Shown here: in pieces, positions 1 through 64,000 of the stretch
Position numbering within the stretch: position 1 is the first letter of the stretch
Layout: each line of letters begins with the position of its first letter
Origin: Acidaminococcus massiliensis
Lineage (GTDB): Bacteria > Bacillota > Negativicutes > Acidaminococcales > Acidaminococcaceae
Reading direction: 5' to 3'
Assembly: GCF_900095825.1 (NCBI RefSeq)
Contig: NZ_LT608315.1
Location: forward strand, 1,600,311-1,664,310
DNA length: 64,000 nt
The notes under the pieces: model-generated
What the model was told of the DNA's origin: nothing
Databases searched by the model: none
What the model saw: the letters and a program-made list of their open reading frames with translations, nothing else
Translations under genes and position numbers: made by a program

Positions 1-356
1 TCAACGGACAATACAGATCCGAAAATCAGGATGACGACGTATAATTCCAGAAACCCTTGGCTTCCGTTGAATACGGTCATGGTCTTGATGGTGCTTTCCG
101 GAAACAGCTTGAAAGTATTGATGAAGGAAGCTGCCAAGTTGGCAAACAGGATCCCTCCGCCCAGCCAGTCTTTCCAAACCGGGATCTTGTCACCGATCAG
201 GCCGAAGGCCGTGCCTACAATCATGGCGCAGGCAAAGGCCCCCATGATGTTGTTGAGAAGGTATCCCTGACAGGCAATGAATACGGTGATTGCCAGCAAG
301 GCGATGTACATGCGCAAGGGCATGCCCAGTACGGTTGTTTTCCCAGATCCACTCAT
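1..356 (-). CDS. 2-hydroxycarboxylate (CitS/2HCT-type) transporter, N-terminal part
   Basis: The gene runs off the left edge, so only the first 118 codons are present. The start at 356 follows a GGGGGA ribosome site. The translation opens with a short soluble segment, then GMPLRMYIALLAI, a GTAFGLIGDKIPVWKDWLGGG stretch and LYVVILIFGSVLSV. These match the N-terminal helices of the Na+/citrate and malate symporters of the 2HCT family (GMPL..Y, G..FG.IG...P, GG motifs). The protein would be an inner-membrane carrier taking up citrate, malate or a similar hydroxy acid with Na+ or H+. It is divergent from the LysR gene at 574, which is a usual arrangement for a substrate-induced carrier. The substrate cannot be told from this fragment. 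Confidence 0.8.
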   Translation of the reverse strand, partial: MSGSGKTTVLGMPLRMYIALLAITVFIACQGYLLNNIMGAFACAMIVGTAFGLIGDKIPVWKDWLGGGILFANLAASFINTFKLFPESTIKTMTVFNGSQGFLELYVVILIFGSVLSV

Positions 357-529
357 TATGATGATTCCCCCTGTTTCGAAATAAAAACATTCCGGAATGT
401 ATTTGCCAATGCATCGTACGATTTTTTGTGCTTCCATCATAGTATTTTTCAGCAGAGATGTCGATGAGGGGATTTTAATAACTTGTATGCGGCTTTTTTC
501 ATATTCTTTTGTTCTGGCGGTATATAAGG

Positions 530-535
530 TATAAT
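530..535 (+). promoter_or_regulatory. -10 box of the LysR gene at 574
   Basis: A perfect TATAAT lies 39 bases before the ATG at 574. The -35 region (TTTTGT or CTTTTG around 506-512) is weak. Transcription from here would begin near 542, which leaves almost no leader before the alternative ATG at 547 and so favours 574 as the true start. Confidence 0.45.
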
Positions 536-573
536 AAGTAGAAACTATGATGGATGGAGCAGCAGGTGTTGAA

Positions 574-1473
574 ATGATTGACGGAAAATATAGATTCATA
601 TTGACCATTGCCGCCAAGCGAAGCTTTTCAAAAGCGGCTGAGGCCCTGTACATATCACAGTCCCATTTAAGCCATCTGGTGGCTTCCGTGGAAAAAGAAC
701 TGCATATCCGGATCTTTGATCGGAGCAGGAAGCCTCTGTCCCTTACAGAGGATGGACTGATCTACGTGGAATATATGGAAAAGATCCTGGCTTTGGAGAA
801 GGGCCTGAAAGAAGCTTTGCAGAAGGAACCGACCCGCCAGGAAAAAATCATCCATTTGGGAATGGGGCCGGCGCGTACCCCCTTGGTCGCTCCCCTTGTT
901 TTGAAGTATTTCGAAAATCACTTCCCAGATATCAGGATTGAAATCGTCGAAGACAACAGCAATGAAGGACTCCTGAAAAAAGTCTTGGATGGGACATTGC
1001 AGCTGGCCTTCTATACGTCTCCGGATCCGCCTGCAGAAGTGGATCGGGTGGTCCTGTATAAAGAACTGCTTTGGCTGGTCCTTCCGGCAGATCATCTTTT
1101 GGAAACGGACAAAAGGGAAGATACCCTTTATTCTGAGGACCTGAAGAAGTTGGAACAGAATAAGTTCCTGGTGCTGCAGGAATCTTATGGCCTGGGCCAG
1201 TATGCCCGGGAGTTCTTCCGAAAATATGATTTCCACCCGAAAGAAATCTTCACGGTCAAGAACCTGGAATCCCTGCAGAGCTTGGCTGCTTCCGGCATCG
1301 GCATCACCCTTCTTCCTACAACCTGGAAGGAACGCTCTTTTACAGAGATTTCGCCCCAGTATTATAAAATCGGAGAACCTCCTTTTGGCAGAGAAATCTA
1401 TATGATCTATCAGAAATCCCACGAACTGACAGAACCAGAAAAGGTCGTCTGCAGATTATGTTCCCATCATTGA
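574..1473 (+). CDS. LysR-family transcriptional regulator, divergent from 2HCT carrier
   Basis: This is a 299-residue DNA-binding regulator of standard LysR length. The N-terminal winged helix-turn-helix is clear (FILTIAAKRSFSKAAEALYISQSHLSHLVASVEKEL), followed by the LFDRS-type wing (IFDRSRKPLSLTEDG) and a periplasmic-binding-protein-like effector domain from about residue 85. I chose 574 over the ATG at 547 because an AGGTG site precedes it and the -10 box at 530 sits too close to 547. The adjacent divergent 2-hydroxycarboxylate carrier is the likely target, so the effector may be citrate, malate or a related acid (inference). Confidence 0.88.
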   Translation: MIDGKYRFILTIAAKRSFSKAAEALYISQSHLSHLVASVEKELHIRIFDRSRKPLSLTEDGLIYVEYMEKILALEKGLKEALQKEPTRQEKIIHLGMGPARTPLVAPLVLKYFENHFPDIRIEIVEDNSNEGLLKKVLDGTLQLAFYTSPDPPAEVDRVVLYKELLWLVLPADHLLETDKREDTLYSEDLKKLEQNKFLVLQESYGLGQYAREFFRKYDFHPKEIFTVKNLESLQSLAASGIGITLLPTTWKERSFTEISPQYYKIGEPPFGREIYMIYQKSHELTEPEKVVCRLCSHH

Positions 1474-1536
1474 ATAAGAAATCCATTTTCCGAAAGAACC
1501 GCGCCACGGATGATTGACGATGGACAAATGAAAAAC

Positions 1537-1585
1537 CGCCATTGAGAAAGAACGGGAACGTTCCTTCTCAATGGCGTTCTTTTAG
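1537..1585. terminator. Bidirectional hairpin terminator between convergent LysR genes
   Basis: Two 18-base arms (1537-1554 and 1559-1576) pair with one mismatch around a GGAA loop and are followed by TTCTTTTA. The hairpin sits between two converging genes. Confidence 0.85.
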
Positions 1586-1618
1586 CGGAAGCTGTTGGCG
1601 TCCAATTATAATCATTCT

Positions 1619-2587
1619 TTAATGATCTTCTGCAGGGACGTTACGTACAGAAGCAATAAGAGAATTATTCAAATTCTCTTTTACAATTTTAATGAAGGAT
1701 TTTATCAGAGAAGAGTGTCTTTGGTGTTCAGGATAATTAACAGAAATCATCAGTGGCTTAAAATCAGGGAGAGGATGTATGATATGTTCCTTCGAAAAAG
1801 GATAAGTTGAACATTGAATTAAAGTCCTGGGGCAGAGCATAAATCCCATTTGAGAATAACACATACTGAGCATCGTACCTACATCACGTAATTCTAATAT
1901 TTTGGTAATATGTAATTTTTGATCGGAAATATATTGATGACAATATTTACCAACAGTAGTATCAGAAGGCATGATAAGAAAAGGACAGCACTGGATAATA
2001 TCTTTAATAGCTTGGTCATTATAGATACGAAACTGATGACTTGGGCGGTCAGGAAAGTATTGTTCCAAAACCGCAGGATGGATGACCAGCATAAATGGGT
2101 CGTGATAGAGTGGTATACTAATGATATTTTTTAAATTAGCAGGCTGAAATCCTATTGCCACATCAACTTCATGCTTCACTAATTTTACTTCCACTTCCGG
2201 CGTATTTCCCTCAAAAAGTTTAATTTGAACCAGCGGATATTTCTTCTTGAAATCTCTGATAATGGGAGGCAAAAGAAACTGTGCACGAGAATAAGTTGTA
2301 CCAATTGTTATGGTGCCACTTTTCTGTTTCTGCATCTCGAACATGCTTTCTTCCATTTTTCGTTTACAAGATAAGATTTCACTCGCATATGTCTTTAATA
2401 AAATCCCGGCAGAAGTGATTTTTAATGGTGGACCATAAAGGAAAAGCTTAACTCCCAGACTTTTTTCCAATTTATTGATATGTCCACTTAGGGTTTGTTG
2501 TGTAATATGAAGCTCTTTTGCAGTCGTGTTGAAATTCAATCTTTCTGAAAGCAATAAAAAATATTCAAGGTTTAGAAAGCTAATCAT
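1619..2587 (-). CDS. LysR-family transcriptional regulator, divergent from the salvage operon
   Basis: This is a 322-residue LysR protein starting at 2587 after a good AGGAGG site. The N-terminal helix-turn-helix (FLLLSERLNFNTTAKELHITQQTLSGHINKLEKSLGVKLF) and the effector-binding domain (GTITIGTTYSRAQFLLPPIIRDFKKKYP, later VDVAIGFQP) are intact. It is divergent from the gene at 2815, and a long perfect inverted repeat lies in the shared intergenic region. By position it probably controls the methyltransferase/M24/desulfidase/transporter run that begins at 2815. The gene is noticeably AT-rich compared with the LysR gene at 574, which may mean separate ancestry. Confidence 0.88.
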   Translation of the reverse strand: MISFLNLEYFLLLSERLNFNTTAKELHITQQTLSGHINKLEKSLGVKLFLYGPPLKITSAGILLKTYASEILSCKRKMEESMFEMQKQKSGTITIGTTYSRAQFLLPPIIRDFKKKYPLVQIKLFEGNTPEVEVKLVKHEVDVAIGFQPANLKNIISIPLYHDPFMLVIHPAVLEQYFPDRPSHQFRIYNDQAIKDIIQCCPFLIMPSDTTVGKYCHQYISDQKLHITKILELRDVGTMLSMCYSQMGFMLCPRTLIQCSTYPFSKEHIIHPLPDFKPLMISVNYPEHQRHSSLIKSFIKIVKENLNNSLIASVRNVPAEDH

Positions 2588-2670
2588 ATTTGAGCCTCCT
2601 TTTTCCTCATTTAATCCATTATATCATTGAAAGGGATTTTTCTTGAGTAAAATTAGAATAACTCATTCAT

Positions 2671-2714
2671 TTAAAGAGGTATTAACAGGTATAAGCCTGT
2701 TAATACCTCTTTAA
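2671..2714. promoter_or_regulatory. Perfect 19-bp inverted repeat in a divergent promoter region
   Basis: The arm 2671-2689 and its exact complement 2696-2714 flank a six-base TATAAG loop. The element sits about 85 bases upstream of the LysR start at 2587 and 100 bases before the start at 2815. Its arms contain TTAAAGAGG at the outside. It could be an operator for the LysR protein, a regulatory RNA hairpin in the leader, or a terminator that insulates the two directions. No other gene is upstream to be terminated. Confidence 0.7.
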
Positions 2715-2814
2715 ATATCAGTTGGCCTGAAATTTCAGTATTAGATATGATAAATGTGTAAAGAGAATGTAAAAAAACAAGCAGTTGATATACAAGAAAA
2801 GGGGAAATGTAATT

Positions 2815-3816
2815 ATGATGACGAAAAAAGAATTGATTCAGGCGGTTTTAAAGGGAGAAAAGACAGATCATATCCCGTATTCGATGTGGAGCCATGTACC
2901 GGGTGTGGATCGGGATCCTGAGGCAATTGCAGAAGAAACCTATCGTTTTTACAAAGAATACGATGTGGATATCATCAAAACCATGAACAATGGCATGTAC
3001 AGCATCGAAGATTATGGCTGTGAAATCGATTACTCCGATGTCCTGACCGGCGGTGTAGCCAAAATCATTACGACCCCCGTCCACTGTGGGGCGGACTGGC
3101 TGAAAATCCAGGAAATCTCCATTGAAGAAGGGGCGCTGAAACGGGAGCAGACCTATTTGGCCCTGCTGCTGGAAAAATTGAAAGGGGAGGCAGTCCCTGT
3201 TGTATTCACCGCTTTCAGCCCCATCACTACGGCCAATAAACTGTGCGGCAACAAAGTACAGGAATACGTGAAAAACGGGTATGGAAAAGAGGTCCATCAA
3301 GCCCTGGAGGCGATAACGGCGACTACCCGTAAATTGGTCCAACGGGTCATCGAGATGGGGGCCGATGGGATTTTCTTTGCCACCCAATTGTCTTCTTATG
3401 TAAAAAGCGATGAGAAGTTTTACGAGGAATATGGGGCTCCGTATGATAAAGCGGTCCTGGAAACTTCCAAGGGATGGTGCAATGTACTCCACGCCCATGG
3501 GGATGAAATCATGTTCGATCTGCTGAAGGATTACCCGGTCCAGATCTTCAACTACCATGCCTGGCAGAGCCTTCCTTCTGTGGGAGAAGCCCAGGTTTGT
3601 ACCGGTAAGACCCTGATGTGCGGGATTGAACGGATGGATATCACGAACCACAGAAAGAACGAGATCCGCAACGAAATTTATGAATCCATCAAACAGACAG
3701 GTGGACGGCATCTGATCCTAGCACCTGGCTGCGTCATCCGGTATCCGTTGGATAAAGAGATGCTGGCTTATGTGAAAAAAGTAAAGGTGGAGATTGAAAC
3801 GGCCTTACAAGCTTGA
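2815..3816 (+). CDS. Uroporphyrinogen decarboxylase (URO-D) family methyltransferase-like protein
   Basis: The 333-residue protein has the URO-D/MtaA fold signature: N-terminal KKELIQAVLKGEKTDHIPYSMW, a central GADGIFFATQLSS segment, LHAHGDEIM near residue 220 and a C-terminal GGRHLILAPGCVI. Members of this family near transporters and hydrolases are usually corrinoid or thiol methyltransferases rather than haem enzymes. The zinc ligands H-x-C...C of MtaA/MtbA appear here as H-A-H and PGC, so a zinc site is plausible but altered. The ATG at 2815 (or 2818) was chosen because AAAGGGGA precedes it. No corrinoid protein gene is nearby, so the methyl donor is unknown. It heads an operon-like run with the M24 gene 27 bases downstream. 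Confidence 0.75.
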   Translation: MMTKKELIQAVLKGEKTDHIPYSMWSHVPGVDRDPEAIAEETYRFYKEYDVDIIKTMNNGMYSIEDYGCEIDYSDVLTGGVAKIITTPVHCGADWLKIQEISIEEGALKREQTYLALLLEKLKGEAVPVVFTAFSPITTANKLCGNKVQEYVKNGYGKEVHQALEAITATTRKLVQRVIEMGADGIFFATQLSSYVKSDEKFYEEYGAPYDKAVLETSKGWCNVLHAHGDEIMFDLLKDYPVQIFNYHAWQSLPSVGEAQVCTGKTLMCGIERMDITNHRKNEIRNEIYESIKQTGGRHLILAPGCVIRYPLDKEMLAYVKKVKVEIETALQA

Positions 3817-3843
3817 AGAGTTTGCTATAGGGAGGTAAATTAA

Positions 3844-5028
3844 ATGGATGCTGCTGGATTTGTAAAAAATAGAATCGAAAAACTTAAAGAGAAAATGGCA
3901 GAACAAGGTATAGATGCTGTAATCATCGAAAAACCGGAAAATGTTATGTATTACAGCAACTTTAACGAAGTCCTGAATTCGATGCCTGCTTTTGTAATCT
4001 TGACACTGGCCAGTGAACCAGTATTACTAGTTCATTCTTTGAGAGCTGATCATGCAAGAAATGAAGGGGCTGTTTCAAACGTTAAATTATATGGGAAATG
4101 GGGCAACAATGTTCCTGTCGCCATGGATCCCATTGAAGCAATCCGTATATTGCTTGGAAGCTTTAAGGGTACATTGGGTTTAGAAACAGAATACATGAAT
4201 GTTGCAAGATATCAAAAAATAAAGGAAATCGTGAAGCCTAAAGATATTCTTTCAATTTCGAATTTGATCAATATGCAGAAAATCATAAAGGATCAATATG
4301 AAATCCAATGTATTAAAAAATCAGCTGAACTGGTAGATTTAGGAGTGAAAACAACGATTGAATATCTAAGTCAGGGGTATTCAGAAGCAGAAGCCAGTAC
4401 CGAGGGCCAATATGCCATGCGGAAACTGTGGCACAAAAAATTCCGGGACAGCGAGGTCTGCGGCTATGGGACCAGCGAAGGTGGCATGATTGACAGTCTC
4501 CATGTGTGGTGCCTGTCAGGAGGCCACATTGCTTACGGCTGTGACTGCCCCAAACACTATTACCCCAAAGAGGGGGATCTGACTCTTCCCATGGCCTGGG
4601 CCAAGACGGATGGGTACCATGCAGAAAATGAGCGGACCATCATCATCGGCCATTTGGATGGATTCAAACAGCACGCCTACGACAGTATGCTGCGGGCGCG
4701 GGAAGCTGTTTTCAAAATTTTAAAGCCTGGTACCCTGTTCAAAGACCTTTATTTTGCAGCGGCAAAGGTATACAGCGATGCCGGCTTTGAAAAGATTCTT
4801 CCCGGCCGTGTAGGGCATGGGGTGGGTTGTTCTGCCCACGAGTTCCCTTCGCTGGATCCCAAAAATGAAATTCCTTTAGCACCGGGTATGGTCATCACGG
4901 TTGAGCCAGGGCTGATGGATAAATCCTGGGGCGGTGTCCGCCATTCTGATACTGTTCTGATTACCGAGTCCGGCTACGAACGGTTGACCGTATTGGAAAA
5001 TGGAAAGATTGTAGTCAATTTAAAATAA
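3844..5028 (+). CDS. M24 (pita-bread fold) hydrolase, creatinase-like rather than metal peptidase
   Basis: The 394-residue protein has the creatinase/prolidase two-domain layout, with an N-terminal domain to about residue 140 and a catalytic pita-bread domain after it. The start follows GGAGG. The usual five metal ligands (D, D, H, E, E) read M, E, H, E, S: the segment before GYHAENERT lacks the first Asp, ENERT replaces the second, GRVGHGVG and VEPG keep the His and Glu, and GVRHSDT lacks the last Glu. The ERT arrangement resembles creatinase, which works without metal. A C-N hydrolase acting on an N-substituted amino acid is therefore more likely than Xaa-Pro aminopeptidase activity (inference). 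The first about 180 codons are AT-rich and the rest GC-rich. Confidence 0.75.
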   Translation: MDAAGFVKNRIEKLKEKMAEQGIDAVIIEKPENVMYYSNFNEVLNSMPAFVILTLASEPVLLVHSLRADHARNEGAVSNVKLYGKWGNNVPVAMDPIEAIRILLGSFKGTLGLETEYMNVARYQKIKEIVKPKDILSISNLINMQKIIKDQYEIQCIKKSAELVDLGVKTTIEYLSQGYSEAEASTEGQYAMRKLWHKKFRDSEVCGYGTSEGGMIDSLHVWCLSGGHIAYGCDCPKHYYPKEGDLTLPMAWAKTDGYHAENERTIIIGHLDGFKQHAYDSMLRAREAVFKILKPGTLFKDLYFAAAKVYSDAGFEKILPGRVGHGVGCSAHEFPSLDPKNEIPLAPGMVITVEPGLMDKSWGGVRHSDTVLITESGYERLTVLENGKIVVNLK

Positions 5029-5040
5029 AAGGAGAATTTG

Positions 5041-6327
5041 ATGGAACAAAAAATTTATGATACTTATGTTGCCATCCTGGAAAATGAATTAAAAGTAGCC
5101 CTGGGGTGTACGGAACCCATTGCCATTGCTTATGTAGGGGCAAAGGTACGGGAAGTCCTGGGCAAGATGCCGGAGCATATCGATGTATATTGCAGCGGAA
5201 ATATCGTGAAGAATGTCAAAGCTGTGGTGGTTCCCAATTCTGATGGACAGCGGGGCATCGATGTGGCGGCTGCTCTGGGTGTCATCGGCGGGGATGCATC
5301 TCTGGAACTGGCGGTGTTGGAATCTGTCAAACCGGAAGATATCCGGCTCTGCAGGAAATTACTGCAGGAAAATTTCGTTACCACCCATCTGGTGGAAGAT
5401 GTGGCCAATCTGTACGTTGCCATCAAAGCCACGGCAGGCGATGGATCTGCAGAGGTGGAAGTCAAAGAGTACCATTCGAACATCACGAAAATCGTGAAAA
5501 ATGGAGAGGTGATCTTTGCAAAAGAGGAAAAGAATGGCCAGGCAGATTCCAGTGAGCCTGACAAGAATCTGCTGAATGTGAAAGACATCCTGGAATTTGC
5601 GGATGCCGTCAAGATCGATGATGTGAAAGACATCCTGGACCGGCAGATCCAATACAATACGGCCATTGCCCAGGAAGGCATGAAGCATCCCTATGGAGCA
5701 GAAATCGGCCGGACGCTGATGGAGGATTTCGACCACAGCAATGTGAAGCTCCAGGCAAAGGCCTTTGCGGCAGCCGGATCCGATGCCCGGATGAGCGGAT
5801 GCCCGCTGCCTGTGGTCATCAACTCCGGGAGCGGGAACCAGGGAATCACCGTATCCCTTCCCGTGATTGTTTATGGCCGTTATTACCATTTGCCCCAGGA
5901 AAAGATCTACCGGGCCCTTTGTGTCAGCAACCTGATTTCCATCCACCAGAAACGGTTCATCGGAAGTCTGTCCGCCTATTGCGGTGCCACCAGTGCAGGC
6001 TGCGGCAGCGGTGCCGGCATCGCCTATATGATGGGGATGTCTTACGATGAAATCTGTGATGTGATCACCAACAGCATCGCTACCATCGGGGGGATGGTCT
6101 GTGATGGGGCCAAATCTTCCTGTGCAGCGAAAATCGCGGCTTCTGTAGAAGCGGCACTGGTGGCCGTCCACATGGCCAAGAAGCACAGAGCCTTCAAAGA
6201 TGGGGAAGGCCTGGTGAAGGGAAATATCGAGGAAACCATTGCTGCCATCGGGGATATGGGCCGGGTCGGCATGAAAGCAACCGATGTAGAAATCCTGAAC
6301 CTGATGCTGGGTAACGTGAAAGTTTAA
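5041..6327 (+). CDS. L-cysteine desulfidase / UPF0597 (YhaM-CdsB) family protein
   Basis: This 428-residue protein matches the serine dehydratase alpha-like UPF0597 family, known for [4Fe-4S]-dependent L-cysteine desulfidases that give sulfide, ammonia and pyruvate. The visible signatures are ALGCTEPIAIAYVGAKVRE near the N-terminus, NSGSGNQGITVSLPV, GCGSGAGIAYMMG and CDGAKSSCAAKIA, which supply the conserved cysteines for the cluster. The ATG at 5041 is preceded by AAGGAG; a TTG three bases earlier is less likely. It is cytoplasmic and probably co-transcribed with the M24 gene 12 bases upstream. A copy of its 3' end lies at 8032-8088. Substrate identity (cysteine, serine or another beta-substituted amino acid) is not settled by sequence. 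Confidence 0.82.
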   Translation: MEQKIYDTYVAILENELKVALGCTEPIAIAYVGAKVREVLGKMPEHIDVYCSGNIVKNVKAVVVPNSDGQRGIDVAAALGVIGGDASLELAVLESVKPEDIRLCRKLLQENFVTTHLVEDVANLYVAIKATAGDGSAEVEVKEYHSNITKIVKNGEVIFAKEEKNGQADSSEPDKNLLNVKDILEFADAVKIDDVKDILDRQIQYNTAIAQEGMKHPYGAEIGRTLMEDFDHSNVKLQAKAFAAAGSDARMSGCPLPVVINSGSGNQGITVSLPVIVYGRYYHLPQEKIYRALCVSNLISIHQKRFIGSLSAYCGATSAGCGSGAGIAYMMGMSYDEICDVITNSIATIGGMVCDGAKSSCAAKIAASVEAALVAVHMAKKHRAFKDGEGLVKGNIEETIAAIGDMGRVGMKATDVEILNLMLGNVKV

Positions 6328-6357
6328 TGTAAAACAACCTTTGGGAGGGATTTAAAA

Positions 6358-7893
6358 ATGGAGATGGAAACTAAAAAATCCAAATCTGAAGGCCTAATGC
6401 ATATGATTGAAATAGCAGGGAATAAGATACCGGATCCGTTGGTGTTTTTCTTGATTTTAATTGTTGCCTGCTTAGTTGGTTCTTTTATCATGTCTTATTT
6501 TGGAATTTCTGATATTAATCCAGCAACTGGCAAAACCGTAAAAGCCTATAATCTTTTGTCAAAAGACGGATTTATTAGGATGTTGATCAGTGTCATCAGT
6601 AATTTCCAAGGATTTACTGTCATGTGCATGACTTTGACTTGTATGTTTGGAATGTGCGTGGCGGATCAATCCAGATTCTTTGAGAGTATCATGAAACACG
6701 TTATTCTCTCATCTAAAGGATCAGACAAAAAAATAATAATGATTTTTTGCTTGATTAGCGCACTGGCAGATATTACAAATGGTGGGGGATTTGTGATTAT
6801 GCCATTATTAGGCGGTATCGTATGGGGGAATATGGGACGGAATCCCATTGCCGGCATGCTCTGTGGGTATGGAACTATCGCTGGTGCTTTTTGTGCAAAT
6901 TTTATGTTGGGTACAACGGATATTGTATGCGCGGGATTTACACAAAATGCAGCACGAGTAATTGATCCCTCTTACGTGGCTGCTGCTTCAATGGGATGGT
7001 ACTACCAAAGTGTGGCAGCTATTTTATTGACTTTGACATCCTATTTTGTAACGACACGTTATGTTGAGCCAAGATTAGGGAAATATCAAGGTGAATATGT
7101 TGCCCGTCAAGAGGAAAAACTTCCCAATGAAGGAAAAGCACTGAAATTTGCAGTGATTGCATTATTCATCTATGTTATTTTGATTGTCATCAATGCGGTT
7201 CCTGCTGGAGGGATTTTACGTGATCCTAAAACTGGAGAATTGGTATCTGGCAAATCACCATTTATGCAGAGCCTGGTATTTATGATTTCTATGTTTTTCT
7301 TTATTCCTGGTTTGGTATTCGGTAAAGTCACGGGAACTATTCCTAACATTAAGAAATTAATCAAAGTACTGAATAGTGGTATCGCAGCTATGAGCGGATT
7401 TATCGTCCTGTCTTTTGTAATGGCTCAATTCATGAAGTATTTTGCCTGGTCCAATATGGGAACAATCATAGCCATTAAAGGGGCAAAGGGATTAGCAGCT
7501 TCAGGTCTTCCCTTTATTGGGATTTGCGTAGTATTTATCTTGTTTTGTGGTGTGCTGAATTTGTTTATGGGAAGTGCATCGGCAAAATATGGCTTGATTG
7601 CTCCGGTATTCGTACCAATGTTCATGTTGATGGGCTATGATCCTTCAGTTGCACAAATGTGCTACAGAATTGGCGATGCTATAACAAATCCTATTACTCC
7701 GACATTTGCTTATATTGCAATGCTTATGGAAGCGGTAAAGAAATATGATCCCAAAATGGGCTTTGGCTCTTTAATTGCTGGATTAATGCCATATACGATT
7801 TCATTTACCATTGTTATGATTGGTGAGTTTGTTATTTGGCTTTTGCTTGGCATGCCATTAGGCCCTGGTGGAAGTATCTTTTTTGGTGGTTAA
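6358..7893 (+). CDS. AbgT-family transporter (p-aminobenzoyl-glutamate type)
   Basis: The 511-residue polytopic membrane protein starts after GGGAGG. It opens with MIEIAGNKIPDPLVFFLILIV, the characteristic AbgT start, and continues with a DGFIRMLISVISNFQGF segment, an ITNGGGFVIMPLLGGIVWGN motif and a C-terminal DAITNPITPTFAYIAMLMEAVKKYDPKMGFGSLIAGLMPY block. AbgT proteins import p-aminobenzoyl-glutamate, and some relatives export sulfonamides. Import is the more sensible reading here, beside peptidases that release glutamate from conjugates (a CPG2-like M20 enzyme is at 39262). It is AT-rich, unlike the GC-rich genes on both sides, which suggests it was brought in separately. Confidence 0.85.
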   Translation: MEMETKKSKSEGLMHMIEIAGNKIPDPLVFFLILIVACLVGSFIMSYFGISDINPATGKTVKAYNLLSKDGFIRMLISVISNFQGFTVMCMTLTCMFGMCVADQSRFFESIMKHVILSSKGSDKKIIMIFCLISALADITNGGGFVIMPLLGGIVWGNMGRNPIAGMLCGYGTIAGAFCANFMLGTTDIVCAGFTQNAARVIDPSYVAAASMGWYYQSVAAILLTLTSYFVTTRYVEPRLGKYQGEYVARQEEKLPNEGKALKFAVIALFIYVILIVINAVPAGGILRDPKTGELVSGKSPFMQSLVFMISMFFFIPGLVFGKVTGTIPNIKKLIKVLNSGIAAMSGFIVLSFVMAQFMKYFAWSNMGTIIAIKGAKGLAASGLPFIGICVVFILFCGVLNLFMGSASAKYGLIAPVFVPMFMLMGYDPSVAQMCYRIGDAITNPITPTFAYIAMLMEAVKKYDPKMGFGSLIAGLMPYTISFTIVMIGEFVIWLLLGMPLGPGGSIFFGG

Positions 7894-8031
7894 AAGGTAG
7901 CTGAGATGAAAACTGGAAGAGTACTTAGTAGGATTTATCTAAAACAACTGGGAGGACCCTCTGTAAAGAAAAATAAGAAACCAATAGATTATATAGAAAC
8001 TATGTAGTAAAAATTCAAGCAGCACGTTGAA

Positions 8032-8088
8032 GCAGATGTAGAAATCCTGAACTTGATGCTGGACAAAAAGAAAGTGCAGCAGTCGTAA
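8032..8088 (+). pseudogene. 3'-end remnant of the cysteine desulfidase-family gene
   Basis: Eighteen codons ending in TAA read ADVEILNLMLDKKKVQQS. They closely match the last codons of the gene ending at 6327 (TDVEILNLMLGNVKV), including long identical DNA runs (gatgtagaaatcctgaac). No start or upstream coding survives; 7894-8031 shows nothing else recognisable. It implies that a desulfidase copy once lay directly before gltS. Confidence 0.8.
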
Positions 8089-8104
8089 AAAAGGGGGAGT
8101 AAAA

Positions 8105-9463
8105 ATGTTTGGAATGAAACCGATTACCGGGGCGATAATCGATTCCTTATTGTGGTCAGCCTCTTTGCTGGGGATTTTGCTGTTGTTTGCGACCTTTATC
8201 CGGGTACGCTTCCAATTCTTGAAAAAGTACTATATTTCGGCTTCACTGATTGCCGGTCTCATCGGTCTCATCCTGGGGCCGGAAGTCCTGGGAGTCATCC
8301 CTAAAGATGTCATCAGTTCCTGGGGGGCACTTAGCGGACGGCTGATCATCGTAGTCCTAGCACCCATGCTGATCACCGGCAGCTTTCCCCAGCTGGGCAA
8401 ACTGGGACGGGTCACGGCTTCTCAGTCGGTCTGGTCTAGGCTGGCCACCGCTGCCCAATATGCAGTACCTTGCCTGATGAGTGCCCTGCTCTTTACTCCA
8501 GTCATGGGCGTGAATCCATTGTTTGCTTCTGTCCTAGAACAGGGATGGGCCGGCGGCCATGGCACAGCCGGCGGTATGAAGATGGTGTTCGATTCTCTGC
8601 ATTATGTGGATGGCGCTTCTCTGAGCATCACCTCAGCAACGGTTGGTCTGCTGTACGGGGTCGTCGGTGGGACCATCGCCATCAACTATGCAGCCCGGAA
8701 AGGGTACATTCATAACGTCACCACCCATGATGAAAAGGTGGATGAACTGCTGGGCCATGATCACAGTGAAGTCGGCTCCAATATCACCATCAGCCGGAAC
8801 GTCATCGATATCTTTGCTTTCCATGCCGGACTGGTGGGCGGGGCTATCGTCATCGGCTATCTGCTGATGCGGGCCATGAAACTGTTCTTCAACTTCAATC
8901 TGTACTGGTTCATTGCAGCCATGCTGGGTGGATTGGTGGTACAGGCGCTGATCATCAAGACAAAATATAACAAATGCATCGACCGTCCCACCATGAGCCG
9001 TATCCAAGGGCTGGCACTAGAATTCCTGGTGGCAGGGGCCATCGCTTCTGTCAAGATTACCGTCATCGTAAAATATGCCCTGCCGTTGATCATCCAGCAG
9101 GGGGCCTTCATGATCATCATGCCTGCACTTTTGTTCTTCTTTGGCCCTCGTCTGTTCAAGACCAACTGGTTCGAAAATACCATCGTGGTATTTGGGACTG
9201 CCTGTGGCGTGGTAGCAACCGGTTTCCTGCTGCTGCGGCTGGTGGATCCGGAACTGAAGACAGAATCAGCAGAAGCTTTCGCTGCCAGCCGTCCCTTCTG
9301 CTCTCCTTTCATCGCCGGCGGCATCCTTACCAGTATGATGCCGAACCTGATTGCACAGTATGGGAATCTGGCCGTAGGCTTTGCCTGGACCGCAGCCTTC
9401 CTGGGTATCGTCCTGATTGCCCGGGTGGCAGGACTGCTGAAATTTACCAAGCAAGCTGCTTGA
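8105..9463 (+). CDS. gltS: Sodium/glutamate symporter GltS
   Basis: This 452-residue inner-membrane carrier of the ESS family starts after GGGGGAG. The two inverted five-helix halves are visible, with the first re-entrant loop GWAGGHGTAGG and a second similar region around IAGGILTSMMPNLIAQYG. It takes up L-glutamate with Na+. In a glutamate fermenter this is a central fuel-uptake protein, and the Na+ gradient would come from decarboxylation. The protein is somewhat longer than E. coli GltS (about 400 residues), with an extra hydrophilic loop around residues 205-225 (TTHDEKVDELLGHDHSEVG). It is followed by a terminator at 9492. Confidence 0.88.
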   Translation: MFGMKPITGAIIDSLLWSASLLGILLLFATFIRVRFQFLKKYYISASLIAGLIGLILGPEVLGVIPKDVISSWGALSGRLIIVVLAPMLITGSFPQLGKLGRVTASQSVWSRLATAAQYAVPCLMSALLFTPVMGVNPLFASVLEQGWAGGHGTAGGMKMVFDSLHYVDGASLSITSATVGLLYGVVGGTIAINYAARKGYIHNVTTHDEKVDELLGHDHSEVGSNITISRNVIDIFAFHAGLVGGAIVIGYLLMRAMKLFFNFNLYWFIAAMLGGLVVQALIIKTKYNKCIDRPTMSRIQGLALEFLVAGAIASVKITVIVKYALPLIIQQGAFMIIMPALLFFFGPRLFKTNWFENTIVVFGTACGVVATGFLLLRLVDPELKTESAEAFAASRPFCSPFIAGGILTSMMPNLIAQYGNLAVGFAWTAAFLGIVLIARVAGLLKFTKQAA

Positions 9464-9491
9464 TTGGAATTTGAAAAGTAAATTGAACAAG

Positions 9492-9535
9492 AAGAGGTGT
9501 GAGCCATAAGATTCACACCTCTTTTCAGCCACTGG
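9492..9535 (+). terminator. Intrinsic terminator after gltS
   Basis: Arms AAGAGGTGTGA (9492-9502) and its complement (9523-9533) close a hairpin followed by TT. The next gene's ribosome site starts directly after it, so read-through may still express that gene. Confidence 0.8.
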
Positions 9536-9546
9536 AGGAATCAATC

Positions 9547-10584
9547 ATGGATTTTACCATATTGGGAATGGGAAAGACCGGCCATGCAGCAGCCTGTTAT
9601 TTGATGGAGCAGGGCCATAAAGTCACTGTATGGGACCGCAATCCGGATAAGATTGCAGCACTGCAAGAAAATGGAATCTCCATTTATGGGCAAATCGTTG
9701 GAGTGTTCCGTCCTGAATCCTGCCAAGCTATCGGAGAAGCCGTTGGAGAAAGCCGATATCTCTTGGTATTTACCACGGCAATCGGACACCGGCCCATTGC
9801 AGAAGCGTTAAAGGGAAAGCTGCAGCAGGGGCAGCGGATCCTGATCTTCAACGGAAATTGGGGTGCTGTGGAATTCGCCGAATGCCTGGGGAACGAACTG
9901 GAAGAAAAAGAAATCATCCTGGGAGAAACGGGAGCCCAGATTTTTGCGGCCTCTCTCAAAACGACGGGTCAGAGCTATTTGAAATCTTTGAAGAAAGCCG
10001 TTGATTACAGTACCTACCCGGCTTCCTGTGCGGAAACAGTCAGTACCGAACTTCTTTCTGTCTTTCCCCAGCTGCACCCGGTGGGCAATGTTTTAGAAAC
10101 TTCTTTGAATATGTCCAACCCCATAGCCCATTGCCCTCTGGATCTGTTCAATCTGGCAGCCATTGATGCGGGCCAGGAAAAATTGATGTTTGCGTCGGAA
10201 TATACGTCTCCTAGAGGGGTTGCCTATACGGAGCAAGTGGACCGGGAACGGCTTGCCCTGTTGGAGAAAATCGGTGTCAAAGGGCAAAGCCTGCTGCAGC
10301 TGTTCAATAAATCATGGCAGAGCGATTATACGGATCTGTATACGGCTTTCAAAAAAATTAAAAGTTATCAGACGGCCAAATCTCCCACCGACTTTGCTTC
10401 ACGCCATTTTACAGAAGACATTCCCTTTGGCATCCTGCCAATCCAGAAACTGGCCCAAAGACATGGAGTGGAGACACCCTATATCGATGCCATGCTGGAT
10501 CTGTACCGACTGGTACTGGGAGAAGAATTCAGCAGGGGAGAACCGGATCTTACTGAGGTTGATTTGAAAAAATATATGGGATAG
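9547..10584 (+). CDS. NAD(P)-dependent opine (octopine/nopaline) dehydrogenase family enzyme
   Basis: The 345-residue cytoplasmic enzyme has an N-terminal Rossmann fold (FTILGMGKTGHAAACYLMEQGHKVTVWDRN) and the octopine dehydrogenase C-terminal domain, including the N-P-I-A-H segment that holds the family's catalytic histidine and a DAMLDLYRLVLGEEF tail. Opine dehydrogenases join or split an amino acid and an alpha-keto acid at a secondary amine. Here, downstream of gltS and near peptidases, oxidative cleavage of an imported N-(carboxyalkyl) amino acid is the more likely direction (inference). The ATG at 9547 has a GGAGG site; an ATG at 9499 lies inside the terminator. A fragment of a paralogue's 3' end lies at 26934-27008. 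Confidence 0.8.
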   Translation: MDFTILGMGKTGHAAACYLMEQGHKVTVWDRNPDKIAALQENGISIYGQIVGVFRPESCQAIGEAVGESRYLLVFTTAIGHRPIAEALKGKLQQGQRILIFNGNWGAVEFAECLGNELEEKEIILGETGAQIFAASLKTTGQSYLKSLKKAVDYSTYPASCAETVSTELLSVFPQLHPVGNVLETSLNMSNPIAHCPLDLFNLAAIDAGQEKLMFASEYTSPRGVAYTEQVDRERLALLEKIGVKGQSLLQLFNKSWQSDYTDLYTAFKKIKSYQTAKSPTDFASRHFTEDIPFGILPIQKLAQRHGVETPYIDAMLDLYRLVLGEEFSRGEPDLTEVDLKKYMG

Positions 10585-10585
10585 G

Positions 10586-10622
10586 AAAAAGGACCGTGGA
10601 AATGTTATCCATGGTCCTTTTT
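10586..10622 (+). terminator. Intrinsic terminator after the opine dehydrogenase gene
   Basis: AAAAAGGACCGTGGA pairs with TCCATGGTCCTTTTT (one G-T pair) around a seven-base loop and ends in a T run. Confidence 0.88.
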
Positions 10623-10784
10623 CAATGATGAGATAAAAATCAGAAAATTCCTATATTTCTGCAGAAACGTAGTAAAATGGAATTGTATAAAATAAATACA
10701 GGGAAGGAGTTGGGTACAAAAAATACCATAATGAAAAACGGTAAGCATCGTCTAAAAATTGCTGAACAAAGGGGGGAATTATCA

Positions 10785-11777
10785 ATGAAACGATTTTGGC
10801 ATCTGTTGGCTATGGGGATTTGTCTTTTCTTGTTTTCTTCAACTTGTCAAGCGGCTGTGCAGGATAAATATCCGCTCCCTGCTCCTTATGCGCAATTGGA
10901 AAAACAGTATCTGGAAGAATATCCTGATTTACAGAAGACCATGGATGATATGATCCTGACTACAGAGAAACAAATGGCAAAACCTCAGAATGATATCCTT
11001 CACAATCGGATATGTACGGCCCTGGTGTACCAGATGGCAAAACATGATAAGCTTTCTAAAAAGGAAACTCGTCTTGCCATTGCTGGGGACTTACTGCATA
11101 ATATCGCCAAACAGGATAAGGATTATGTACTGAGCAATCCTAAACTGCTGGAAAATACTATCGAAATGACAGCGGAACTTCGAAAAAGAGGATATCTGAA
11201 AAAATCCCATGAATTCATGGAGAAAGCGGAAATGTTCCGAAATCACAAATTGGGAAATAACCGGGGCTTGATCCATCATTTGACGGGAGCAGTCTTGGCC
11301 GGGGAACTTTTGCAGAAAGAAGGCTTCAAACCAAAAGACATTGCTCTGCTCCAGGCCTGCATTGTAGAACATTCGACCGGATACTGGTATTTCAGAGATC
11401 AAGTAGATAAAATGTTCCCCGAAGTACCGGAAGCCTGGAAATATGTCTATCCGGAACCTGAAAACCGTTTGGCCGACTATATCCATGATGCAGATTTGGT
11501 ATCTCAGTTTGTCCCTGCATCTGTAGTTCCGGAAGGCAGCAAGTGGCGGAATCTGGCAACCAATCGCTGGGGAGCTGATCAATCTGCCAAATCCCAGGCC
11601 CACGTGGTCTATTATGTATTTGACCGGCTGTATGGAGAAGCGCGTACTCCCATCGGAAAAGCCATGGCTAAAGAAAAATGGGACGGCATTTCTTCTCAAT
11701 TGAAGCAGTTGATGGGAATCAAACAGGAGGAAGATCCTATTCAGCTATTTGGGATTCCGGCGTTTTGGAAGAAATAG
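10785..11777 (+). CDS. Secreted HD-fold phosphohydrolase-like protein
   Basis: The 330-residue protein starts after GGGGGGAA with a clear signal peptide (MKRFWHLLAMGICLFLFSSTCQA), so it should be exported to the periplasm. The rest is helical, with an HD-domain order of residues: H in ILHNRIC, LLHN in place of the usual LLHD, HH in GLIHHLTG, EH in ACIVEHST and HDAD near the C-terminus. Most metal-binding positions of an HD hydrolase are kept, but the central Asp is Asn. Exported HD proteins are uncommon and I cannot name a substrate. The gene stands alone between two terminators. Confidence 0.65.
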   Translation: MKRFWHLLAMGICLFLFSSTCQAAVQDKYPLPAPYAQLEKQYLEEYPDLQKTMDDMILTTEKQMAKPQNDILHNRICTALVYQMAKHDKLSKKETRLAIAGDLLHNIAKQDKDYVLSNPKLLENTIEMTAELRKRGYLKKSHEFMEKAEMFRNHKLGNNRGLIHHLTGAVLAGELLQKEGFKPKDIALLQACIVEHSTGYWYFRDQVDKMFPEVPEAWKYVYPEPENRLADYIHDADLVSQFVPASVVPEGSKWRNLATNRWGADQSAKSQAHVVYYVFDRLYGEARTPIGKAMAKEKWDGISSQLKQLMGIKQEEDPIQLFGIPAFWKK

Positions 11778-11783
11778 ATTAAA

Positions 11784-11824
11784 AGGGGACTTGTGAATTT
11801 GGGTGAATTCACAAGTCCCTTTAT
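11784..11824. terminator. Bidirectional terminator between convergent genes
   Basis: GGGACTTGTGAATT pairs with AATTCACAAGTCCC around TGGGTG, with A-rich and T-rich flanks on both sides. It serves the genes ending at 11777 (+) and 11857 (-). Confidence 0.85.
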
Positions 11825-11856
11825 AAATTTGAAAACAAAGAAAAATGGAAACACTG

Positions 11857-13281
11857 TCAGTGCAAATCATCTTCTTTTAATGATTGATTACTGTACTCAT
11901 ATAAAAAAGCTACAATAAATTTCATGGAGCGGATATAGTCATCCACTTTGAGATTTTCATTGGGAGAATGATGATTGCTGTTTGTATTGCCTGGGCCGAT
12001 TCCAATAATCTTTAAATCAGGAATCACTCTGCGTAAAGCTATAGCTGGACCTGCTCCCAGTTGGGTTATTTCTTTAACCAAGGGTTTATTGTAAGCAAGA
12101 AGAGCCGCTTTTTCCAGACAGGCAGTTTCTGGAATTTCCATGGATGTTTTTACCGGGAAAGTACCATCCAGATAATCAACTTTTATATCCGAAAGACCTA
12201 ATTTTTTAAAGTGCTCCTGTAGTAATGTTGCAATCCGATTGGGATCCTGATTGGCAACTAAATAACAGGATAGTCTTGCATGAGCGTCATGCGGTACGAT
12301 GCCCCGGGGTTTAATATACATTTGCCCTGATTCCAGTCCGCAAATTGACATGGTTGGAGTAAAATACATTTGCTTTTTTAATTCCAATCCAGATACATGA
12401 TTGACAAAATGGGCTAATCCTAATTTCTCTTTCTCAAATTCTTCATCATAAGGAAAGTCGCGTAATATCTTTAATTCGTATTCAGTTGGGGTTTCGATAT
12501 TATCATAAAAACCTTTAATTTTAATTTTTCCATCGGGTGATTGAAGAGATGCTAAAGCCCAAATTAAACGCCAAGATGCGCTGGGCACAATGGAACCCAT
12601 ACGGCCATGTACATCATTTGTTGCTGTTTTGACGCTTATATCAAAAGAACAATTACCACGTACACCATAACGGGCCCACGGGCCACCATTTCCCTGGCGG
12701 CGCCCATTTTCCCAGAAGCAAATATCAGCTTTGCAAGCTTCTCGAAAGAGTGCAGGATGATTCTCAACATAATCCATCATGGAGGGGCTTCCACTTTCTT
12801 CATCACCTTCAAATAGATATTTGATAGTGACGGGAAGCGTACCTGTAACGCTGAGGATGGCTCTTATAGCCTGGATACGAGAGAGCAAAGGACCTTTGTT
12901 ATCTGAAATACCCCGTCCGTATAGGAAATCCCCTTTTTCTGTTAAGGCAAAAGGCTTGCCTGAATCCCATTTCGACGGATCGCCTGCTTCGACTACATCA
13001 TAATGGTTGTAAAAAAGAACTGTTTTTTGCTTGAGACCCTGTTTTTCAGAAGTCAGGAGATCGTTTCCCTTATTTACTTTTAATCGATGTGATGGTAGAT
13101 CTGTTTTCTGCAGCTGCTTTTCTATGAAGACACGAGCTTTTTCTCTTTCATTTTTTTGAGAAGCCGTACTTTCTATCGAAATGAAGTCTATTAATTCTTT
13201 GATATATTCCTCTCTATGAGCATCAATAAAAGTAAAGATGTCGTTTATCTGGGAATTGACCGATTGGTTTCCTTCTTTCAT
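11857..13281 (-). CDS. M20-family metallopeptidase (dipeptidase/amidohydrolase)
   Basis: The 474-residue cytoplasmic enzyme has the M20 di-zinc site in order: NHYDV (His ligand), GRGISDNKG (bridging Asp), FEGDEESGS (catalytic and ligand Glu), then a dimerisation domain and a C-terminal NSNHHSPNE (final His). The start at 13281 follows GAGGTGATT. It probably cleaves dipeptides or N-acyl amino acids. The divergent LysR gene at 13454 is its likely regulator, and the dipeptide ABC transporter beyond that gene would supply substrate. Confidence 0.87.
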   Translation of the reverse strand: MKEGNQSVNSQINDIFTFIDAHREEYIKELIDFISIESTASQKNEREKARVFIEKQLQKTDLPSHRLKVNKGNDLLTSEKQGLKQKTVLFYNHYDVVEAGDPSKWDSGKPFALTEKGDFLYGRGISDNKGPLLSRIQAIRAILSVTGTLPVTIKYLFEGDEESGSPSMMDYVENHPALFREACKADICFWENGRRQGNGGPWARYGVRGNCSFDISVKTATNDVHGRMGSIVPSASWRLIWALASLQSPDGKIKIKGFYDNIETPTEYELKILRDFPYDEEFEKEKLGLAHFVNHVSGLELKKQMYFTPTMSICGLESGQMYIKPRGIVPHDAHARLSCYLVANQDPNRIATLLQEHFKKLGLSDIKVDYLDGTFPVKTSMEIPETACLEKAALLAYNKPLVKEITQLGAGPAIALRRVIPDLKIIGIGPGNTNSNHHSPNENLKVDDYIRSMKFIVAFLYEYSNQSLKEDDLH

Positions 13282-13453
13282 CTACAATCACCTCATTCTA
13301 AGAAGTTACAGTTTAATAAAAAAAGTCACTGATATTAGAAAAATTAACATATTGCAATCAGAATGTATAGTATATATAATTTAAGATAAAGCTAATTTAT
13401 TGTTATTTTTTCAAAAAATGTTTACTTCGTTACTATTTTAGCAGGTATAAATC

Positions 13454-14377
13454 ATGGATTTAAAAGAAGAAAAATATATTACGATATTAGCAAAATATGG
13501 AAATATTTCAATCGCAGCTGATAAATTATTTATCTCTCAACCAGCACTTAGTATGTATGTGAGAAAGATAGAAAAGATCCTTGGAGTAAAGCTTTTCGAT
13601 AGGAGTGGCAAAAAGTTTGTATTGACTCCTGCAGGTGAATTATATGTACAAAAAGCAAAAGAAATGCTTCGCTTAGATGAAGAATTCCATGCGGGACTGA
13701 ATGATTTCAATAACAATATGAGTGGAAAACTTTCCATTGGAATCGAATCTTCACTCAGTCCTCAAGTCTTATCTCAGCTTCTTCCGGCATTTCACAAAAA
13801 ATATGCCAACGTTAAAATCGACATCCATGAGATGCTGAACAGTTCTTTGGAAGAAATGCAGAAGAAACACAGTTGTACCTTTTATATTATGCACTTGAAT
13901 AATCTATCTTCTGAATTTCATTGTGATTGTTATTTTCAAGATCAGTTGCTACTTCTTATGTCGAAAGAAAGTAGACTGACAAGATATCTTCAGTCTAACA
14001 ATAAAGAAGATTTATATCCATATATTGATTTAAAAGTCTGTAGGAACGAACTCTTCATTCTCCCTAAGACCATACAAAATATTCGACGACAGTTGGATAT
14101 TATTTTTGAAGAAGAAAATATTTATCCTTCTGAAACTGTTGAAATTCGTATGTTTGATTGTGCTGCTGCACTGGTTTCTGAAAATATGGGAATCTGCTTT
14201 GTGAGGGAGTCTTATCTAAAGCAGCTTCACCTGAAAAAGCCCATTATCAGCTGTATTTTTTCAACGCCCCAATTACGACAGAATAATATCTATATTTGTT
14301 ATTTAAAAGACCATATTCTTACGGACTATGAAAAATATGCGTTAACGATACTGAAATCATGTTATCCATTTCAATAA
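13454..14377 (+). CDS. LysR-family transcriptional regulator between peptidase and dipeptide transporter
   Basis: The 307-residue LysR protein has the helix-turn-helix ILAKYGNISIAADKLFISQPALSMYVRKIEKILGVKLFDRSGKKF and a normal-length effector domain. The ribosome site is weak (AGCAGG). It is divergent from the M20 peptidase and lies just upstream of the dpp-like operon on the same strand, with its own terminator between. Control of one or both neighbours is inferred from position. It is AT-rich, like the downstream transporter genes. Confidence 0.87.
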   Translation: MDLKEEKYITILAKYGNISIAADKLFISQPALSMYVRKIEKILGVKLFDRSGKKFVLTPAGELYVQKAKEMLRLDEEFHAGLNDFNNNMSGKLSIGIESSLSPQVLSQLLPAFHKKYANVKIDIHEMLNSSLEEMQKKHSCTFYIMHLNNLSSEFHCDCYFQDQLLLLMSKESRLTRYLQSNNKEDLYPYIDLKVCRNELFILPKTIQNIRRQLDIIFEEENIYPSETVEIRMFDCAAALVSENMGICFVRESYLKQLHLKKPIISCIFSTPQLRQNNIYICYLKDHILTDYEKYALTILKSCYPFQ

Positions 14378-14387
14378 ATGATTCAGC

Positions 14388-14423
14388 AAAAGAGCCATTG
14401 GTTGCAAAACCAGTGGCTCTTTT
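14388..14423 (+). terminator. Intrinsic terminator after the LysR gene
   Basis: AAAAGAGCCATTGGTT pairs with ACCAGTGGCTCTTTT (one mismatch) around GCAAA, followed by T residues. Confidence 0.87.
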
Positions 14424-14524
14424 ATGTTAAAAATTTATTTAAGCCAATACACTTGAATGAAATAGTGAAATAAAGTAACAAAGTTAACAAAAAAGACACG
14501 AATAAGAAAATATTAATTCTATTC

Positions 14525-14549
14525 TAAGATATATATAATATACATCTTA
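14525..14549. promoter_or_regulatory. Possible operator upstream of the dipeptide transporter
   Basis: TAAGAT and ATCTTA form an interrupted palindrome in the 290-base AT-rich gap 14424-14715 before the first permease gene. A similar ATATATAATTTAAGAT string occurs in the divergent region near 13374-13388. Both could bind the LysR protein encoded between them. Apart from this and an unassigned promoter, the gap shows nothing. Confidence 0.3.
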
Positions 14550-14715
14550 AGGTAGATATGCTATTTTAATAATAAATCATGAAACATTTAATAGTGATTT
14601 AATATAAATGTTAGGGAAAAATGATAATTTAGCAAAGAAATCCAATTAACTTATTAATTTTACTATGCATAAGTATAAAGTAATATAAATGCATAATTAT
14701 TAGGAGGGCTTATTT

Positions 14716-15675
14716 ATGTGGAAATATATCCTGAAACGCTTTGCTATGCTGATTCCTGTTATGATGGGAACAATCCTTGTTGTATTTTTTATCATGGATC
14801 AGTCGAATGTAGATCCTGCAAAAATCATGCTTGGCGATGCTGCAACTGCAGAAAATATTGCTCATCTCCATAAACAATTGGGATTGGATGATCCTTTCTT
14901 TGTTCGTTATTTTCGATATTTGGGGAATTTACTCCATGGTGATTTGGGGATTTCCTATACTTACAAAACTTCTGTAGCAGGGCAAATCGCTTCCCGGTTG
15001 CCAAATACAGCAATTCTGGCTGGATCCGGTGTGTTTCTGACTGTGATCATTGGCATTCCCTTGGGAGTTATTTCTGCAAAACACCAATTCAGTATATTTG
15101 ATAATGTTTCAACGGTCTTCACCTTATTTGGAGCAGCGGCTCCTGCTTTTTGGGTCGGACTTGTGCTGGTTATGGTATTTAGCCAGCATCTTCACTTATT
15201 CCCTGCATCTGGAATGGGGAGAGGGACTGTCGGTCTTTTAAAATCCCTTATTTTGCCGGCTATCACTCTGAGCTTGAGCGGTACTGCCAATGTTGCACGG
15301 ACAACACGTTCTTCTATGTTGGAGGTCATCCGAGCTGATTATATCGATACGGCACGAGCAAAAGGAACAGATGAAAGGACAATCACTCTCCGTCATATGT
15401 TGAGAAATGCTTTGATTCCGGTAACTACTGTAGTTGGCTTGAATTTTGGTGTATTGCTTGGTGGATCGGTCCTTACTGAAACCGTATTTGCTTGGCCAGG
15501 GATTGGGCGATATGTAATCGAATCCATTAAATCACAGGACATACCTAGTGTTTTAGGATGTGTCGTTGTCCTTTCCATTTTATTTACTGTGGTCAATCTT
15601 TTTGTAGATATCTTATATGCTTATATTGATCCTAGGATTAAAGCACAATATAAAAGTGCAGGAGGTTCAAAATGA
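14716..15675 (+). CDS. dppB: Dipeptide/oligopeptide ABC transporter permease (DppB type)
   Basis: The 319-residue inner-membrane permease starts after AGGAGGG. It has the DppB layout: a first helix (FAMLIPVMMGTILVVFFIM), a periplasmic loop, then the binding-protein-dependent permease domain with the EAA-type loop around DTARAKGTDERTITLRHMLRNALIPV and a C-terminal DILYAYIDPRIK. It pairs with the DppC-type gene, whose start overlaps its stop by four bases. With the two ATPases and the lipoprotein downstream it makes a complete five-gene importer. Confidence 0.93.
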   Translation: MWKYILKRFAMLIPVMMGTILVVFFIMDQSNVDPAKIMLGDAATAENIAHLHKQLGLDDPFFVRYFRYLGNLLHGDLGISYTYKTSVAGQIASRLPNTAILAGSGVFLTVIIGIPLGVISAKHQFSIFDNVSTVFTLFGAAAPAFWVGLVLVMVFSQHLHLFPASGMGRGTVGLLKSLILPAITLSLSGTANVARTTRSSMLEVIRADYIDTARAKGTDERTITLRHMLRNALIPVTTVVGLNFGVLLGGSVLTETVFAWPGIGRYVIESIKSQDIPSVLGCVVVLSILFTVVNLFVDILYAYIDPRIKAQYKSAGGSK

Positions 15676-16586
15676 CTCAGCAGGGAATGAAGAAGGCTAC
15701 AGGAATGAATGAATATCAGGGAAGAAGCTTATGGGGAGAAGCATGGCATCGGTATAAAAAAAATAAAGTCGCTGTTGCCGGATTGGTTGTAGTCATCGCA
15801 CTCCTGATTATCGCACTGGGGACGATTGTAATCGATCTTGTAACTCATGAAAGCGTCTATAATGAATTGGTTTTGAAGCAGGATATTTATCGAAAACTTG
15901 CAAAGCCAAGTATGCAGCATATCTTTGGCTGTGATGAATATGGACGAGATATTTTTTTCCGGATGGTCTGGGGAACTAGATATTCTTTGTTTATTGGGGT
16001 GTCTTCTATATTATTTGCTTTAGCAATTGGATTGGTACTAGGTTCTATTGCAGGTTATTATGGCGGTAAAATTGATAATTTCATTATGCGAATCATGGAT
16101 GTTTTTCTTTCTATTCCCTCAATGGTCATGGCAATTGCCGTCGTCACTGCTTTAGGTACAGGAACTTTTAATTTAGTCCTTTCGATTGCTATCCCTCAGA
16201 TTCCACGATTGGCACGAATAGTCCGAGCTTCTGTCATGACTGTTCGTGATAGAGAATTTATAGAATCAGCTAGGGCGGTTGGAGCCAACGATAGGCTGAT
16301 TATTACTCAATATGTTTTGCCGAATGCAATGGCTCCTATTATCGTGCAAACTTCACTTTATATTGGACAGGCTATTTTGGCTATAGCCGGGTTGAGTTTC
16401 CTTGGTATCGGAATTCAGCCCCCAACGCCAGAATGGGGTTCGATATTAAATGCGGCCAGAACATATATGAGACAGGCTTGGCACATTTCCCTGATTCCAG
16501 GATTGGTAATTATGTTTACGGTGCTTTCCCTTAATGCAGCCGGTGATGGCTTGCGAGATGCGCTGGATCCAAAGTTAAAGAATTGA
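15672..16586 (+). CDS. dppC: Dipeptide/oligopeptide ABC transporter permease (DppC type)
   Basis: The 304-residue second permease overlaps dppB in an ATGA junction, which indicates translational coupling. It has the long N-terminal cytoplasmic lead (WGEAWHRYKKNKVAVAGLVVVI), HIFGCDEYGRDIFFRMVWGTRYSL, the EAA loop ESARAVGANDRLIITQYVLPNAMAPIIVQ and the C-terminal GDGLRDALDPKLKN found in DppC proteins. It forms the membrane channel together with DppB. Confidence 0.93.
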   Translation: MTQQGMKKATGMNEYQGRSLWGEAWHRYKKNKVAVAGLVVVIALLIIALGTIVIDLVTHESVYNELVLKQDIYRKLAKPSMQHIFGCDEYGRDIFFRMVWGTRYSLFIGVSSILFALAIGLVLGSIAGYYGGKIDNFIMRIMDVFLSIPSMVMAIAVVTALGTGTFNLVLSIAIPQIPRLARIVRASVMTVRDREFIESARAVGANDRLIITQYVLPNAMAPIIVQTSLYIGQAILAIAGLSFLGIGIQPPTPEWGSILNAARTYMRQAWHISLIPGLVIMFTVLSLNAAGDGLRDALDPKLKN

Positions 16587-16597
16587 GGGATTTGAAT

Positions 16598-17581
16598 ATG
16601 GCATTCTTGGAAATTAATAAAATCAATATCGACTATGTTACTGAAGATGGGGTTGTGGAAGCTGTCAATGATATAGATCTTTCTTTAAAAGAAGGAGAAT
16701 CATTAGGACTCGTTGGTGAGACCGGCGCAGGGAAAACTACCTTAGCAAAATGTATCATGAGAATTCTGCCAGAAAGAACAGCTAGGATTAATTCTGGAGA
16801 AATATTTTATAAAGGTACTGATTTGTTAAAGCTAGAACCTGAAAAAATGAGGGAAATCCGTGGATCAGAAATCGCTATGATTTTCCAGGACCCTATGACA
16901 GCGCTGAATCCAGTGTTAACAGTAGGCGAACAAATTGCAGAAGCGGTACAGAATCATCAGAAAGTCGATGATGCGGAGGCTATGAAAAAAGCAGAAGAAA
17001 TGCTTGAACTGGTGGGCATACCTGCTGCACGGAGTTCTGAATATCCTCATCAGTTCTCCGGAGGAATGCGTCAGCGTGTGGTGATTGCTATTGCTCTTGC
17101 TTGTAACCCTAAGCTGCTTATTGCGGATGAGCCAACAACAGCTCTGGATGTGACGATTCAGGCCCAAGTGTTGGAAATGATCCAGAAACTCCGTACTCAA
17201 ATGAAAAGTTCCCTGATTCTCATCACTCATGATTTGGGGTTGGTAGCACAAAATTGTGAGAGTGTTGCCGTGATCTATGCAGGGGAAATCGTAGAATATG
17301 GAACAGTCCATGATATCTTTAAGGATATGAAGCACCCTTATACGGTAGGTCTTTTCACTTCTATTCCCAAAATCAATGAAGATGTGAAACGTTTGACACC
17401 GATTCCAGGAAATACGCCCGATCCTGTGCATCTTCCCAAAGGGTGTAAGTTTTGTACAAGATGTGCGTATGCGACAGAAAAATGCCAAAATGAACATCCA
17501 GAACTGTATCAATCCAGTGAGGGCCATTTTGTTCGCTGCTTTTTGAAAGGTCAGGGGGGAGAGAAATATGGAAAACAGTAG
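16598..17581 (+). CDS. dppD: Dipeptide ABC transporter ATP-binding protein (DppD type)
   Basis: The 327-residue cytoplasmic ATPase has Walker A GETGAGKTT, the signature QFSGGMRQRV, Walker B LLIADEPTTALD, a switch His (LITHD) and the C-terminal oligopeptide extension with cysteines (CKFCTRCAYATEKC) typical of Dpp/Opp ATPases. The ATG at 16598 has a GAGGGA site; a TTG at 16583 overlapping dppC is less likely. It powers import with DppF. Confidence 0.93.
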   Translation: MAFLEINKINIDYVTEDGVVEAVNDIDLSLKEGESLGLVGETGAGKTTLAKCIMRILPERTARINSGEIFYKGTDLLKLEPEKMREIRGSEIAMIFQDPMTALNPVLTVGEQIAEAVQNHQKVDDAEAMKKAEEMLELVGIPAARSSEYPHQFSGGMRQRVVIAIALACNPKLLIADEPTTALDVTIQAQVLEMIQKLRTQMKSSLILITHDLGLVAQNCESVAVIYAGEIVEYGTVHDIFKDMKHPYTVGLFTSIPKINEDVKRLTPIPGNTPDPVHLPKGCKFCTRCAYATEKCQNEHPELYQSSEGHFVRCFLKGQGGEKYGKQ

Positions 17582-18539
17582 GGAGAAAATACTTAAGGTC
17601 AAACACCTAAAAAAATATTTCAATACTCCTGCCGGGATCCTTTCCGCAGTAGATGATATCAATTTTTCTATAAAAAAAGGGGAAACATTAGGTGTCGTAG
17701 GTGAATCAGGGTGTGGAAAATCCACATTAGGGAAATCCATCTTGCGATTGGAGGAGCCTACAAGTGGTGATGTCTATTTCAATGGGAAAAATGTAACCAA
17801 GATGGATAAAAGGGAATTAAAACAGATACGGAAAGATATGCAGATTATTTTTCAGGATCCGTATGAGTCTTTGAATCCACGGATGACAGTGAGTCAATTG
17901 ATCCAAGCCCCTATGATCATCCAGGGAATCTATAAAAAATCCCAGCGGGAAGAAATGAATAAGAAAACCCTGGAAATCATGGAACAGGTAGGACTTGCCA
18001 GAAGATTGGTGAATACCTATCCTCATGAATTGGATGGAGGGAGAAGGCAGCGGATTGGCATAGCCAGAGCCCTGGCGCTGCAGCCAAAATTCATTGTTTG
18101 TGATGAGCCTGTCTCAGCCCTGGATGTTTCCATCCAGGCCCAGATCCTGAATTTGATGCAGGATTTACAGGAAAGCATGGAACTGACTTATCTTTTTATT
18201 ACCCATGATCTTTCTGTTGTCAAACATCTTTCGACGCGGATCATGGTTATGTATTTGGGACAGATGGTGGAAATGGGTACACCTCAGCAATTGTTTACAA
18301 ATCCACTGCACCCATATACAAAAGCGCTGCTTTCGGCAATCCCTGTACCTGATCCAGATATCAAGATGCAGCGGATTCAACTGAAAGGCGAAGTGACGTC
18401 ACCAATCAACATGAAGGCAGGTTGCCGTTTCGCCAAACGCTGCCTTTTTGCCAAAGAAGTTTGCAAAAAGGAAAACTGTCCCTTGGTTGATGTGGGACAG
18501 GAACATTACGTAGCCTGTCATTTAGTCCAACAGAAATAA
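17568..18539 (+). CDS. dppF: Dipeptide ABC transporter ATP-binding protein (DppF type)
   Basis: The 323-residue second ATPase overlaps dppD by 14 bases and has a GGGGGGA site. Walker A is GESGCGKST, Walker B FIVCDEPVSALD, and the oligopeptide C-terminal extension has the cysteine cluster (CRFAKRCLFAKEVC). The ABC signature is ELDGGRRQR instead of the usual LSGGQ/FSGGQ, with the Ser replaced by Asp. In a heterodimeric ATPase this would weaken one of the two composite sites, leaving the DppD signature (FSGGM) intact. Confidence 0.92.
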   Translation: MENSREKILKVKHLKKYFNTPAGILSAVDDINFSIKKGETLGVVGESGCGKSTLGKSILRLEEPTSGDVYFNGKNVTKMDKRELKQIRKDMQIIFQDPYESLNPRMTVSQLIQAPMIIQGIYKKSQREEMNKKTLEIMEQVGLARRLVNTYPHELDGGRRQRIGIARALALQPKFIVCDEPVSALDVSIQAQILNLMQDLQESMELTYLFITHDLSVVKHLSTRIMVMYLGQMVEMGTPQQLFTNPLHPYTKALLSAIPVPDPDIKMQRIQLKGEVTSPINMKAGCRFAKRCLFAKEVCKKENCPLVDVGQEHYVACHLVQQK

Positions 18540-18555
18540 TTTGGGAGGGAGACAA

Positions 18556-20085
18556 ATGAGAAAAATAGTAAAAAGGACATTGAGCTTATTTACAGCAGCT
18601 ATGATCTGTTTATCTTTGGCAGGCTGCGGAGGTGGATCCGGTAAGGAAGGGGCTGCAAAGGATACATTGACAGTTCTGAAAAATGAAGATGTGACCTCCC
18701 TTGATCCTGGCAAAGCCATGAACCAGCGTTCGTTTTCCATTTACAGCCAGATGTTCGAGGGTCTGGTGAAATACAATCCAGATACGAAGAAAATAGATCC
18801 TTGCCTGGCTACGGATTGGAAACAAATCGATGATACCACTTGGCATTTCAACTTGAGAAAGGGAGTAAAATTCCATGATGGGACTACGATGACTTCGAAA
18901 GATGTTGTTTATTCTCTTATGCGGTATGCCAAAAGCCCGGTTGTTTCAACTTATATGGACTGGGTGGCTGATATCCAGCCAGATGGGGATTATGCAGTTA
19001 CGATTAAAACAAAAAAGCCTTATGCGACACTGATCAGTTGTTTGACCTATCCTGTTGCAGTGATTTTCCCTCAAGGTTATTTTGAAAAAGTAGGGGAAAG
19101 CGGATTTGGACAAAAACCAGTAGGTACGGGTCCGTATAAGTTCGTGAAACGGGCAGAATCTGATTCTATTGCTATGGAGCGTTTTGATGACTATTGGGGT
19201 GATAAAGCCAAGACAAAGAATCTTGTATTTAAGATTATCCCTGAAGGATCTCAGAGAACGGTTATGTTGCAGAATGGAGAAGCAGATATCGTAACCGATG
19301 TAATTACTTCTGATGCAGCTTCTATTGAACAAAATGATAAATTGAGCTTAGTGAAAGCCAATAGTAATAAATATTATTCTTTGATGTTTAAATGCAATTC
19401 GAAGACTCCCATTAAGAATCCAAAAGTCCGTCAGGCAATTGCTTATGCAATCGATAAAAAGCCTTTGGTTGATGTCGTAATGAATGGGTATGGTCAGGTT
19501 GGTTCCTTGTTGGTGACTCCCACTGTAAAAGGGTACGATAAAGCGAAAGATCAGGGGAATCTGTACAATGAGACAAAAGCCAAAGAACTTTTAAAAGAAG
19601 CAGGATATCCCAATGGATTTGAAATTGAAATGTATGTTCGTTCCGGACAGCCTTATGAAGAACTGACTACAGTAGTACAGGATCAATTGAAAAAAGTTGG
19701 AATCAATGTAAAGCAAATTGTAATGGACAGCAACAAAATCCAGGAAAAACTTTTTGCTGGGGACGAAGTTCCTATCGAAATCGGCTTCTTTAATAATATT
19801 ACTGGAGATACTGATTTTATCATGCAGAAACTCCTGCCCACGACCTATGGACAAACATATTTCAATGATGAAATGACTGTACTGATTAATAAAGCTCGGA
19901 ATGAGAAAACAGAAGAAGGCAGAAAAAAAGTTTATGATGAGTATTTTGATTTAATGGCTAAAGATAATCCACAGATTAGCCTATTCTATGAACAGATGCT
20001 GATTGGAATGGGAAAACATGTAAAGGGCTTTAAACCCAATCCCTTAGGTGCTCACCAATTCTCTACTGTTTCTGTAAGTCAATAA
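18556..20085 (+). CDS. dppA: Dipeptide/oligopeptide-binding lipoprotein (SBP family 5)
   Basis: The 509-residue solute-binding protein starts at the ATG with GGGAGGGAGA before it. A lipoprotein signal (RTLSLFTAAMICLSLAGCGGG) anchors it at the membrane. The family 5 signature LKNEDVTSLDPGKAMNQRSFSIYSQMFEGLVKYNP is followed by the WHFNLRKGVKFHDGTTMTSKDVVYS motif and the lower-lobe VRQAIAYAIDK segment. It captures peptides, or possibly another amide-bearing solute, for the permease encoded just upstream. The last gene of the transporter is followed closely by an M28-like gene on the same strand. Confidence 0.92.
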   Translation: MRKIVKRTLSLFTAAMICLSLAGCGGGSGKEGAAKDTLTVLKNEDVTSLDPGKAMNQRSFSIYSQMFEGLVKYNPDTKKIDPCLATDWKQIDDTTWHFNLRKGVKFHDGTTMTSKDVVYSLMRYAKSPVVSTYMDWVADIQPDGDYAVTIKTKKPYATLISCLTYPVAVIFPQGYFEKVGESGFGQKPVGTGPYKFVKRAESDSIAMERFDDYWGDKAKTKNLVFKIIPEGSQRTVMLQNGEADIVTDVITSDAASIEQNDKLSLVKANSNKYYSLMFKCNSKTPIKNPKVRQAIAYAIDKKPLVDVVMNGYGQVGSLLVTPTVKGYDKAKDQGNLYNETKAKELLKEAGYPNGFEIEMYVRSGQPYEELTTVVQDQLKKVGINVKQIVMDSNKIQEKLFAGDEVPIEIGFFNNITGDTDFIMQKLLPTTYGQTYFNDEMTVLINKARNEKTEEGRKKVYDEYFDLMAKDNPQISLFYEQMLIGMGKHVKGFKPNPLGAHQFSTVSVSQ

Positions 20086-20156
20086 CGGAATATAATATGG
20101 CTTGTATGGCGTCTGATCTGGAGTGGAGAGGACGCCATTTTTCAAAGGAGATTATT

Positions 20157-21845
20157 ATGGATATTTATCGTTCTATTGCTGATGAAGTCAGTGTTGAAAA
20201 TATGTTGGAAACGAACAAAGAAATTGTGAAGTACGAAAGATTGTCTGGCTCATCGGATGAAAGGCAAGCAGTTGAATATTTGAAAAAAAGGCTGGACGAA
20301 TATGGGTTTGACACTCATATCTATGATTGCCAGGCGTATATCAGTCTTCCCCAAAAATGCCAATTGGAAATCCAAGGGGAAAAAATATATGCGCAAACCC
20401 ATTCCATGGTTCCCAGCGGCCATGTTGCCAGTAAAATTGTGTATTGTAGCAATCAGGATGAATTGAAAAGCAAAAATTACAGGGGAAAAATCGTTATGAT
20501 ACCAGGGTGGGCCACGTTCCCGGTTGTACAGATTGCTCAGGATCATGGGGCTGCCGGAATGATTTTCATCCAAAAGGCTGTTATCCGTGAATGTATTCCT
20601 TCTGACTGCTGGGGAAGTCCAACCCGGAATGACTATCATCTGTTTCCACGGATTCCTATCGTGACCGTTATTGATACAGATATCCAACCATATGTTGATC
20701 GTTTGCAGCAAGGCGGATCTTTGGGAGCTGAATTGAGCACGGAAACGGATACAGGATGGAGAACGATACCCCTTTTGATTGGAGAATTAAAAGCACCAGT
20801 CGATACGCACTATTTTGTGCAATTTACAGGGCATCAAGATTCCTGGTATTATGGAGCAATTGATAATGGGACAGCCAATGCACTTCAAATCGAGATAGCA
20901 AGACTGGCAAAAAAACATCAGGATGAATTAAAACGAAATTTCAGGATAGTCTTTTTTTCGGGACATTCCCATGGCAGATATGCAGGATCAGCGTGGTATG
21001 CTGATCATTTTTGGGAAGATTTGTATGAGAACTGCATGCTGAATATCAATAATGACAGTCCCGGAGCAAAAGGGGCTGAAGATATGGCCCACTCCATTGT
21101 TATGCCGGATGCTAAGAGCTTGGGAGTCCAGATCGTGAAGGAATTGACAGGTCAGGATTTTATAGGAATGAGACCTGGAAGACTGGGAGATCAAAGCTTT
21201 TGGAATGTTGGGTTGGCCAATGCTTTTGCTTCATTTTCCAGACAGAAAAAGACCCTTCAGCCAGATGGTACAATAGGACTAGCTCGAGGGAATGCAGCAT
21301 TAGGACCAGGATGGCATACACCCGACGACCTTCCCAAATGGATAGATAAAGAGAATTATTTACGGGATGGGAAAGTGTATGCGGAATATATCATGACCTG
21401 CCTTACGGAAGATATCATTCCGTTGGAAGTTGAAAAAGATGCAGCTGATATCATGAATATCTTGGAACAATGGAATCAGGAAGCTAAGGGAAAATTTGAT
21501 TTAAGTGGATCGATCCGACTGGCTGAAAAAGTAACGGATCTATGCAGTCGTTTTTCCCAAGCTCCTTTATCCAAGGACACTAAAAATGATGGGATTGTCA
21601 AGCTCTGCCGCATTTTGATTCCCTTAGATTTTACTAGGGGAAATATCTATGGAACGGAACCGGCTATGCCCATTGATCCAATGCCCTGCTTATCGCCAAT
21701 CCATGATCTTGTTAAAGCGGATACATCGGACATGGACAAAAATGCTATTCTTGTTGAACTGACTCGTTCAGTGAACTTCATTGATCACAGATTGCATTGT
21801 GCTATCAAGGTATTGAATGAAATCCTGGATGGCAGGGAAAACTGA
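20157..21845 (+). CDS. Divergent M28-like peptidase with PA-type insertion (copy 1)
   Basis: The 562-residue protein starts at the ATG after AAAGGAGA. It has no signal peptide. After an N-terminal helix region comes a PA-like insert (residues about 75-210), then an M28 zinc-peptidase domain: TGHQDSWYYGAIDNGTANA (His and Asp ligands), NINNDSPG (Asp) and GPGWHTPDD (His). The usual catalytic Glu-Glu pair of M28 is missing; the equivalent place reads FFSGHSHGRYAGS. It may be an aminopeptidase using a different base, or an amidohydrolase. It follows the dpp operon by 71 bases, so it probably processes the imported substrate. Confidence 0.72.
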   Translation: MDIYRSIADEVSVENMLETNKEIVKYERLSGSSDERQAVEYLKKRLDEYGFDTHIYDCQAYISLPQKCQLEIQGEKIYAQTHSMVPSGHVASKIVYCSNQDELKSKNYRGKIVMIPGWATFPVVQIAQDHGAAGMIFIQKAVIRECIPSDCWGSPTRNDYHLFPRIPIVTVIDTDIQPYVDRLQQGGSLGAELSTETDTGWRTIPLLIGELKAPVDTHYFVQFTGHQDSWYYGAIDNGTANALQIEIARLAKKHQDELKRNFRIVFFSGHSHGRYAGSAWYADHFWEDLYENCMLNINNDSPGAKGAEDMAHSIVMPDAKSLGVQIVKELTGQDFIGMRPGRLGDQSFWNVGLANAFASFSRQKKTLQPDGTIGLARGNAALGPGWHTPDDLPKWIDKENYLRDGKVYAEYIMTCLTEDIIPLEVEKDAADIMNILEQWNQEAKGKFDLSGSIRLAEKVTDLCSRFSQAPLSKDTKNDGIVKLCRILIPLDFTRGNIYGTEPAMPIDPMPCLSPIHDLVKADTSDMDKNAILVELTRSVNFIDHRLHCAIKVLNEILDGREN

Positions 21846-21856
21846 AAGGATAAAAA

Positions 21857-23565
21857 ATGAGTATGGATGACTTGAAAGAAAAGCTTCTTGCAGGAATAAA
21901 TAAAAAAATCTGCTGGAGACAATCGACGAATTCAACCATCTTTATCGCTATAGTGGTAAAGAAGAAGGGGAACAGGCTGAAAAATATATTGAATCTAAAT
22001 TACAAGAGTATGGTGTAGATTATGAAACGGTTACCTATGATGGATTCTTTAGTATCCCTGTTTTTGCAGAATTAAAAGTCAAGAACCGGTTTTATGAATT
22101 GGTCGGTGATGTGTACAGTAAGGAAGCTTGTCATTTAACCGGGGAACTGGTTTATGATCAATGGAGTGAAGCCTCTTCTCCGCTGACAGAATTGGAAGAA
22201 GAACAGAGGATGGCTCGTTTTAAAGATAAAATCGTACTTACTTGGGGTGCGGGGAATCGCAGTTCGCTGGCAACTTTTGCCAGACAGGCCCGTGAGGCAG
22301 GAGCACTTGCAGTACTTCATATCTGCAAGACAAAGGGTCATTATTGCCATCACACAAATATAGGGATCATCTGGGGGACACCCGGATTTGATGAAGTCCC
22401 CTATATGCAATTCCTTCCGGCTGCCGGACTATATAGAGAAGATGGGGAAGAGTTAATTCAAATTATCTCGAATAATGATTCTGTCCTTGGTGATTTAACC
22501 ATCCGGATGGATACAAAAATACGAAAAAGTTCCATGGTCGTGGCAAACATCCCTGGAAAATCCCCCAATTATGTATTGGTTTCTAATCACTATGATTCAT
22601 GGTATGAAGGAATTACGGATAATGCAGTAGCTGATGCTATTTCTCTGGAATATGCAAGGATTTTTCAAGAGAAGCAGGATCAATTAACCAGAGGAATCCG
22701 GATTGCCTGGTGGTCTGGCCATTCTGATGCGCGTTTTTCAGGGTTCACTTATTATTGCGACAGCCATTGGAGTGACTTAAGACAGCACTGCGTTGCCCAT
22801 GTGAATTTAGATTTGGCCGGATGCAAAAATTCTGATCAAATCCGCTGCCGTACGACTTGCACGGAAGGGATGGCCTTTACTGCTAAAAAAATCTTAAAAT
22901 ATACAGGAACAGAACCTCATGAGTATATACCGATGATACGGGGTGCTGATCAATCTTTTTGGGGGGTCAATGTTCCAATAACGATTATGCTTAAATATGA
23001 ACCGAAGCCAGAAAATCGTTTGTCAGATTGTCCAAGTGGTGGACCGTGGTGGCATACACCTGAGGACCGCATTGATAAACTGGACGAAAAAATAATGATG
23101 AGAGATGCTGCTATCAATTTAGAAGTAATTGAGGAATTGGAAGCTGCAGATCCGTTGCCTATAAAAATTCCTGAATTTATGGAAGAATATACAAATCACT
23201 TACAAAAAATCCTTAGTCAATTGGGTTCTTCGTTTAATGCAGAACCAATCAAGGAAAGCTGGAATGAGTTAAGAAAAGCAATGGATGTCGTGGCAGAAAA
23301 ACAATCTGCAGGGAAATTGCAGGATATAGACATTAAAGAAACTGTTGGACGACTTCTGCATGTAATCTATTGCCACGATTCAGAGACAACTCATGATTAT
23401 GGAGATTCCTTTGGCATCTTCAAAGCATTGGACAAATTTAATGGCTTAGAAGAAAAAAATTGTTCAAGGGCTTACTTTACAATCGCTAAGACTGATTTTC
23501 TAAGGACTCGTAATCGGTTGATTCATGGCTTTAGTGAAGTGATTGATTATATTTCTCATTTATAA
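21857..23565 (+). pseudogene. Divergent M28-like peptidase (copy 2), frameshifted near its start
   Basis: Homologous to the gene at 37399 over its whole length. The ATG at 21857 (AAAGGA before it) opens MSMDDLKEKLLAGINKK, then the frame is lost at a run of seven A (21902-21908). One more A would restore LLETIDEFNHLYRYSGKEEGEQAEKYIE and continue to the stop at 23565. The remaining 550 codons keep the PA-like insert, NHYDSWYEGITDNAVADA, WWSGHSDARFSG, VNLDLAGC and GGPWWHTPED. It follows copy 1 by 11 bases. It may be a true mutant, a slippage-controlled gene or an assembly error in a homopolymer. Confidence 0.8.
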
Positions 23566-23650
23566 ATGGGATTTGTATGAATGGGTGTTAAATCGATCAT
23601 CCAGAGCTTTATGATCAGCTGGCTGTTGTAAAGGACAAGATACAAGAAAA

Positions 23651-23703
23651 CCAGGGCTGTGGAACAAAGCCGACAAGGGATATCGGCCGTTTTACAGCCC
23701 TGG
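23651..23703. terminator. Hairpin element, copy 1 (related to 27012)
   Basis: Outer arms CCAGGGCTGT and ACAGCCCTGG enclose an inner GCCGA/TCGGC stem. The internal string GCCGACAAGGGATATCGGC is identical in the hairpin at 27012-27066. It follows the copy 2 M28 gene and faces a minus-strand remnant, so it probably ends transcription from both sides, although no long T run follows. Confidence 0.6.
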
Positions 23704-23724
23704 TTCGTATGTTGTGCTATTTTT

Positions 23725-24010
23725 TCATCTCTTCAGCCAGCTTCTGCACATATTCCACGGGTACTTTGGCTCCCGCAGCACCTGTTCTACAGACATACCA
23801 CTGGAAAGAAAATTCAGTAGCAGCTGGCGCTGGCGCTCTTCCATACCTTCTTCTTTGGCTTCATTTTGGCGTCTCCTGATTTCATCACTTAAAATCATAT
23901 ACTCTCGCCTCACTTTATCCATGCTTTTGACCAAATGGACTTCTTAGTCCTGACTTTCTACGAAATTTCCTTGCGGAGGTCGATGGTCTTTTTGAAATCC
24001 TGCAAAAATC
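23725..24010 (-). pseudogene. 3' remnant of an Rpn/PD-(D/E)XK-type nuclease gene
   Basis: The last 69 codons (MDKVRREYMILSDEIRRRQNEAKEEGMEERQRQLLLNFLSSGMSVEQVL) look like the charged C-terminal tail of Rpn-family recombination-promoting nucleases. Just upstream another frame gives DFKKTIDLRKEIS and a stop, as expected of the same gene after a frameshift. No catalytic domain remains. It is a decayed mobile-type gene; its family assignment rests only on tail composition. The stretch 23566-23650 before the hairpin shows no clear gene. Confidence 0.5.
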
Positions 24011-24038
24011 ATGAATTATATCGAAAAAATTATAACAG

Positions 24039-24062
24039 TGGTATAATAAGAAATATCTTATT
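24039..24062 (+). promoter_or_regulatory. Extended -10 promoter with overlapping palindrome before YfcC gene
   Basis: TGGTATAAT (24039-24047) is an extended -10 box. It runs into a perfect seven-base palindrome, AATAAGA/TCTTATT (24045-24062), placed over the expected transcription start, a typical repressor position. The ribosome site GGGAGG of the gene at 24083 follows. Confidence 0.5.
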
Positions 24063-24082
24063 CTATCTGGGAGGTTGTTGTT

Positions 24083-25474
24083 ATGGGGAAAAAGAAAGAT
24101 GGGGTGAATTTCAATCCCTACTTGGTCTTACTGGTGATTGTCCTTTTGTGTACTATCGTTTCTTATTTTGTGGCGCCAGGAGCTTATGAACGTGAGAAAA
24201 TCAATGGACTGAACGTGGTCATCGCAGACAGCTATCATCCGGTACCGAGGACACCTGTTTCCTTCCTGGAAATGTATCGTTCCATTCCCAAAGGACTGGA
24301 AGGTGCGGCCACCATGATGTTTGTGGTCATGATCATTGGGGGCGTCGTCGAGGTTTACAACCGTACGGGAGCCATCGGGGCGGGTATCAAATCGCTGCTG
24401 CAGCTGTCCCGTAAGATTTCCAGCCAATGGATCCTGGCTGTGGTCATGGGCGTATTCTGTGTCATCGGCGGTATTTTGGGATGGTCGGAACAGATCATAC
24501 CTTTTGTGCCGATCATCATCTCTTTGGCGCTGGCATTGGGGTATGATTCTCTAGTGGGAATGGCTATTTCCGGTTTTGCCTGTTTGATTTCCTTTGCGGT
24601 GGGACCTTTTAATGTCTATACTGTGGGTACGGCCGATGTGATTGCCAAGCTTCCTATGTTCTCTGGATGGGAACTGCGGCTGGCAGTCCTGGTGATCGTT
24701 ACGGGTCTCAGTATGTTCTGGGTCCTTCGCTATGCCGCCAAAATTAAGAAAGATCCGTCAAAATCACTGATGAAGGACATTGACCAAACGGAATTGAAAA
24801 TTTCCATTCCAGAAGATGTCCATATGGATGGAATCAAAACCGCCTCTTTATTGATTATGGCTGCCTGCTTTGCGTTTACGATTTTTGGCCTCTTGACCTA
24901 CAAGTGGTCGTTCAATGAAATGGGAGCAATCTTCCTGATCGGTGCCACTGCCGTCGGTATCATCAACCGCATGAGCCCGACGGATATGACCAATGCCATG
25001 GTCAAGGGGGCCCAGGATGCTTTCCCTGGTGCACTGATCATCGGGCTGGCCCGTTCCATCCAGGTGGTCATGGCTGATGGGGGGCTGGTGGATCCTCTTG
25101 TCCATGGTTTGTCCAGTTTGATGGGAACCGCTTCCACTTACAGTTCAGCGGTAGGAATGTTCATCGTCAATCTGTTCATCAATGCACTGATCCCTTCTGG
25201 GAGCGGGCAGGCAATGGCTGTCATGCCCATCATGATACCTCTTGCCGATATGCTCCATATCACCCGGCAGACCGCCGTGCTGGCGTTCCAGTTCGGTGAT
25301 GGGATTTCCAATACTTTTTGGTTTACCAACGGTACCCTTCTGATTTATTGCGGTTTGGCCAAAGTGCCTTTGAAAATCTGGTATAAGTTCATCATTCCTC
25401 TGCAAATTGTGTTTTTCCTGATGCAATTGGTTTTCCTCTATATTGCAGTTACCATGAATTATGGTCCGTTTTAA
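24083..25474 (+). CDS. YfcC-family (DcuC/arginine-ornithine-like) membrane transporter, copy 1
   Basis: The 463-residue polytopic protein of the ion-transporter superfamily starts after GGGAGG. The signatures are YLVLLVIVLLCTIVSYFVAPGAYER, GWSEQIIPFVPIIISLALALGYDSLVG, FAVGPFNVYTVGTADVIAKLP and the C-terminal NALIPSGSGQAMAVMPIMIPLADMLHITRQTAVLAFQFGDGISN. YfcC relatives carry amino acids, peptides or C4-dicarboxylates; the substrate is not known here. It pairs with the C69 dipeptidase 18 bases downstream, which suggests dipeptide or amino-acid traffic. A paralogue at 35942 is also next to peptidase genes. Confidence 0.85.
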   Translation: MGKKKDGVNFNPYLVLLVIVLLCTIVSYFVAPGAYEREKINGLNVVIADSYHPVPRTPVSFLEMYRSIPKGLEGAATMMFVVMIIGGVVEVYNRTGAIGAGIKSLLQLSRKISSQWILAVVMGVFCVIGGILGWSEQIIPFVPIIISLALALGYDSLVGMAISGFACLISFAVGPFNVYTVGTADVIAKLPMFSGWELRLAVLVIVTGLSMFWVLRYAAKIKKDPSKSLMKDIDQTELKISIPEDVHMDGIKTASLLIMAACFAFTIFGLLTYKWSFNEMGAIFLIGATAVGIINRMSPTDMTNAMVKGAQDAFPGALIIGLARSIQVVMADGGLVDPLVHGLSSLMGTASTYSSAVGMFIVNLFINALIPSGSGQAMAVMPIMIPLADMLHITRQTAVLAFQFGDGISNTFWFTNGTLLIYCGLAKVPLKIWYKFIIPLQIVFFLMQLVFLYIAVTMNYGPF

Positions 25475-25492
25475 GAAAGGTGGCTGGATCAA

Positions 25493-26878
25493 ATGATGCA
25501 TGAATTGCTTTCTTGTGATACCTTGGCTGTGGCTGCAGATAGGAGTGCTTGCCACAGCCATATGATGGCAAAGAACAGTGACCGGCCCATAGGAGAGGCC
25601 CAGCCTCTGCAATGGTTCCCTCCTTCTAATCATGAAGCAGGCGAAAAGCTGGAAATTACAGGGATGGAGATTCCTCAAGTGAGCCACACCTATGGGGTCC
25701 TGGGATCCAAACCGTATTGGATGTATGGATTCGAAATGGGCGTCAATGATCAGGGCGTGGTGGTTGGCAATGAAGCAGAAAATTCTCGGGATAAAGACTG
25801 CGAAAAGACGGAAGGAATCTTGGGGATGGACCTGCTCCGGCTGGGACTGGAGAGAGGGGCGACGGCACGGGAAGCCTTGGATGTGATCGTAGCCCTGCTG
25901 GAAGAATACGGCCAGCTGAGAAATGCCAGTGCGCTGTATCAATCCCATTATGAAAATTCTTTTATCATCATGGATCCCAGGGAAATCTGGATCCTTGAAA
26001 CAGCTGGCAGACGCTATGCTGCCAGCAGGGTGAAATCTGGGGTATGCAATATCGGGAATTGCTATACTCTGGAAAAGGATATCGAGTTGGCATCACCTGA
26101 TCTGGAAGCCCATGCAAGGGAAGAAGAGTGGCTGCTTCCGGATGAAGAATTCAATTTCTCCAAAGCCTATATGAAAGACTTTGCTGCACAGACTCTTGCA
26201 ATCCCTCGATGGCGGCGGGTCAGACAACTGTCCCAGGAGAAAAAAATCCATGATCTGGACAGCCTGAAAAGGATCTTCCGCGACCATTACGAGGATGATC
26301 CTGTCCTGCAGCCCCGTTACGGTGCCTCCATCGGTTATCTGCCCACCGTCTGCCGTCATGCACTCCAATGGGATATGAGCCAGACCGCTTCTTCCATGAT
26401 TGCCTGGTACCAGGAAGGTCTTGGCGTTGTGGTGCGGGAAGCCTATTCCCAGCCCTGCTGTTCCCTCTATCTCCCGGCTTATCCGGGGGTTCCGATGCCG
26501 GCGAAGATGTCTTTTGCGGAAGAGACTTTTTCAGAAGATTCCCTGTGGTGGCAGATGGACCGGCTGGCCAAAATTATCGGGATCGATTATGACCGTTTTG
26601 CGCCCGATGTCCAGGAGAAGGCAAAGAAAATCGAAGCGGAAATCGAAGCGATGGCTTCTGCTGCTGAAAAACAGGCGGTTGAGGCAGAGAACGCTGAGAA
26701 AAAGCAGATCCTATCCAAGGTGATGGAAGACAGCTCCGCAATAGCAGAACGCTTTGCCTGTGAGGAATATGGACGGATCAAAGAAGAGCTGTATGCCATC
26801 GGCGTCAGAGAATTGTGCGGTCCACGGGCTGAGTTCCTGAAGAAGTATGCAGAAGTGACAAAGATGGATATCCTGTAA
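25493..26878 (+). CDS. C69-family (secernin/PipD-like) dipeptidase
   Basis: The 461-residue Ntn-hydrolase-type protein starts after AAAGGTGG. The expected nucleophile is the Cys in MHELLSCDTLAVAADRSACHSHMMAKNSDRP, close to the N-terminus, so activation would need removal of only eight or nine residues. The family motifs NDQGVVVGNEA, GMDLLRLGLERGATAREALDVIV and YENSFIIMDPREIWILETAGRRYAA follow in order. The C-terminal 90 residues are strongly helical and charged (VQEKAKKIEAEIEAMASAAEKQAVEAENAEKKQ), probably a coiled coil. It is likely a cytoplasmic dipeptidase serving the upstream transporter. Confidence 0.82.
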   Translation: MMHELLSCDTLAVAADRSACHSHMMAKNSDRPIGEAQPLQWFPPSNHEAGEKLEITGMEIPQVSHTYGVLGSKPYWMYGFEMGVNDQGVVVGNEAENSRDKDCEKTEGILGMDLLRLGLERGATAREALDVIVALLEEYGQLRNASALYQSHYENSFIIMDPREIWILETAGRRYAASRVKSGVCNIGNCYTLEKDIELASPDLEAHAREEEWLLPDEEFNFSKAYMKDFAAQTLAIPRWRRVRQLSQEKKIHDLDSLKRIFRDHYEDDPVLQPRYGASIGYLPTVCRHALQWDMSQTASSMIAWYQEGLGVVVREAYSQPCCSLYLPAYPGVPMPAKMSFAEETFSEDSLWWQMDRLAKIIGIDYDRFAPDVQEKAKKIEAEIEAMASAAEKQAVEAENAEKKQILSKVMEDSSAIAERFACEEYGRIKEELYAIGVRELCGPRAEFLKKYAEVTKMDIL

Positions 26879-26933
26879 AGCGGGCAGCAGTGCCCTTATA
26901 AAGATATTGCATAACTTGGACTTAACCTATCCA

Positions 26934-27008
26934 TTGATGCTGGGAAATGACTTCGGCCGGGGAGAACCGGATTTAGCCGAAGCAGATTTGAAAAAATATA
27001 TGGAATAG
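26934..27008 (+). pseudogene. 3'-end remnant of an opine-dehydrogenase-like gene
   Basis: Twenty-four codons plus TAG read LMLGNDFGRGEPDLAEADLKKYME. This parallels the end of the gene at 9547 (LVLGEEFSRGEPDLTEVDLKKYMG), with shared DNA such as ggggagaaccggat and gatttgaaaaaatatatgg. No upstream coding is kept. It shows that a second dehydrogenase gene once stood between the C69 gene and the hairpin at 27012. Confidence 0.8.
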
Positions 27009-27011
27009 GAA

Positions 27012-27066
27012 AAGGGCTGTGGAACAATGCCGACAAGGGATATCGGCCGTTCCCACAGCCCTGATT
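27012..27066. terminator. Hairpin element, copy 2 (related to 23651)
   Basis: AGGGCTGTGG pairs with CCACAGCCCT, with the inner GCCGA/TCGGC stem and the same internal string as the copy at 23651. It ends in GATTTT. It lies between convergent genes. Confidence 0.7.
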
Positions 27067-27088
27067 TTCTGCTATATGGACAAATCAG

Positions 27089-27895
27089 TCATTTTTCAAC
27101 AGTCACGTCTTTTCCATAGTATTTCATGGAAATCTTTGTCAGGGTACCATCTTTTCGCAGTTCATCCAAAGCCTGATCAATGGCCTGCATCAGGTCTTCA
27201 TTTCCTTTTTTGACAGGAATCCCGCAGGTAATGGTATTTTCTGCAGTATCCACAATTTTAAGGGGTGTCTCTGGCTTCTGTTTCAGATAATCAGCCAGGA
27301 CAATATCCATCGTAACGGTACCTGCTGTACGGCCGGCCAGGACCAGATCAATGGACTGGACGAAATCATCCACGCCGACGAGGACACCTCCGTACTTTTC
27401 TGCTGTCCTGCCAAGATTGCTGCCCAAGACCTGGGATACTTTCTGTCCTTTCAGGTTTTTGAAGGAAGTGAGGGTATGATTGTCTTTCCGGGTTACCAAT
27501 ACTTCATGGATATAGATATATGGTTTACTGAAGTCGAATTTCTTTTTTCGTTCTTCTGTGATGGCCATTTGGTTTGTAACGGTATCGAACCGGCCGGCAT
27601 CAAGTCCTGCAACGATGGAATCCCATTTGGTTTCTATAAATACAGGTTTTACGCCCAGTTTTTTCGCAACTGCTTTTCCAATCTCTATATCAAATCCAGT
27701 CAGATTCCCGTCTTTATCATGATAGGAAAAAGGAGTGGAGGTACCTTCTGTGGCAATCTTGATTTGCCCAGCGGCCTTGATGCGTTCCAGGGCACTCTGT
27801 TTGGAAGCATTTTTTGTTGTGCTGCCACATCCGCTGAGCAGTCCGGCAGTCAGAATGATAGAAAAAGCGGTTAAAACAGTTTTCCTGAAACTCAT
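27089..27895 (-). CDS. Orphan polar amino-acid-binding lipoprotein (SBP family 3)
   Basis: The 268-residue protein starts at 27895 after GGGGGA, with the lipoprotein signal FRKTVLTAFSIILTAGLLSGCGS. The mature part has the family 3 layout: IKIATEGTSTPFSYHDKDGNLTGFDIEIGKAVAKKLG, WDSIVAGLDAGRFDTVTNQMAITEERKKKFDFSKPYI and GIPVKKGNEDLMQAIDQALDELRKDGTLTKISMKYYGKD. Such proteins bind cystine, glutamine, histidine or similar amino acids for an ABC importer. No permease or ATPase gene is adjacent, so it must use a transporter encoded elsewhere or act as a spare receptor. Confidence 0.88.
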   Translation of the reverse strand: MSFRKTVLTAFSIILTAGLLSGCGSTTKNASKQSALERIKAAGQIKIATEGTSTPFSYHDKDGNLTGFDIEIGKAVAKKLGVKPVFIETKWDSIVAGLDAGRFDTVTNQMAITEERKKKFDFSKPYIYIHEVLVTRKDNHTLTSFKNLKGQKVSQVLGSNLGRTAEKYGGVLVGVDDFVQSIDLVLAGRTAGTVTMDIVLADYLKQKPETPLKIVDTAENTITCGIPVKKGNEDLMQAIDQALDELRKDGTLTKISMKYYGKDVTVEK

Positions 27896-27919
27896 AGATG
27901 ATTCCCCCTTGATTATAAA

Positions 27920-27936
27920 CATACTAAAATAGTATG
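27920..27936. promoter_or_regulatory. Palindromic operator candidate before the orphan binding protein
   Basis: CATACTA and TAGTATG form a perfect seven-base palindrome with an AAA spacer, 25 bases upstream of the start codon and just before the ribosome site. This is a typical place for repression of the minus-strand gene. Confidence 0.45.
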
Positions 27937-28120
27937 AATTAAATTTAAGATTATTATACAAGGAATCACTGATATGTCAATAAAGTATGGACAAAATTTT
28001 AATAAATAATTACATAACTGTAAAACTGTAATAAAACGTACACTGTGAAAGGAACGCGTCCTACACGTATACGCCTATTTCTTGGAAATTGGGAAGAGGC
28101 AAGCCCAGGTTTGGTCATAA

Positions 28121-28264
28121 AAAGAAGTCAGAAACGGCCCTGACGGGCCTTGAGACGTCAGACGTCAGCTCTGTTCGGCTTAGCAGTAGGTCCGATTTGC
28201 TTATGACGGGTCAATCTGACGTCTGACATCTGAAAGGCCCAAAGGGCCGGGTCTGACTTCTTTT
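28121..28264. repeat. Dispersed palindromic repeat, copy A
   Basis: One of five related intergenic elements. The ends are inverted copies: AAGAAGTCAGAAACGGCCC at the left and a complementary GGGCCGGGTCTGACTTCTT at the right, each carrying a small GGCCC/GGGCC hairpin. The middle holds GACGTCAGACGTCAG and TTCGGCTTAG. It sits directly after the stop codon of the minus-strand helicase gene, where it could act as a terminator. Confidence 0.85.
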
Positions 28265-28266
28265 CC

Positions 28267-31200
28267 TTACAGCACCCCACTGCTGTCCGTGGTCGTGATG
28301 TATTTGGCCGGGATGGGATGATCCAGATGATAGATGATGGTGATGGGCTGGCTGCCGTTCCAGCTGGAGAGTTGGGCGGTGCCCAGAAAGGTATAATTCT
28401 GGGAATTCCCTTGGGCATCTTTTTTCTGTTCTCGGACAAAGAGCAGGACGATATTCCCCTTTTCTTGCTGCTTGATGTACCGCTGTCCGGTGGGGGATTC
28501 TGGAGTGGTGGCATTTTGGCTCTGCCAGTGGAACAGCCGGTCATTGATAGAATAATCTTCATACCGGGTGGTTTCGGAAAATTCCTTTTCCGACTTGTTC
28601 AAAGTCACCAGGAATACATCTGTGTCTCGGTTCACCAAACTGCTGTTTCCAGGATGGAGGTATTTCACACCTTCCCGTACGCTGTTGGGTTTGTTCAGTC
28701 CCAGGGCTGCAAAAATCTGATCCCGGGAATAGTTGCAATAGACTTCCAGGGCACAGGGGTAGGGGAGGCTGGCCTTATGAGGCAGGACGTTGAACCGTTC
28801 GAATTGGAGGGTCAGGATAGATTGGATTTCCTGGCAGAGTTCTGGAGTTCGCTGCCAAAGGCGAATGGCCTCCCAGGGATCTTTTTAATCCGGCATCCTG
28901 CCAGTCCTTCCCCCAAAGGGTGAACTGCCACATCCGCAGGTACTGCTGTTGGAGGCTGGGCAAGTCAGAAGGTTCCGCCGGATTTTGAAAGGCCCTCTGC
29001 AGGAAGGTAAGCCAATGGGGAGAATCCATTCCTAGGAGACGGGGCATGGCCCGTTCCAGGATTTTTTCTTCCGCGGTTTCAGGGAAATCGGGAATGACCT
29101 GGGCCTGGGTACACATCCGAGCATATGTCCGCTTACCATTGTAAAAGACTTCCGGCTTCACATTGGCCGCTTTCAGGAATTGAGCCAGGGTAGGAACGGA
29201 CCTTCCGGCCGCTTCGTACAAGTCACGGATACATTCCTGGTAAAAGGCATCGCCCCGGAGCCTAGAACGGATATTGTCCAACACCCGTTTTTGGGCGATT
29301 TCTTCCAATTGGATGGAACAGCCTTTGGGCACATGGGGGAATCCCTCTTTTACTTCTCTGTGGATGGACACATTATCCCGTCCCACCAGAGCTTGGAAGC
29401 GACTGGCGAAATCATATTTTCGGTTTGCCTGGGCTACAAAGTCCAGCACTGTCAGACAGTCCTTCCCTTCATCCAGGCGCAGCCCCCGGCCCAGCTGTTG
29501 AAGAAATACGGTCATGCTATTGGTGGGACGCAGGAACAGAATGGTATTGATGCAGGGGATATCCACCCCCTCATTGAACAGGTCCACCACGAAAATGAAA
29601 GTCAAGTCCCCACTGGCCAATTTCTGGCTGGCACTCCGCCGTTCCTCTTCGGAAGAATGGGCATCCAGTGCCAGAGAACAAATGCCCTTCTGGTTGAAAT
29701 AATCTGCCATAAAATGGGCATGGTCTTGAGAGACACAGAAGCCCACCCCGTGGATTTCACGCCAGTCCGCCGTATAGCGTTCCACTGCATCTAAAATGGC
29801 CTGGGCCCGCTGGTTGGCCGTATGAGCTTCCATTACGTAGAGATTGGTCAGGGCCTCCACATCGTAATGGCCATTGGTCCATTTTACGTGGCTTAAGTCC
29901 ACTGTGTCCGACACTCCAAAATAATGGAAAGGACACAGCAGCCGCCGTTCAATGGCTGCTGGGAGACGGATTTCCGCAGCAATATGGTCACCGAACCAGT
30001 GGAGGATATCTTTTCCATCCATTCGTTCCGGAGTGGCAGTGAGACCAAGAAGAATCTTGGGTTGGAAATGGTTCAGCAGTTTTTGGTAGGAGGGAGCTGC
30101 TGAATGGTGGAATTCGTCCACGATGATCATGTCGTAGAAATTCGGTTCCATATGATCCCAGAGGGCCAAACTGTTGCAGGTTTGGATGGACATGAATACA
30201 TGGTCCATTTGGGCGGGATGGCTGCCAGATACTGCCAGTTCTCCAAAATTGGGGTCTTTCAATACCTGACGGAAACAAGAACGGCTCTGCTCTAGGATTT
30301 CCTTCCGATGAGCGATAAAGAGAAGGCGGGCTCCTTCTGGACGGCTTTCTTTGAAACGGCGGTAATCAAAGGCCGAAATGGCAGTTTTTCCTGTCCCCGT
30401 GGCCGCAACGATCAGATTGTGCCACCGGTTCCTTTCCTTCCGTTCCACTTCCAAGGCATCCAGGATGACCTGCTGGTAGGGATAGGGACGGATGGTGAAA
30501 GAATAGGATAGTTCCTCCATCTTATCGGTGCCGTGATATCGCTGCTGTGCAATAGCCTGCTTCAGCTGAGGCTGGTCCTTTGCTGTATAGGGCTGGAAAT
30601 CTGCTGAATGCCAGTAGGTTTCAAAGGTGGCGTCCATTTTGGCCATGATTTCCGGCATATCTTGCTGGGTCACCTTCATGTTCCATTCCAGTCCATCGGC
30701 AATGGCTGCATGGGATAGGTTGGAAGAACCGACATAAGCTGTGGAATACCCGCTGTTGCGTTGGAACAGATAGGCCTTGGCATGGAGCCGGGTTTCCTTT
30801 ACGTTGTAGGAAATCCGGACTTCTGTATTGGGAAGCTGGGAGAGGATTTCAATGGCTTTTGGATCCGTGGCTCCCATATAGGTAGTGGTCAGGATCCGCA
30901 AATGGCCTCCTGCTGCTGTAAAGGTCCGTAAGTAAGGGAGAATCAGGGTAAGACCGGAAAATTTGATGAAAGAAACCAAAAAATCGATTCGGTCACTGGA
31001 AGCAATTTCTCGGCGGAGTTCCGATACCATGGAAATATCCTTTTGACTGTTGGTAAAGAGAAATGAGCGGGAAAGAGATGTTGCTGGCCGAGGGCGGTGG
31101 ACTTCCTGGATCTGGTTGATCCGGTGTTGGAGTTCCAAGAGCAGGAAATCTTCCCGATTCACCTGATTGTCCGTTCCTAGAGCAGGCAATTTTTCTGATA

Positions 31201-31453
31201 GACAGCGGATCAACCCATTGGTTAGAGCCAATTCCTGCTGGAGCAGACTTTCCCCGTTCTGATCCGCCAAGTCTTTCAGGCAAAGATGGACCAGCTTCCT
31301 GATGTAATCTGAAAGATATCCCACGGCCTCTTGGGGATCTACTTTGTCAGAAATCGTAGCCCAAATCTTTTTCTGGTCCAAAGCTTCCTGCAGCCGCTGT
31401 CCCAGTCTCTGGGAAATTACTTTTTCATAAAGTCCATCTTTGAATCCGTCCAT
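28267..31453 (-). pseudogene. PLD-domain / DEAD helicase / DUF3427 protein, frameshifted before the DUF3427 domain
   Basis: The start at 31453 follows AAAGGAGG. The first 860 residues hold a phospholipase D-like domain (SSDRIDFLVSFIKFSG to RLHAKAYLFQ...YVGSSNLSHAAI) and a superfamily 2 helicase: Walker A VAATGTGKT, DEFH box, TATPERMDG, and motif VI QQLGRGLR. At a five-base T run on the plus strand (28882-28886, A5 in the gene) the frame shifts. With one base fewer it continues KDPWEAIRLWQRTPELCQ into a full DUF3427 domain (TRYEDYSINDRLFHWQSQN, SPTGQRYI) ending at 28267. Intact, it would be about 1,060 residues. Proteins of this layout are thought to act on nucleic acid, possibly in defence or repair; the role is not known. 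Confidence 0.85.
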
Positions 31454-31520
31454 TGCCCAGCCTCCTTTGGTGATAGGGATATTATAGCATGGATAGAAGA
31501 AAGGCGGGGGAGGGGCTTTG

Positions 31521-31702
31521 AAAAGAAGTCAGACACGGCCCAGAGGGCCTATAGACGTCAGCTCTGTTCGGCTTAGATGCAGGTCCGTCCTGCTCATCGC
31601 CAACAAGCTTATGTCTGACTTCTGAAAGGCCCACAAGGGGCTGGTCTGACTTCTTAAATCTGACTTCTGGAAGGCCCGGAAGGGCCGGTCTGACGTCTCT
31701 CT
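31521..31702. repeat. Dispersed palindromic repeat, copy B
   Basis: Same family as the copy at 28121, with an intact left end, the TTCGGCTTAGATGCAGGTCC core and CGCCAACAAGCTTATGTCTG. The right end is duplicated (two successive TCTGACTTCT...GGTCTGAC units). It lies between the divergent helicase and bcp genes. Confidence 0.87.
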
Positions 31703-31717
31703 TTCCAACCCGATCTA

Positions 31718-31726
31718 TGCTATAAT
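31718..31726 (+). promoter_or_regulatory. Extended -10 promoter of bcp-yaaA
   Basis: TGCTATAAT is a perfect extended -10 box, 42 bases before the bcp start and immediately after repeat copy B. No good -35 box is present, as is usual for extended -10 promoters. Confidence 0.6.
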
Positions 31727-31768
31727 ATTTTCCAAACAGAATTGATCATTTCGTAAGGAGGATTTGCC

Positions 31769-32224
31769 ATGCTGGAAATTGGAACGGCTGCGCCGGATTT
31801 TACGCTTCCGGATCAAAATGGGGTCATGCATTCTTTGGCCGACTATCGGGGTCAGAAAGTAGTCCTGTATTTTTATCCCCGGGACAATACGGCCGGCTGC
31901 ACCAAACAGGCCTGTGCCTTTGGGGAGCTGTATCCCCAGTTCCAGGAGAAAGGGGCTGTAGTGCTGGGAGTCAGCAAGGATTCTGTGGCTTCTCATAAAA
32001 AGTTCGAAGAAAAATACGGCCTGCCTTTTACCTTGCTTTCTGATACGGAAAAAACCGTGCTCCAGGCCTATGATGTGTGGAAAGAAAAGAAACTGTACGG
32101 CAAGGTATCCATGGGTGTGGTGCGCAGCACGTATCTGATCGATGAACAGGGAATCATCGTCAAGGCCATGGGGAAAGTGAAACCAGCAGAGAATCCTGCC
32201 CAGATGCTGGAGGCGCTGGGATGA
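31769..32224 (+). CDS. bcp: Thiol peroxidase / bacterioferritin comigratory protein (peroxiredoxin)
   Basis: The 151-residue cytoplasmic peroxiredoxin starts after AAGGAGG. It has the AhpC-TSA fold with APDFTLPDQNG, YFYPRDNTAGCTKQACAF (peroxidatic Cys at the first C, resolving Cys five residues later) and GVSKDSVASHKKFEEKYGLPFTLLSD. It reduces hydrogen peroxide and organic peroxides using thioredoxin. Its stop overlaps the start of yaaA by four bases, so the two are translated together as a peroxide-defence pair in an anaerobe. Confidence 0.93.
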   Translation: MLEIGTAAPDFTLPDQNGVMHSLADYRGQKVVLYFYPRDNTAGCTKQACAFGELYPQFQEKGAVVLGVSKDSVASHKKFEEKYGLPFTLLSDTEKTVLQAYDVWKEKKLYGKVSMGVVRSTYLIDEQGIIVKAMGKVKPAENPAQMLEALG

Positions 32225-32976
32225 GGGTGATCATTTCCCCAGCCAAGAAAATGCAGGTGGATCTGGAATCGGGGTGCAGCTGCACCCCGCCTTCTTTCCT
32301 TCCGGAAACACGGAAACTGCTGACCTGGCTCAGGGGGCTTTCCTTTGAGCAGCTCCAGGCATTGTGGGCCTGCAGTCCGGCTCTGGCAGAGGAAAATTAT
32401 GCACGGCTTCAGCAGATGGATCTGGACCAGGGTGTTACGCCGGCTTTGCTGGCCTATGAGGGGATCCAGTACCAGTACATGGCTCCTGCCGTGTTCGAAG
32501 ATGGACAGATGGACTGGGTGGGAGAACGGGTCCGGATCCTTTCGGGATTTTATGGAGTCCTGCGGCCTTTTGATGGCGTGGTGCCCTACCGGTTGGAAAT
32601 GCAGGCCAAGGGAGCCCCGGAAGGGTTCCGGGACCTTTATGGATTCTGGGGGACTCGGCTGTACCGGGCCTGCCGGGATGAGGACGGGGTGATCATCGAT
32701 CTGGCGTCCAAAGAATACAGCCGGGCGGTAGAACCTTATCTGCAGCTGGGGGAACGGATGATCCAGGTGGTTTTTGGAGAACGGGCCGGAGACCGGGTGG
32801 TCCAGAAAGGGGTCTATGTGAAAATGGCCCGGGGAGAAATGGTCCGGTATCTGGCTGGCAAAGGAGCCACAAAACCGGAGGACATGAAAGGGTTCTGCTG
32901 GAGTGGCTATGCCTGGAGCCCGGAATTTTCCCGGGAAGACCGGTATGTCTTTATCCGGCAGCAAGAAGAGAATTGA
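32221..32976 (+). CDS. yaaA: Peroxide stress protein YaaA (UPF0246)
   Basis: The 251-residue protein has the family start MRVIISPAKKM, the LSGFYGVLRPFDGVVPYRLEM core, DLYGFWG, IIDLASKEYSRAV and a C-terminal basic region. YaaA lowers free iron and protects DNA from Fenton damage under peroxide stress in E. coli, and structural work on the family shows a DNA-binding fold. It is coupled to bcp by an ATGA overlap, which fits that role. A 20-base perfect palindrome (32270-32289) lies in its early coding sequence. Its stop codon abuts repeat copy C. Confidence 0.92.
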   Translation: MRVIISPAKKMQVDLESGCSCTPPSFLPETRKLLTWLRGLSFEQLQALWACSPALAEENYARLQQMDLDQGVTPALLAYEGIQYQYMAPAVFEDGQMDWVGERVRILSGFYGVLRPFDGVVPYRLEMQAKGAPEGFRDLYGFWGTRLYRACRDEDGVIIDLASKEYSRAVEPYLQLGERMIQVVFGERAGDRVVQKGVYVKMARGEMVRYLAGKGATKPEDMKGFCWSGYAWSPEFSREDRYVFIRQQEEN

Positions 32977-33145
32977 AAAGAAGTCAGACCCGGCCCTGAT
33001 GGGCCTTGAGACGTCAGACGTCAGCTTTTGTTCGGCTTAGATGCAGGTCCGTTCTGCTTATCGCCAACAAGCTTATGTCTGACTTCTGAAAGGCCCGGAA
33101 GGGCCGGTCTGACTTCTTCTTATTAAGGGCCGGTCTGACGTCTTA
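32976..33145. repeat. Dispersed palindromic repeat, copy C
   Basis: A close relative of copy B: left end GAAGTCAGACCCGGCCC, the GACGTCAGACGTCAG motif, the TTCGGCTTAGATGCAGGTCC core, and a right end again partly duplicated. It begins at the yaaA stop codon and may terminate that transcript. Confidence 0.87.
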
Positions 33146-33304
33146 TATCGTGAGGCATTTTCTTAATTTGAAAAAGACTGTCATGATATGAAAAAGAATG
33201 TTATGAATTGAAAGGATTGGAGATTGGTCTTGTTCGATTTTTCTTTAAAGGTATATTCTTTTTAGAGGAATTAGATAAACCCAGTCTTGAAATGAGGTGT
33301 TTCC

Positions 33305-34756
33305 ATGAAAGAACTTTTGGAACGGGTCCGGCCCTGGCAGGAGAAGGTGGATCCGGAGCATATCATCGACTTTTTGAATGCCTGTGAAAAAACGGGATTG
33401 GAGATCCATGGCATCATGATTGCCGTCCATGACCGGGTGATCTTTGAAGCGTACAGTGCACCGTACAATGGCCAAACGCCCCACATCATGCATTCTTTTA
33501 CCAAGACATTGACCAATACGGCGGTAGGACTGGCTTTTGCAGATGGGCTGCTGCAGCTGGATGATCCGCTGCTGAAATACTTCCCGGAACAGGCCCAAGG
33601 TGCCAACGGGTACCTTCAAAAATGCACCCTCCGGGACCTTCTGACCATGCGGAACGGCCAGGAACGGTCCATCGGGGGCAATGAATGGCGGCCCCTGAAG
33701 ACAAGCTGGAAAGAGGCATATTTCCAGGTGCCTTTCGACAAGGAGCCGGGGAAGACCTTCATGTATTCCAGTGGGAATTCCTATATCCTTTCTTATATCG
33801 TCCAGCAGGTGGAGGGCAAGACGGCCCAGGAACTGTTCCAGGAACGGGTAGGAAGGAAGATCGGCGTCGGGGACTTCCCCTGGATGAAGAGCCCGGAAGG
33901 AGTCTGCTCCGGAGGGAACGGAGCGGAACTGACAGTGGAAGATATGCTGCGGATCGGGCTGCTGTACCTCCACAAGGGTAATTGGCGGGGAGAGCAGCTG
34001 CTGCCTGCTGAATGGGTGGACTATGCCTTCGGGTTCCGGGATTCCCTGCCTTCTTTCGAGGGCAAACAGTACAATTTCCATTGGGAACGGAAGGATGGGC
34101 TGGATATCTGGGCGGCCAAAGGGATGTTCGACCAGATCTGCGGTGTCATCCCCAAGTATGATATGGTCTTTGCCATGACGGCAGCCGATGAATCCTACCA
34201 GGCGGAAGAACTGTTCCAGCGGGAAATCCTAGACCGGATGGGATCCCCTCGGAAAGAACCGGTTTCCCAGGGAGAAACGGCCATGGAAACGATCCTGCGG
34301 GAAAAGGGACTGCGGCTTTCCCTGCTGGACCAGGACCATTCAGTGAGGGATCATGTGGAACTGCCGGATACCTTGGTCTTCGAGCCGGAAGAGAACCCGG
34401 ACGGGATATGGCGCATCCGGCTGGAGTTTGGGGAAAAGACCTTCCGTTTCGGCATGGAGGACGGCCGGGGAACCCATGAGATCCTCCATGGGATGGATCA
34501 TTGGATCCAGGGGACCACGTCCATGACCGGTGCCTATCTCCATCATCAATATGAAAAAAAGGACCTCCAGGTCTGGGCAGAGGCCCATTGGCAAGATGCC
34601 AGGACCCTGCTGCTGAAATGGCGGTATCCGGGGATGCCCTTCTTCGACCAAGTGAAGATCTCCTTCCAAGAAAGACAAGTGCTCATCGACCGCTGGGTGA
34701 ATATGAACTCCCAGGATACCTGCCGGCCTACGTTGGTGTTGAAGAAGTGGCGGTAA
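33305..34756 (+). CDS. Serine hydrolase of the beta-lactamase/PBP fold
   Basis: The 483-residue protein starts after GAGGTG. It has no signal peptide, so it is probably cytoplasmic. The beta-lactamase fold motifs are the nucleophile S64 in HSFTKT (SxxK) and the Tyr in MYSSGNSYI (YxN-like); the third (KTG-like) motif may be the WAAKGMFDQ segment. About 170 further residues form a C-terminal beta-rich domain (from about residue 310). Relatives are esterases, peptidases or amidases rather than true beta-lactamases. The gene stands alone and its substrate is unknown. Confidence 0.8.
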   Translation: MKELLERVRPWQEKVDPEHIIDFLNACEKTGLEIHGIMIAVHDRVIFEAYSAPYNGQTPHIMHSFTKTLTNTAVGLAFADGLLQLDDPLLKYFPEQAQGANGYLQKCTLRDLLTMRNGQERSIGGNEWRPLKTSWKEAYFQVPFDKEPGKTFMYSSGNSYILSYIVQQVEGKTAQELFQERVGRKIGVGDFPWMKSPEGVCSGGNGAELTVEDMLRIGLLYLHKGNWRGEQLLPAEWVDYAFGFRDSLPSFEGKQYNFHWERKDGLDIWAAKGMFDQICGVIPKYDMVFAMTAADESYQAEELFQREILDRMGSPRKEPVSQGETAMETILREKGLRLSLLDQDHSVRDHVELPDTLVFEPEENPDGIWRIRLEFGEKTFRFGMEDGRGTHEILHGMDHWIQGTTSMTGAYLHHQYEKKDLQVWAEAHWQDARTLLLKWRYPGMPFFDQVKISFQERQVLIDRWVNMNSQDTCRPTLVLKKWR

Positions 34757-34829
34757 AACTCTGGATTTCAGGAATCTGTGCCAGAAAAGGGATTTTGTCC
34801 ATGATGGGTATTTTATTGAGTATTCTTTT

Positions 34830-34838
34830 TGATATAAT
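34830..34838 (+). promoter_or_regulatory. Extended -10 promoter of the Crp/Fnr gene
   Basis: TGATATAAT is a perfect extended -10 box. It would give a leader of about 140 bases before the start at 34987. The leader holds an unsupported 26-codon frame starting at 34870. Confidence 0.45.
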
Positions 34839-34986
34839 AGAGTATAGTAAAAGGTGCTTGTGACTGATCATGTTTTTCAAGAAGGCCAATCGATTTCCTT
34901 TTGCTTTTTTGGTCAATCCATCCAAGCAATTGCTGTATGATTGCATTTAAATTACGGCTTATCTTTTGACTTTGAGGAGTGATGGG

Positions 34987-35673
34987 ATGAAGCCTCCATA
35001 TAATAAAAATACATATTATATTAATGTACCATATAATCAGGAGGCTGAAAAGCTGATCCTTACCTATGGGCAGAAGAAAAAAGTCAAGGCTGGAGAGTTT
35101 TTGATCCAGGCGGGGCAGGAAGTAACTGTTATTTACTACTTGATTTCGGGTTTATTGGTCCATTTTGCTGTCAATGACCAGGGAACAGAAAAAGTTGGAT
35201 ACATCAACCAGCCCGGCAGCTTTACGAATGAACTGCTGTTTTTGGTCCATAATGGACATTTGCTTCCCAAACGTTTTGTCATGGCTAAAGTACCTTGTGA
35301 GATTTGTATCATCGATAAGCTGTGTTTTGAAAAACTGCGTGGATTCCCAGAATTTGAAACTGTTCTTATGCAGAGCCTGAATCAAAAATATAGGATTCTG
35401 CGGGAAGAAGTGGACAGTTTTGCTTTCAATTCAGCGCAGCAGCGGTTATTCAAACTGTTTACGGCCAGTATGGATCATCACTGCTTTGATACAAAGACGG
35501 AATGGATCCCGTTAAAGATGAGTTACACCCAGCAGGAAATGGCAGCAATCATTGGGGTACATCGGGTCAGCATAGCAAGGATTATCAATAATCTTTGTCA
35601 TGGGGGTTTTATCCGCGTGATAAATCATAGAATAGAAGTGAATCGAAGCCGTTTTGAAGCAGATGAGGAATAA
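34987..35673 (+). CDS. Crp/Fnr-family transcriptional regulator
   Basis: The 228-residue protein has an N-terminal cyclic-nucleotide-binding-type barrel (VKAGEFLIQAGQEVTVIYYLISGLLVHFAVNDQGTEKVGYINQPGSF), a dimer helix and a C-terminal winged helix-turn-helix (SYTQQEMAAIIGVHRVSIARIINNLCHGGFI). No N-terminal cysteine cluster for a [4Fe-4S] centre is present, so it is not a classical FNR oxygen sensor. The ATG at 34987 has GAGGAG before it. It probably regulates the YfcC/M28/M20 cluster that follows on the same strand after a terminator (inference from position). Confidence 0.87.
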   Translation: MKPPYNKNTYYINVPYNQEAEKLILTYGQKKKVKAGEFLIQAGQEVTVIYYLISGLLVHFAVNDQGTEKVGYINQPGSFTNELLFLVHNGHLLPKRFVMAKVPCEICIIDKLCFEKLRGFPEFETVLMQSLNQKYRILREEVDSFAFNSAQQRLFKLFTASMDHHCFDTKTEWIPLKMSYTQQEMAAIIGVHRVSIARIINNLCHGGFIRVINHRIEVNRSRFEADEE

Positions 35674-35701
35674 ATCAAGACAATAGAATACGCAACGATT
35701 C

Positions 35702-35744
35702 AAAAAGGGAGGGGCCGCTGCAGATGCAGCATCCCCTTCCTTTT
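35702..35744 (+). terminator. Intrinsic terminator after the Crp/Fnr gene
   Basis: AAAAAGGGAGGGG and CCCCTTCCTTTT form the outer stem, and GCTGCA/TGCAGC forms the inner stem, ending in TTTT. Confidence 0.85.
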
Positions 35745-35941
35745 CAATATGGATATATAGCTGACTTGTAGCAAAAGCTACAAACCAACAAATGATGTTG
35801 TTGTCCAAAAATGAAAAGACTAGAATAAAACTAACATTTCAGAATCGTACGAATCAAGGAAAATGTTGGAGGTTCATGTTTTTTTGAAAAAATCATTCGG
35901 CTGTAATTTGGGAAGATGTGATTTCATGGGAGGGAGTCTAA

Positions 35942-37348
35942 ATGATTGGGAAAAAGAAGGGCTTTCAGATTCCACATGTATTTGTGATTTTGTTTAGCAT
36001 GATTTTGATTGCAACGGCTATGACTTATTTTGTTCCAGCGGGGACCTTTGTTCGGCTTAAAAATGCAGCCGGCAATACTATGGTAGATCCCAAGAGCTTT
36101 GCTTATGTAGCACAGCATCCTATCAGTTTCTTGGAAATTCCCATGTACATTGCCAAATCATTGGTTTCCAGTTCAACGATTATTTGGATGCTAGTAACGG
36201 GTACTGGAGCTGCTGAAGTTGCTTTGGCAACAGGGGCCTTCGACGTAGGCATCAAGATCATGATCAACAAATTTAAAAATCAACAGATGCTGCTGCTGAT
36301 TGGGACCATTATTCTGTTTGGTATTTATGGCATGCGGCAAAATCCGGTAGGGATGGTCGGGTTTGTACCCATCTTGATTCTTTTCTGCCGATTGTGCGGT
36401 TTTGATGCCATGGTTGCAGTGTCCATCATTGTGGCGGCGGCTGGCTGTTGTCAAAGCATTGGACCAGTGGCTCCCGCGACCACGATGGTAGCCCAAAGTA
36501 TTGCAGAACTGCCCATCTTTTCCGGCATTGGATACCGTCTTCTTGTTTGTGCGGCTTTTTTGTTCGTTACCGGTGTCTATATCGTTCGATATGCGAAAAA
36601 AGTACAGGCCCATCCGGAATTGAGCTTAGTACGGGATATGGAGGATGACTGGAAGAAAAATCATAAGGAAGAAGCTGATATCGCCGAAGTGCCTCGGATG
36701 ACGGGTTACCAAAAAATGGTTGTCGTCGCATTCATTTCATTAACGGCATTGCAGGTTTATGGCGGGATATTCTGGCAATGGAAAAATGTGGAAACGTCTG
36801 CCCAATTCATCCTGATGGCTGTCATTTGCGGTCTTGTCGGTCATTTATCACCCAGTCAGATTGCCAGATCTTTCAGTAAAGGTGCTGAAAAAATGATGGT
36901 TGCAGGCCTGATGATCGGGATTGCTACTTCTATTGCCAAAATCCTTGCCGATGGGAAGATTATAGATACTATTGTCCTTTCCATTGCAAGTGTCCTTTCT
37001 TATGCACCCAATTTTTTACAAGGACCCATCATGTTTGTTGCTAATGTACTGATCAATATTTTCATCCCGTCAGGATCAGGGCAGGCAGCTACCGTCATGC
37101 CTTTATTTATTCCGGTGGCAGATATTATCGGGATGACTCGTCAGACATGTGTGTTGGCTTTTAATTGCGGAGATGGTCTCGGTAATTATTTCCTTCCCCA
37201 GTCCTCTGCATTGATGGCCAATTTGATGGTTGCCGGCATCAGCTACAGTACATGGATGAAATTCTTTGGCAAATTGTTTGGCCTTTGGTTCCTTCTGGCC
37301 TGTATTGCATGCTCTCTGGCACAGGTCTTTCATTATGGACCGTTTTAA
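35942..37348 (+). CDS. YfcC-family membrane transporter, copy 2
   Basis: The 468-residue polytopic carrier starts after GGGAGGGAG. It is a paralogue of the protein at 24083: FVILFSMILIATAMTYFVPAGTFVRL, GMRQNPVGMVGFVPILILFCRLCGFDAMV, VAPATTMVAQSIAELPIFSG and the C-terminal NIFIPSGSGQAATVMPLFIPVADIIGMTRQTCVLAFNCGDGLGN. Two charged loops differ from copy 1 and the WSEQ motif is replaced by MRQNP, so the substrates may differ. It is followed by an M28-like and an M20 peptidase gene on the same strand, a small uptake-and-hydrolysis unit. Confidence 0.85.
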   Translation: MIGKKKGFQIPHVFVILFSMILIATAMTYFVPAGTFVRLKNAAGNTMVDPKSFAYVAQHPISFLEIPMYIAKSLVSSSTIIWMLVTGTGAAEVALATGAFDVGIKIMINKFKNQQMLLLIGTIILFGIYGMRQNPVGMVGFVPILILFCRLCGFDAMVAVSIIVAAAGCCQSIGPVAPATTMVAQSIAELPIFSGIGYRLLVCAAFLFVTGVYIVRYAKKVQAHPELSLVRDMEDDWKKNHKEEADIAEVPRMTGYQKMVVVAFISLTALQVYGGIFWQWKNVETSAQFILMAVICGLVGHLSPSQIARSFSKGAEKMMVAGLMIGIATSIAKILADGKIIDTIVLSIASVLSYAPNFLQGPIMFVANVLINIFIPSGSGQAATVMPLFIPVADIIGMTRQTCVLAFNCGDGLGNYFLPQSSALMANLMVAGISYSTWMKFFGKLFGLWFLLACIACSLAQVFHYGPF

Positions 37349-37398
37349 TGATTTTTTCTAAATATACATTCTTTTAAGGGATGAAGGAGATCGATTGC

Positions 37399-39150
37399 AT
37401 GAAAACTGCGATAAGGATGGAAGCCGATAAAATTGTTGGCGAACTAAAAGAAAAGAATATGCTGGAAACCATTGAAAAATTCAATCAGCTGTATCGATAT
37501 ACTGGTTCTTCAGCAGGGGAAGAAGCCGCCGCTTATTTGAAAGAAAAGCTGGATGCATATGGTATTGAAAATAAGATGTATGAATATGAGGCATTCCTCG
37601 GTATTCCTGTTGAAACAGAAGTAGCCGTCGTTTCACCAGAGCCTATGGAAATCAGGGCGATTGGGGATGTGTTTTCAGGATCCTGCAATCATTTGGAAGG
37701 TCCGTTGTATTACGATTATTTTTGTGAATATAAAGAGCTCACTGATTTGGAACAGCAAGAGCGATTGAAAGCCTGTAAGGGTAAAATCGTCCTGACCAGA
37801 GATAAGGCGGATTTTATCAATAAGGCTTATCAGGCAGGAGCCCTGGCCATACTGCATATCAGTATGACCAAAGGTGGATATATCCATCACTCGGGAATCG
37901 GCACTGTCTGGGGAAATCCGTCGACAGCGGATTTAAATCGGCACACCTTTGCACTCGCTGCGGGGATCAGCTATGAAGATGGCGAAAAACTGATTGAAAT
38001 GGTCCAAAAGGGACCAGTCATTGTCCAATTAAGCATCCATACAGATAATACCATCCGTACAAGCCACATGCCCATGGCTGTGATACGAGGCCAGTCTGAG
38101 AAATACATCTTGATTTCCTGCCATTATGATTCATGGTATGAAGGAATCACAGATAATGCGGTCAGTGATGCGATTGCTTTGGAACTGGCCAGGGTACTGC
38201 ATAGCCATAGAAATGAACTGAAACGTACTATCCGTATCTGCTGGTGGTCCGGCCATTCTGATGGCCGGTATGCCGGATCAGCCTGGTTCTGCGACAGAGA
38301 ATGGGCTGATTTGCAGAAAAACTGTATGGGTCATGTGAATCTTGATTTGACAGGATGCAAACTGGCAAAGCAGATCCGTGCTCGTACCACCTGTATGGAG
38401 GGAAAAGAATTTACAGGGACGCTGATCGAAGAGTTTACCGGTGTTCAGCCGGAGCAGTATATCCCGATGGTACGGGGTGCCGATCAGAGTTTTTTAGGGG
38501 TGGATGTCCCGATTTCCATTATGCTGAAGTATGAACCCAAAGACAATGAACGGGTATCGAATTGCCCCAGCGGAGGACCTTGGTGGCATACAGACCAGGA
38601 TACCATTGATAAACTGGATCCGAAAATCATGATGCGGGATGCCAAACTCAATGGAATCATAGCAGTCTTATTGGCAAACAGCGCCATTTATCCAGTGAAA
38701 TTGCTGCCTTTTGTAAGTGAAATGCAAAGGTTCCTAATGGAAATTCAGGAGAAAATCTCGGAAGAATTTGATTTGGACCAGGTCATGGACGAATTGGAAA
38801 TCACAAAGAGACAGCTGGCTATTTTTGAAAAAGAGCTTCAAGGGAGAAGTACGGAAACAGATGGAATCATCAAGCTGGTTGCAGGTGAACTGGTACGATT
38901 AACCTATACTCGGGTGGACCGTTTCAGTCAGGATCCGGCTGTGGCTGAAAAGCCTTTTCCCGGATTGCGCGAGGCTGTAGGATTGACACGGGAGAACTGC
39001 CGTGCAGAACTTTACTTGGCTGTCGGCACTACTTTTGTACGGCAGTGCAACCGTATTGTTTATGGTCTGCAGCAAATCCAGCGAATGATTGAGCTGCAGC
39101 TGTGTGAATGGAAAAAAGGGAATGAAAAAAATCCTTCTCAGGCTGGATAG
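37399..39150 (+). CDS. Divergent M28-like peptidase with PA-type insertion (copy 3)
   Basis: The 583-residue protein starts at 37399, with AAGGAG nine bases before it; the ATG at 37381 contains that site and is too early. It is the intact paralogue of the broken gene at 21857. The layout is an N-terminal helix pair, a PA-like insert (to about residue 215), then the M28 domain with SCHYDSWYEGITDNAVSDA, WWSGHSDGRYAGS (instead of the Glu-Glu motif), HVNLDLTGC and GGPWWHTDQD, and a helical C-terminal 120 residues. It is cytoplasmic, with no signal peptide. It probably hydrolyses a product imported by the YfcC carrier upstream. Confidence 0.75.
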   Translation: MKTAIRMEADKIVGELKEKNMLETIEKFNQLYRYTGSSAGEEAAAYLKEKLDAYGIENKMYEYEAFLGIPVETEVAVVSPEPMEIRAIGDVFSGSCNHLEGPLYYDYFCEYKELTDLEQQERLKACKGKIVLTRDKADFINKAYQAGALAILHISMTKGGYIHHSGIGTVWGNPSTADLNRHTFALAAGISYEDGEKLIEMVQKGPVIVQLSIHTDNTIRTSHMPMAVIRGQSEKYILISCHYDSWYEGITDNAVSDAIALELARVLHSHRNELKRTIRICWWSGHSDGRYAGSAWFCDREWADLQKNCMGHVNLDLTGCKLAKQIRARTTCMEGKEFTGTLIEEFTGVQPEQYIPMVRGADQSFLGVDVPISIMLKYEPKDNERVSNCPSGGPWWHTDQDTIDKLDPKIMMRDAKLNGIIAVLLANSAIYPVKLLPFVSEMQRFLMEIQEKISEEFDLDQVMDELEITKRQLAIFEKELQGRSTETDGIIKLVAGELVRLTYTRVDRFSQDPAVAEKPFPGLREAVGLTRENCRAELYLAVGTTFVRQCNRIVYGLQQIQRMIELQLCEWKKGNEKNPSQAG

Positions 39151-39261
39151 CGTAATCAGTAAGAAAAATGTGCAGCTGACGGCATAAGCAATCCGTTCTG
39201 CTGCATCGTATGAAAGACATTGCTATAGGGACGAAGATTTTACATTTGTGGGAAGGGGTGT

Positions 39262-40449
39262 ATGGTTATTGTGAAGTATGAAGGACTTTATGAGAATTGC
39301 CAAAAGTCCCTGCAGGATTTCATAGATTTCTGGGGGAAAATGGTAAATATAGACTGCGGGTCCCGTTATGGCAGTGGGATCAACCAAGTGGTATATTTGT
39401 TGGCGGAAAAATTTCAAAAGCTGGATCCTCAGGAAATGCAGATCATACCAATGGAAAATCCGGCTGAAGGGTCTCACCTATTGGTCACTTTCAAGGGGAA
39501 AGGCAAAGGCAGGATTTTGGCAGGTGCACATTTAGATACAGTTTTTCCCAAAGGGACTGCCGCTCAACGGCCATTTCGGATTGAGGGAGATTGGGTGAAA
39601 GGGCCTGGCTGTGCCGATTGCAAAAGCGGTGTGACCATGCTGCTGTTCGCCATGAAACAGCTGCGGAAAATAAATTTCACTGATTTTGATACCATTACCT
39701 TCTTATTTAACGGGGACGAAGAAATCGGTTCTTATGACAGTCGTAAAATCTTGCAAAAGCTGGCGCCCGGATATGACTGCTTTTTATGCTGTGAATCCGG
39801 ACAGGAGGGGGATGGAATCGTCCAGGCAAGGAAAGGTTCCAATCGTTTAAAACTGGAAGTACATGGGATGGCTTCTCACGCTGGCAGTGCACCTGATAAG
39901 GGGCACAGTGCCCTGATGGAAATCCTTTGCCAGATTCCTCGGATCAAAGAATTGGAAAGACCGGAAATCGGGACTACGATTAATTTCACACTGATCAATG
40001 GTGGTACAGCTGATAATATTATTCCTGATTATGTTTGTGCTGTAGCCGATGTACGTATTGCCCGTCTTGAAGAAGTTAACCGGATTAGAAATGGATTGGA
40101 AAAAATCTCTGCACAGCCCCAAACTCCAGGTACGGCGGTAAAAGCAAAGCTGCTGGACGGCACTCCGCCATTTTTCCTCAATGAGGGAACGGATAGATTG
40201 GTCTTCCTTGCCCAAAATATTTATGCTGAATTGGGAAAAAAATTAAAAGTAGTCCGTGCTGGGGGAGCTTCAGATGCAAATTGGGCAGCTTTTTCAGGGC
40301 TGATTGCTATAGATGGATTTGGTGCAGTCAAAGGCGGAAAAAACCATACCCCCCAAGAATGTGTTTCTCTGAGCAGTGTCGTTCCCCGCATGTATTTGTT
40401 GAGCAGAATGTTCATGGAGTTGGGATCGGGGATTCCTGAGAAGGGATGA
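39262..40449 (+). CDS. Glutamate carboxypeptidase-like M20 peptidase (CPG2 type)
   Basis: The 395-residue enzyme closely follows carboxypeptidase G2 in layout: GAHLDTVFPKGTAAQRPFRIEGDWVKGPGCADCKSG (first His and bridging Asp), FLFNGDEEIGSYDSRKI (catalytic and ligand Glu), CCESGQ (ligand Glu), a dimer domain with GMASHAGSAPDKGHSAL, and KGGKNHTPQE (last His). All five zinc ligands are present. CPG2 removes C-terminal glutamate from folates and p-aminobenzoyl-glutamate. Unlike secreted CPG2 it has no signal peptide, so it would work on imported substrate. An AbgT-family carrier is encoded at 6358. The start follows GGAAGGGG. Confidence 0.85.
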   Translation: MVIVKYEGLYENCQKSLQDFIDFWGKMVNIDCGSRYGSGINQVVYLLAEKFQKLDPQEMQIIPMENPAEGSHLLVTFKGKGKGRILAGAHLDTVFPKGTAAQRPFRIEGDWVKGPGCADCKSGVTMLLFAMKQLRKINFTDFDTITFLFNGDEEIGSYDSRKILQKLAPGYDCFLCCESGQEGDGIVQARKGSNRLKLEVHGMASHAGSAPDKGHSALMEILCQIPRIKELERPEIGTTINFTLINGGTADNIIPDYVCAVADVRIARLEEVNRIRNGLEKISAQPQTPGTAVKAKLLDGTPPFFLNEGTDRLVFLAQNIYAELGKKLKVVRAGGASDANWAAFSGLIAIDGFGAVKGGKNHTPQECVSLSSVVPRMYLLSRMFMELGSGIPEKG

Positions 40450-40524
40450 TAAAGATATTTAGCACAACCGAAATCGCTCCTTCCGAAGTAGATGGGCTCA
40501 GAGGAATCCCAATGAGATGGAAAT

Positions 40525-40573
40525 AAAAAAGAAGCGCTGCCAGTAATTTTTTACGGGGCAGCGCTTCTTTTTT
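40525..40573. terminator. Strong bidirectional terminator
   Basis: AAAAAAGAAGCGCTGCC and GGCAGCGCTTCTTTTTT pair perfectly around a 15-base loop. It ends the M20 gene transcript on the plus strand and the small broken gene on the minus strand. Confidence 0.92.
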
Positions 40574-40780
40574 CACGGATTACATACTTTGCAGGGGACA
40601 TACCCCTCATTGACCGCTTCTTCTTGGGAGTCAATCTCTACGAAATTGCCGATGCTTGATGGTCTGGCAGTCATCCTGGTGGAATTTCATGGTGCGGGGA
40701 TTGCCCAGATAGGCAAAGACCGGCAGAGCCAGCAGCAGAGTGAAAAGCAGGGTCAGGAATAGGATGGAAAACCTTTTCAT
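40573..40780 (-). pseudogene. Small exported Ada-type metal-binding protein, frameshifted
   Basis: The ATG at 40780 opens a signal peptide (MKRFSILFLTLLFTLLLALPVFA) followed by YLGNPRTMKFHQDDCQTIK. The frame then breaks near 40655; removing one base gives IGNFVEIDSQEEAVNEGYVPCKVCNP and a stop at 40573. The rejoined product of about 68 residues has the H...DC...C-x-x-C pattern of the Ada zinc-binding fold, often found in small proteins beside nucleases or DNA-uptake genes. The gene is inactive as sequenced. Confidence 0.7.
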
Positions 40781-40885
40781 AGACCAACTATATAAAGTCA
40801 AGCCAATTTTAAAATAAATTTCAGTTGCTATGGATCTTGGCAAAAGGGCGCACCTACCCAAGCCCCCTCTTGTGGGCTTAAAAAA

Positions 40886-42055
40886 TCAAGCTAAATAAGG
40901 GCAGCCACTAATACCAAGCCGGTAAATCAATCGGATCAGTTTCTTGGCTACATGGGACAAAGCGACTTTGTAAGGTTTGTGTTCTGACAGTTTCTTTTCA
41001 AGGTATTCTTTGAATTTCGGTACGTTCTGTGCAACCAGGCGGGCGGCAAGGTACAGTGTCTTTCGCAGATAGGGGGATCCTCTTTTTTCCATCTTGTTAT
41101 GCTTCGAATGGTAGTTTCCAGAGTCATGTTTGGAAGGTGACATCCCTGCGTAAGCCAGGAGCTTGTCGACATCCGGAAAACGCTTGAAATCACCAACTTC
41201 GCCCAGAATGCTGGCACAAAGGGTATAACCGATCCCTGGTATGTCAATAATCGAAGATTCTTCCTGGTCCACCATTTCCTTAAGCTTCTCATCGATTTCA
41301 GCGATATGCTGCTTCAACACTTCAATATCCGTAATGGTATGGACGAGTTCCATAGAAGCCGAAAGTGAGACTTTACCGATAGAACGGCATGCTGCCTGGT
41401 GGATTTCCAAAGCCTTGCTTTTGTCAAATCTCCCCTGGGAGGCATCACTTAACAGGTGCGTCAGCCGCTTCATGCTGCAATGAGCAATCTGTTCATGGCC
41501 AGGATAGGCTTTTAGAAGCGCATAGATTGAAGCAAGATGGATGGAAGATGTCAGCCCTTCCAGCTCTGGGAATAAAATCGTAACCAGACGGGAAACTGAT
41601 ATCTTTAGCTTGGAACACTTCTGCATGGTTTGAGATCTGTAACGAGAGAGTGATTTCATTTCCTCGTTATGGTACAATGAAGAAGAGTAGGTTTGGGATC
41701 CTTTCCCTGACACAATCATCTGTGCAATAGCGCAGGCATCGACTTTATCAGTCTTGGTTTTACGCAGGCTGAATCCTTGCTTGTATCTATTCGTGAGAAG
41801 CGGATTGAAAGTGAGCAGTGGAAGGTCATGTTCTGAGATGAAATGGGCGAGATTCGAGGAATAGTGACCGGTTGCTTCCAATCCTACTCTTATTTTATCT
41901 TTTGGAATGCCCAGTTCAGAAATCTTGGAAAGGAGCATGTCAAAGCCTTCCCGTGAATTGGGAAATGTAAAAGATTCAACTGTTTTCAATGCATCCGAGT
42001 CAATGATACAGCAGTCATGTTTCCGCTTTGCAACGTCAATTCCGATACAAAGCAT
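40886..42055 (-). CDS. IS110-family DEDD transposase
   Basis: The 389-residue protein starts at 42055 after AGGAGGTTGA. The N-terminal RuvC-like DEDD domain shows CIGIDVAKRKHDCCIID (first Asp), GLEATGHYSSNLAHF (Glu) and KTDKVDACAIAQMI (last two Asp). A coiled linker follows, then the C-terminal transposase_20 domain with SIIDIPGIGYTLCASILGEVGDFKRFPDVDKLLAYAGMSPSKHDSGNY, which holds the catalytic-serine region, and KRGSPYLRKTLYLAA. All catalytic positions appear intact, so it is probably active. An upstream in-frame extension to 42289 is only the translated non-coding region. Confidence 0.93.
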   Translation of the reverse strand: MLCIGIDVAKRKHDCCIIDSDALKTVESFTFPNSREGFDMLLSKISELGIPKDKIRVGLEATGHYSSNLAHFISEHDLPLLTFNPLLTNRYKQGFSLRKTKTDKVDACAIAQMIVSGKGSQTYSSSLYHNEEMKSLSRYRSQTMQKCSKLKISVSRLVTILFPELEGLTSSIHLASIYALLKAYPGHEQIAHCSMKRLTHLLSDASQGRFDKSKALEIHQAACRSIGKVSLSASMELVHTITDIEVLKQHIAEIDEKLKEMVDQEESSIIDIPGIGYTLCASILGEVGDFKRFPDVDKLLAYAGMSPSKHDSGNYHSKHNKMEKRGSPYLRKTLYLAARLVAQNVPKFKEYLEKKLSEHKPYKVALSHVAKKLIRLIYRLGISGCPYLA

Positions 42056-42106
42056 AAAAATCAACCTCCTTTTTTTGAATTGGCAGCTGTGCATCAAAGC
42101 CACAGA

Positions 42107-42240
42107 GACTTCATCATAATGTATCCTCGCTAGATATGAACCGTCGAGCGGTATCCAACTCATTAACAAATTGAATGAAGTCTGTGGTCGGACTCTACGA
42201 AAACCGTCAAGCGGTAGGGGTTCGCAACCGATCCACAGCT
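42107..42240 (-). ncRNA. Candidate IS110 bridge RNA
   Basis: The region before the transposase start folds, on the transposase strand, into two successive branched hairpins. The first (42182-42238) closes with CTGTGG(A)TCGG/CCGACCACAG and holds an inner GCGAA...ACCGcttgaCGGT...TTCGT stem. The second (42107-42182) closes with GACTTCAT(T)CA/TGATGAAGTC and holds GATACCGctcgaCGGT...TATC. Two similar inner hairpins with ACCG/CGGT arms and internal loops fit the two-loop plan of IS110 bridge RNAs, which guide donor and target choice. The fold is drawn by eye. Confidence 0.55.
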
Positions 42241-42313
42241 CCATTCTAATCGTACCGTAATTCACTATAAAAGAGAATATCTGGTACAACTCTATTATAC
42301 GAGGAGGTCAGCC

Positions 42314-44266
42314 TCATTCTCCCACATTGGGCAGCGGTCCGCCGCTGTTCCGTCTCTGCCACTGGTAGCCCAGGAACAGGATGACGATGCCGATCAGGTC
42401 GGTCATGCTGCCGGGGATGATCAGGCAGAGCCCGCCGATGAAGAAGGCTATCCGCTGGAGGACGTTCAGGGGATGCTGGCAGAAGCCGATCATGGCCAGG
42501 GACAGGCCCCACATGCCGATGATGGCGGTCACCATGGCCATCAGGATGGTGGGGGCGGTGGCGTTGATCATCAGCAGCTGGGGTGCCAATACGAAGATAT
42601 AGGGCACCACGAAGGCGGCAATGGCCAATTTTGCTGCGGTGACCCCGGTCTTCATGGGGTTGGCGCCGGCAATCCCGGCCCCTGCGTAGGCTGCCAGGGC
42701 CACAGGAGGCGTCACGTCAGCCACGATCCCGAAGTAGAAGGCAAACATATGGGCGGCCAGCACGGGTACATGCATCTGGACCAGGGCCGGAGCGGCAATG
42801 GTGGAAGTGATGACATAGTTGGCGGTGGTGGGTACGCCCATGCCCAGGATCAGGGAGGTGATCATGGTGAAGAACATGGCCGGGAGCATCTTCCCGCCTG
42901 CCAGATCCAGCAGGGCGGTGGCCAGTTTCAGGCCCACGCCGGTCTTGGTCACCACACCGATGATGATGCCGGCAGAGGCGCAGGCAATCAATACGCCTAG
43001 GACGGACTGGGCACCCACGATCAGGCCTTCTACAAACTGTTTGAAGGTAATGCGGGTGTTCTTCCGCAGGCAGGCGCAAACGATGGTCAGGCCGATGGCG
43101 TACAGGGCGGCCCGCATGGGGGTGTACCCGGTGACCAGCAGATAGACGATGACGATCAGGGGAAGGGCCAGGTGCCCTTTTTCTCTCAGCAGAGGGCCGA
43201 ACTTGGGCAGTTCTTCCCGGGGAGTCCCTTTTAGACCGTATTTCTTGGCTTCATAATGGACGCTGAGCCAGATGCCGGTATAGTACAGCAGGGCCGGGAT
43301 CACCGCAGCCTTGACCACTTCGATGTAGGGGACGCCTACGAATTCCGCCATCAGGAAGGCGGCGGCGCCCATGACCGGCGGCATCAGCTGGCCTCCCGTG
43401 GAGGCGGCGGCTTCTACGGCACCGGCAAAGGAAGGACGGTAGCCCAGTTTCTTCATCATGGGGATGGTGAAGGAACCGGTGCCGGCCACGTTGGCCACAG
43501 AGGAGCCGGATACGGTGCCCATGAGGCCGGAGGAGAGCACGGCCACTTTGGCGGGACCGCCCACGGCCCAACCGGCCAATGCGTTGGCAAAGTCGATGAA
43601 GAACTTGCCCAGGCCGGTGGCATCCAGATAAGCTCCGAACAGGATGAACAGGAAGATGAAGGTGGAGGAGACCCCCATGGGGACCCCGAAGATCCCTTCG
43701 GTGGTGAAATACAGATGGCTCACCAGTTCGTCAAAGGAGACCCCTCTGTGGGCCAGGATCCCAGGCATATAGGGACCTAGGAAGGCATAGGCCAGGAAGA
43801 CCAGGGCCACGGTGAGCATGGGCCAGCCCACGGTGCGCCGGGTGGCTTCAAAGACCAAAAGGACCCCGATGACGCCGATGGCGATATCCGTAGGGGTGTT
43901 CATCCCGGCCCGGGTGACCAGTTCTTTGTAGTTGACCACCAGATACATGGTGGCTACGACGGAAAGGACGGCCAGGATTGCATCCAGGGGATTCATCTTT
44001 TCCCGGGACCAGGATTTCCGAGCCGGATAGAGCAGGAAAATCAGCACCAGGCCGAAGCACAGGTGGATGGTCCGCTGGAGATGGGCGTCCAATACGCCGA
44101 AGATGGCGGTGTACAGCTGGAAGCCGGAAAAAAGGATACAGACGGTGCAGATGATGTAATGCCAGATTCCCACAGGATCCCGTTTGTCCGATTCTTTGTC
44201 GAATTTCTGCATGACTTCTTCCGCAGACATGCCGGCATCCGGGGCTTTTTTCTTTTCTTCAGTCAT
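42314..44266 (-). CDS. TRAP transporter fused permease (TAXI type)
   Basis: The 650-residue membrane protein fuses the small DctQ-like part and the large DctM-like part. Signatures are DIAIGVIGVLLVFEATRRTVGWPM, FFIDFANALAGWAVGGPAKVAVLSSGLMGTVSGSSVANVAGTGSFTIPMMKKLGYRPSFAGAVEAAASTGGQLMPPVMGAAAFLMAEF and a C-terminal set of helices. The start at 44266 has AAGGA before it; ATGs further upstream lie at 44314 and 44284. With the DUF1850 protein and the TAXI binding protein upstream it forms a Na+-driven importer, most often for carboxylates such as glutamate or 2-oxoglutarate. Confidence 0.9.
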   Translation of the reverse strand: MTEEKKKAPDAGMSAEEVMQKFDKESDKRDPVGIWHYIICTVCILFSGFQLYTAIFGVLDAHLQRTIHLCFGLVLIFLLYPARKSWSREKMNPLDAILAVLSVVATMYLVVNYKELVTRAGMNTPTDIAIGVIGVLLVFEATRRTVGWPMLTVALVFLAYAFLGPYMPGILAHRGVSFDELVSHLYFTTEGIFGVPMGVSSTFIFLFILFGAYLDATGLGKFFIDFANALAGWAVGGPAKVAVLSSGLMGTVSGSSVANVAGTGSFTIPMMKKLGYRPSFAGAVEAAASTGGQLMPPVMGAAAFLMAEFVGVPYIEVVKAAVIPALLYYTGIWLSVHYEAKKYGLKGTPREELPKFGPLLREKGHLALPLIVIVYLLVTGYTPMRAALYAIGLTIVCACLRKNTRITFKQFVEGLIVGAQSVLGVLIACASAGIIIGVVTKTGVGLKLATALLDLAGGKMLPAMFFTMITSLILGMGVPTTANYVITSTIAAPALVQMHVPVLAAHMFAFYFGIVADVTPPVALAAYAGAGIAGANPMKTGVTAAKLAIAAFVVPYIFVLAPQLLMINATAPTILMAMVTAIIGMWGLSLAMIGFCQHPLNVLQRIAFFIGGLCLIIPGSMTDLIGIVILFLGYQWQRRNSGGPLPNVGE

Positions 44267-44270
44267 ACAA

Positions 44271-44828
44271 TCACATCCTTCCATGGGTAGAAATCTGTGA
44301 CAGCCAGAACTCATAGCGTTTCATGGCTGTTACGCTGACTTTGGTTCCTTGTCCGTAGAGGGTACAGAGATCATAGGTCCTGCCTTTGCAGTACAGGACG
44401 GGCATGGCCTGGATGGCGGTCCGGAAAGTGACCGAAGGATAGGGGCGGTCGAGGATCATCTCGAACTTGCCCTTTTCCTTCAAGGGAAGGAACTGGCCTT
44501 CGGAAGCATCGTAGGGGAGGCCCACACCGAAGGATTCGTAGATGGTGTGGGTCATGGTCATGGCGTGGGGTCCCTCCACCCGGAAATATTCGTCGCAGGG
44601 TGTCTGCTGGACGGAATGTTTATAATGATAACGCCACACGTCTCCGGGGCGTACAGGGACCGCCAGGGCCTGACCTGTTTCCGGCAGGATGGCCAGCACC
44701 AGCTGGCTGGCATACCCATAGGATCCGGCCAAGAGCAGGAACAGCAGCAGGAACAGGAGTTTCAGCCGATTTTTAAAAAAAGACCGAACCCCACGGGAGG
44801 GTGGCGTTCGGTCTATCCGATTGTTCAT
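44271..44828 (-). CDS. DUF1850 protein of the TAXI-TRAP operon
   Basis: The roughly 185-residue protein has one N-terminal membrane helix (LKLLFLLLFLLLAGSYGYAS) and a beta-rich domain with the DUF1850 pattern: VWRYHYKHSVQQTPCDEYFRV, YESFGVGLPYDASEG. Genes of this family usually sit between the TAXI binding protein and the fused permease, as here; the function is unknown. The start is uncertain (ATG 44828 or GTG 44837) because no good ribosome site is present and an intrinsic terminator lies inside the first codons. Confidence 0.8.
   Translation of the reverse strand: MNNRIDRTPPSRGVRSFFKNRLKLLFLLLFLLLAGSYGYASQLVLAILPETGQALAVPVRPGDVWRYHYKHSVQQTPCDEYFRVEGPHAMTMTHTIYESFGVGLPYDASEGQFLPLKEKGKFEMILDRPYPSVTFRTAIQAMPVLYCKGRTYDLCTLYGQGTKVSVTAMKRYEFWLSQISTHGRM
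44774..44813 (-). terminator. Intrinsic terminator inside the 5' coding region of the DUF1850 gene
   Basis: On the minus strand GACCGAAC and GTTCGGTC pair around a GC-rich loop (itself partly paired, CCACC/GTGG) and are followed by seven T. It lies 34 bases after the binding-protein stop, within the first 20 codons of the next gene. Confidence 0.85.
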
Positions 44829-44846
44829 GGCAATCACGCAGGCTTT

Positions 44847-45824
44847 TTATTTTTCATTGAAGAACTTTTCAGCCCCGCCATTGAGAGGGATGGACATCCC
44901 GTCTTTCCCGGATTCCTTGGTGATGGCCTTGGCCACGTTGTGGGCTGCTTTCATCCGGTCCAGGTTGCCGTACAGGGCTTTCACTACATCGTAGCCCAGG
45001 TCGTTGCTGAATTTGTCGGTGACTACCAGCATGCACTTCACGGCGACAGCTTCCACATCGGAATCGACCTTATTATAGGTCTTTGCGGGGATCTTGATCT
45101 TGGTGTAGTACGGATACTTCTTGATCAGTTGATCCGCCATGGCGGCATCCACAGGGAGCAGCACCACATCATGCTGGGTAGCCAGGTCCTGGATGGCAGC
45201 GGTGGGGAACCCGGCGGTTACGAACGCCACGTCCACGTTGCCGTCTTTCAAAGCGGAAGCCGCTTCCCCGAAGGACAGGTACTGGACCTTGATGTCATCG
45301 TAGGTGATCCCGGCAGCTTCCAGGATCTGGCGGGCGTTAGCTTCGGTACCGGAACCGGCGGCCCCTACGGCCACCCGTTTGCCTTTCACATCGGCCAGGG
45401 TCTTGACGCCGGTCTTGGCGGTGGTTACGATCTGGATGGTTTCAGGATACAGGGTTGCCAGGGCTTTCAGGTTCTTGACTTCTTTGCCCTTGAACATTTC
45501 CAGGCCCTTGACGGCATAATAGGAAATGTCGTTCTGGACGAAGGCGATATCCACTTTGCCTTCCTTCAGCAGGTTGACGTTGGCCACGGAGGCACCGGTG
45601 GACTGGGCAGAGGCGTTGGCCCCTTTCACGTTCTTGTTCAGGATGTCAGCCAGGGCACCGCCCAAGGGATAGTAGGTACCGGAGGTACCGCCGGTGGCGA
45701 TATTGATGAATTTCTTCTCACCGCCGCCGCTCTTCTTGTCTCCGCCACCGCCGCCGCAGCCGGCGAACAGGGAGACTGCTGTGGCCATTGCCAACACCGC
45801 AAGTACGAGTCTTTTTGCTTTCAT
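44847..45824 (-). CDS. TAXI-family TRAP solute-binding lipoprotein
   Basis: The 325-residue protein starts at 45824 after GGAGGAGAG. A lipoprotein signal (AKRLVLAVLAMATAVSLFAGCGGGG) leads into the TAXI fold: INIATGGTSGTYYPLGGALADILNK, LKEGKVDIAFVQNDISYYAVKG, LADVKGKRVAVGAAGSGTEANARQILEAAGI and DVAFVTAGFPTAAIQDL. It delivers substrate to the fused TRAP permease. A strong consensus promoter at 45922-45950 drives it, so it is probably an abundant protein. Confidence 0.92.
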   Translation of the reverse strand: MKAKRLVLAVLAMATAVSLFAGCGGGGGDKKSGGGEKKFINIATGGTSGTYYPLGGALADILNKNVKGANASAQSTGASVANVNLLKEGKVDIAFVQNDISYYAVKGLEMFKGKEVKNLKALATLYPETIQIVTTAKTGVKTLADVKGKRVAVGAAGSGTEANARQILEAAGITYDDIKVQYLSFGEAASALKDGNVDVAFVTAGFPTAAIQDLATQHDVVLLPVDAAMADQLIKKYPYYTKIKIPAKTYNKVDSDVEAVAVKCMLVVTDKFSNDLGYDVVKALYGNLDRMKAAHNVAKAITKESGKDGMSIPLNGGAEKFFNEK

Positions 45825-45921
45825 AGCTCTCTCCTCCATTTTGAACAGATTTTGAACAGGACTACAAAAGGAAATTAGGCCAGATGATCGACAACCCCTG
45901 CCTATTTCATTGTACAATTAA

Positions 45922-45950
45922 AGTATATCCTCAGTGTAACATTTTGTCAA
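45922..45950 (-). promoter_or_regulatory. Consensus sigma-70 promoter of the TAXI-TRAP operon
   Basis: On the minus strand TTGACA, a 17-base spacer and TATACT form a near-perfect promoter, with a leader of about 90 bases to the start at 45824. The rest of the gap 45825-46178 is AT-rich and shows no other feature. Confidence 0.85.
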
Positions 45951-46178
45951 GGCGAGAACGTGAAGGTATAACGTTACAAAGTTTACAATTTACAAAAGTA
46001 AATACTGTATACAATATTCAAAACAAACTATCTTTTTACGGATGGCCTCTATCATCGGAATTGCGCCTGGAAAAGCCAGGGGCAAAGTGCCTTTTTTGCA
46101 TATCGAATCCTGTTCCCATCAACCGTAACCTATGGTACAATAAACTATACGACAACAACCGGGAGGACGGATAAGCGC

Positions 46179-47408
46179 ATGCGTGGATATACAAAAGTGA
46201 CCATCACCCGCAAAGGGGAGAAAATGGCCCGGGGCGGGCATCCCTGGGTGTTCGGGGACGAAGTGCTGGACATTGCAGGCCCTGTGGAAAACGGGGACCT
46301 GGTGGATGTGGTCAGCGAGAAAAAGGGCAAGTACATCGGCACCGGCTTCTACAATGACCATTCCAAGATCCGGGTGCGGCTCCTATCCCGGAACGCCAAT
46401 GACAAGTTCGACGAAGCCTTCTTCGAACGGCGGCTCCAGTATGCCCTGGACTACCGGAAGACCGTGATGCCGGGAGAAGATTTCAAGGCCTGCCGGCTGA
46501 TCTTCGGGGAAGCAGATGGGTTCCCGGGGCTCACCGTGGACCGGTTCAATGATGTACTGGTGGCCCAGGTCCTTTCTCTGGGCATGGAACAGCGGAAAGA
46601 GCTGCTCTTCACCCTGCTCCTGAAGCTGCTCCGGGATATGGGGGAAGAGGTGAAGGGCATCTACGAACGGAACGATGTGAAGATCCGGGAGCTGGAGGGC
46701 CTGACGGAAGGCCAGGGCATCGCGGATATCTCCGGCAGCACCCTGACGGAAGGGGATTTGATGCCCATCATCACGGAAAACGGGCTCAAGTACCGGGTGG
46801 ACGTGGTGGATGGCCAGAAGACCGGGTTCTTCCTGGACCAGAAATACAACCGGCTGGCGGTGTCCCGGATCTGTGCCGGGAAACACGTGCTGGACTGCTT
46901 CACCCACACCGGCCCCTTTGCCCTCAATGCGGCCAAGGGAGGTGCTGCCAGCGTGACGGCGGTGGATATTTCCGGAGAAGCCCTGAAACGGGCCCGGGAG
47001 AATTTTGCCCTCAATGGATTTGGAGAGAAGATCCAGACCGTAGAGGCCAATGTGTTCGAATATCTCACGGAGCTGGAGGAAAAGAAGCAGCATCCCTTCG
47101 ATTTCATCATCCTGGATCCCCCGGCCTTCACCAAGAGCAGCCATACGGTGAAAAGCGCTTTCCGGGGTTATAAGGAGATCAACTTGAAGGCCATGAAGCT
47201 GCTGCCCCGGGGAGGCTACCTGGCCACCTGCAGCTGCAGCCATTTCATGAAAAGCGAGCTGTTTGTGGAGATGCTCCACGAGGCGGCCCGGGATGCAGCG
47301 GTATCCCTGCGCCAGGTAGAAGCCCGGCAGCAGGCCCCGGATCATCCGATCCTGTATAATGTGCCGGAAACCGATTATCTGAAATTCTATATCTTCCAGG
47401 TGGTGTAA
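46179..47408 (+). CDS. Class I rRNA cytosine methyltransferase (RlmI-like, PUA domain)
   Basis: The 409-residue protein starts after GGAGGA. An N-terminal PUA domain (GHPWVFGDEVLDIAGPVENGDLVDVVSEKKGKYIGTGFYND) binds RNA. A central RlmI domain leads to the methyltransferase: FFLDQKYNR, VLDCFTHTGPFALNAAKGGAASVTAVDIS (SAM motif I), DFIILDPPAFTKS (motif IV) and LATCSCSHFM, where the catalytic Cys sits. In E. coli RlmI makes m5C1962 of 23S rRNA; the exact site here is inferred. It is a conserved housekeeping gene. Confidence 0.9.
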   Translation: MRGYTKVTITRKGEKMARGGHPWVFGDEVLDIAGPVENGDLVDVVSEKKGKYIGTGFYNDHSKIRVRLLSRNANDKFDEAFFERRLQYALDYRKTVMPGEDFKACRLIFGEADGFPGLTVDRFNDVLVAQVLSLGMEQRKELLFTLLLKLLRDMGEEVKGIYERNDVKIRELEGLTEGQGIADISGSTLTEGDLMPIITENGLKYRVDVVDGQKTGFFLDQKYNRLAVSRICAGKHVLDCFTHTGPFALNAAKGGAASVTAVDISGEALKRARENFALNGFGEKIQTVEANVFEYLTELEEKKQHPFDFIILDPPAFTKSSHTVKSAFRGYKEINLKAMKLLPRGGYLATCSCSHFMKSELFVEMLHEAARDAAVSLRQVEARQQAPDHPILYNVPETDYLKFYIFQVV

Positions 47409-47445
47409 GTCCCCCGGCGGCTTCCCCTGAGAAACGAGGTGTCCC

Positions 47446-47778
47446 ATGTTCAAAAAAATCAGCCTGATGCTGGCGTTCTGCTCCTTGGTGGGCGTGGGTG
47501 CCCTGCCGGTCTTTTCCGGTACGGCCCATGCTGCCTCTACGGAAGAACGGTTCCAGCAGTCCAAGATCATCATGATGACCACCCGCAACGGTGTGCCTTT
47601 TTATGCGGAACCGGGGAAGGACAGCCTGACCCTGGGCTTCTATCCCAAAGGGACGATCTTCGTGCCCATCAACCAGACACGGAATGCAGTGGAAAACAAG
47701 GTCTACAATCTATGCATCCGCTTTGACGGCGCCGTGGGATGGCTTTCGTCGGACGACGTGGCTTTGACGCGGAAGTAG
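47446..47778 (+). CDS. Small exported SH3-like protein
   Basis: The 110-residue protein starts after GAGGTG with a signal peptide (MFKKISLMLAFCSLVGVGALPVFSGTAHA). The mature part of about 80 residues is beta-rich and ends VGWLSSDDVAL, with NGVPFYAEPGKDSLTLGFYPKGTIF earlier, the layout of a bacterial SH3 domain. Such domains bind cell-wall peptides. It lies between the methyltransferase and mgtE genes; no partner is evident. Confidence 0.7.
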   Translation: MFKKISLMLAFCSLVGVGALPVFSGTAHAASTEERFQQSKIIMMTTRNGVPFYAEPGKDSLTLGFYPKGTIFVPINQTRNAVENKVYNLCIRFDGAVGWLSSDDVALTRK

Positions 47779-47848
47779 GAAGCGGGGGAACGCTGACCGG
47801 AAGGGACAGCCTTTCCCACCATAAAGGCCCCGGGGAGGACGGGGACCG

Positions 47849-49261
47849 ATGAGGGGAGCGTTCAGCATGGATGAAGAGAAAGAGAACCATTCTGTAGAAG
47901 AAAAACAGGAAGAACTGGAAGAACGGGTGGAGAATGAGCTGATTTCCGCCCTGAACCGGAAGGATAAAGAGGCCGTCCTGAAGCTGGTGGAAGATTCCCA
48001 CCCCATCGACTTGGCCTATGCCCTGGAAGAAGCCAGCGACAGCGACATCGTGTTCCTGGCTGCCATCCTGCCGGACCAGCAGATGGCCGAAATCATCGAA
48101 CAGGCCGATGATGAGCTCCAGGTCCGGATCATGAAGCTGTTCGATCTGAACAAGATCATCCGGATCTTCCAGCACATGTCCAAAGACGATATCGTAGATA
48201 TCCTGGGGGATATGCCTGCCAACCGGCGGAAGGAACTGGTCCGGCTGATGAAGACCAGCGACCAGGAAGTGATCCGGAACCTGTTGGGCTATGGGGAAAG
48301 CACGGCCGGCGGGATCATGACCACCGAATACATTTCCATGCGCAGTACGCTCACCGTGAGCCAGGCCCTGGAAAAGGTGAAGGAAATCGCGCCCAAGACA
48401 GAAGAGATCAATATCCTTTATGTGCTCAATGAAAAGAAGCAGCTAGTGGGGACCGTGTCCCTCCGAGAACTGCTGGTGGCCAAGAATTATGACACCCTGG
48501 ACGATATCATGGAAGACAACGTGATCTCCGTGGAACCGGAAGCGGACCAGGAAGACGTTGCCCGTCTGGTATCCAAATACGACCTCCATGCCATCCCTGT
48601 GGTGAACAAGCGGAAGGGCATGCTGGGAATCATCACCGTAGACGATATCATCGATGTCATCGAAGAAGAGAACACCGAAGATATGCTGAAAATGGGCGGT
48701 GTCAGCAAGGAAGAGGACGTGGACAGCACGGTGCTGGAAAGCGTGAAGCTCCGGCTTCCCTGGCTCTTGATCAACTTGGTGACGGCGTTCCTGGCTTCCT
48801 CAGTGGTCTCTATGTTCGAAGATACCATCAGCCAGGTCGTGGCCTTGGCTGCTGCCATGCCCATCGTGGCCGGCATGGGGGGCAATGCGGGGACCCAGAC
48901 CCTGGCCGTGGTGGTCCGGGGCATCGCTTTGGGAGATATCAAGCTCCACGGCAACGGGATCCGGATCCTCCGAGGCATCGCCGTGGGCTTCATCGACGGC
49001 CTGGTGAATGGGGTGATCGCTGGGGCCGTGATCGCGTGGATGAACCACAACTTGGCCCTGGGTCTCATCATCTTGGTGGCCATGATCTGCAACCTGATGA
49101 TCGCGGCCCTGGTGGGCTTCCTGGTGCCGGTAATCCTGAAAGCCCTGAACTACGACCCAGCTGTGGCCTCCAGCATCTTCATCACCACCTTTACCGATGT
49201 GTGCGGGTTCTTCATCTTCCTGGGGCTGGCTAAGGTATTTCTGCCATATTTGTTACAATAA
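47849..49261 (+). CDS. mgtE: Magnesium transporter MgtE
   Basis: The 470-residue protein (or 464 if it starts at 47867, which has an AGGGGAG site) has the full MgtE layout: N-terminal superhelical domain (EAVLKLVEDSHPIDLAYALEEAS), two CBS domains (GGIMTTEYISMRSTLTVSQALEKV; DNVISVEPEADQEDVARLVSKYDLHAIPVVN) and a five-helix membrane domain with MPIVAGMGGNAGTQTLAVVVRGIALGDI. It is a Mg2+ channel closed by Mg2+ bound to the cytoplasmic domains. No M-box riboswitch fits in the 70-base gap before it. Confidence 0.93.
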   Translation: MRGAFSMDEEKENHSVEEKQEELEERVENELISALNRKDKEAVLKLVEDSHPIDLAYALEEASDSDIVFLAAILPDQQMAEIIEQADDELQVRIMKLFDLNKIIRIFQHMSKDDIVDILGDMPANRRKELVRLMKTSDQEVIRNLLGYGESTAGGIMTTEYISMRSTLTVSQALEKVKEIAPKTEEINILYVLNEKKQLVGTVSLRELLVAKNYDTLDDIMEDNVISVEPEADQEDVARLVSKYDLHAIPVVNKRKGMLGIITVDDIIDVIEEENTEDMLKMGGVSKEEDVDSTVLESVKLRLPWLLINLVTAFLASSVVSMFEDTISQVVALAAAMPIVAGMGGNAGTQTLAVVVRGIALGDIKLHGNGIRILRGIAVGFIDGLVNGVIAGAVIAWMNHNLALGLIILVAMICNLMIAALVGFLVPVILKALNYDPAVASSIFITTFTDVCGFFIFLGLAKVFLPYLLQ

Positions 49262-49302
49262 TGGACCTATAAAAAAGTTTTTCTTAAAAAAAGAAAATTT
49301 CC

Positions 49303-49345
49303 TTGACAAGATGCCCTTATCCTCGTAAGATAAGGGCATGCTTTT
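49303..49345 (+). promoter_or_regulatory. mgtE terminator hairpin overlapping the T-box promoter
   Basis: ATGCCCTTATC (49311-49321) pairs with GATAAGGGCAT (49329-49339), followed by GCTTTT: a terminator for mgtE. The same bases hold TTGACA (49303-49308), a 17-base spacer and TAAGAT (49326-49331), a likely promoter for the T-box leader. The two signals overlap. Confidence 0.6.
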
Positions 49346-49632
49346 CAAGGAAAGGCAAATGAACTCCATAAACAAATCTGATGATGGGAAAGAGTACTTT
49401 CTGGATGCGTGCCTCCAGAGAGCCGGTGGATGGTGTGAACCGGCGGCCTGGCCGAAAGGAAAATCCTCCCGGAAGAGACGGGCTGAAGCAAAATTAAGTC
49501 CGGACGGCTGTTCCCCGTTAGTGGAAACGCGTATGTTGGTACGTTGCAGAGTGCTCTCAGGCTGCAAGGCTTGGGGGAAAATGGGTGGTATCGCGGAGCT
49601 GGCTCCGTCCCTTTTGGGGACGGGGCTTTTTT
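49340..49632 (+). promoter_or_regulatory. T-box riboswitch leader of the BASS transporter gene
   Basis: The leader has the T-box parts in order: AGTA motif (49393-49396), a stem I distal hairpin GCCGGT...ACCGGC with GGATGGTGTGA in its loop (49422-49444), a specifier loop region around 49452-49462, the T-box GGGTGGTATCGCGG (49583-49596) and a terminator CCGTCCC/GGGGACGG with a T run (49605-49632). Uncharged tRNA should stabilise the antiterminator and allow expression. The UGGU bulge would pair with a tRNA ending in ACCA (discriminator A). The specifier codon is not certain: GAA or AAA near 49454-49457 fit best by eye. Confidence 0.88.
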
Positions 49633-49660
49633 GTTTCCGGAAAAAGAAAGGATGAGGAAA

Positions 49661-50671
49661 ATGGATTTGAAGAAAGTATGCGGATTGATCGGCAAGTATT
49701 TCGGCGTCATCGCTGTGGTGTTCCTGGGTATCGGGCTCTTCGCGCCCCACGCCTTTGCCTGGGTGCTGGGGAAGGCCTACGGGGTCTCCATCCTCAGCGT
49801 GATGCTGGGGATCATCATGTTCGGCATGGGGATGACCACCAGCCTCCACGATTTTGCCCTGGTGCTGAAGCAGCCGAAGAACATCTTCTTTGGGGTCTGT
49901 GCCCAGTATTTCGTCATGCCAGGCCTGGCCTTCCTGCTGTCCAAGGCCTTCCATCTGGATCCTGCCCTGACGGTGGGAGTGGTGCTGGTGGGCACCTGCC
50001 CGGGAGGAACTTCCTCCAACGTGATCACCTTCATGAGCCATGGGGATGTGCCCTTCTCCGTGACCATGACCAGCTGCTCCACAGTGCTGAGCCCCATCAT
50101 GACCCCTCTCTTGACTTACCTGCTGGTGGGCAAGCAGATCTCTTTTGATCCGGTGGGGATGTTCGTCTCCATCCTCCAGATCGTGTTCGTGCCCATCGGG
50201 GTGGGCCTGGCAGTGAAGAACTTCTTCCCCAAGTTCGCGAAAGAAGCTGTGGATTACCTGCCCGCCGTTTCCAGCCTGGTGATCAGCTTCCTGATCGCCG
50301 GGATCATCGGGGCCAGCCGGAACGCCATCTTGAACAGTGCCGGTCTGATCCTCCTGGTGGTGATGCTCCACAATGTGCTTGGCTACCTGCTGGGCTTTGC
50401 CATCGGGAAACTCACCGGCATGAGCTGGAAACAGATGGTGGCCCTGTCCATCGAAGTGGGGATGCAGAATTCCGGTCTGGCCACCGGCCTGGCCAAGGCC
50501 CATTTCGCCTCCATGCCTATGGCCGGTGTCCCGGGAGCCATCTTCAGCGCCTGGCACAACATCTCCGGCGCCGTCCTGGCCTATCTGTACACCAATTACC
50601 TGAATGAACGGTTCGATTCCCAGTACGAAGAAGAAGGGGAACTGAAGCCGGTGCCGGTGAGGGTGAAATAA
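49661..50671 (+). CDS. Bile acid:sodium symporter (BASS) family transporter
   Basis: The 336-residue membrane protein has ten predicted helices. The family motifs are MLGIIMFGMGMTTSLHDFALVLKQPKN, VLVGTCPGGTSSNVITFMSHGDVPFSVTMTSCSTVLSPIMTPLL and LSIEVGMQNSGLATGLAKAHF, including the Na+-binding crossover regions. The ATG at 49661 has AAAGGA eight bases before it. BASS members carry organic acids such as pantoate, pyruvate or bile acids. T-box control instead points to an amino acid or a precursor of one as substrate here. It converges on the sstT gene, with a bidirectional terminator between. Confidence 0.88.
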   Translation: MDLKKVCGLIGKYFGVIAVVFLGIGLFAPHAFAWVLGKAYGVSILSVMLGIIMFGMGMTTSLHDFALVLKQPKNIFFGVCAQYFVMPGLAFLLSKAFHLDPALTVGVVLVGTCPGGTSSNVITFMSHGDVPFSVTMTSCSTVLSPIMTPLLTYLLVGKQISFDPVGMFVSILQIVFVPIGVGLAVKNFFPKFAKEAVDYLPAVSSLVISFLIAGIIGASRNAILNSAGLILLVVMLHNVLGYLLGFAIGKLTGMSWKQMVALSIEVGMQNSGLATGLAKAHFASMPMAGVPGAIFSAWHNISGAVLAYLYTNYLNERFDSQYEEEGELKPVPVRVK

Positions 50672-50672
50672 A

Positions 50673-50751
50673 GGGGGTGAAAAAATTTCACCCCCGCGGC
50701 CAAAGGGGCTGGGAAGAAATGGCTTTTCCATTTCTTTCCAGCCCCTTCTTT
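50673..50751. terminator. Two hairpins between convergent transporter genes
   Basis: The first hairpin is GGGGGTGAAA/TTTCACCCCC (50673-50695). The second has 20-base arms (50703-50722 and 50728-50747) with one mismatch, and a T-rich tail on the plus side. They end the BASS gene and, in reverse, probably sstT. Confidence 0.88.
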
Positions 50752-52013
50752 TATTCTTCCTCTTCAATCTCCTTCGGTACCATATCTTCTGTCTTCAGGG
50801 TCCCCAGCTTGGCCCGTTTGGCATATTCGGCGGTGGCGGTGAAGAGGACGTCGCTGCTGCTGTTGAGAGCCGTTTCACAGGCGTCTTCGATGATGCTGAT
50901 GATGAACCCCACGCCCACCACCTGCATGGCGATGTCATTGCTGATCCCGAAGGAAGCACAGGCTACGGGGATCAGCAGCAGGGAACCGCCGGCCACTCCG
51001 GAAGCCCCGCAGGCCCCCACGGTGGAAACGATGCACAGGAGCAGGGCCGTAGGCAGGTCCACCGATACCCCCAGGGTATGGGCGGCGGCCAGGCTCAGCA
51101 CAGAAATGGTGATGGAAGCCCCGGCCATGTTGATGGTGGCCCCCAGAGGAATGGAGATGGTGTAGGTATCCGGGTTCAACCCCAGCCGTTTGCACAGATC
51201 CAGGTTCACCGGGATGTTGGCGGCGGAACTGCGGGTGAAGAAAGCATAGATGCCGCTTTCTTTCAAGGTGGCCCAGACCAGGGGATAGGGGTTCTTATGG
51301 ACATTCAGGTACACGATGGCCGGATTCATCACCAAAGCCACCAGGAAGTAGGAACCCAGCAGCACTCCCAGCAGGCTGAAATAGGAAATCAGGGCGGAAA
51401 GGCCGCTGGCGCTGATGGACTGGGTCACCAGGCCCATGATCCCCAAGGGAGCGAAGTGGATCACCCAGGTGACCACTTTGGTGATGCCGGCGGACAGGTC
51501 TTCCAGTACATGCTTGGTCTCCGGGCTGGCGGCTTTGTGGAGGGCCAGGCCGATGATCACTGCCCAGGCCAGGATGCCGATGTAGTTGGCGGTGAGGATG
51601 GCGTTCAGAGGATTGTCCACGATGTTCAGCACCAGGTTGTGGACCACTTCCGCAATGCCACTGGGAGGATTCACCTTGGCGTTGCCCAGTTGGAGCATCA
51701 GGGTCTGGGGGAAGAGGAAGGACAGGGTCACTCCCACGATGGACGCGGCGAAAGTGCCGATCACATAGAGGGTGATGATGGGTTTCATCTGGGTATCGCC
51801 CCCTTCTTTCCGCTGGACCATGGCATTCATCACCAGGATGAACACCAGGAGCGGGGCCACTCCCTTCAGGGCTTTGACGAACAGATCCCCGAAGATGCTC
51901 ACTACCGGCACGGCACCGGGCAGGAATACGGCAAGCAGGATGCCGATCACCAGGCCTACGGCAATCTGGTTGATCAAAGGGATTTTACGGATGGTACGGA
52001 TCAGAGAGTTCAT
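50751..52013 (-). CDS. sstT: Serine/threonine:sodium symporter SstT
   Basis: The 420-residue dicarboxylate/amino acid:cation symporter (DAACS) starts at 52013 after AAAGGAAG. SstT signatures are IPLINQIAVGLVIGILLAVFLP, FVKALKGVAPLLVFILVMNAMVQ, FFTRSSAANIPVNLDLCKRLGL, SIPLGATINMAGASITISVLSLAAAHTLG and GACGASGVAGGSLLLIPVACASFGIS. It imports L-serine and L-threonine with Na+, both fermentable by such organisms. It is divergent from trpS. Confidence 0.93.
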   Translation of the reverse strand: MNSLIRTIRKIPLINQIAVGLVIGILLAVFLPGAVPVVSIFGDLFVKALKGVAPLLVFILVMNAMVQRKEGGDTQMKPIITLYVIGTFAASIVGVTLSFLFPQTLMLQLGNAKVNPPSGIAEVVHNLVLNIVDNPLNAILTANYIGILAWAVIIGLALHKAASPETKHVLEDLSAGITKVVTWVIHFAPLGIMGLVTQSISASGLSALISYFSLLGVLLGSYFLVALVMNPAIVYLNVHKNPYPLVWATLKESGIYAFFTRSSAANIPVNLDLCKRLGLNPDTYTISIPLGATINMAGASITISVLSLAAAHTLGVSVDLPTALLLCIVSTVGACGASGVAGGSLLLIPVACASFGISNDIAMQVVGVGFIISIIEDACETALNSSSDVLFTATAEYAKRAKLGTLKTEDMVPKEIEEEE

Positions 52014-52222
52014 AAAAGACTTCCTTTCTAAAGCAGAAAATAGCAGGAACCAAGATCAAATCAACGGCTTTAAGTATATAGAATTCACGGAAAAAACACA
52101 AGTGTTTTTTCGGGATGCACTTTTCCCGGAAGGCTTGAAGAAAAACACCATTCATAGTATATTTATAAGAAGTGCACCAGATTTTTCCAATCTGTAACAA
52201 TCGTAGAAGGCGAGGTATCACT

Positions 52223-53284
52223 ATGTCAAAAATCATTCTGACCGGGGACCGCCCCACGGGACATCTCCATGTAGGCCATTTTGTGGGTTCTCTCCAGGAA
52301 CGGGTCCTGCTCCAGGACAGCGGGAAGTTCGATGAACTGTATTTCATGATCGCCGATGCCCAGGCGCTGACGGACAATGCGGAAAATCCGGAAAAAGTCC
52401 GGCAGAACGTGCTCCAGGTGGCCCTGGATTATCTGGGAGTGGGCATCGATCCCCAGAAATCCATCATCTTCATCCAGAGCCTGATCCCGGAACTGTTTGA
52501 ATTGACTACCTATTATATGGACCTGGTCACCGTGGCCCGGGTACAGCGGAATCCCACCGTCAAGGCGGAAATCCAGCAGAAGAACTTTGAAGCCAGCGTG
52601 CCTCTGGGCTTTTTCTGCTATCCAGTGAGCCAGGCTGCAGATATCACCGCCTTCCATGCCACCCATGTGCCGGTGGGGGAAGACCAGAAACCCATGCTGG
52701 AACAGTGCCGGGAAATCGTCCATAAGTTCAACAGCGTCTATGGGGAAACCCTGACGGAACCGGATATCGTGCTGCCTTCCAACAAAGCTTGCCTGCGTCT
52801 GCCCGGGCTGGACGGGAAAGCCAAGATGTCCAAATCCCTGGGCAACTGCATCTACCTGTCCGACGATGCGGATACCATCAAGAAGAAAGTCATGAGCATG
52901 TACACCGACCCCACCCACATCCAGGTCAGCGACCCGGGCCATGTGGAAGGGAACCCGGTATTCACCTATCTGGATGCTTTCAGCCGGCCAGAACATTTCG
53001 CCGCCTTCCTGCCGGAATATGCCAATCTGGATGAACTGAAGGCCCACTACCAGCGGGGCGGCCTGGGCGATATGAAGATCAAACGCTTCCTGAACGAAGT
53101 GCTCCAGTCCGTATTGAAGCCCATCCGGGAACGCCGGGAATATTGGGAAGCCCGGAAGCCGGAAGTGGTGGAGATCTTGAAGGCAGGCACCGCTCGGGCC
53201 GAAGCCAAAGCGGCCCAGACCCTTGCAGAAGTCCGCGCCGCCATGAAGATCAACTACTTTGAAAACGACAACCTGCTGAAATAA
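52223..53284 (+). CDS. trpS: Tryptophanyl-tRNA synthetase
   Basis: The 353-residue class I synthetase starts at 52223 after GCGAGGT; an in-frame ATG at 52172 lacks a ribosome site. The ATP-binding motif appears as [16 protein letters not shown] and the KMSKS loop as [13 protein letters not shown]. The [25 protein letters not shown] block is typical of bacterial TrpS. It charges tRNA-Trp in the cytoplasm. No T-box is visible in the 209-base divergent gap upstream. Confidence 0.95.
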
Positions 53285-53297
53285 AGGGAGTGATTCC

Positions 53298-54656
53298 TTG
53301 GGCAAGACTTCCACGAAGGATATGACCCAGGGCGGCATCTTCGGCCATCTGTTCTGGTTTGCCCTGCCCCTCCTTTTCGGGAATCTGTTCCAGCAGCTGT
53401 ACAATGCAGTGGATTCGGTGGTGGTGGGGAATTTCGTAGGGTCCGCGGCCCTGGGCGGGGTGACTTCCGTCATGCCCTGCATCAATACCCTGGTGGGCTT
53501 CTTCATGGGGCTGAGCACCGGGGCCAGCGTGGTGATCGCCCAGTATTTCGGGGCGAAATTGGGACCGGAACTGCGCCGGGCGGTCCACACCTCTCTGGTG
53601 GGGACCTTCCTCCTTTCCCTGGTATTCATGGCCTTGGGCTGGGCCATCACCCCTTTCCTGGTGAAGAGCATGCAGACGGCGCCTACGGTGGCACCTCATT
53701 CCATCACCTACTTGCGGATCTACTTCGCCGGCATCACCGGCCTGATGATCTACAACATGGGGTCCGCCATCCTGCGGGCGGTGGGGGATTCCAAACGGCC
53801 ACTGTATTTCTTGGCCCTGACCTCCTGCCTGAACGTGGCCCTGGACCTGTATTTCGTCATCGGGCTCCGCTGGGGAGTGGCGGGAGTGGCCTATGCCACC
53901 ATCCTGAGCCAGTTCGTTTCGGCAGTGCTGGTGCTGGTGGTCCTTTTCCGCAGCCGGGAAATCTATTCCCTCACCTGGCGGGAAATGCGCCTGGACCGGA
54001 CCATGCTGAAACGGATCGTAAATGTGGGGCTGCCGGCGGGGATCCAGATGGCCCTGACGGCCTTTTCCAATATTTTCGTCCAGTCCTATGTGAATGCCTT
54101 CGGGGCGGATTATACTGCCGGGTGGGGCATTTACATCCGGATGGATATGTTCGTGATCATGCCCATGCAGAGCATCGCCCTGGCCATCACCACCTTCACC
54201 GGCCAGAATGTCGGGGCTGGGAAGGCAGAACGGATCCACAAAGGCATCCGGGTGGCCATGACCATGGCATTTGCGGCTACCACCTGCCTGGTGATCCCAG
54301 AATTCTTCCTGGCCCCCCATATCGTGCGGCTGTTCAACCAGGAACCGGGGGTGGTGGAAAAAGGCGTGCTCTTCATCCGCTGCGTGTGCCTGTTCGATAT
54401 CTTTGCCTGCATGAACCAGATCCTGGCCGGGATGCTCCGGGGTATCGGGGATGCCCGGGCCCCCATGGTGATCATGCTCTTTTCCTTTGTGCTGTTCCGG
54501 CAGCTGTATCTGTTGGTGGTGAGCCATCTGACCCCCAGCATCATCCCCATCGCCCTGGGCTATCCCATGGGCTGGATGATGTGCAACCTGCTCCAGTGGA
54601 TCTATTACCACAAGAGCGGATGGGAGAAACGGATCGTGAAGCTGGAAAGCGCCTGA
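53298..54656 (+). CDS. MATE-family multidrug/cation antiporter
   Basis: The 452-residue, twelve-helix protein starts at a TTG with GGGAG eight bases before it, 13 bases after trpS; no closer ATG has a ribosome site. MATE motifs include IFGHLFWFALPLLFGNLFQQLYNAVDSVVVGNFVGSAALGGVTSVMP, FMGLSTGASVVIAQYFGAKLGPELRRAVHTS and GLPAGIQMALTAFSNIFVQSYVNAFG. It probably exports drugs or metabolites in exchange for Na+ or H+. It belongs to the subgroup without a nearby regulator. Confidence 0.92.
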   Translation: MGKTSTKDMTQGGIFGHLFWFALPLLFGNLFQQLYNAVDSVVVGNFVGSAALGGVTSVMPCINTLVGFFMGLSTGASVVIAQYFGAKLGPELRRAVHTSLVGTFLLSLVFMALGWAITPFLVKSMQTAPTVAPHSITYLRIYFAGITGLMIYNMGSAILRAVGDSKRPLYFLALTSCLNVALDLYFVIGLRWGVAGVAYATILSQFVSAVLVLVVLFRSREIYSLTWREMRLDRTMLKRIVNVGLPAGIQMALTAFSNIFVQSYVNAFGADYTAGWGIYIRMDMFVIMPMQSIALAITTFTGQNVGAGKAERIHKGIRVAMTMAFAATTCLVIPEFFLAPHIVRLFNQEPGVVEKGVLFIRCVCLFDIFACMNQILAGMLRGIGDARAPMVIMLFSFVLFRQLYLLVVSHLTPSIIPIALGYPMGWMMCNLLQWIYYHKSGWEKRIVKLESA

Positions 54657-54705
54657 GAGAAAAACAGAGCGCTGGATGGATTTATTCCTGAAGGAGGAAT
54701 GTTCG

Positions 54706-55323
54706 ATGAACCGCAGATGGACCGGACTGCTGCTGGCTGGGGTGACGGCTTTGGGCCTCTTCACCGGCTGCGGCAGCGAAAAGAAAGGGGCGCCGGCAGC
54801 CCAAGAGAAGGCACTGGCTGCGGCCCAAGCCAAAGGGCCCCTGACCCTGGAATATACCTATAATAAAAAAGAAGGCATGGCCTCCAACCAGATGGCCGCT
54901 TGGATCGATGATAAGGATGGGAAACTGGTCCGGACCCTGTTCGCCACCCGGTTTACTGCCCAGGGAGGGTACAAGACCCGGGAACAGTCCCTGCCCCAGT
55001 GGGTGAAAAAATCCGGCCTGGCCCAACTGGACAAAGCCAAAGTGGATGCCCTGACGAAAGCCACCCCCCAATCTGGCAAAGTGACCGCAGCTTGGGACGG
55101 CAAAGATGACAGCGCCAAGACAGCACCCGACGGCACCTACAGACTGGTGGTGGAAGACACCCTGTACTGGGACAGCGATGCCCTGTGGACCGGCACTTTC
55201 CAGAAAGGCGGCAAAGAACAGACCCTGGACATGAAAGAAAGCCTCACCAAAGAACCAGAAAAGAAAGAGAACAAAGACCTGATCACCGGGGTAAAGGCGG
55301 TGTATCGGCCGGAAAACAAGTGA
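54706..55323 (+). CDS. DUF2271 lipoprotein
   Basis: The 205-residue protein starts after AAGGAGGA. A lipoprotein signal (RRWTGLLLAGVTALGLFTGCGS) is followed by the DUF2271 pattern: MAAWIDDKDGKLVRTLFATRFTAQGGYKTREQSLPQWVKKSG, DALTKATPQSGKVTAAWDGKDDSAKTAPDGTYRLVVEDTLYWD. The family is periplasmic and often found with flavin-transfer or FMN-binding proteins; its function is not known. The downstream strand carries three tandem GAAGAGT-like units (55322-55342) and then repeat copy D. Confidence 0.82.
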   Translation: MNRRWTGLLLAGVTALGLFTGCGSEKKGAPAAQEKALAAAQAKGPLTLEYTYNKKEGMASNQMAAWIDDKDGKLVRTLFATRFTAQGGYKTREQSLPQWVKKSGLAQLDKAKVDALTKATPQSGKVTAAWDGKDDSAKTAPDGTYRLVVEDTLYWDSDALWTGTFQKGGKEQTLDMKESLTKEPEKKENKDLITGVKAVYRPENK

Positions 55324-55363
55324 AGAGTGAAGAGTGAAGAGCGGGGTCGCCCGGCCCCCTTAT

Positions 55364-55513
55364 GAAAAGACGTCAGACACGGCCCTGGGAGGCCTTGAGA
55401 TGTCAGACGTCAGCTTTGTTTGGCATAGCACAGCAAGTCCAATCTGCTTATCGCAAACAACCCTGATGTCTGATTTCCGAAGGGCCCATCAAGGGTCGTC
55501 TGACGTCTTTTTT
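55364..55513. repeat. Dispersed palindromic repeat, copy D
   Basis: A more diverged copy: AAGACGTCAGACACGGCCC left end, TGTCAGACGTCAG, TTTGGCATAG core and GGGTCGTCTGACGTC right end followed by eight T. The T run makes this copy look like an intrinsic terminator. The promoter of the Ada-domain gene (-10 TATACT at 55543) starts directly after it. Confidence 0.82.
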
Positions 55514-55575
55514 TTGTCCATAAATTCACCCACCTTTTCTGTTATACTGGGGACAGGAGAAATGAGGTGGAAAAG

Positions 55576-56247
55576 ATGCTGATTTACAGTGACAGGCAAA
55601 GGGAATCCCGTAAAATATACCATCGCCAGCAATGTTCCTTTGGCAGACGCATCCAGAAAGATCATGCAGAGTATCTTTACACAGAAGAGGAAGCTTTGGC
55701 ACAGGGATACCGACCCTGCAAACGGTGTCACCCGTACCAAAGTGTGAACGCTCTTTATGAAAAAGACAAAAATCATGTGGATGGACTGTGTCATTCTTTT
55801 GGGTTCCAATGTCACATACAGGGCGATGATCTGCTGATTTCCAATCCTCTGGAAGTATGGCTGATTACCTTTTCATCTCGTTTGCGAAAAATTTTGATTT
55901 ATCATGAAAGCTGTAAACGCTTCTGTACTGTTGTGCAGGGGGAGGAACTGATCCGTGGGTTCCATCTCCAGCCCTGGGAATTCCATTCCATTGCGGATAC
56001 CCTGTTTCGCATCCATCGCCATTTGCAGAATTATACAACTGGTTCTGGAGTTCCTGTATACAAAAAGAACGCTGCCCAGCGTCTGCTGAAGGAAGGCCCG
56101 CAGAAAAATGACAGGTATCGGAAAAAGAACCGCAAAAATCATCAGAAAAAACTGGCAAAACAGGCTGGTCTGCATCAGGAAACAAAACATGTATTGTATT
56201 TGCTCCAGCAATTGAAACGGGGAGAGGAACGCTCTCCACAGGAGTAG
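55576..56247 (+). CDS. Ada-type zinc-binding domain protein of unknown function
   Basis: The 223-residue protein starts at 55576 after GAGGTGG. The first 55 residues form an Ada-like metal site: KIYHRQQCSFGRRI...TEEEALAQGYRPCKRCHP, with a Cys, a His and a C-x-x-C pair. The middle (residues about 65-150) is a mixed alpha/beta region I do not recognise. The C-terminal third is very basic (KKNDRYRKKNRKNHQKKLAKQ), suggesting nucleic-acid binding. No methyltransferase active site (PCHR) is present, so it is not an Ada repair enzyme. It lies just upstream of the Zorya genes; a link to defence is possible but unproven. Confidence 0.6.
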   Translation: MLIYSDRQRESRKIYHRQQCSFGRRIQKDHAEYLYTEEEALAQGYRPCKRCHPYQSVNALYEKDKNHVDGLCHSFGFQCHIQGDDLLISNPLEVWLITFSSRLRKILIYHESCKRFCTVVQGEELIRGFHLQPWEFHSIADTLFRIHRHLQNYTTGSGVPVYKKNAAQRLLKEGPQKNDRYRKKNRKNHQKKLAKQAGLHQETKHVLYLLQQLKRGEERSPQE

Positions 56248-56395
56248 ATGTCGATCCAAAAGCGAAATGTGTGTCCTCAAGTTAGGTTGAGTGATGTTGG
56301 AAGGATAAGTATCTCTTAAAAGGAAATCCATATTCTTTTTGATTGGATACCTGCCCAAAAGATAGAATCATGGAGAAAAAATAGACGTTTCCGTG

Positions 56396-56401
56396 TATAA
56401 T
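56396..56401 (+). promoter_or_regulatory. Candidate -10 box of the Zorya operon
   Basis: TATAAT, 48 bases before the zorA start, in an AT-rich 200-base gap. No good -35 is visible. The ribosome site GAGGAAGAG follows at about 56436. Confidence 0.45.
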
Positions 56402-56449
56402 GAATTTATATAGTACGAATAAACAAAAAATGAAGGTGAGGAAGAGTTA

Positions 56450-58303
56450 ATGGGGACGGTTTCAAGCGCTTTTTTAACAACCTTGTTATATGCAGATTAT
56501 GTGGGATTGGTATTGGGACTTCTTTTTTGCTTAAAATGGTTTATTAAGATTAGAAAAGATGGCATTTCTATAGAACAAGTTGAGGCCATACTTCAAAAGT
56601 ATTCTAAAGATACCATGAAAGAAAATTATGGAAATCTCATGGAAGATATGGAAAAAGCTCCGTACGGTCATATTTGGCAAAAATTCAAGAGGTCTTTATT
56701 TGCAAGCCGTTCCGAAGGAGTGTTGATGACGCAAGATCCAGAGATGTTTTATAACAATCAAACAGTTCTTACAGAAATTCCTCTGCAGACTTTTAAAGCC
56801 ATGCCTGGCATTTTTACAGGTCTAGGATTATTAGGAACTTTTGTGGGAATTACACAGGGTATTAGTGGAATTGAATTTGGAAATATTGACGCCATGAAAA
56901 ATGGGATTGAAGTTCTGTTAAGTGGAACTAAAAATGCTTTTATGACTTCTGTCTTTGGATTGCTTTTTGCTCTTGTCTATAATATTGCAGATAATCGTAT
57001 TTACCGTCCTTACACCAAAAAGTTGGATGCCCTGATCGATCAGCTCAATACCCTTTTCCCTTCCAAGAGTCTGGAAGAATTCCTGTCCAATCAGGCGGAA
57101 GAACAGACGGATGCCATGCGGGAACTGAATGGGGAACTGGTGGGCCGTCTGGAAGACATGTTTGTAAAGCTCAGCCAGAGTATCGATGTGGCGCTGAAAA
57201 ATAATCTGACGGAATCCTTTACCAACAGTCTGGAACCGGTATTCCAGGATTTGAACCAATCCATTGACAAACTGGGTTCCAGCGCCGGGGATACCCTGTC
57301 CAAATCCATTGAACAGGGGGCCGGGGACCAGATCCAGGGCCTGGCCGTGACCCTTCAGGATTTCCAGGGGAAAATGGGTAATATGATGGAAGTCTCTGAA
57401 CGGCTGAATGCGGAAAATACCGCCCGGCTCCAGGGGTCTGTAGAGATGATGGTGACCAAGCTGAACGAAGCCATGGACGCCAATATCCAGAAACAGGCCA
57501 CTACCAGCGATGCCAGCCAGGCGGCTATGAAGCAGTTGGTGGAAGAGATGAACACCAACCTGAAAGCAGCTCTGGATCAGATGGTGGAAGCTGGCCGGAC
57601 AGCCAACCAGGCCTTGCTCCAGACTACGGAAGCCACCAAGGGAACCATCCAGGAGATTACTGACACCATGAGCCAGAGCACCCGGACCCAGAAAGAAGAA
57701 ATGATCCAGGTGACGGCCAATATGAAAGATTCTGTATTGGAAGTGCTGAAACAGCTCCAGACCGATATGCAGGAACGGAACCGGACCATGGATGCCTATA
57801 TGGCCGGACTGAAAGAAATGCTGGGCCACAACCGGGAAATCATGGCGTCGGCTGGAAAAACGGCAGACAAATTTGCCCAGGCCAGTACGCCCATGCAGAA
57901 AGTGGCGGATACGCTGGGCAGCCAGTTGAATCTGGTGGTCAGTGCCAGCAACCACTTCAACAGCCATGTGGACCAGAATGTCCAGAAACTGGTCCAGGCC
58001 AGCCAGAGCAGTCAGAAAGATCTGGAACTGATCCGGGATTCCATGAGCACCATGCGCAGCGCCTGGGAAAATTATCAGCAAACCTTCCAGGGAGTCAGTC
58101 GGGAAATGCGGGAAGCTACGGATATTTTGGCTCGTACTCTGGAACAGTACAATACTTCCACCAGCAAATGGCTGTCTGAAACCCTCAGCTAATATGACAA
58201 GAGCCTTAGAGATGCCATGAATTCCGTGTCCACCATCAATCAGAATCTGAGTGTGTCCATTGATGAATTGACGGACGCCATGGATAAAAACAGACGGCAC
58301 TAA
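56450..58303 (+). CDS. zorA: Zorya protein ZorA (MotA/ExbB-like motor subunit), with an in-frame stop near the 3' end
   Basis: The reading frame is open for 580 codons to a TAA at 58190-58192, then continues in the same frame for 36 sense codons (YDKSLRDAMNSVSTINQNLSVSIDELTDAMDKNRRH) to TAA at 58301. The N-terminal 190 residues hold membrane helices and the MotA/TolQ/ExbB core (KAMPGIFTGLGLLGTFVGITQGISGIEF, GTKNAFMTSVFGLLFALVYNIADN). The rest is a long helical, Gln/Met/Ala-rich coiled-coil tail projecting into the cytoplasm. ZorA with ZorB forms a proton-driven membrane motor that senses phage entry. The first about 550 bases are AT-rich; the tail matches the GC-rich host style. The stop removes only the tip of the tail. 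Confidence 0.9.
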
Positions 58304-58315
58304 GGAGAAACCTGA

Positions 58316-59023
58316 ATGTGGAAGAAAAAGAAAGAAGAAAAAGCCCAACAGAGCGGTGATGCTTTTACCACTTCGGTCAGTGACCTGATGGCCGGGCTCC
58401 TGAGCATTTTTATCCTGGCCCTGTGCTATTTCATGCTGAATTTCCAGACGGTGACCAACAAATATACCGGAAATACGGAACTGCGGAATCAGTTGCTGAA
58501 GGATGTGGGAAAGGACCTCCAGGCCCAAGGCCTCCAGGTGCGGATCGATACCAAGCAGGGGGTGCTGCGGATCCCGGAAAGTGTGCTGTTCGAATCCGGG
58601 GAAGCCAATATCAAAGACCAGGGGCAGGCAGCGGTCAGCAAGCTGAGCCAGTCCCTGCTGAAAACCATGACCCGGCCGGAATACCGGGAGGCCCTGGAAA
58701 CCGTCTTTATTGAAGGTCATACGGACAATGTGCCCATCCACAACGAATTTTTCCAATCCAACTGGGAACTTTCCACCCAGCGGGCCATCAATACCTGGAA
58801 TTTGATGCGGAACGATGTACCGGAATTCAACTGGCTGGTGAATCCTCGGGGAGAACCTATCTTCTCCTGTTCTGGCTATGCGGAAACCCGGCCTGTACGG
58901 GAAAATGGTCTGGATCCCAATTCAGAGGCGGGACGGGCCGCTAATCGGCGGATCGATATCCGGTTTGTTATGATGCCACCTCAGGATCCGGGGGAAAAGC
59001 CTTCCGGAGGCAGCCATGGATAA
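58316..59023 (+). CDS. zorB: Zorya protein ZorB (MotB/OmpA-like stator subunit)
   Basis: The 235-residue protein starts after AAGGAG, 12 bases past the restored zorA end. A single membrane helix carries the motor aspartate D23 (TTSVSDLMAGLLSIFILALCYFML). The C-terminal OmpA-type peptidoglycan-binding domain shows FIEGHTDNVPI, NWELSTQRAINTWN, GYAETRPV and EAGRAANRRIDIRF. It anchors the ZorA motor to the cell wall and forms the proton path. Its end overlaps zorC by eight bases. Confidence 0.92.
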   Translation: MWKKKKEEKAQQSGDAFTTSVSDLMAGLLSIFILALCYFMLNFQTVTNKYTGNTELRNQLLKDVGKDLQAQGLQVRIDTKQGVLRIPESVLFESGEANIKDQGQAAVSKLSQSLLKTMTRPEYREALETVFIEGHTDNVPIHNEFFQSNWELSTQRAINTWNLMRNDVPEFNWLVNPRGEPIFSCSGYAETRPVRENGLDPNSEAGRAANRRIDIRFVMMPPQDPGEKPSGGSHG

Positions 59024-60419
59024 GTCGCTGCTGCACAGTCTGGAACGGCTGAAATCTTTTAAAATCCGCCTGCCTGAAGTCTGTTTGCGCCCTGGAAAAC
59101 CAGTGGAACTGGAAAAATGGCTGAAAAAGATCGTGTCAGATTCTGGAAGACGGCCGGCTTTGGACCCAGTGACTATGGAAGAGCTGTATGCCAAGATAAA
59201 AGGACAGGAAAAGAACCAGAAAGTAACGCTTGATATGAGACGGGAAGTCCCATTCCTGCCGATTCTTTTGACTTGGGACAGGAAGGAAAAGGCCCGCTTT
59301 TATGAAGTGTTGCTCCAGGATATCCTGAAGGTCATTCAAGAGGGGACGCCCCGTTCTGCCCGGCGGAACACTTTCCGGAATCTGGTGTTTGCTTACTTTA
59401 CTGTATATGGACAACCGTATAAAGGAGAACGGCTGCAGAAATGCATTTCCCTGTTCCTCCAAAAAGATCCGGAACTACTGAAATCGGTACTGTATCTCCA
59501 GAACCGGAAGCAGCTGCTGAAACCCAATGGGCATAAGCTGCTGAACCGGGAAATCCAGAACCAGCGGAGTTTCCATAAAGCGTTGGAAGAATTCTGCTGG
59601 CCGGTGAACCTGTGGTATGGGGCATTTGCCCAGTGGGCTGTCAAGGATTTTTTTCAGCTGGAGGAAGAGGACGACTGGGATGACCTGTTCGGCGTATTGA
59701 AAGAAATTTGTGAGGACAAGGCCTGTGAGAATATGGTCCCTTTTGCTGCCGAAAAGATGATTTACCTGACGGACCGGTCCGGTGACGGAAATCGGGAAAA
59801 AGAAGTACGGATCCTGCTGTTACAGGCGCTGGGAGATCCCCGGGACCCGGGGTCCAGTCTGAATTGGGTGGATGTGGATGAAAAGGCTCAGGAGATTTTC
59901 CTGGCCTGGCTGAAAAAGAACGACCTGAACCTGTTCTTTACCATTATTTCCAAGACAGTACGGCAGGTTGCCACATCGGAAAACATGTGGAAATACCGTA
60001 AAAGTTTTTGGGAAAAATATCTGGATGCCATGTACTATACCAGGGTATTTCTGGGGCCCGAAGCAGAACAGATTGCCAGGCAGATGGATCTGGCCAAACA
60101 GGGTATGGGATTTGGACGGTTGAACGGTTCCGGAGATTCCCTGAGGAGTCTGCTGATGTTCAGTATAGGGGATTACGTTTTTATTGAGGCCAGCCACAAT
60201 GGTAAACTGAGAGTTTGGAAAAGAGGAAAAGAGCCTCTGCCTTTTTATCAGGCAAAATATACTTATAAAGGATTTTCTTATACGGACGTTACACAGGCTT
60301 CCAATATTGAGGAAGAATTCGTCCATTCCAGCTCGGAAACCGGCTCCTGGCAGCGGAAGGTAACCGACTGGGTTCGGAGACACTGCGGGGTACGGCCCAA
60401 AGAAAATCGATGGAGGTAG
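59016..60419 (+). CDS. zorC: Zorya protein ZorC (EH-signature domain protein)
   Basis: The 467-residue soluble protein starts within the last codons of zorB. It is largely helical, with a repeated-helix N-terminal part and the EH-signature-type C-terminal half (WVDVDEKAQEIFLAWLKKNDLNLFFTIISK, MWKYRKSFWEKYLDAMYYTRVFLG, LMFSIGDYVFIEASHNGKLRVWKRG). ZorC defines type I Zorya and is described as a DNA-binding component acting with ZorD. I identify it mostly by position between zorB and the SNF2 helicase and by these C-terminal motifs. It is three bases from zorD. Confidence 0.85.
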   Translation: MDKSLLHSLERLKSFKIRLPEVCLRPGKPVELEKWLKKIVSDSGRRPALDPVTMEELYAKIKGQEKNQKVTLDMRREVPFLPILLTWDRKEKARFYEVLLQDILKVIQEGTPRSARRNTFRNLVFAYFTVYGQPYKGERLQKCISLFLQKDPELLKSVLYLQNRKQLLKPNGHKLLNREIQNQRSFHKALEEFCWPVNLWYGAFAQWAVKDFFQLEEEDDWDDLFGVLKEICEDKACENMVPFAAEKMIYLTDRSGDGNREKEVRILLLQALGDPRDPGSSLNWVDVDEKAQEIFLAWLKKNDLNLFFTIISKTVRQVATSENMWKYRKSFWEKYLDAMYYTRVFLGPEAEQIARQMDLAKQGMGFGRLNGSGDSLRSLLMFSIGDYVFIEASHNGKLRVWKRGKEPLPFYQAKYTYKGFSYTDVTQASNIEEEFVHSSSETGSWQRKVTDWVRRHCGVRPKENRWR

Positions 60420-60422
60420 AAT

Positions 60423-63344
60423 ATGACCAATCACCGCTTTTGGACAGCACAAGAGAATGGATATTTTTACCCTTGTGTTCAAACAGAATCTACGGGAGAC
60501 TGGCCGCTGATCCAGGGACAATTGGAAATCCTGGCTTCTGAAGGAAAAGTGGAGGAGAAAACAGATGGATTCCTGCTGCCCCATGGACAGGCCGTGGAAC
60601 TGGATACGGAAATTTTGGAAATCCTGGAACTCCCTGATTGTTTTCCTTATACCATCACCCTCCGCAGCCATGGCAGTCTGGGCTCTCCATCCTTTCATTA
60701 TGAACTGGAGTACCTGCGTCTGGATGGGACTCCTTTTTATGGAATCAGGGTGCTGGGCTCTTATGTGGAGCTGAGCCGGGAAACCTGTTACCGGTTCACC
60801 AAGGACCAGTATGAGCTGGTGAATCTGGTGGAAAAAAGCAATCGGGAAAGCCAGCAGATTAAAAACAAAGGGGAACTGAGCCAGTACAATACCCTGCAGC
60901 TGGCCCGGATCAAGGAAAGGGCGGAAAAAATCCATGCTACCCTGGACCGGTTCATGGAACGGCAGAAAATCGTTACAGCGGATAAACTTTCCGTGCGATT
61001 GGAAAAGAATCCGGACGGATCCTTTTCCGTACTGCCGGTGCTGCTTCGGAAGGATGGGGATTCCTATACCCGGATGGAAGCCGATTCTCTAGAGCAGGGA
61101 TTCCGGAGTAATCCGTACAATACCGGAAAAATCTATGGACCGGACAAGACACAGTATGTCTTTACTCCGGAACAGGAAGAAGGCATTCGGCAGATACGCC
61201 GGTGTCAGCGGCTGTCCCTGGAGGCGGCCCGGCAGGTGGCGGAGCATCCCCGGGAAATCTTCGGGTCTGATGCTTTCGATTTTGACCTTGGGGTGTATGG
61301 AGATCGGGTAGTCTCTATTGGAGAATTCCTGGCTCCTGATCTGCCATTTTCCCTAAGTTCCGGACGGAACTGGCTGCCACCGGAAGGAGCCGGAATGGAA
61401 ACGGCTGTTGGCCAGGACAAGGCCGAGGACGATTATGCCAGTCTTGCACCAGATGAAAAAGATTATCCGGAACTGTTCGTGAAAATCAGCGATGCTCTGG
61501 ATCGGGGAGAAAAGCGGATTGTTGTTAGAGACCAGGAAATTGAACTGACACCGGGTTTTCTGGCCTATGTAGACCAGCTGAAAGCAAAGGTTGGGAAGAA
61601 ACAAAGTGAACAGGTACAGGAGCCAGAGGAATCCGGAGAAAAGAAAAAAGAAGCATCCCTGCAGATCCAGGAGAATTTTCTTTCTCAGGAATACCATTCC
61701 AGAAAGGCAGCACGGGAGAAACAGCTGGGCACCGACCACCGGTTGGAAGACTTCCTGGGACAGGGGCTGCGAGAAGGTATCCGGCCCATGCCTCATCAGC
61801 AGGTGGGAATGGAGCAGTTGGCGGCCTGTTGGGAATATGGCTGTCATGGAGTGCTGCTGGCGGATGATATGGGTCTGGGGAAAACGCTCCAGGCTTTTGG
61901 ATTCCTGGCAGCCCTGAAAAAAGCCTATGGAAACAGGGATATGGCATCGGTACTGATTGTGGCTCCGGTTTCTCTGCTTCAGAATTGGATGGAAGAGTAC
62001 AGGAAATTTGTGGAAGAAGGGCTGTTTGATGGAATTGTGCCCATGTACGGGAGCGAACTGAAGAAACACTGGGCCAGGAGTCCGGACGGGAGCCGCTGTT
62101 ATTTTCGGCCCCCGGACCCCAATCTGAAAGAAGTTTCCATGCTGGATTTTCAGGACCGGGAACATCAGATCGATTACAGTCGGAACCATCTGATCCTGAC
62201 CACCTATGAAACCCTTCGGGAACTGCAGCTTTCTTTTGGACGGGTGGCCTGGAGTGCCATGATCCTGGATGAAGCCCAGAAAATCAAGAACCCGGCCACC
62301 CGGACTTCTGTTGCGGCACGGGCCATGAACTGCGATTTTGGGATGGCACTGACAGGGACTCCTGTGGAAAATTCCTGGACGGATCTGTGGACTATCATGG
62401 ACTTTGTGGAACCAGGCAAATTGGAATCTCTGAAGGATTTCAACAGTCATTATCAGCATCAGCTGCAGAATGTGGAAAACAAGGGGGAACTGTTGAAAGA
62501 ATTGGGAGACCAGCTGCGGAAGAATCTGGATCCCTGTTTTATCCGGCGGCTGAAAGAAGATGTAAATCTGGGGCTGCCTGCCAAAGAAATCCTCCGGTTC
62601 AAGGATCCCATGCCGGAAGAACAGCGGAAACTGTATGGGGAAGTAGTCCGGGAAGCACGGAAAGGGCAGGGAGAAAAATCCATCACCATGCTCCAGGCCA
62701 TTGCCCGGCTCCGGGATATTTCTCTCTGTCCCAGTCTTGGAGCCGGCGGGAATGTAAAGAAATATACTTTGGGTGATCTGGAGCATTTCTTTGGCTCCTC
62801 TGCCAGACTGATGCGGACAAGGAAAATCCTGGATGAAGTGAGAGAGAAAGGGGAAAAAGCCCTGATCTTTGTGGAAAGCCGGAAAATTCAGCTGCTGCTC
62901 CGGATTTTTCTGGAACAAATCTACAAAATCCAGGTGCAGCCTCCCATTAACGGGACCACACAGGCTGTGGCCCGGCAGAAAATGGTGGATCAGTTCAATC
63001 AGGCACCAGGGTTCCAGGTGCTGCTGCTGTCTCCGGAGGCTGCCGGTGTGGGGCTGAACATCACCGGGGCCAATCATGTGATCCATCTCAGCCGCTGCTG
63101 GAACCCGGCCAAAGAAGACCAGGCCACGGACCGGGCTTACCGGATCGGCCAGAAAAAAGCGGTGACCGTCTATCTTCCCATGGCTGTGGATACGGACTTT
63201 CCGGAAGACGCATCCTTTGATCTTAACCTGGATGCTCTGCTCCAGTACAAGCGGGATTTGAGCCGAAGCGCACTGTATCCTACAGAGGCCAGTGAAGAAA
63301 ACGCTGTGACTATGCTGAAACGGATCGAAGAAGCAGCAGGATAA
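60423..63344 (+). CDS. zorD: Zorya protein ZorD (SNF2-family helicase)
   Basis: The 973-residue cytoplasmic protein starts after GGAGGTAGA. The first about 450 residues are a family-specific region that I do not recognise beyond Zorya. From about residue 460 comes the SNF2 helicase: Walker A LLADDMGLGKTLQAF, VAPVSLLQNWMEEYRKF, DEAQ box (MILDEAQKIKNPAT), ALTGTPVENSWTDLW, and the second lobe with LLSPEAAGVGLNITGANHVIHLSRCWNPAKEDQATDRAYRIGQ (motifs V and VI). It translocates on DNA and with ZorC destroys invading DNA near the motor. All helicase motifs appear intact, so the effector side of the system looks functional. Confidence 0.92.
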   Translation: MTNHRFWTAQENGYFYPCVQTESTGDWPLIQGQLEILASEGKVEEKTDGFLLPHGQAVELDTEILEILELPDCFPYTITLRSHGSLGSPSFHYELEYLRLDGTPFYGIRVLGSYVELSRETCYRFTKDQYELVNLVEKSNRESQQIKNKGELSQYNTLQLARIKERAEKIHATLDRFMERQKIVTADKLSVRLEKNPDGSFSVLPVLLRKDGDSYTRMEADSLEQGFRSNPYNTGKIYGPDKTQYVFTPEQEEGIRQIRRCQRLSLEAARQVAEHPREIFGSDAFDFDLGVYGDRVVSIGEFLAPDLPFSLSSGRNWLPPEGAGMETAVGQDKAEDDYASLAPDEKDYPELFVKISDALDRGEKRIVVRDQEIELTPGFLAYVDQLKAKVGKKQSEQVQEPEESGEKKKEASLQIQENFLSQEYHSRKAAREKQLGTDHRLEDFLGQGLREGIRPMPHQQVGMEQLAACWEYGCHGVLLADDMGLGKTLQAFGFLAALKKAYGNRDMASVLIVAPVSLLQNWMEEYRKFVEEGLFDGIVPMYGSELKKHWARSPDGSRCYFRPPDPNLKEVSMLDFQDREHQIDYSRNHLILTTYETLRELQLSFGRVAWSAMILDEAQKIKNPATRTSVAARAMNCDFGMALTGTPVENSWTDLWTIMDFVEPGKLESLKDFNSHYQHQLQNVENKGELLKELGDQLRKNLDPCFIRRLKEDVNLGLPAKEILRFKDPMPEEQRKLYGEVVREARKGQGEKSITMLQAIARLRDISLCPSLGAGGNVKKYTLGDLEHFFGSSARLMRTRKILDEVREKGEKALIFVESRKIQLLLRIFLEQIYKIQVQPPINGTTQAVARQKMVDQFNQAPGFQVLLLSPEAAGVGLNITGANHVIHLSRCWNPAKEDQATDRAYRIGQKKAVTVYLPMAVDTDFPEDASFDLNLDALLQYKRDLSRSALYPTEASEENAVTMLKRIEEAAG

Positions 63345-63398
63345 AAAATCAAGCCACTTTTCAGTCTTACGCTCAGCGTCTCACGTCTCACGCCAATG

Positions 63399-63427
63399 GA
63401 AAGCATCTGCCGCAGACAGATGCTTTT
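63399..63427 (+). terminator. Intrinsic terminator after zorD
   Basis: AAAGCATCTG pairs with CAGATGCTTTT around CCGCAGA; a short T run follows. Confidence 0.75.
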
Positions 63428-63636
63428 GAGGGGAAACGCAGCCCGGAGCTGCTAACCCACCACCAGCCTTGCTGCTGGTCCCCCGCCCTTGAAAAGGGCG
63501 GATATAACGGAGTTGAGGTCGGAGGTTGGATTGTGCAGCGGTCCGAAAACGGAATCTTCGACAATTTCGTTTCTGTGATTCCCTCATTGCATCTCTGACT
63601 CCAACGTGGTGGGGGCTGCCCGCAGGGGAGCCCATC
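63428..63636. other. Structured intergenic region without a gene
   Basis: Between the zorD terminator and repeat copy E no coding sequence is supported. Two small hairpins are visible: ACCAGC/GCTGGT near 63460-63480, and CCGCCCTT/AAGGGCGG at 63483-63501. Both may belong to another intergenic repeat, but no second copy is in the window. Confidence 0.4.
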
Positions 63637-63715
63637 CCGGTCCATTCTGCTCATCGCCAACAAGCTTTCATCTGATTTCTGAAAGGCCCGCCAGGGTCGT
63701 TCTGTCAGCTTCTCT
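63637..63715. repeat. Dispersed palindromic repeat, copy E (partial)
   Basis: Only the right half is kept: GGTCC, TGCTCATCGCCAACAAGCTT, TCTGATTTCTGAAAGGCCCG and GGGTCGTTCTGTC. A promoter-like CCCACCTCTTTTGGTATACT (-10 at 63747) follows, resembling the sequence after copy D. Confidence 0.75.
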
Positions 63716-63783
63716 TTCTGTCCCCAATTTTCCCCACCTCTTTTGGTATACTGGAACCAGGAAAACAAAAGGAGGTATGGATT

Positions 63784-64000
63784 ATGAGCTTTGTGCTTGC
63801 AGAAGATATGGATTTTGGTACGGTGGAGACGGCGGTCTATGGGTATGTGAATTTCTGTCAGGGGCCGGATTTCTATGAATTCCGGATGAGTCCGGAGGCG
63901 GCGCGGCCTTTTATGGACAAAATCGATGGGGCCATTGCCGGGCTCAACAAGGTCTTGAAAAAACTGGATCCCCAGGCGGAGCCTTTGGACCAGGTCATTT
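63784..64000 (+). CDS. Unknown protein, N-terminal part
   Basis: The gene starts at 63784 after AAGGAGG and runs off the right edge. The first 72 residues read MSFVLAEDMDFGTVETAVYGYVN and later FYEFRMSPEAARPFMDKIDGAIAGLNKVLKKLDPQAEPLDQV. There is no signal peptide or membrane helix, and it looks like a small soluble acidic protein. I do not recognise the family. It has its own promoter after repeat copy E, so it is not part of the Zorya operon. Confidence 0.75.
   Translation, partial: MSFVLAEDMDFGTVETAVYGYVNFCQGPDFYEFRMSPEAARPFMDKIDGAIAGLNKVLKKLDPQAEPLDQVI

What the first reader, a model, noticed from the sequence alone, without database searches (positions are those of the whole stretch)
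42107..42240. Candidate bridge RNA of an apparently intact IS110 element
The non-coding region before the transposase folds into two branched hairpins, each with an inner ACCG(C)...CGGT stem and internal loops. This matches the two-loop layout reported for IS110 bridge RNAs that program donor and target recognition. The transposase keeps its DEDD residues, so this could be a new working guide-RNA recombinase.
Basis: partly seen in the sequence, partly recalled or inferred. Interest (0 to 1): 0.6.

Follow-up and report, generated by a model that had tools for sequence, protein, structure and literature searches.

The report
Self-inserting bridge-RNA IS110 element
This is a genuine, apparently intact jumping gene of the IS110 family whose small guide RNA names both its landing site (a repeated hairpin sequence) and its own ends; that kind is already known, but in this genome the element has also repeatedly landed inside its own guide-RNA gene, which I did not find described.

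Summary
The noncoding 5' end of a 1,521-bp IS110 element (window 40781-42303, minus strand) folds into two branched loops, and 27 related RNAs show compensatory changes (18 of 28 pairs). About 20 copies in the host genome fix the ends and the CT core. Loop 1 matches the target, a REP-like hairpin repeat: GCGAACCC+CT equals the left target and CGUAG is complementary to CT-ACG. A 92%-identical element in a second genome has a changed guide and sits at the correspondingly changed target. Loop 2 matches the element's own ends. All four guide segments track their DNA across relatives (permutation p <= 0.001). A TTGACT-17-TATAAT promoter would form at the circle junction; DEDD and the catalytic serine are kept. 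So it is a new member of the known bridge-RNA IS110 kind; expression and activity are untested.

Four loci carry the first 89 bp cut exactly at that core and followed by element-start sequence, against none among about 46 comparable bRNA genes elsewhere. Self-insertion is the best explanation.

The parts
40781..42303 (-). Complete IS110-family element, both copies of the CT core included (1,521 bp plus one CT)
   Evidence: Common limits of 14 full-length copies in the genome; un-inserted REP-like sites read ..CCC-CT-A..
42302..42303 (-). CT core at the left end
   Evidence: Left and right junctions against un-inserted target sites
40781..40782 (-). CT core at the right end
   Evidence: As above
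42292..42301 (-). Right donor (RD) CGTATAATAG; holds the -10 box TATAAT (42294-42299) of the circle-junction promoter
40783..40801 (-). Left donor (LD) ..AGTTGGT and upstream -35 box TTGACT (40796-40801)
   Evidence: joined RE-LE gives TTGACT-17 nt-TATAAT
42100..42291 (-). Predicted bridge RNA gene (5' stem-loop about 42247-42291, then target- and donor-binding loops); transcript ends are inferred
   Evidence: Fold z -3.11; promoter position
42182..42238 (-). Target-binding loop (TBL)
   Evidence: Covariation, helices 1 and 2, 96% of cells paired
42216..42225 (-). Left target guide GCGAACCC plus core CT, identical to LT+CT of the REP-like target
42195..42199 (-). Right target guide CGUAG, complementary to CT-ACG; next base (42194, A) can pair with LD position 7 (handshake position)
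   Evidence: rule from PMC11208158
42214..42215 (-). AC that follows the guide core in the gene and equals the target's first two right-hand bases: makes the gene itself a target; observed break point lies between 42216 and 42215
42108..42181 (-). Donor-binding loop (DBL)
   Evidence: Covariation, helices 4 and 5, 100% of cells paired; basal helix 3 only 45.5%
42155..42160 (-). Left donor guide AGUUGG, equal to LD AGTTGG; next position mismatched (A against T)
42125..42135 (-). Right donor guide, discontinuous AU-(CUA)-GCGAG, complementary to CT-CGTAT; next base G (42125) can pair with LT position 7 (handshake position)
   Evidence: IS621 rule
40886..42055 (-). IS110 recombinase, 389 aa; D7, E60, D103, D106 and S312
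   Evidence: Pfam PF01548 and PF02371, NCBIfam NF033542 'IS110 family RNA-guided transposase'; IS621 alignment

Best explanation
It is a bridge-RNA-guided IS110 insertion sequence. Inferred cycle: the element excises as a circle; joining RE to LE creates a sigma-70-type promoter (TTGACT-17-TATAAT) that transcribes the bridge RNA from the left end. The first loop pairs with a REP-like hairpin repeat (LTG GCGAACCC-CT with the bottom strand, RTG GUAG with the top strand). The second loop pairs with the circle junction LD-CT-RD. The DEDD/serine recombinase exchanges strands at CT. Shown here: ends, core, target family, complementarity of all four guide segments, stem covariation, promoter halves, intact catalytic residues. 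Inferred: expression, circle formation, catalysis. In addition, because the two bases after the guide core in the bRNA gene (AC) equal the first two bases of the right target, the bRNA gene is itself a full target and the element has most likely inserted into it.
For: About 20 copies with shared ends; targets and un-inserted targets reading CCC-CT-AC (47 pattern matches against 0 for the backward control). A 92%-identical element in a second genome of the genus has LTG TGCGCCCC-CT and sits at TGCGCCCC-CT, with RTG CGUAG against CT-ACG. Guide-to-DNA match of true pairs against permuted pairs over 13-15 elements: LTG p 8e-5, RTG 2e-5, LDG 9e-4, RDG 9e-4. Covariation. Junction promoter. Catalytic residues. 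Self-insertion: LE fragments ending exactly at element base 89, 4 junctions in this genome, 0 in 19 other genomes.
Against: Guide-target matches within this genome are imperfect, and three guide alleles do not track their targets significantly (p 0.16). The window's own copy sits at a poor site (GCTGACCTC-CT-AT, about 4 of 8 left-target bases). LDG is mismatched at LD position 7 in the relatives too. The basal stem of loop 2 is poorly supported in the alignment. No RNA or activity data. The assembly has N gaps at some copies, though not at the self-insertion junctions read.
Confidence: 0.95

Rival explanations
1. The structured leader is a cis-regulatory or attenuator RNA of the transposase mRNA, not a guide.
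For: It lies directly upstream of the CDS and is strongly folded.
Against: No Rfam family matches. Loop bases match target and element ends in all four predicted segments and change together with them across elements. The promoter is formed only in the circle.
Confidence: 0.03
2. Decayed lineage: recombinase and bRNA look intact but the element is no longer active.
For: The window copy sits at a poor target; several guide-target pairs mismatch, as after gene conversion or drift.
Against: 14 full-length copies, 98-99% identical, all with open CDS, at different insertion sites.
Confidence: 0.15
3. The LE fragments that end at element base 89 arose without bRNA guidance, by homologous recombination, slippage or assembly error.
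For: Copies are near-identical and some carry assembly gaps. Loss of the resident's remainder by recombination is needed in any case for L021 and L023.
Against: All four LE fragments free of gaps stop at exactly the guide core, with three different guide sequences, and all continue into RD sequence (whole element in L021 and L023; 7 nt in L022; 4 nt in the 82%-identical L024). Two of them are not beside a full copy, so copy mis-assembly does not readily produce them.
Confidence: 0.15

Closest known systems
IS621 / IS110-group bridge RNA elements (PMC11208160, PMC11208158)
   Same: DEDD plus serine recombinase, long left end, CT core, RE-LE promoter, 5' stem-loop plus TBL plus DBL, guide layout LTG/RTG/LDG/RDG, handshake positions, REP-type targets
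   Different: Different guides and target; about 3 nt instead of 2 appear unpaired in the right donor guide; recombinase only distantly related (phmmer E 2e-19); evidence of insertion into its own bRNA gene
ISCro4 (PDB 9t56)
   Same: Closest solved structure by sequence (E 6e-20)
   Different: Distant; its guides were not compared here
IS1111-group elements with seekRNA (PMC11187229)
   Same: DEDD recombinase family with guide RNA in a noncoding end
   Different: That group is described as having subterminal inverted repeats; here the guide RNA lies upstream of the CDS, as in IS621

Membership tests
IS110 bridge RNA element | DEDD_Tnp_IS110 and Transposase_20 domains with DEDD and catalytic serine | tested here: met
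IS110 bridge RNA element | Long noncoding end with structured RNA of two internal loops | tested here: met
IS110 bridge RNA element | TBL bases match both sides of the target around the core | tested here: met
IS110 bridge RNA element | DBL bases match the element's own ends around the core | tested here: met
   one mismatch at LD position 7
IS110 bridge RNA element | Promoter formed at the RE-LE junction of the circle | tested here: met
   Sequence only: TTGACT-17-TATAAT
IS110 bridge RNA element | Insertion at a CT core shared by target and element | tested here: met
   Junctions against un-inserted copies of the repeat; no true allelic empty site was available
IS110 bridge RNA element | Circular intermediate and expressed bridge RNA | not testable with these tools
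   Needs PCR and RNA sequencing
IS1111 group | Subterminal inverted repeats | not tested
   No dedicated search made; position of the RNA upstream of the CDS argues for the IS110 group

The most novel reading that the evidence does not exclude
Bridge-RNA elements face a self-targeting problem, because the left target guide in their own gene is an exact copy of the left target plus core. Whether the gene is spared would depend on the bases that follow the guide core differing from the right target, a self/non-self rule like that of CRISPR flanking motifs. This element breaks the rule (AC after the guide, AC in the target) and has inserted into its own bRNA gene several times: 4 broken against 17 intact bRNA genes in this genome; 0 against about 46 comparable genes where the bases differ (Fisher p about 0.008 by hand; copies are not independent).
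Probability: 0.5. Interest if true: 0.6.

Novelty: new member of a known kind. Interest (0 to 1): 0.42.

Why it matters
It adds a well-documented IS110 subfamily with many copies, a defined target and a natural guide/target change between two genomes, useful as a candidate bridge recombinase. The self-insertions suggest a simple rule for how guide-carrying mobile elements avoid attacking their own guide gene. The rule can be tested directly, and it matters when guides are reprogrammed: a guide whose right target equals the linker bases would attack its own expression cassette.

Tried and rejected
Rfam search of the window: no bRNA family, only a T-box elsewhere. Within-genome tracking of guide alleles with target alleles: not significant (p 0.16). 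Avoidance of AC as right target across relatives: the right targets differ from the linker in nearly all, but pyrimidines dominate and G is also absent, so no selection against AC can be claimed (read by eye). The first phylum-wide pattern search for self-insertions used the wrong spacing (8 free bases) and missed even the known cases; repeated with 7-10 free bases on 20 genomes. Empty allelic site of the window copy: right-hand flank not found in a syntenic place in relatives. Viral contigs and plasmids: no close copy.

Full report
OBSERVATION. The minus strand of 42107-42240 folds into two adjacent branched hairpins with inner ACCG..CGGU stems, more stable than dinucleotide shuffles (z -2.96; with the 5' stem-loop z -3.11). 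It precedes a 389-aa recombinase (42055-40886) with PF01548 and PF02371 and NCBIfam 'IS110 family RNA-guided transposase'. Aligned to IS621, whose catalytic residues are D11, E60, D102, D105 and S241 (PMC11208158), it keeps D7, E60, D103, D106 and S312.

ENDS, CORE AND TARGET. The host genome holds 14 full-length copies and several gapped ones, about 98-99% identical, all full copies with an open frame. Left junctions mostly read ..CCC-CT-CGTATAATAG, right junctions ..AGTTGGT-CT-A[C/T].., so the element is 40781-42303 with CT at both ends. Most copies sit in a REP-like hairpin repeat GGCCGGGA.GGG...GCC..GGC...CCC-CT-AC; the genome has 47 pattern matches against 0 for the backward control, many of them un-inserted and reading CCC-CT-A.

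GUIDES. Rules are those of IS621. LTG: GCGAACCC-CT in the RNA equals the left target plus core of L003 and L020. RTG: CGUAG is complementary to CT-ACG. LDG: AGUUGG equals LD AGTTGG, then one mismatch. RDG: AU-(CUA)-GCGAG pairs discontinuously with CT-CGTAT, like IS621 but with three instead of two unpaired bases. The bases 3' of RTG and RDG can make the handshake pairs described for IS621. Tests: an element 92% identical in another genome of the genus (G001) has the guide TGCGCCCC-CT and sits at exactly TGCGCCCC-CT, with CGUAG against CT-ACG. Over 13-15 related elements the true guide/DNA pairs match better than permuted ones for all four segments (LTG 8e-5, RTG 2e-5, LDG 9e-4, RDG 9e-4); these elements are related, so the p-values are optimistic. 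LD/LDG variants that change together include AGTTGG, AGTTAG and AGTTTG.

STRUCTURE ACROSS RELATIVES. On 27 sequences 18 of 28 pairs show changes on both sides, 0 of 500 shuffles reach the score, and sliding the partner destroys pairing. The loop-2 basal helix is weakly supported (45%). A covariance model found the RNA in 12 of 398 genomes of the phylum sample.

PROMOTER. Joining RE to LE across CT gives TTGACT-17 nt-TATAAT, as reported for IS621 (PMC11208160).

SELF-INSERTION. Besides whole copies the genome holds LE fragments that stop exactly at element base 89, the T of the CT inside the left target guide. In L021 and L023 the fragment is followed at once by a whole element; in L022 by seven bases of RD; in L024 (an 82%-identical relative) by four. 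The outer flanks of L023 together form an ordinary REP-like target, so the fragment is what remains of a resident copy. In the gene the guide core is followed by AC, which is also the right target, so the gene is a complete match to the bRNA it encodes. A pattern for such junctions finds these 4 in this genome and none in 19 other genomes, which together hold about 46 comparable intact genes with a different right target (plus 14 in G005; genes whose sequence the junction pattern could not have matched were left out of this count). Most likely route (inferred): a circle inserts into a resident bRNA gene, then homologous recombination between the tandem copies removes the resident's remainder. 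I found no mention of self-insertion in the two bridge-RNA papers searched for it or in the library search; the library is incomplete.

LIMITS. The window copy itself lies at a poor site. Within the genome, guide alleles do not significantly track targets. Nothing here shows expression or activity.

VERDICT. A new member of the known bridge-RNA IS110 kind, with an unusual and testable self-targeting property.

Noticed in passing
L027-L050, L280-L307 (related elements in other genera): Their guides spell the complement of a Shine-Dalgarno sequence (TCAC-CT-CC), and in 32 of 46 insertions the CT core lies 5-12 nt, mostly exactly 8, upstream of an ATG opening a frame of 40 codons or more (background 12%; own genome 1/15, G005 1/14). 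The element's right-donor end re-supplies AAGG, so the ribosome-binding site would be kept. No paper describing this was found.
   Followed up: partly
L310 (NZ_OY725734.1, 1,563 bp circular): A 'plasmid' record that is nothing but one IS110 element closed on itself; the junction is LD-CT-CAC-CT-RD, five bases longer than the expected LD-CT-RD.
   Followed up: partly
G000:C4, L007, L008, L003: Three left-target-guide alleles coexist in one genome (GCGAACCC, GCGCGCCC, GCTCGCCC), the second with RTG UGUAG instead of CGUAG.
   Followed up: partly
L022 about 1100-1250: A direct-repeat array (ATTTCTAAGCTACCTTCACGGTAGTAAGC, CRISPR-like) directly follows a broken element start.
   Followed up: no
window 49372-49615: T-box leader, plus strand (127 bits).
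   Followed up: no
window 40575-40742: Short stretch beside the element that recurs at 77% identity elsewhere in the genome and at 74% in G004.
   Followed up: no
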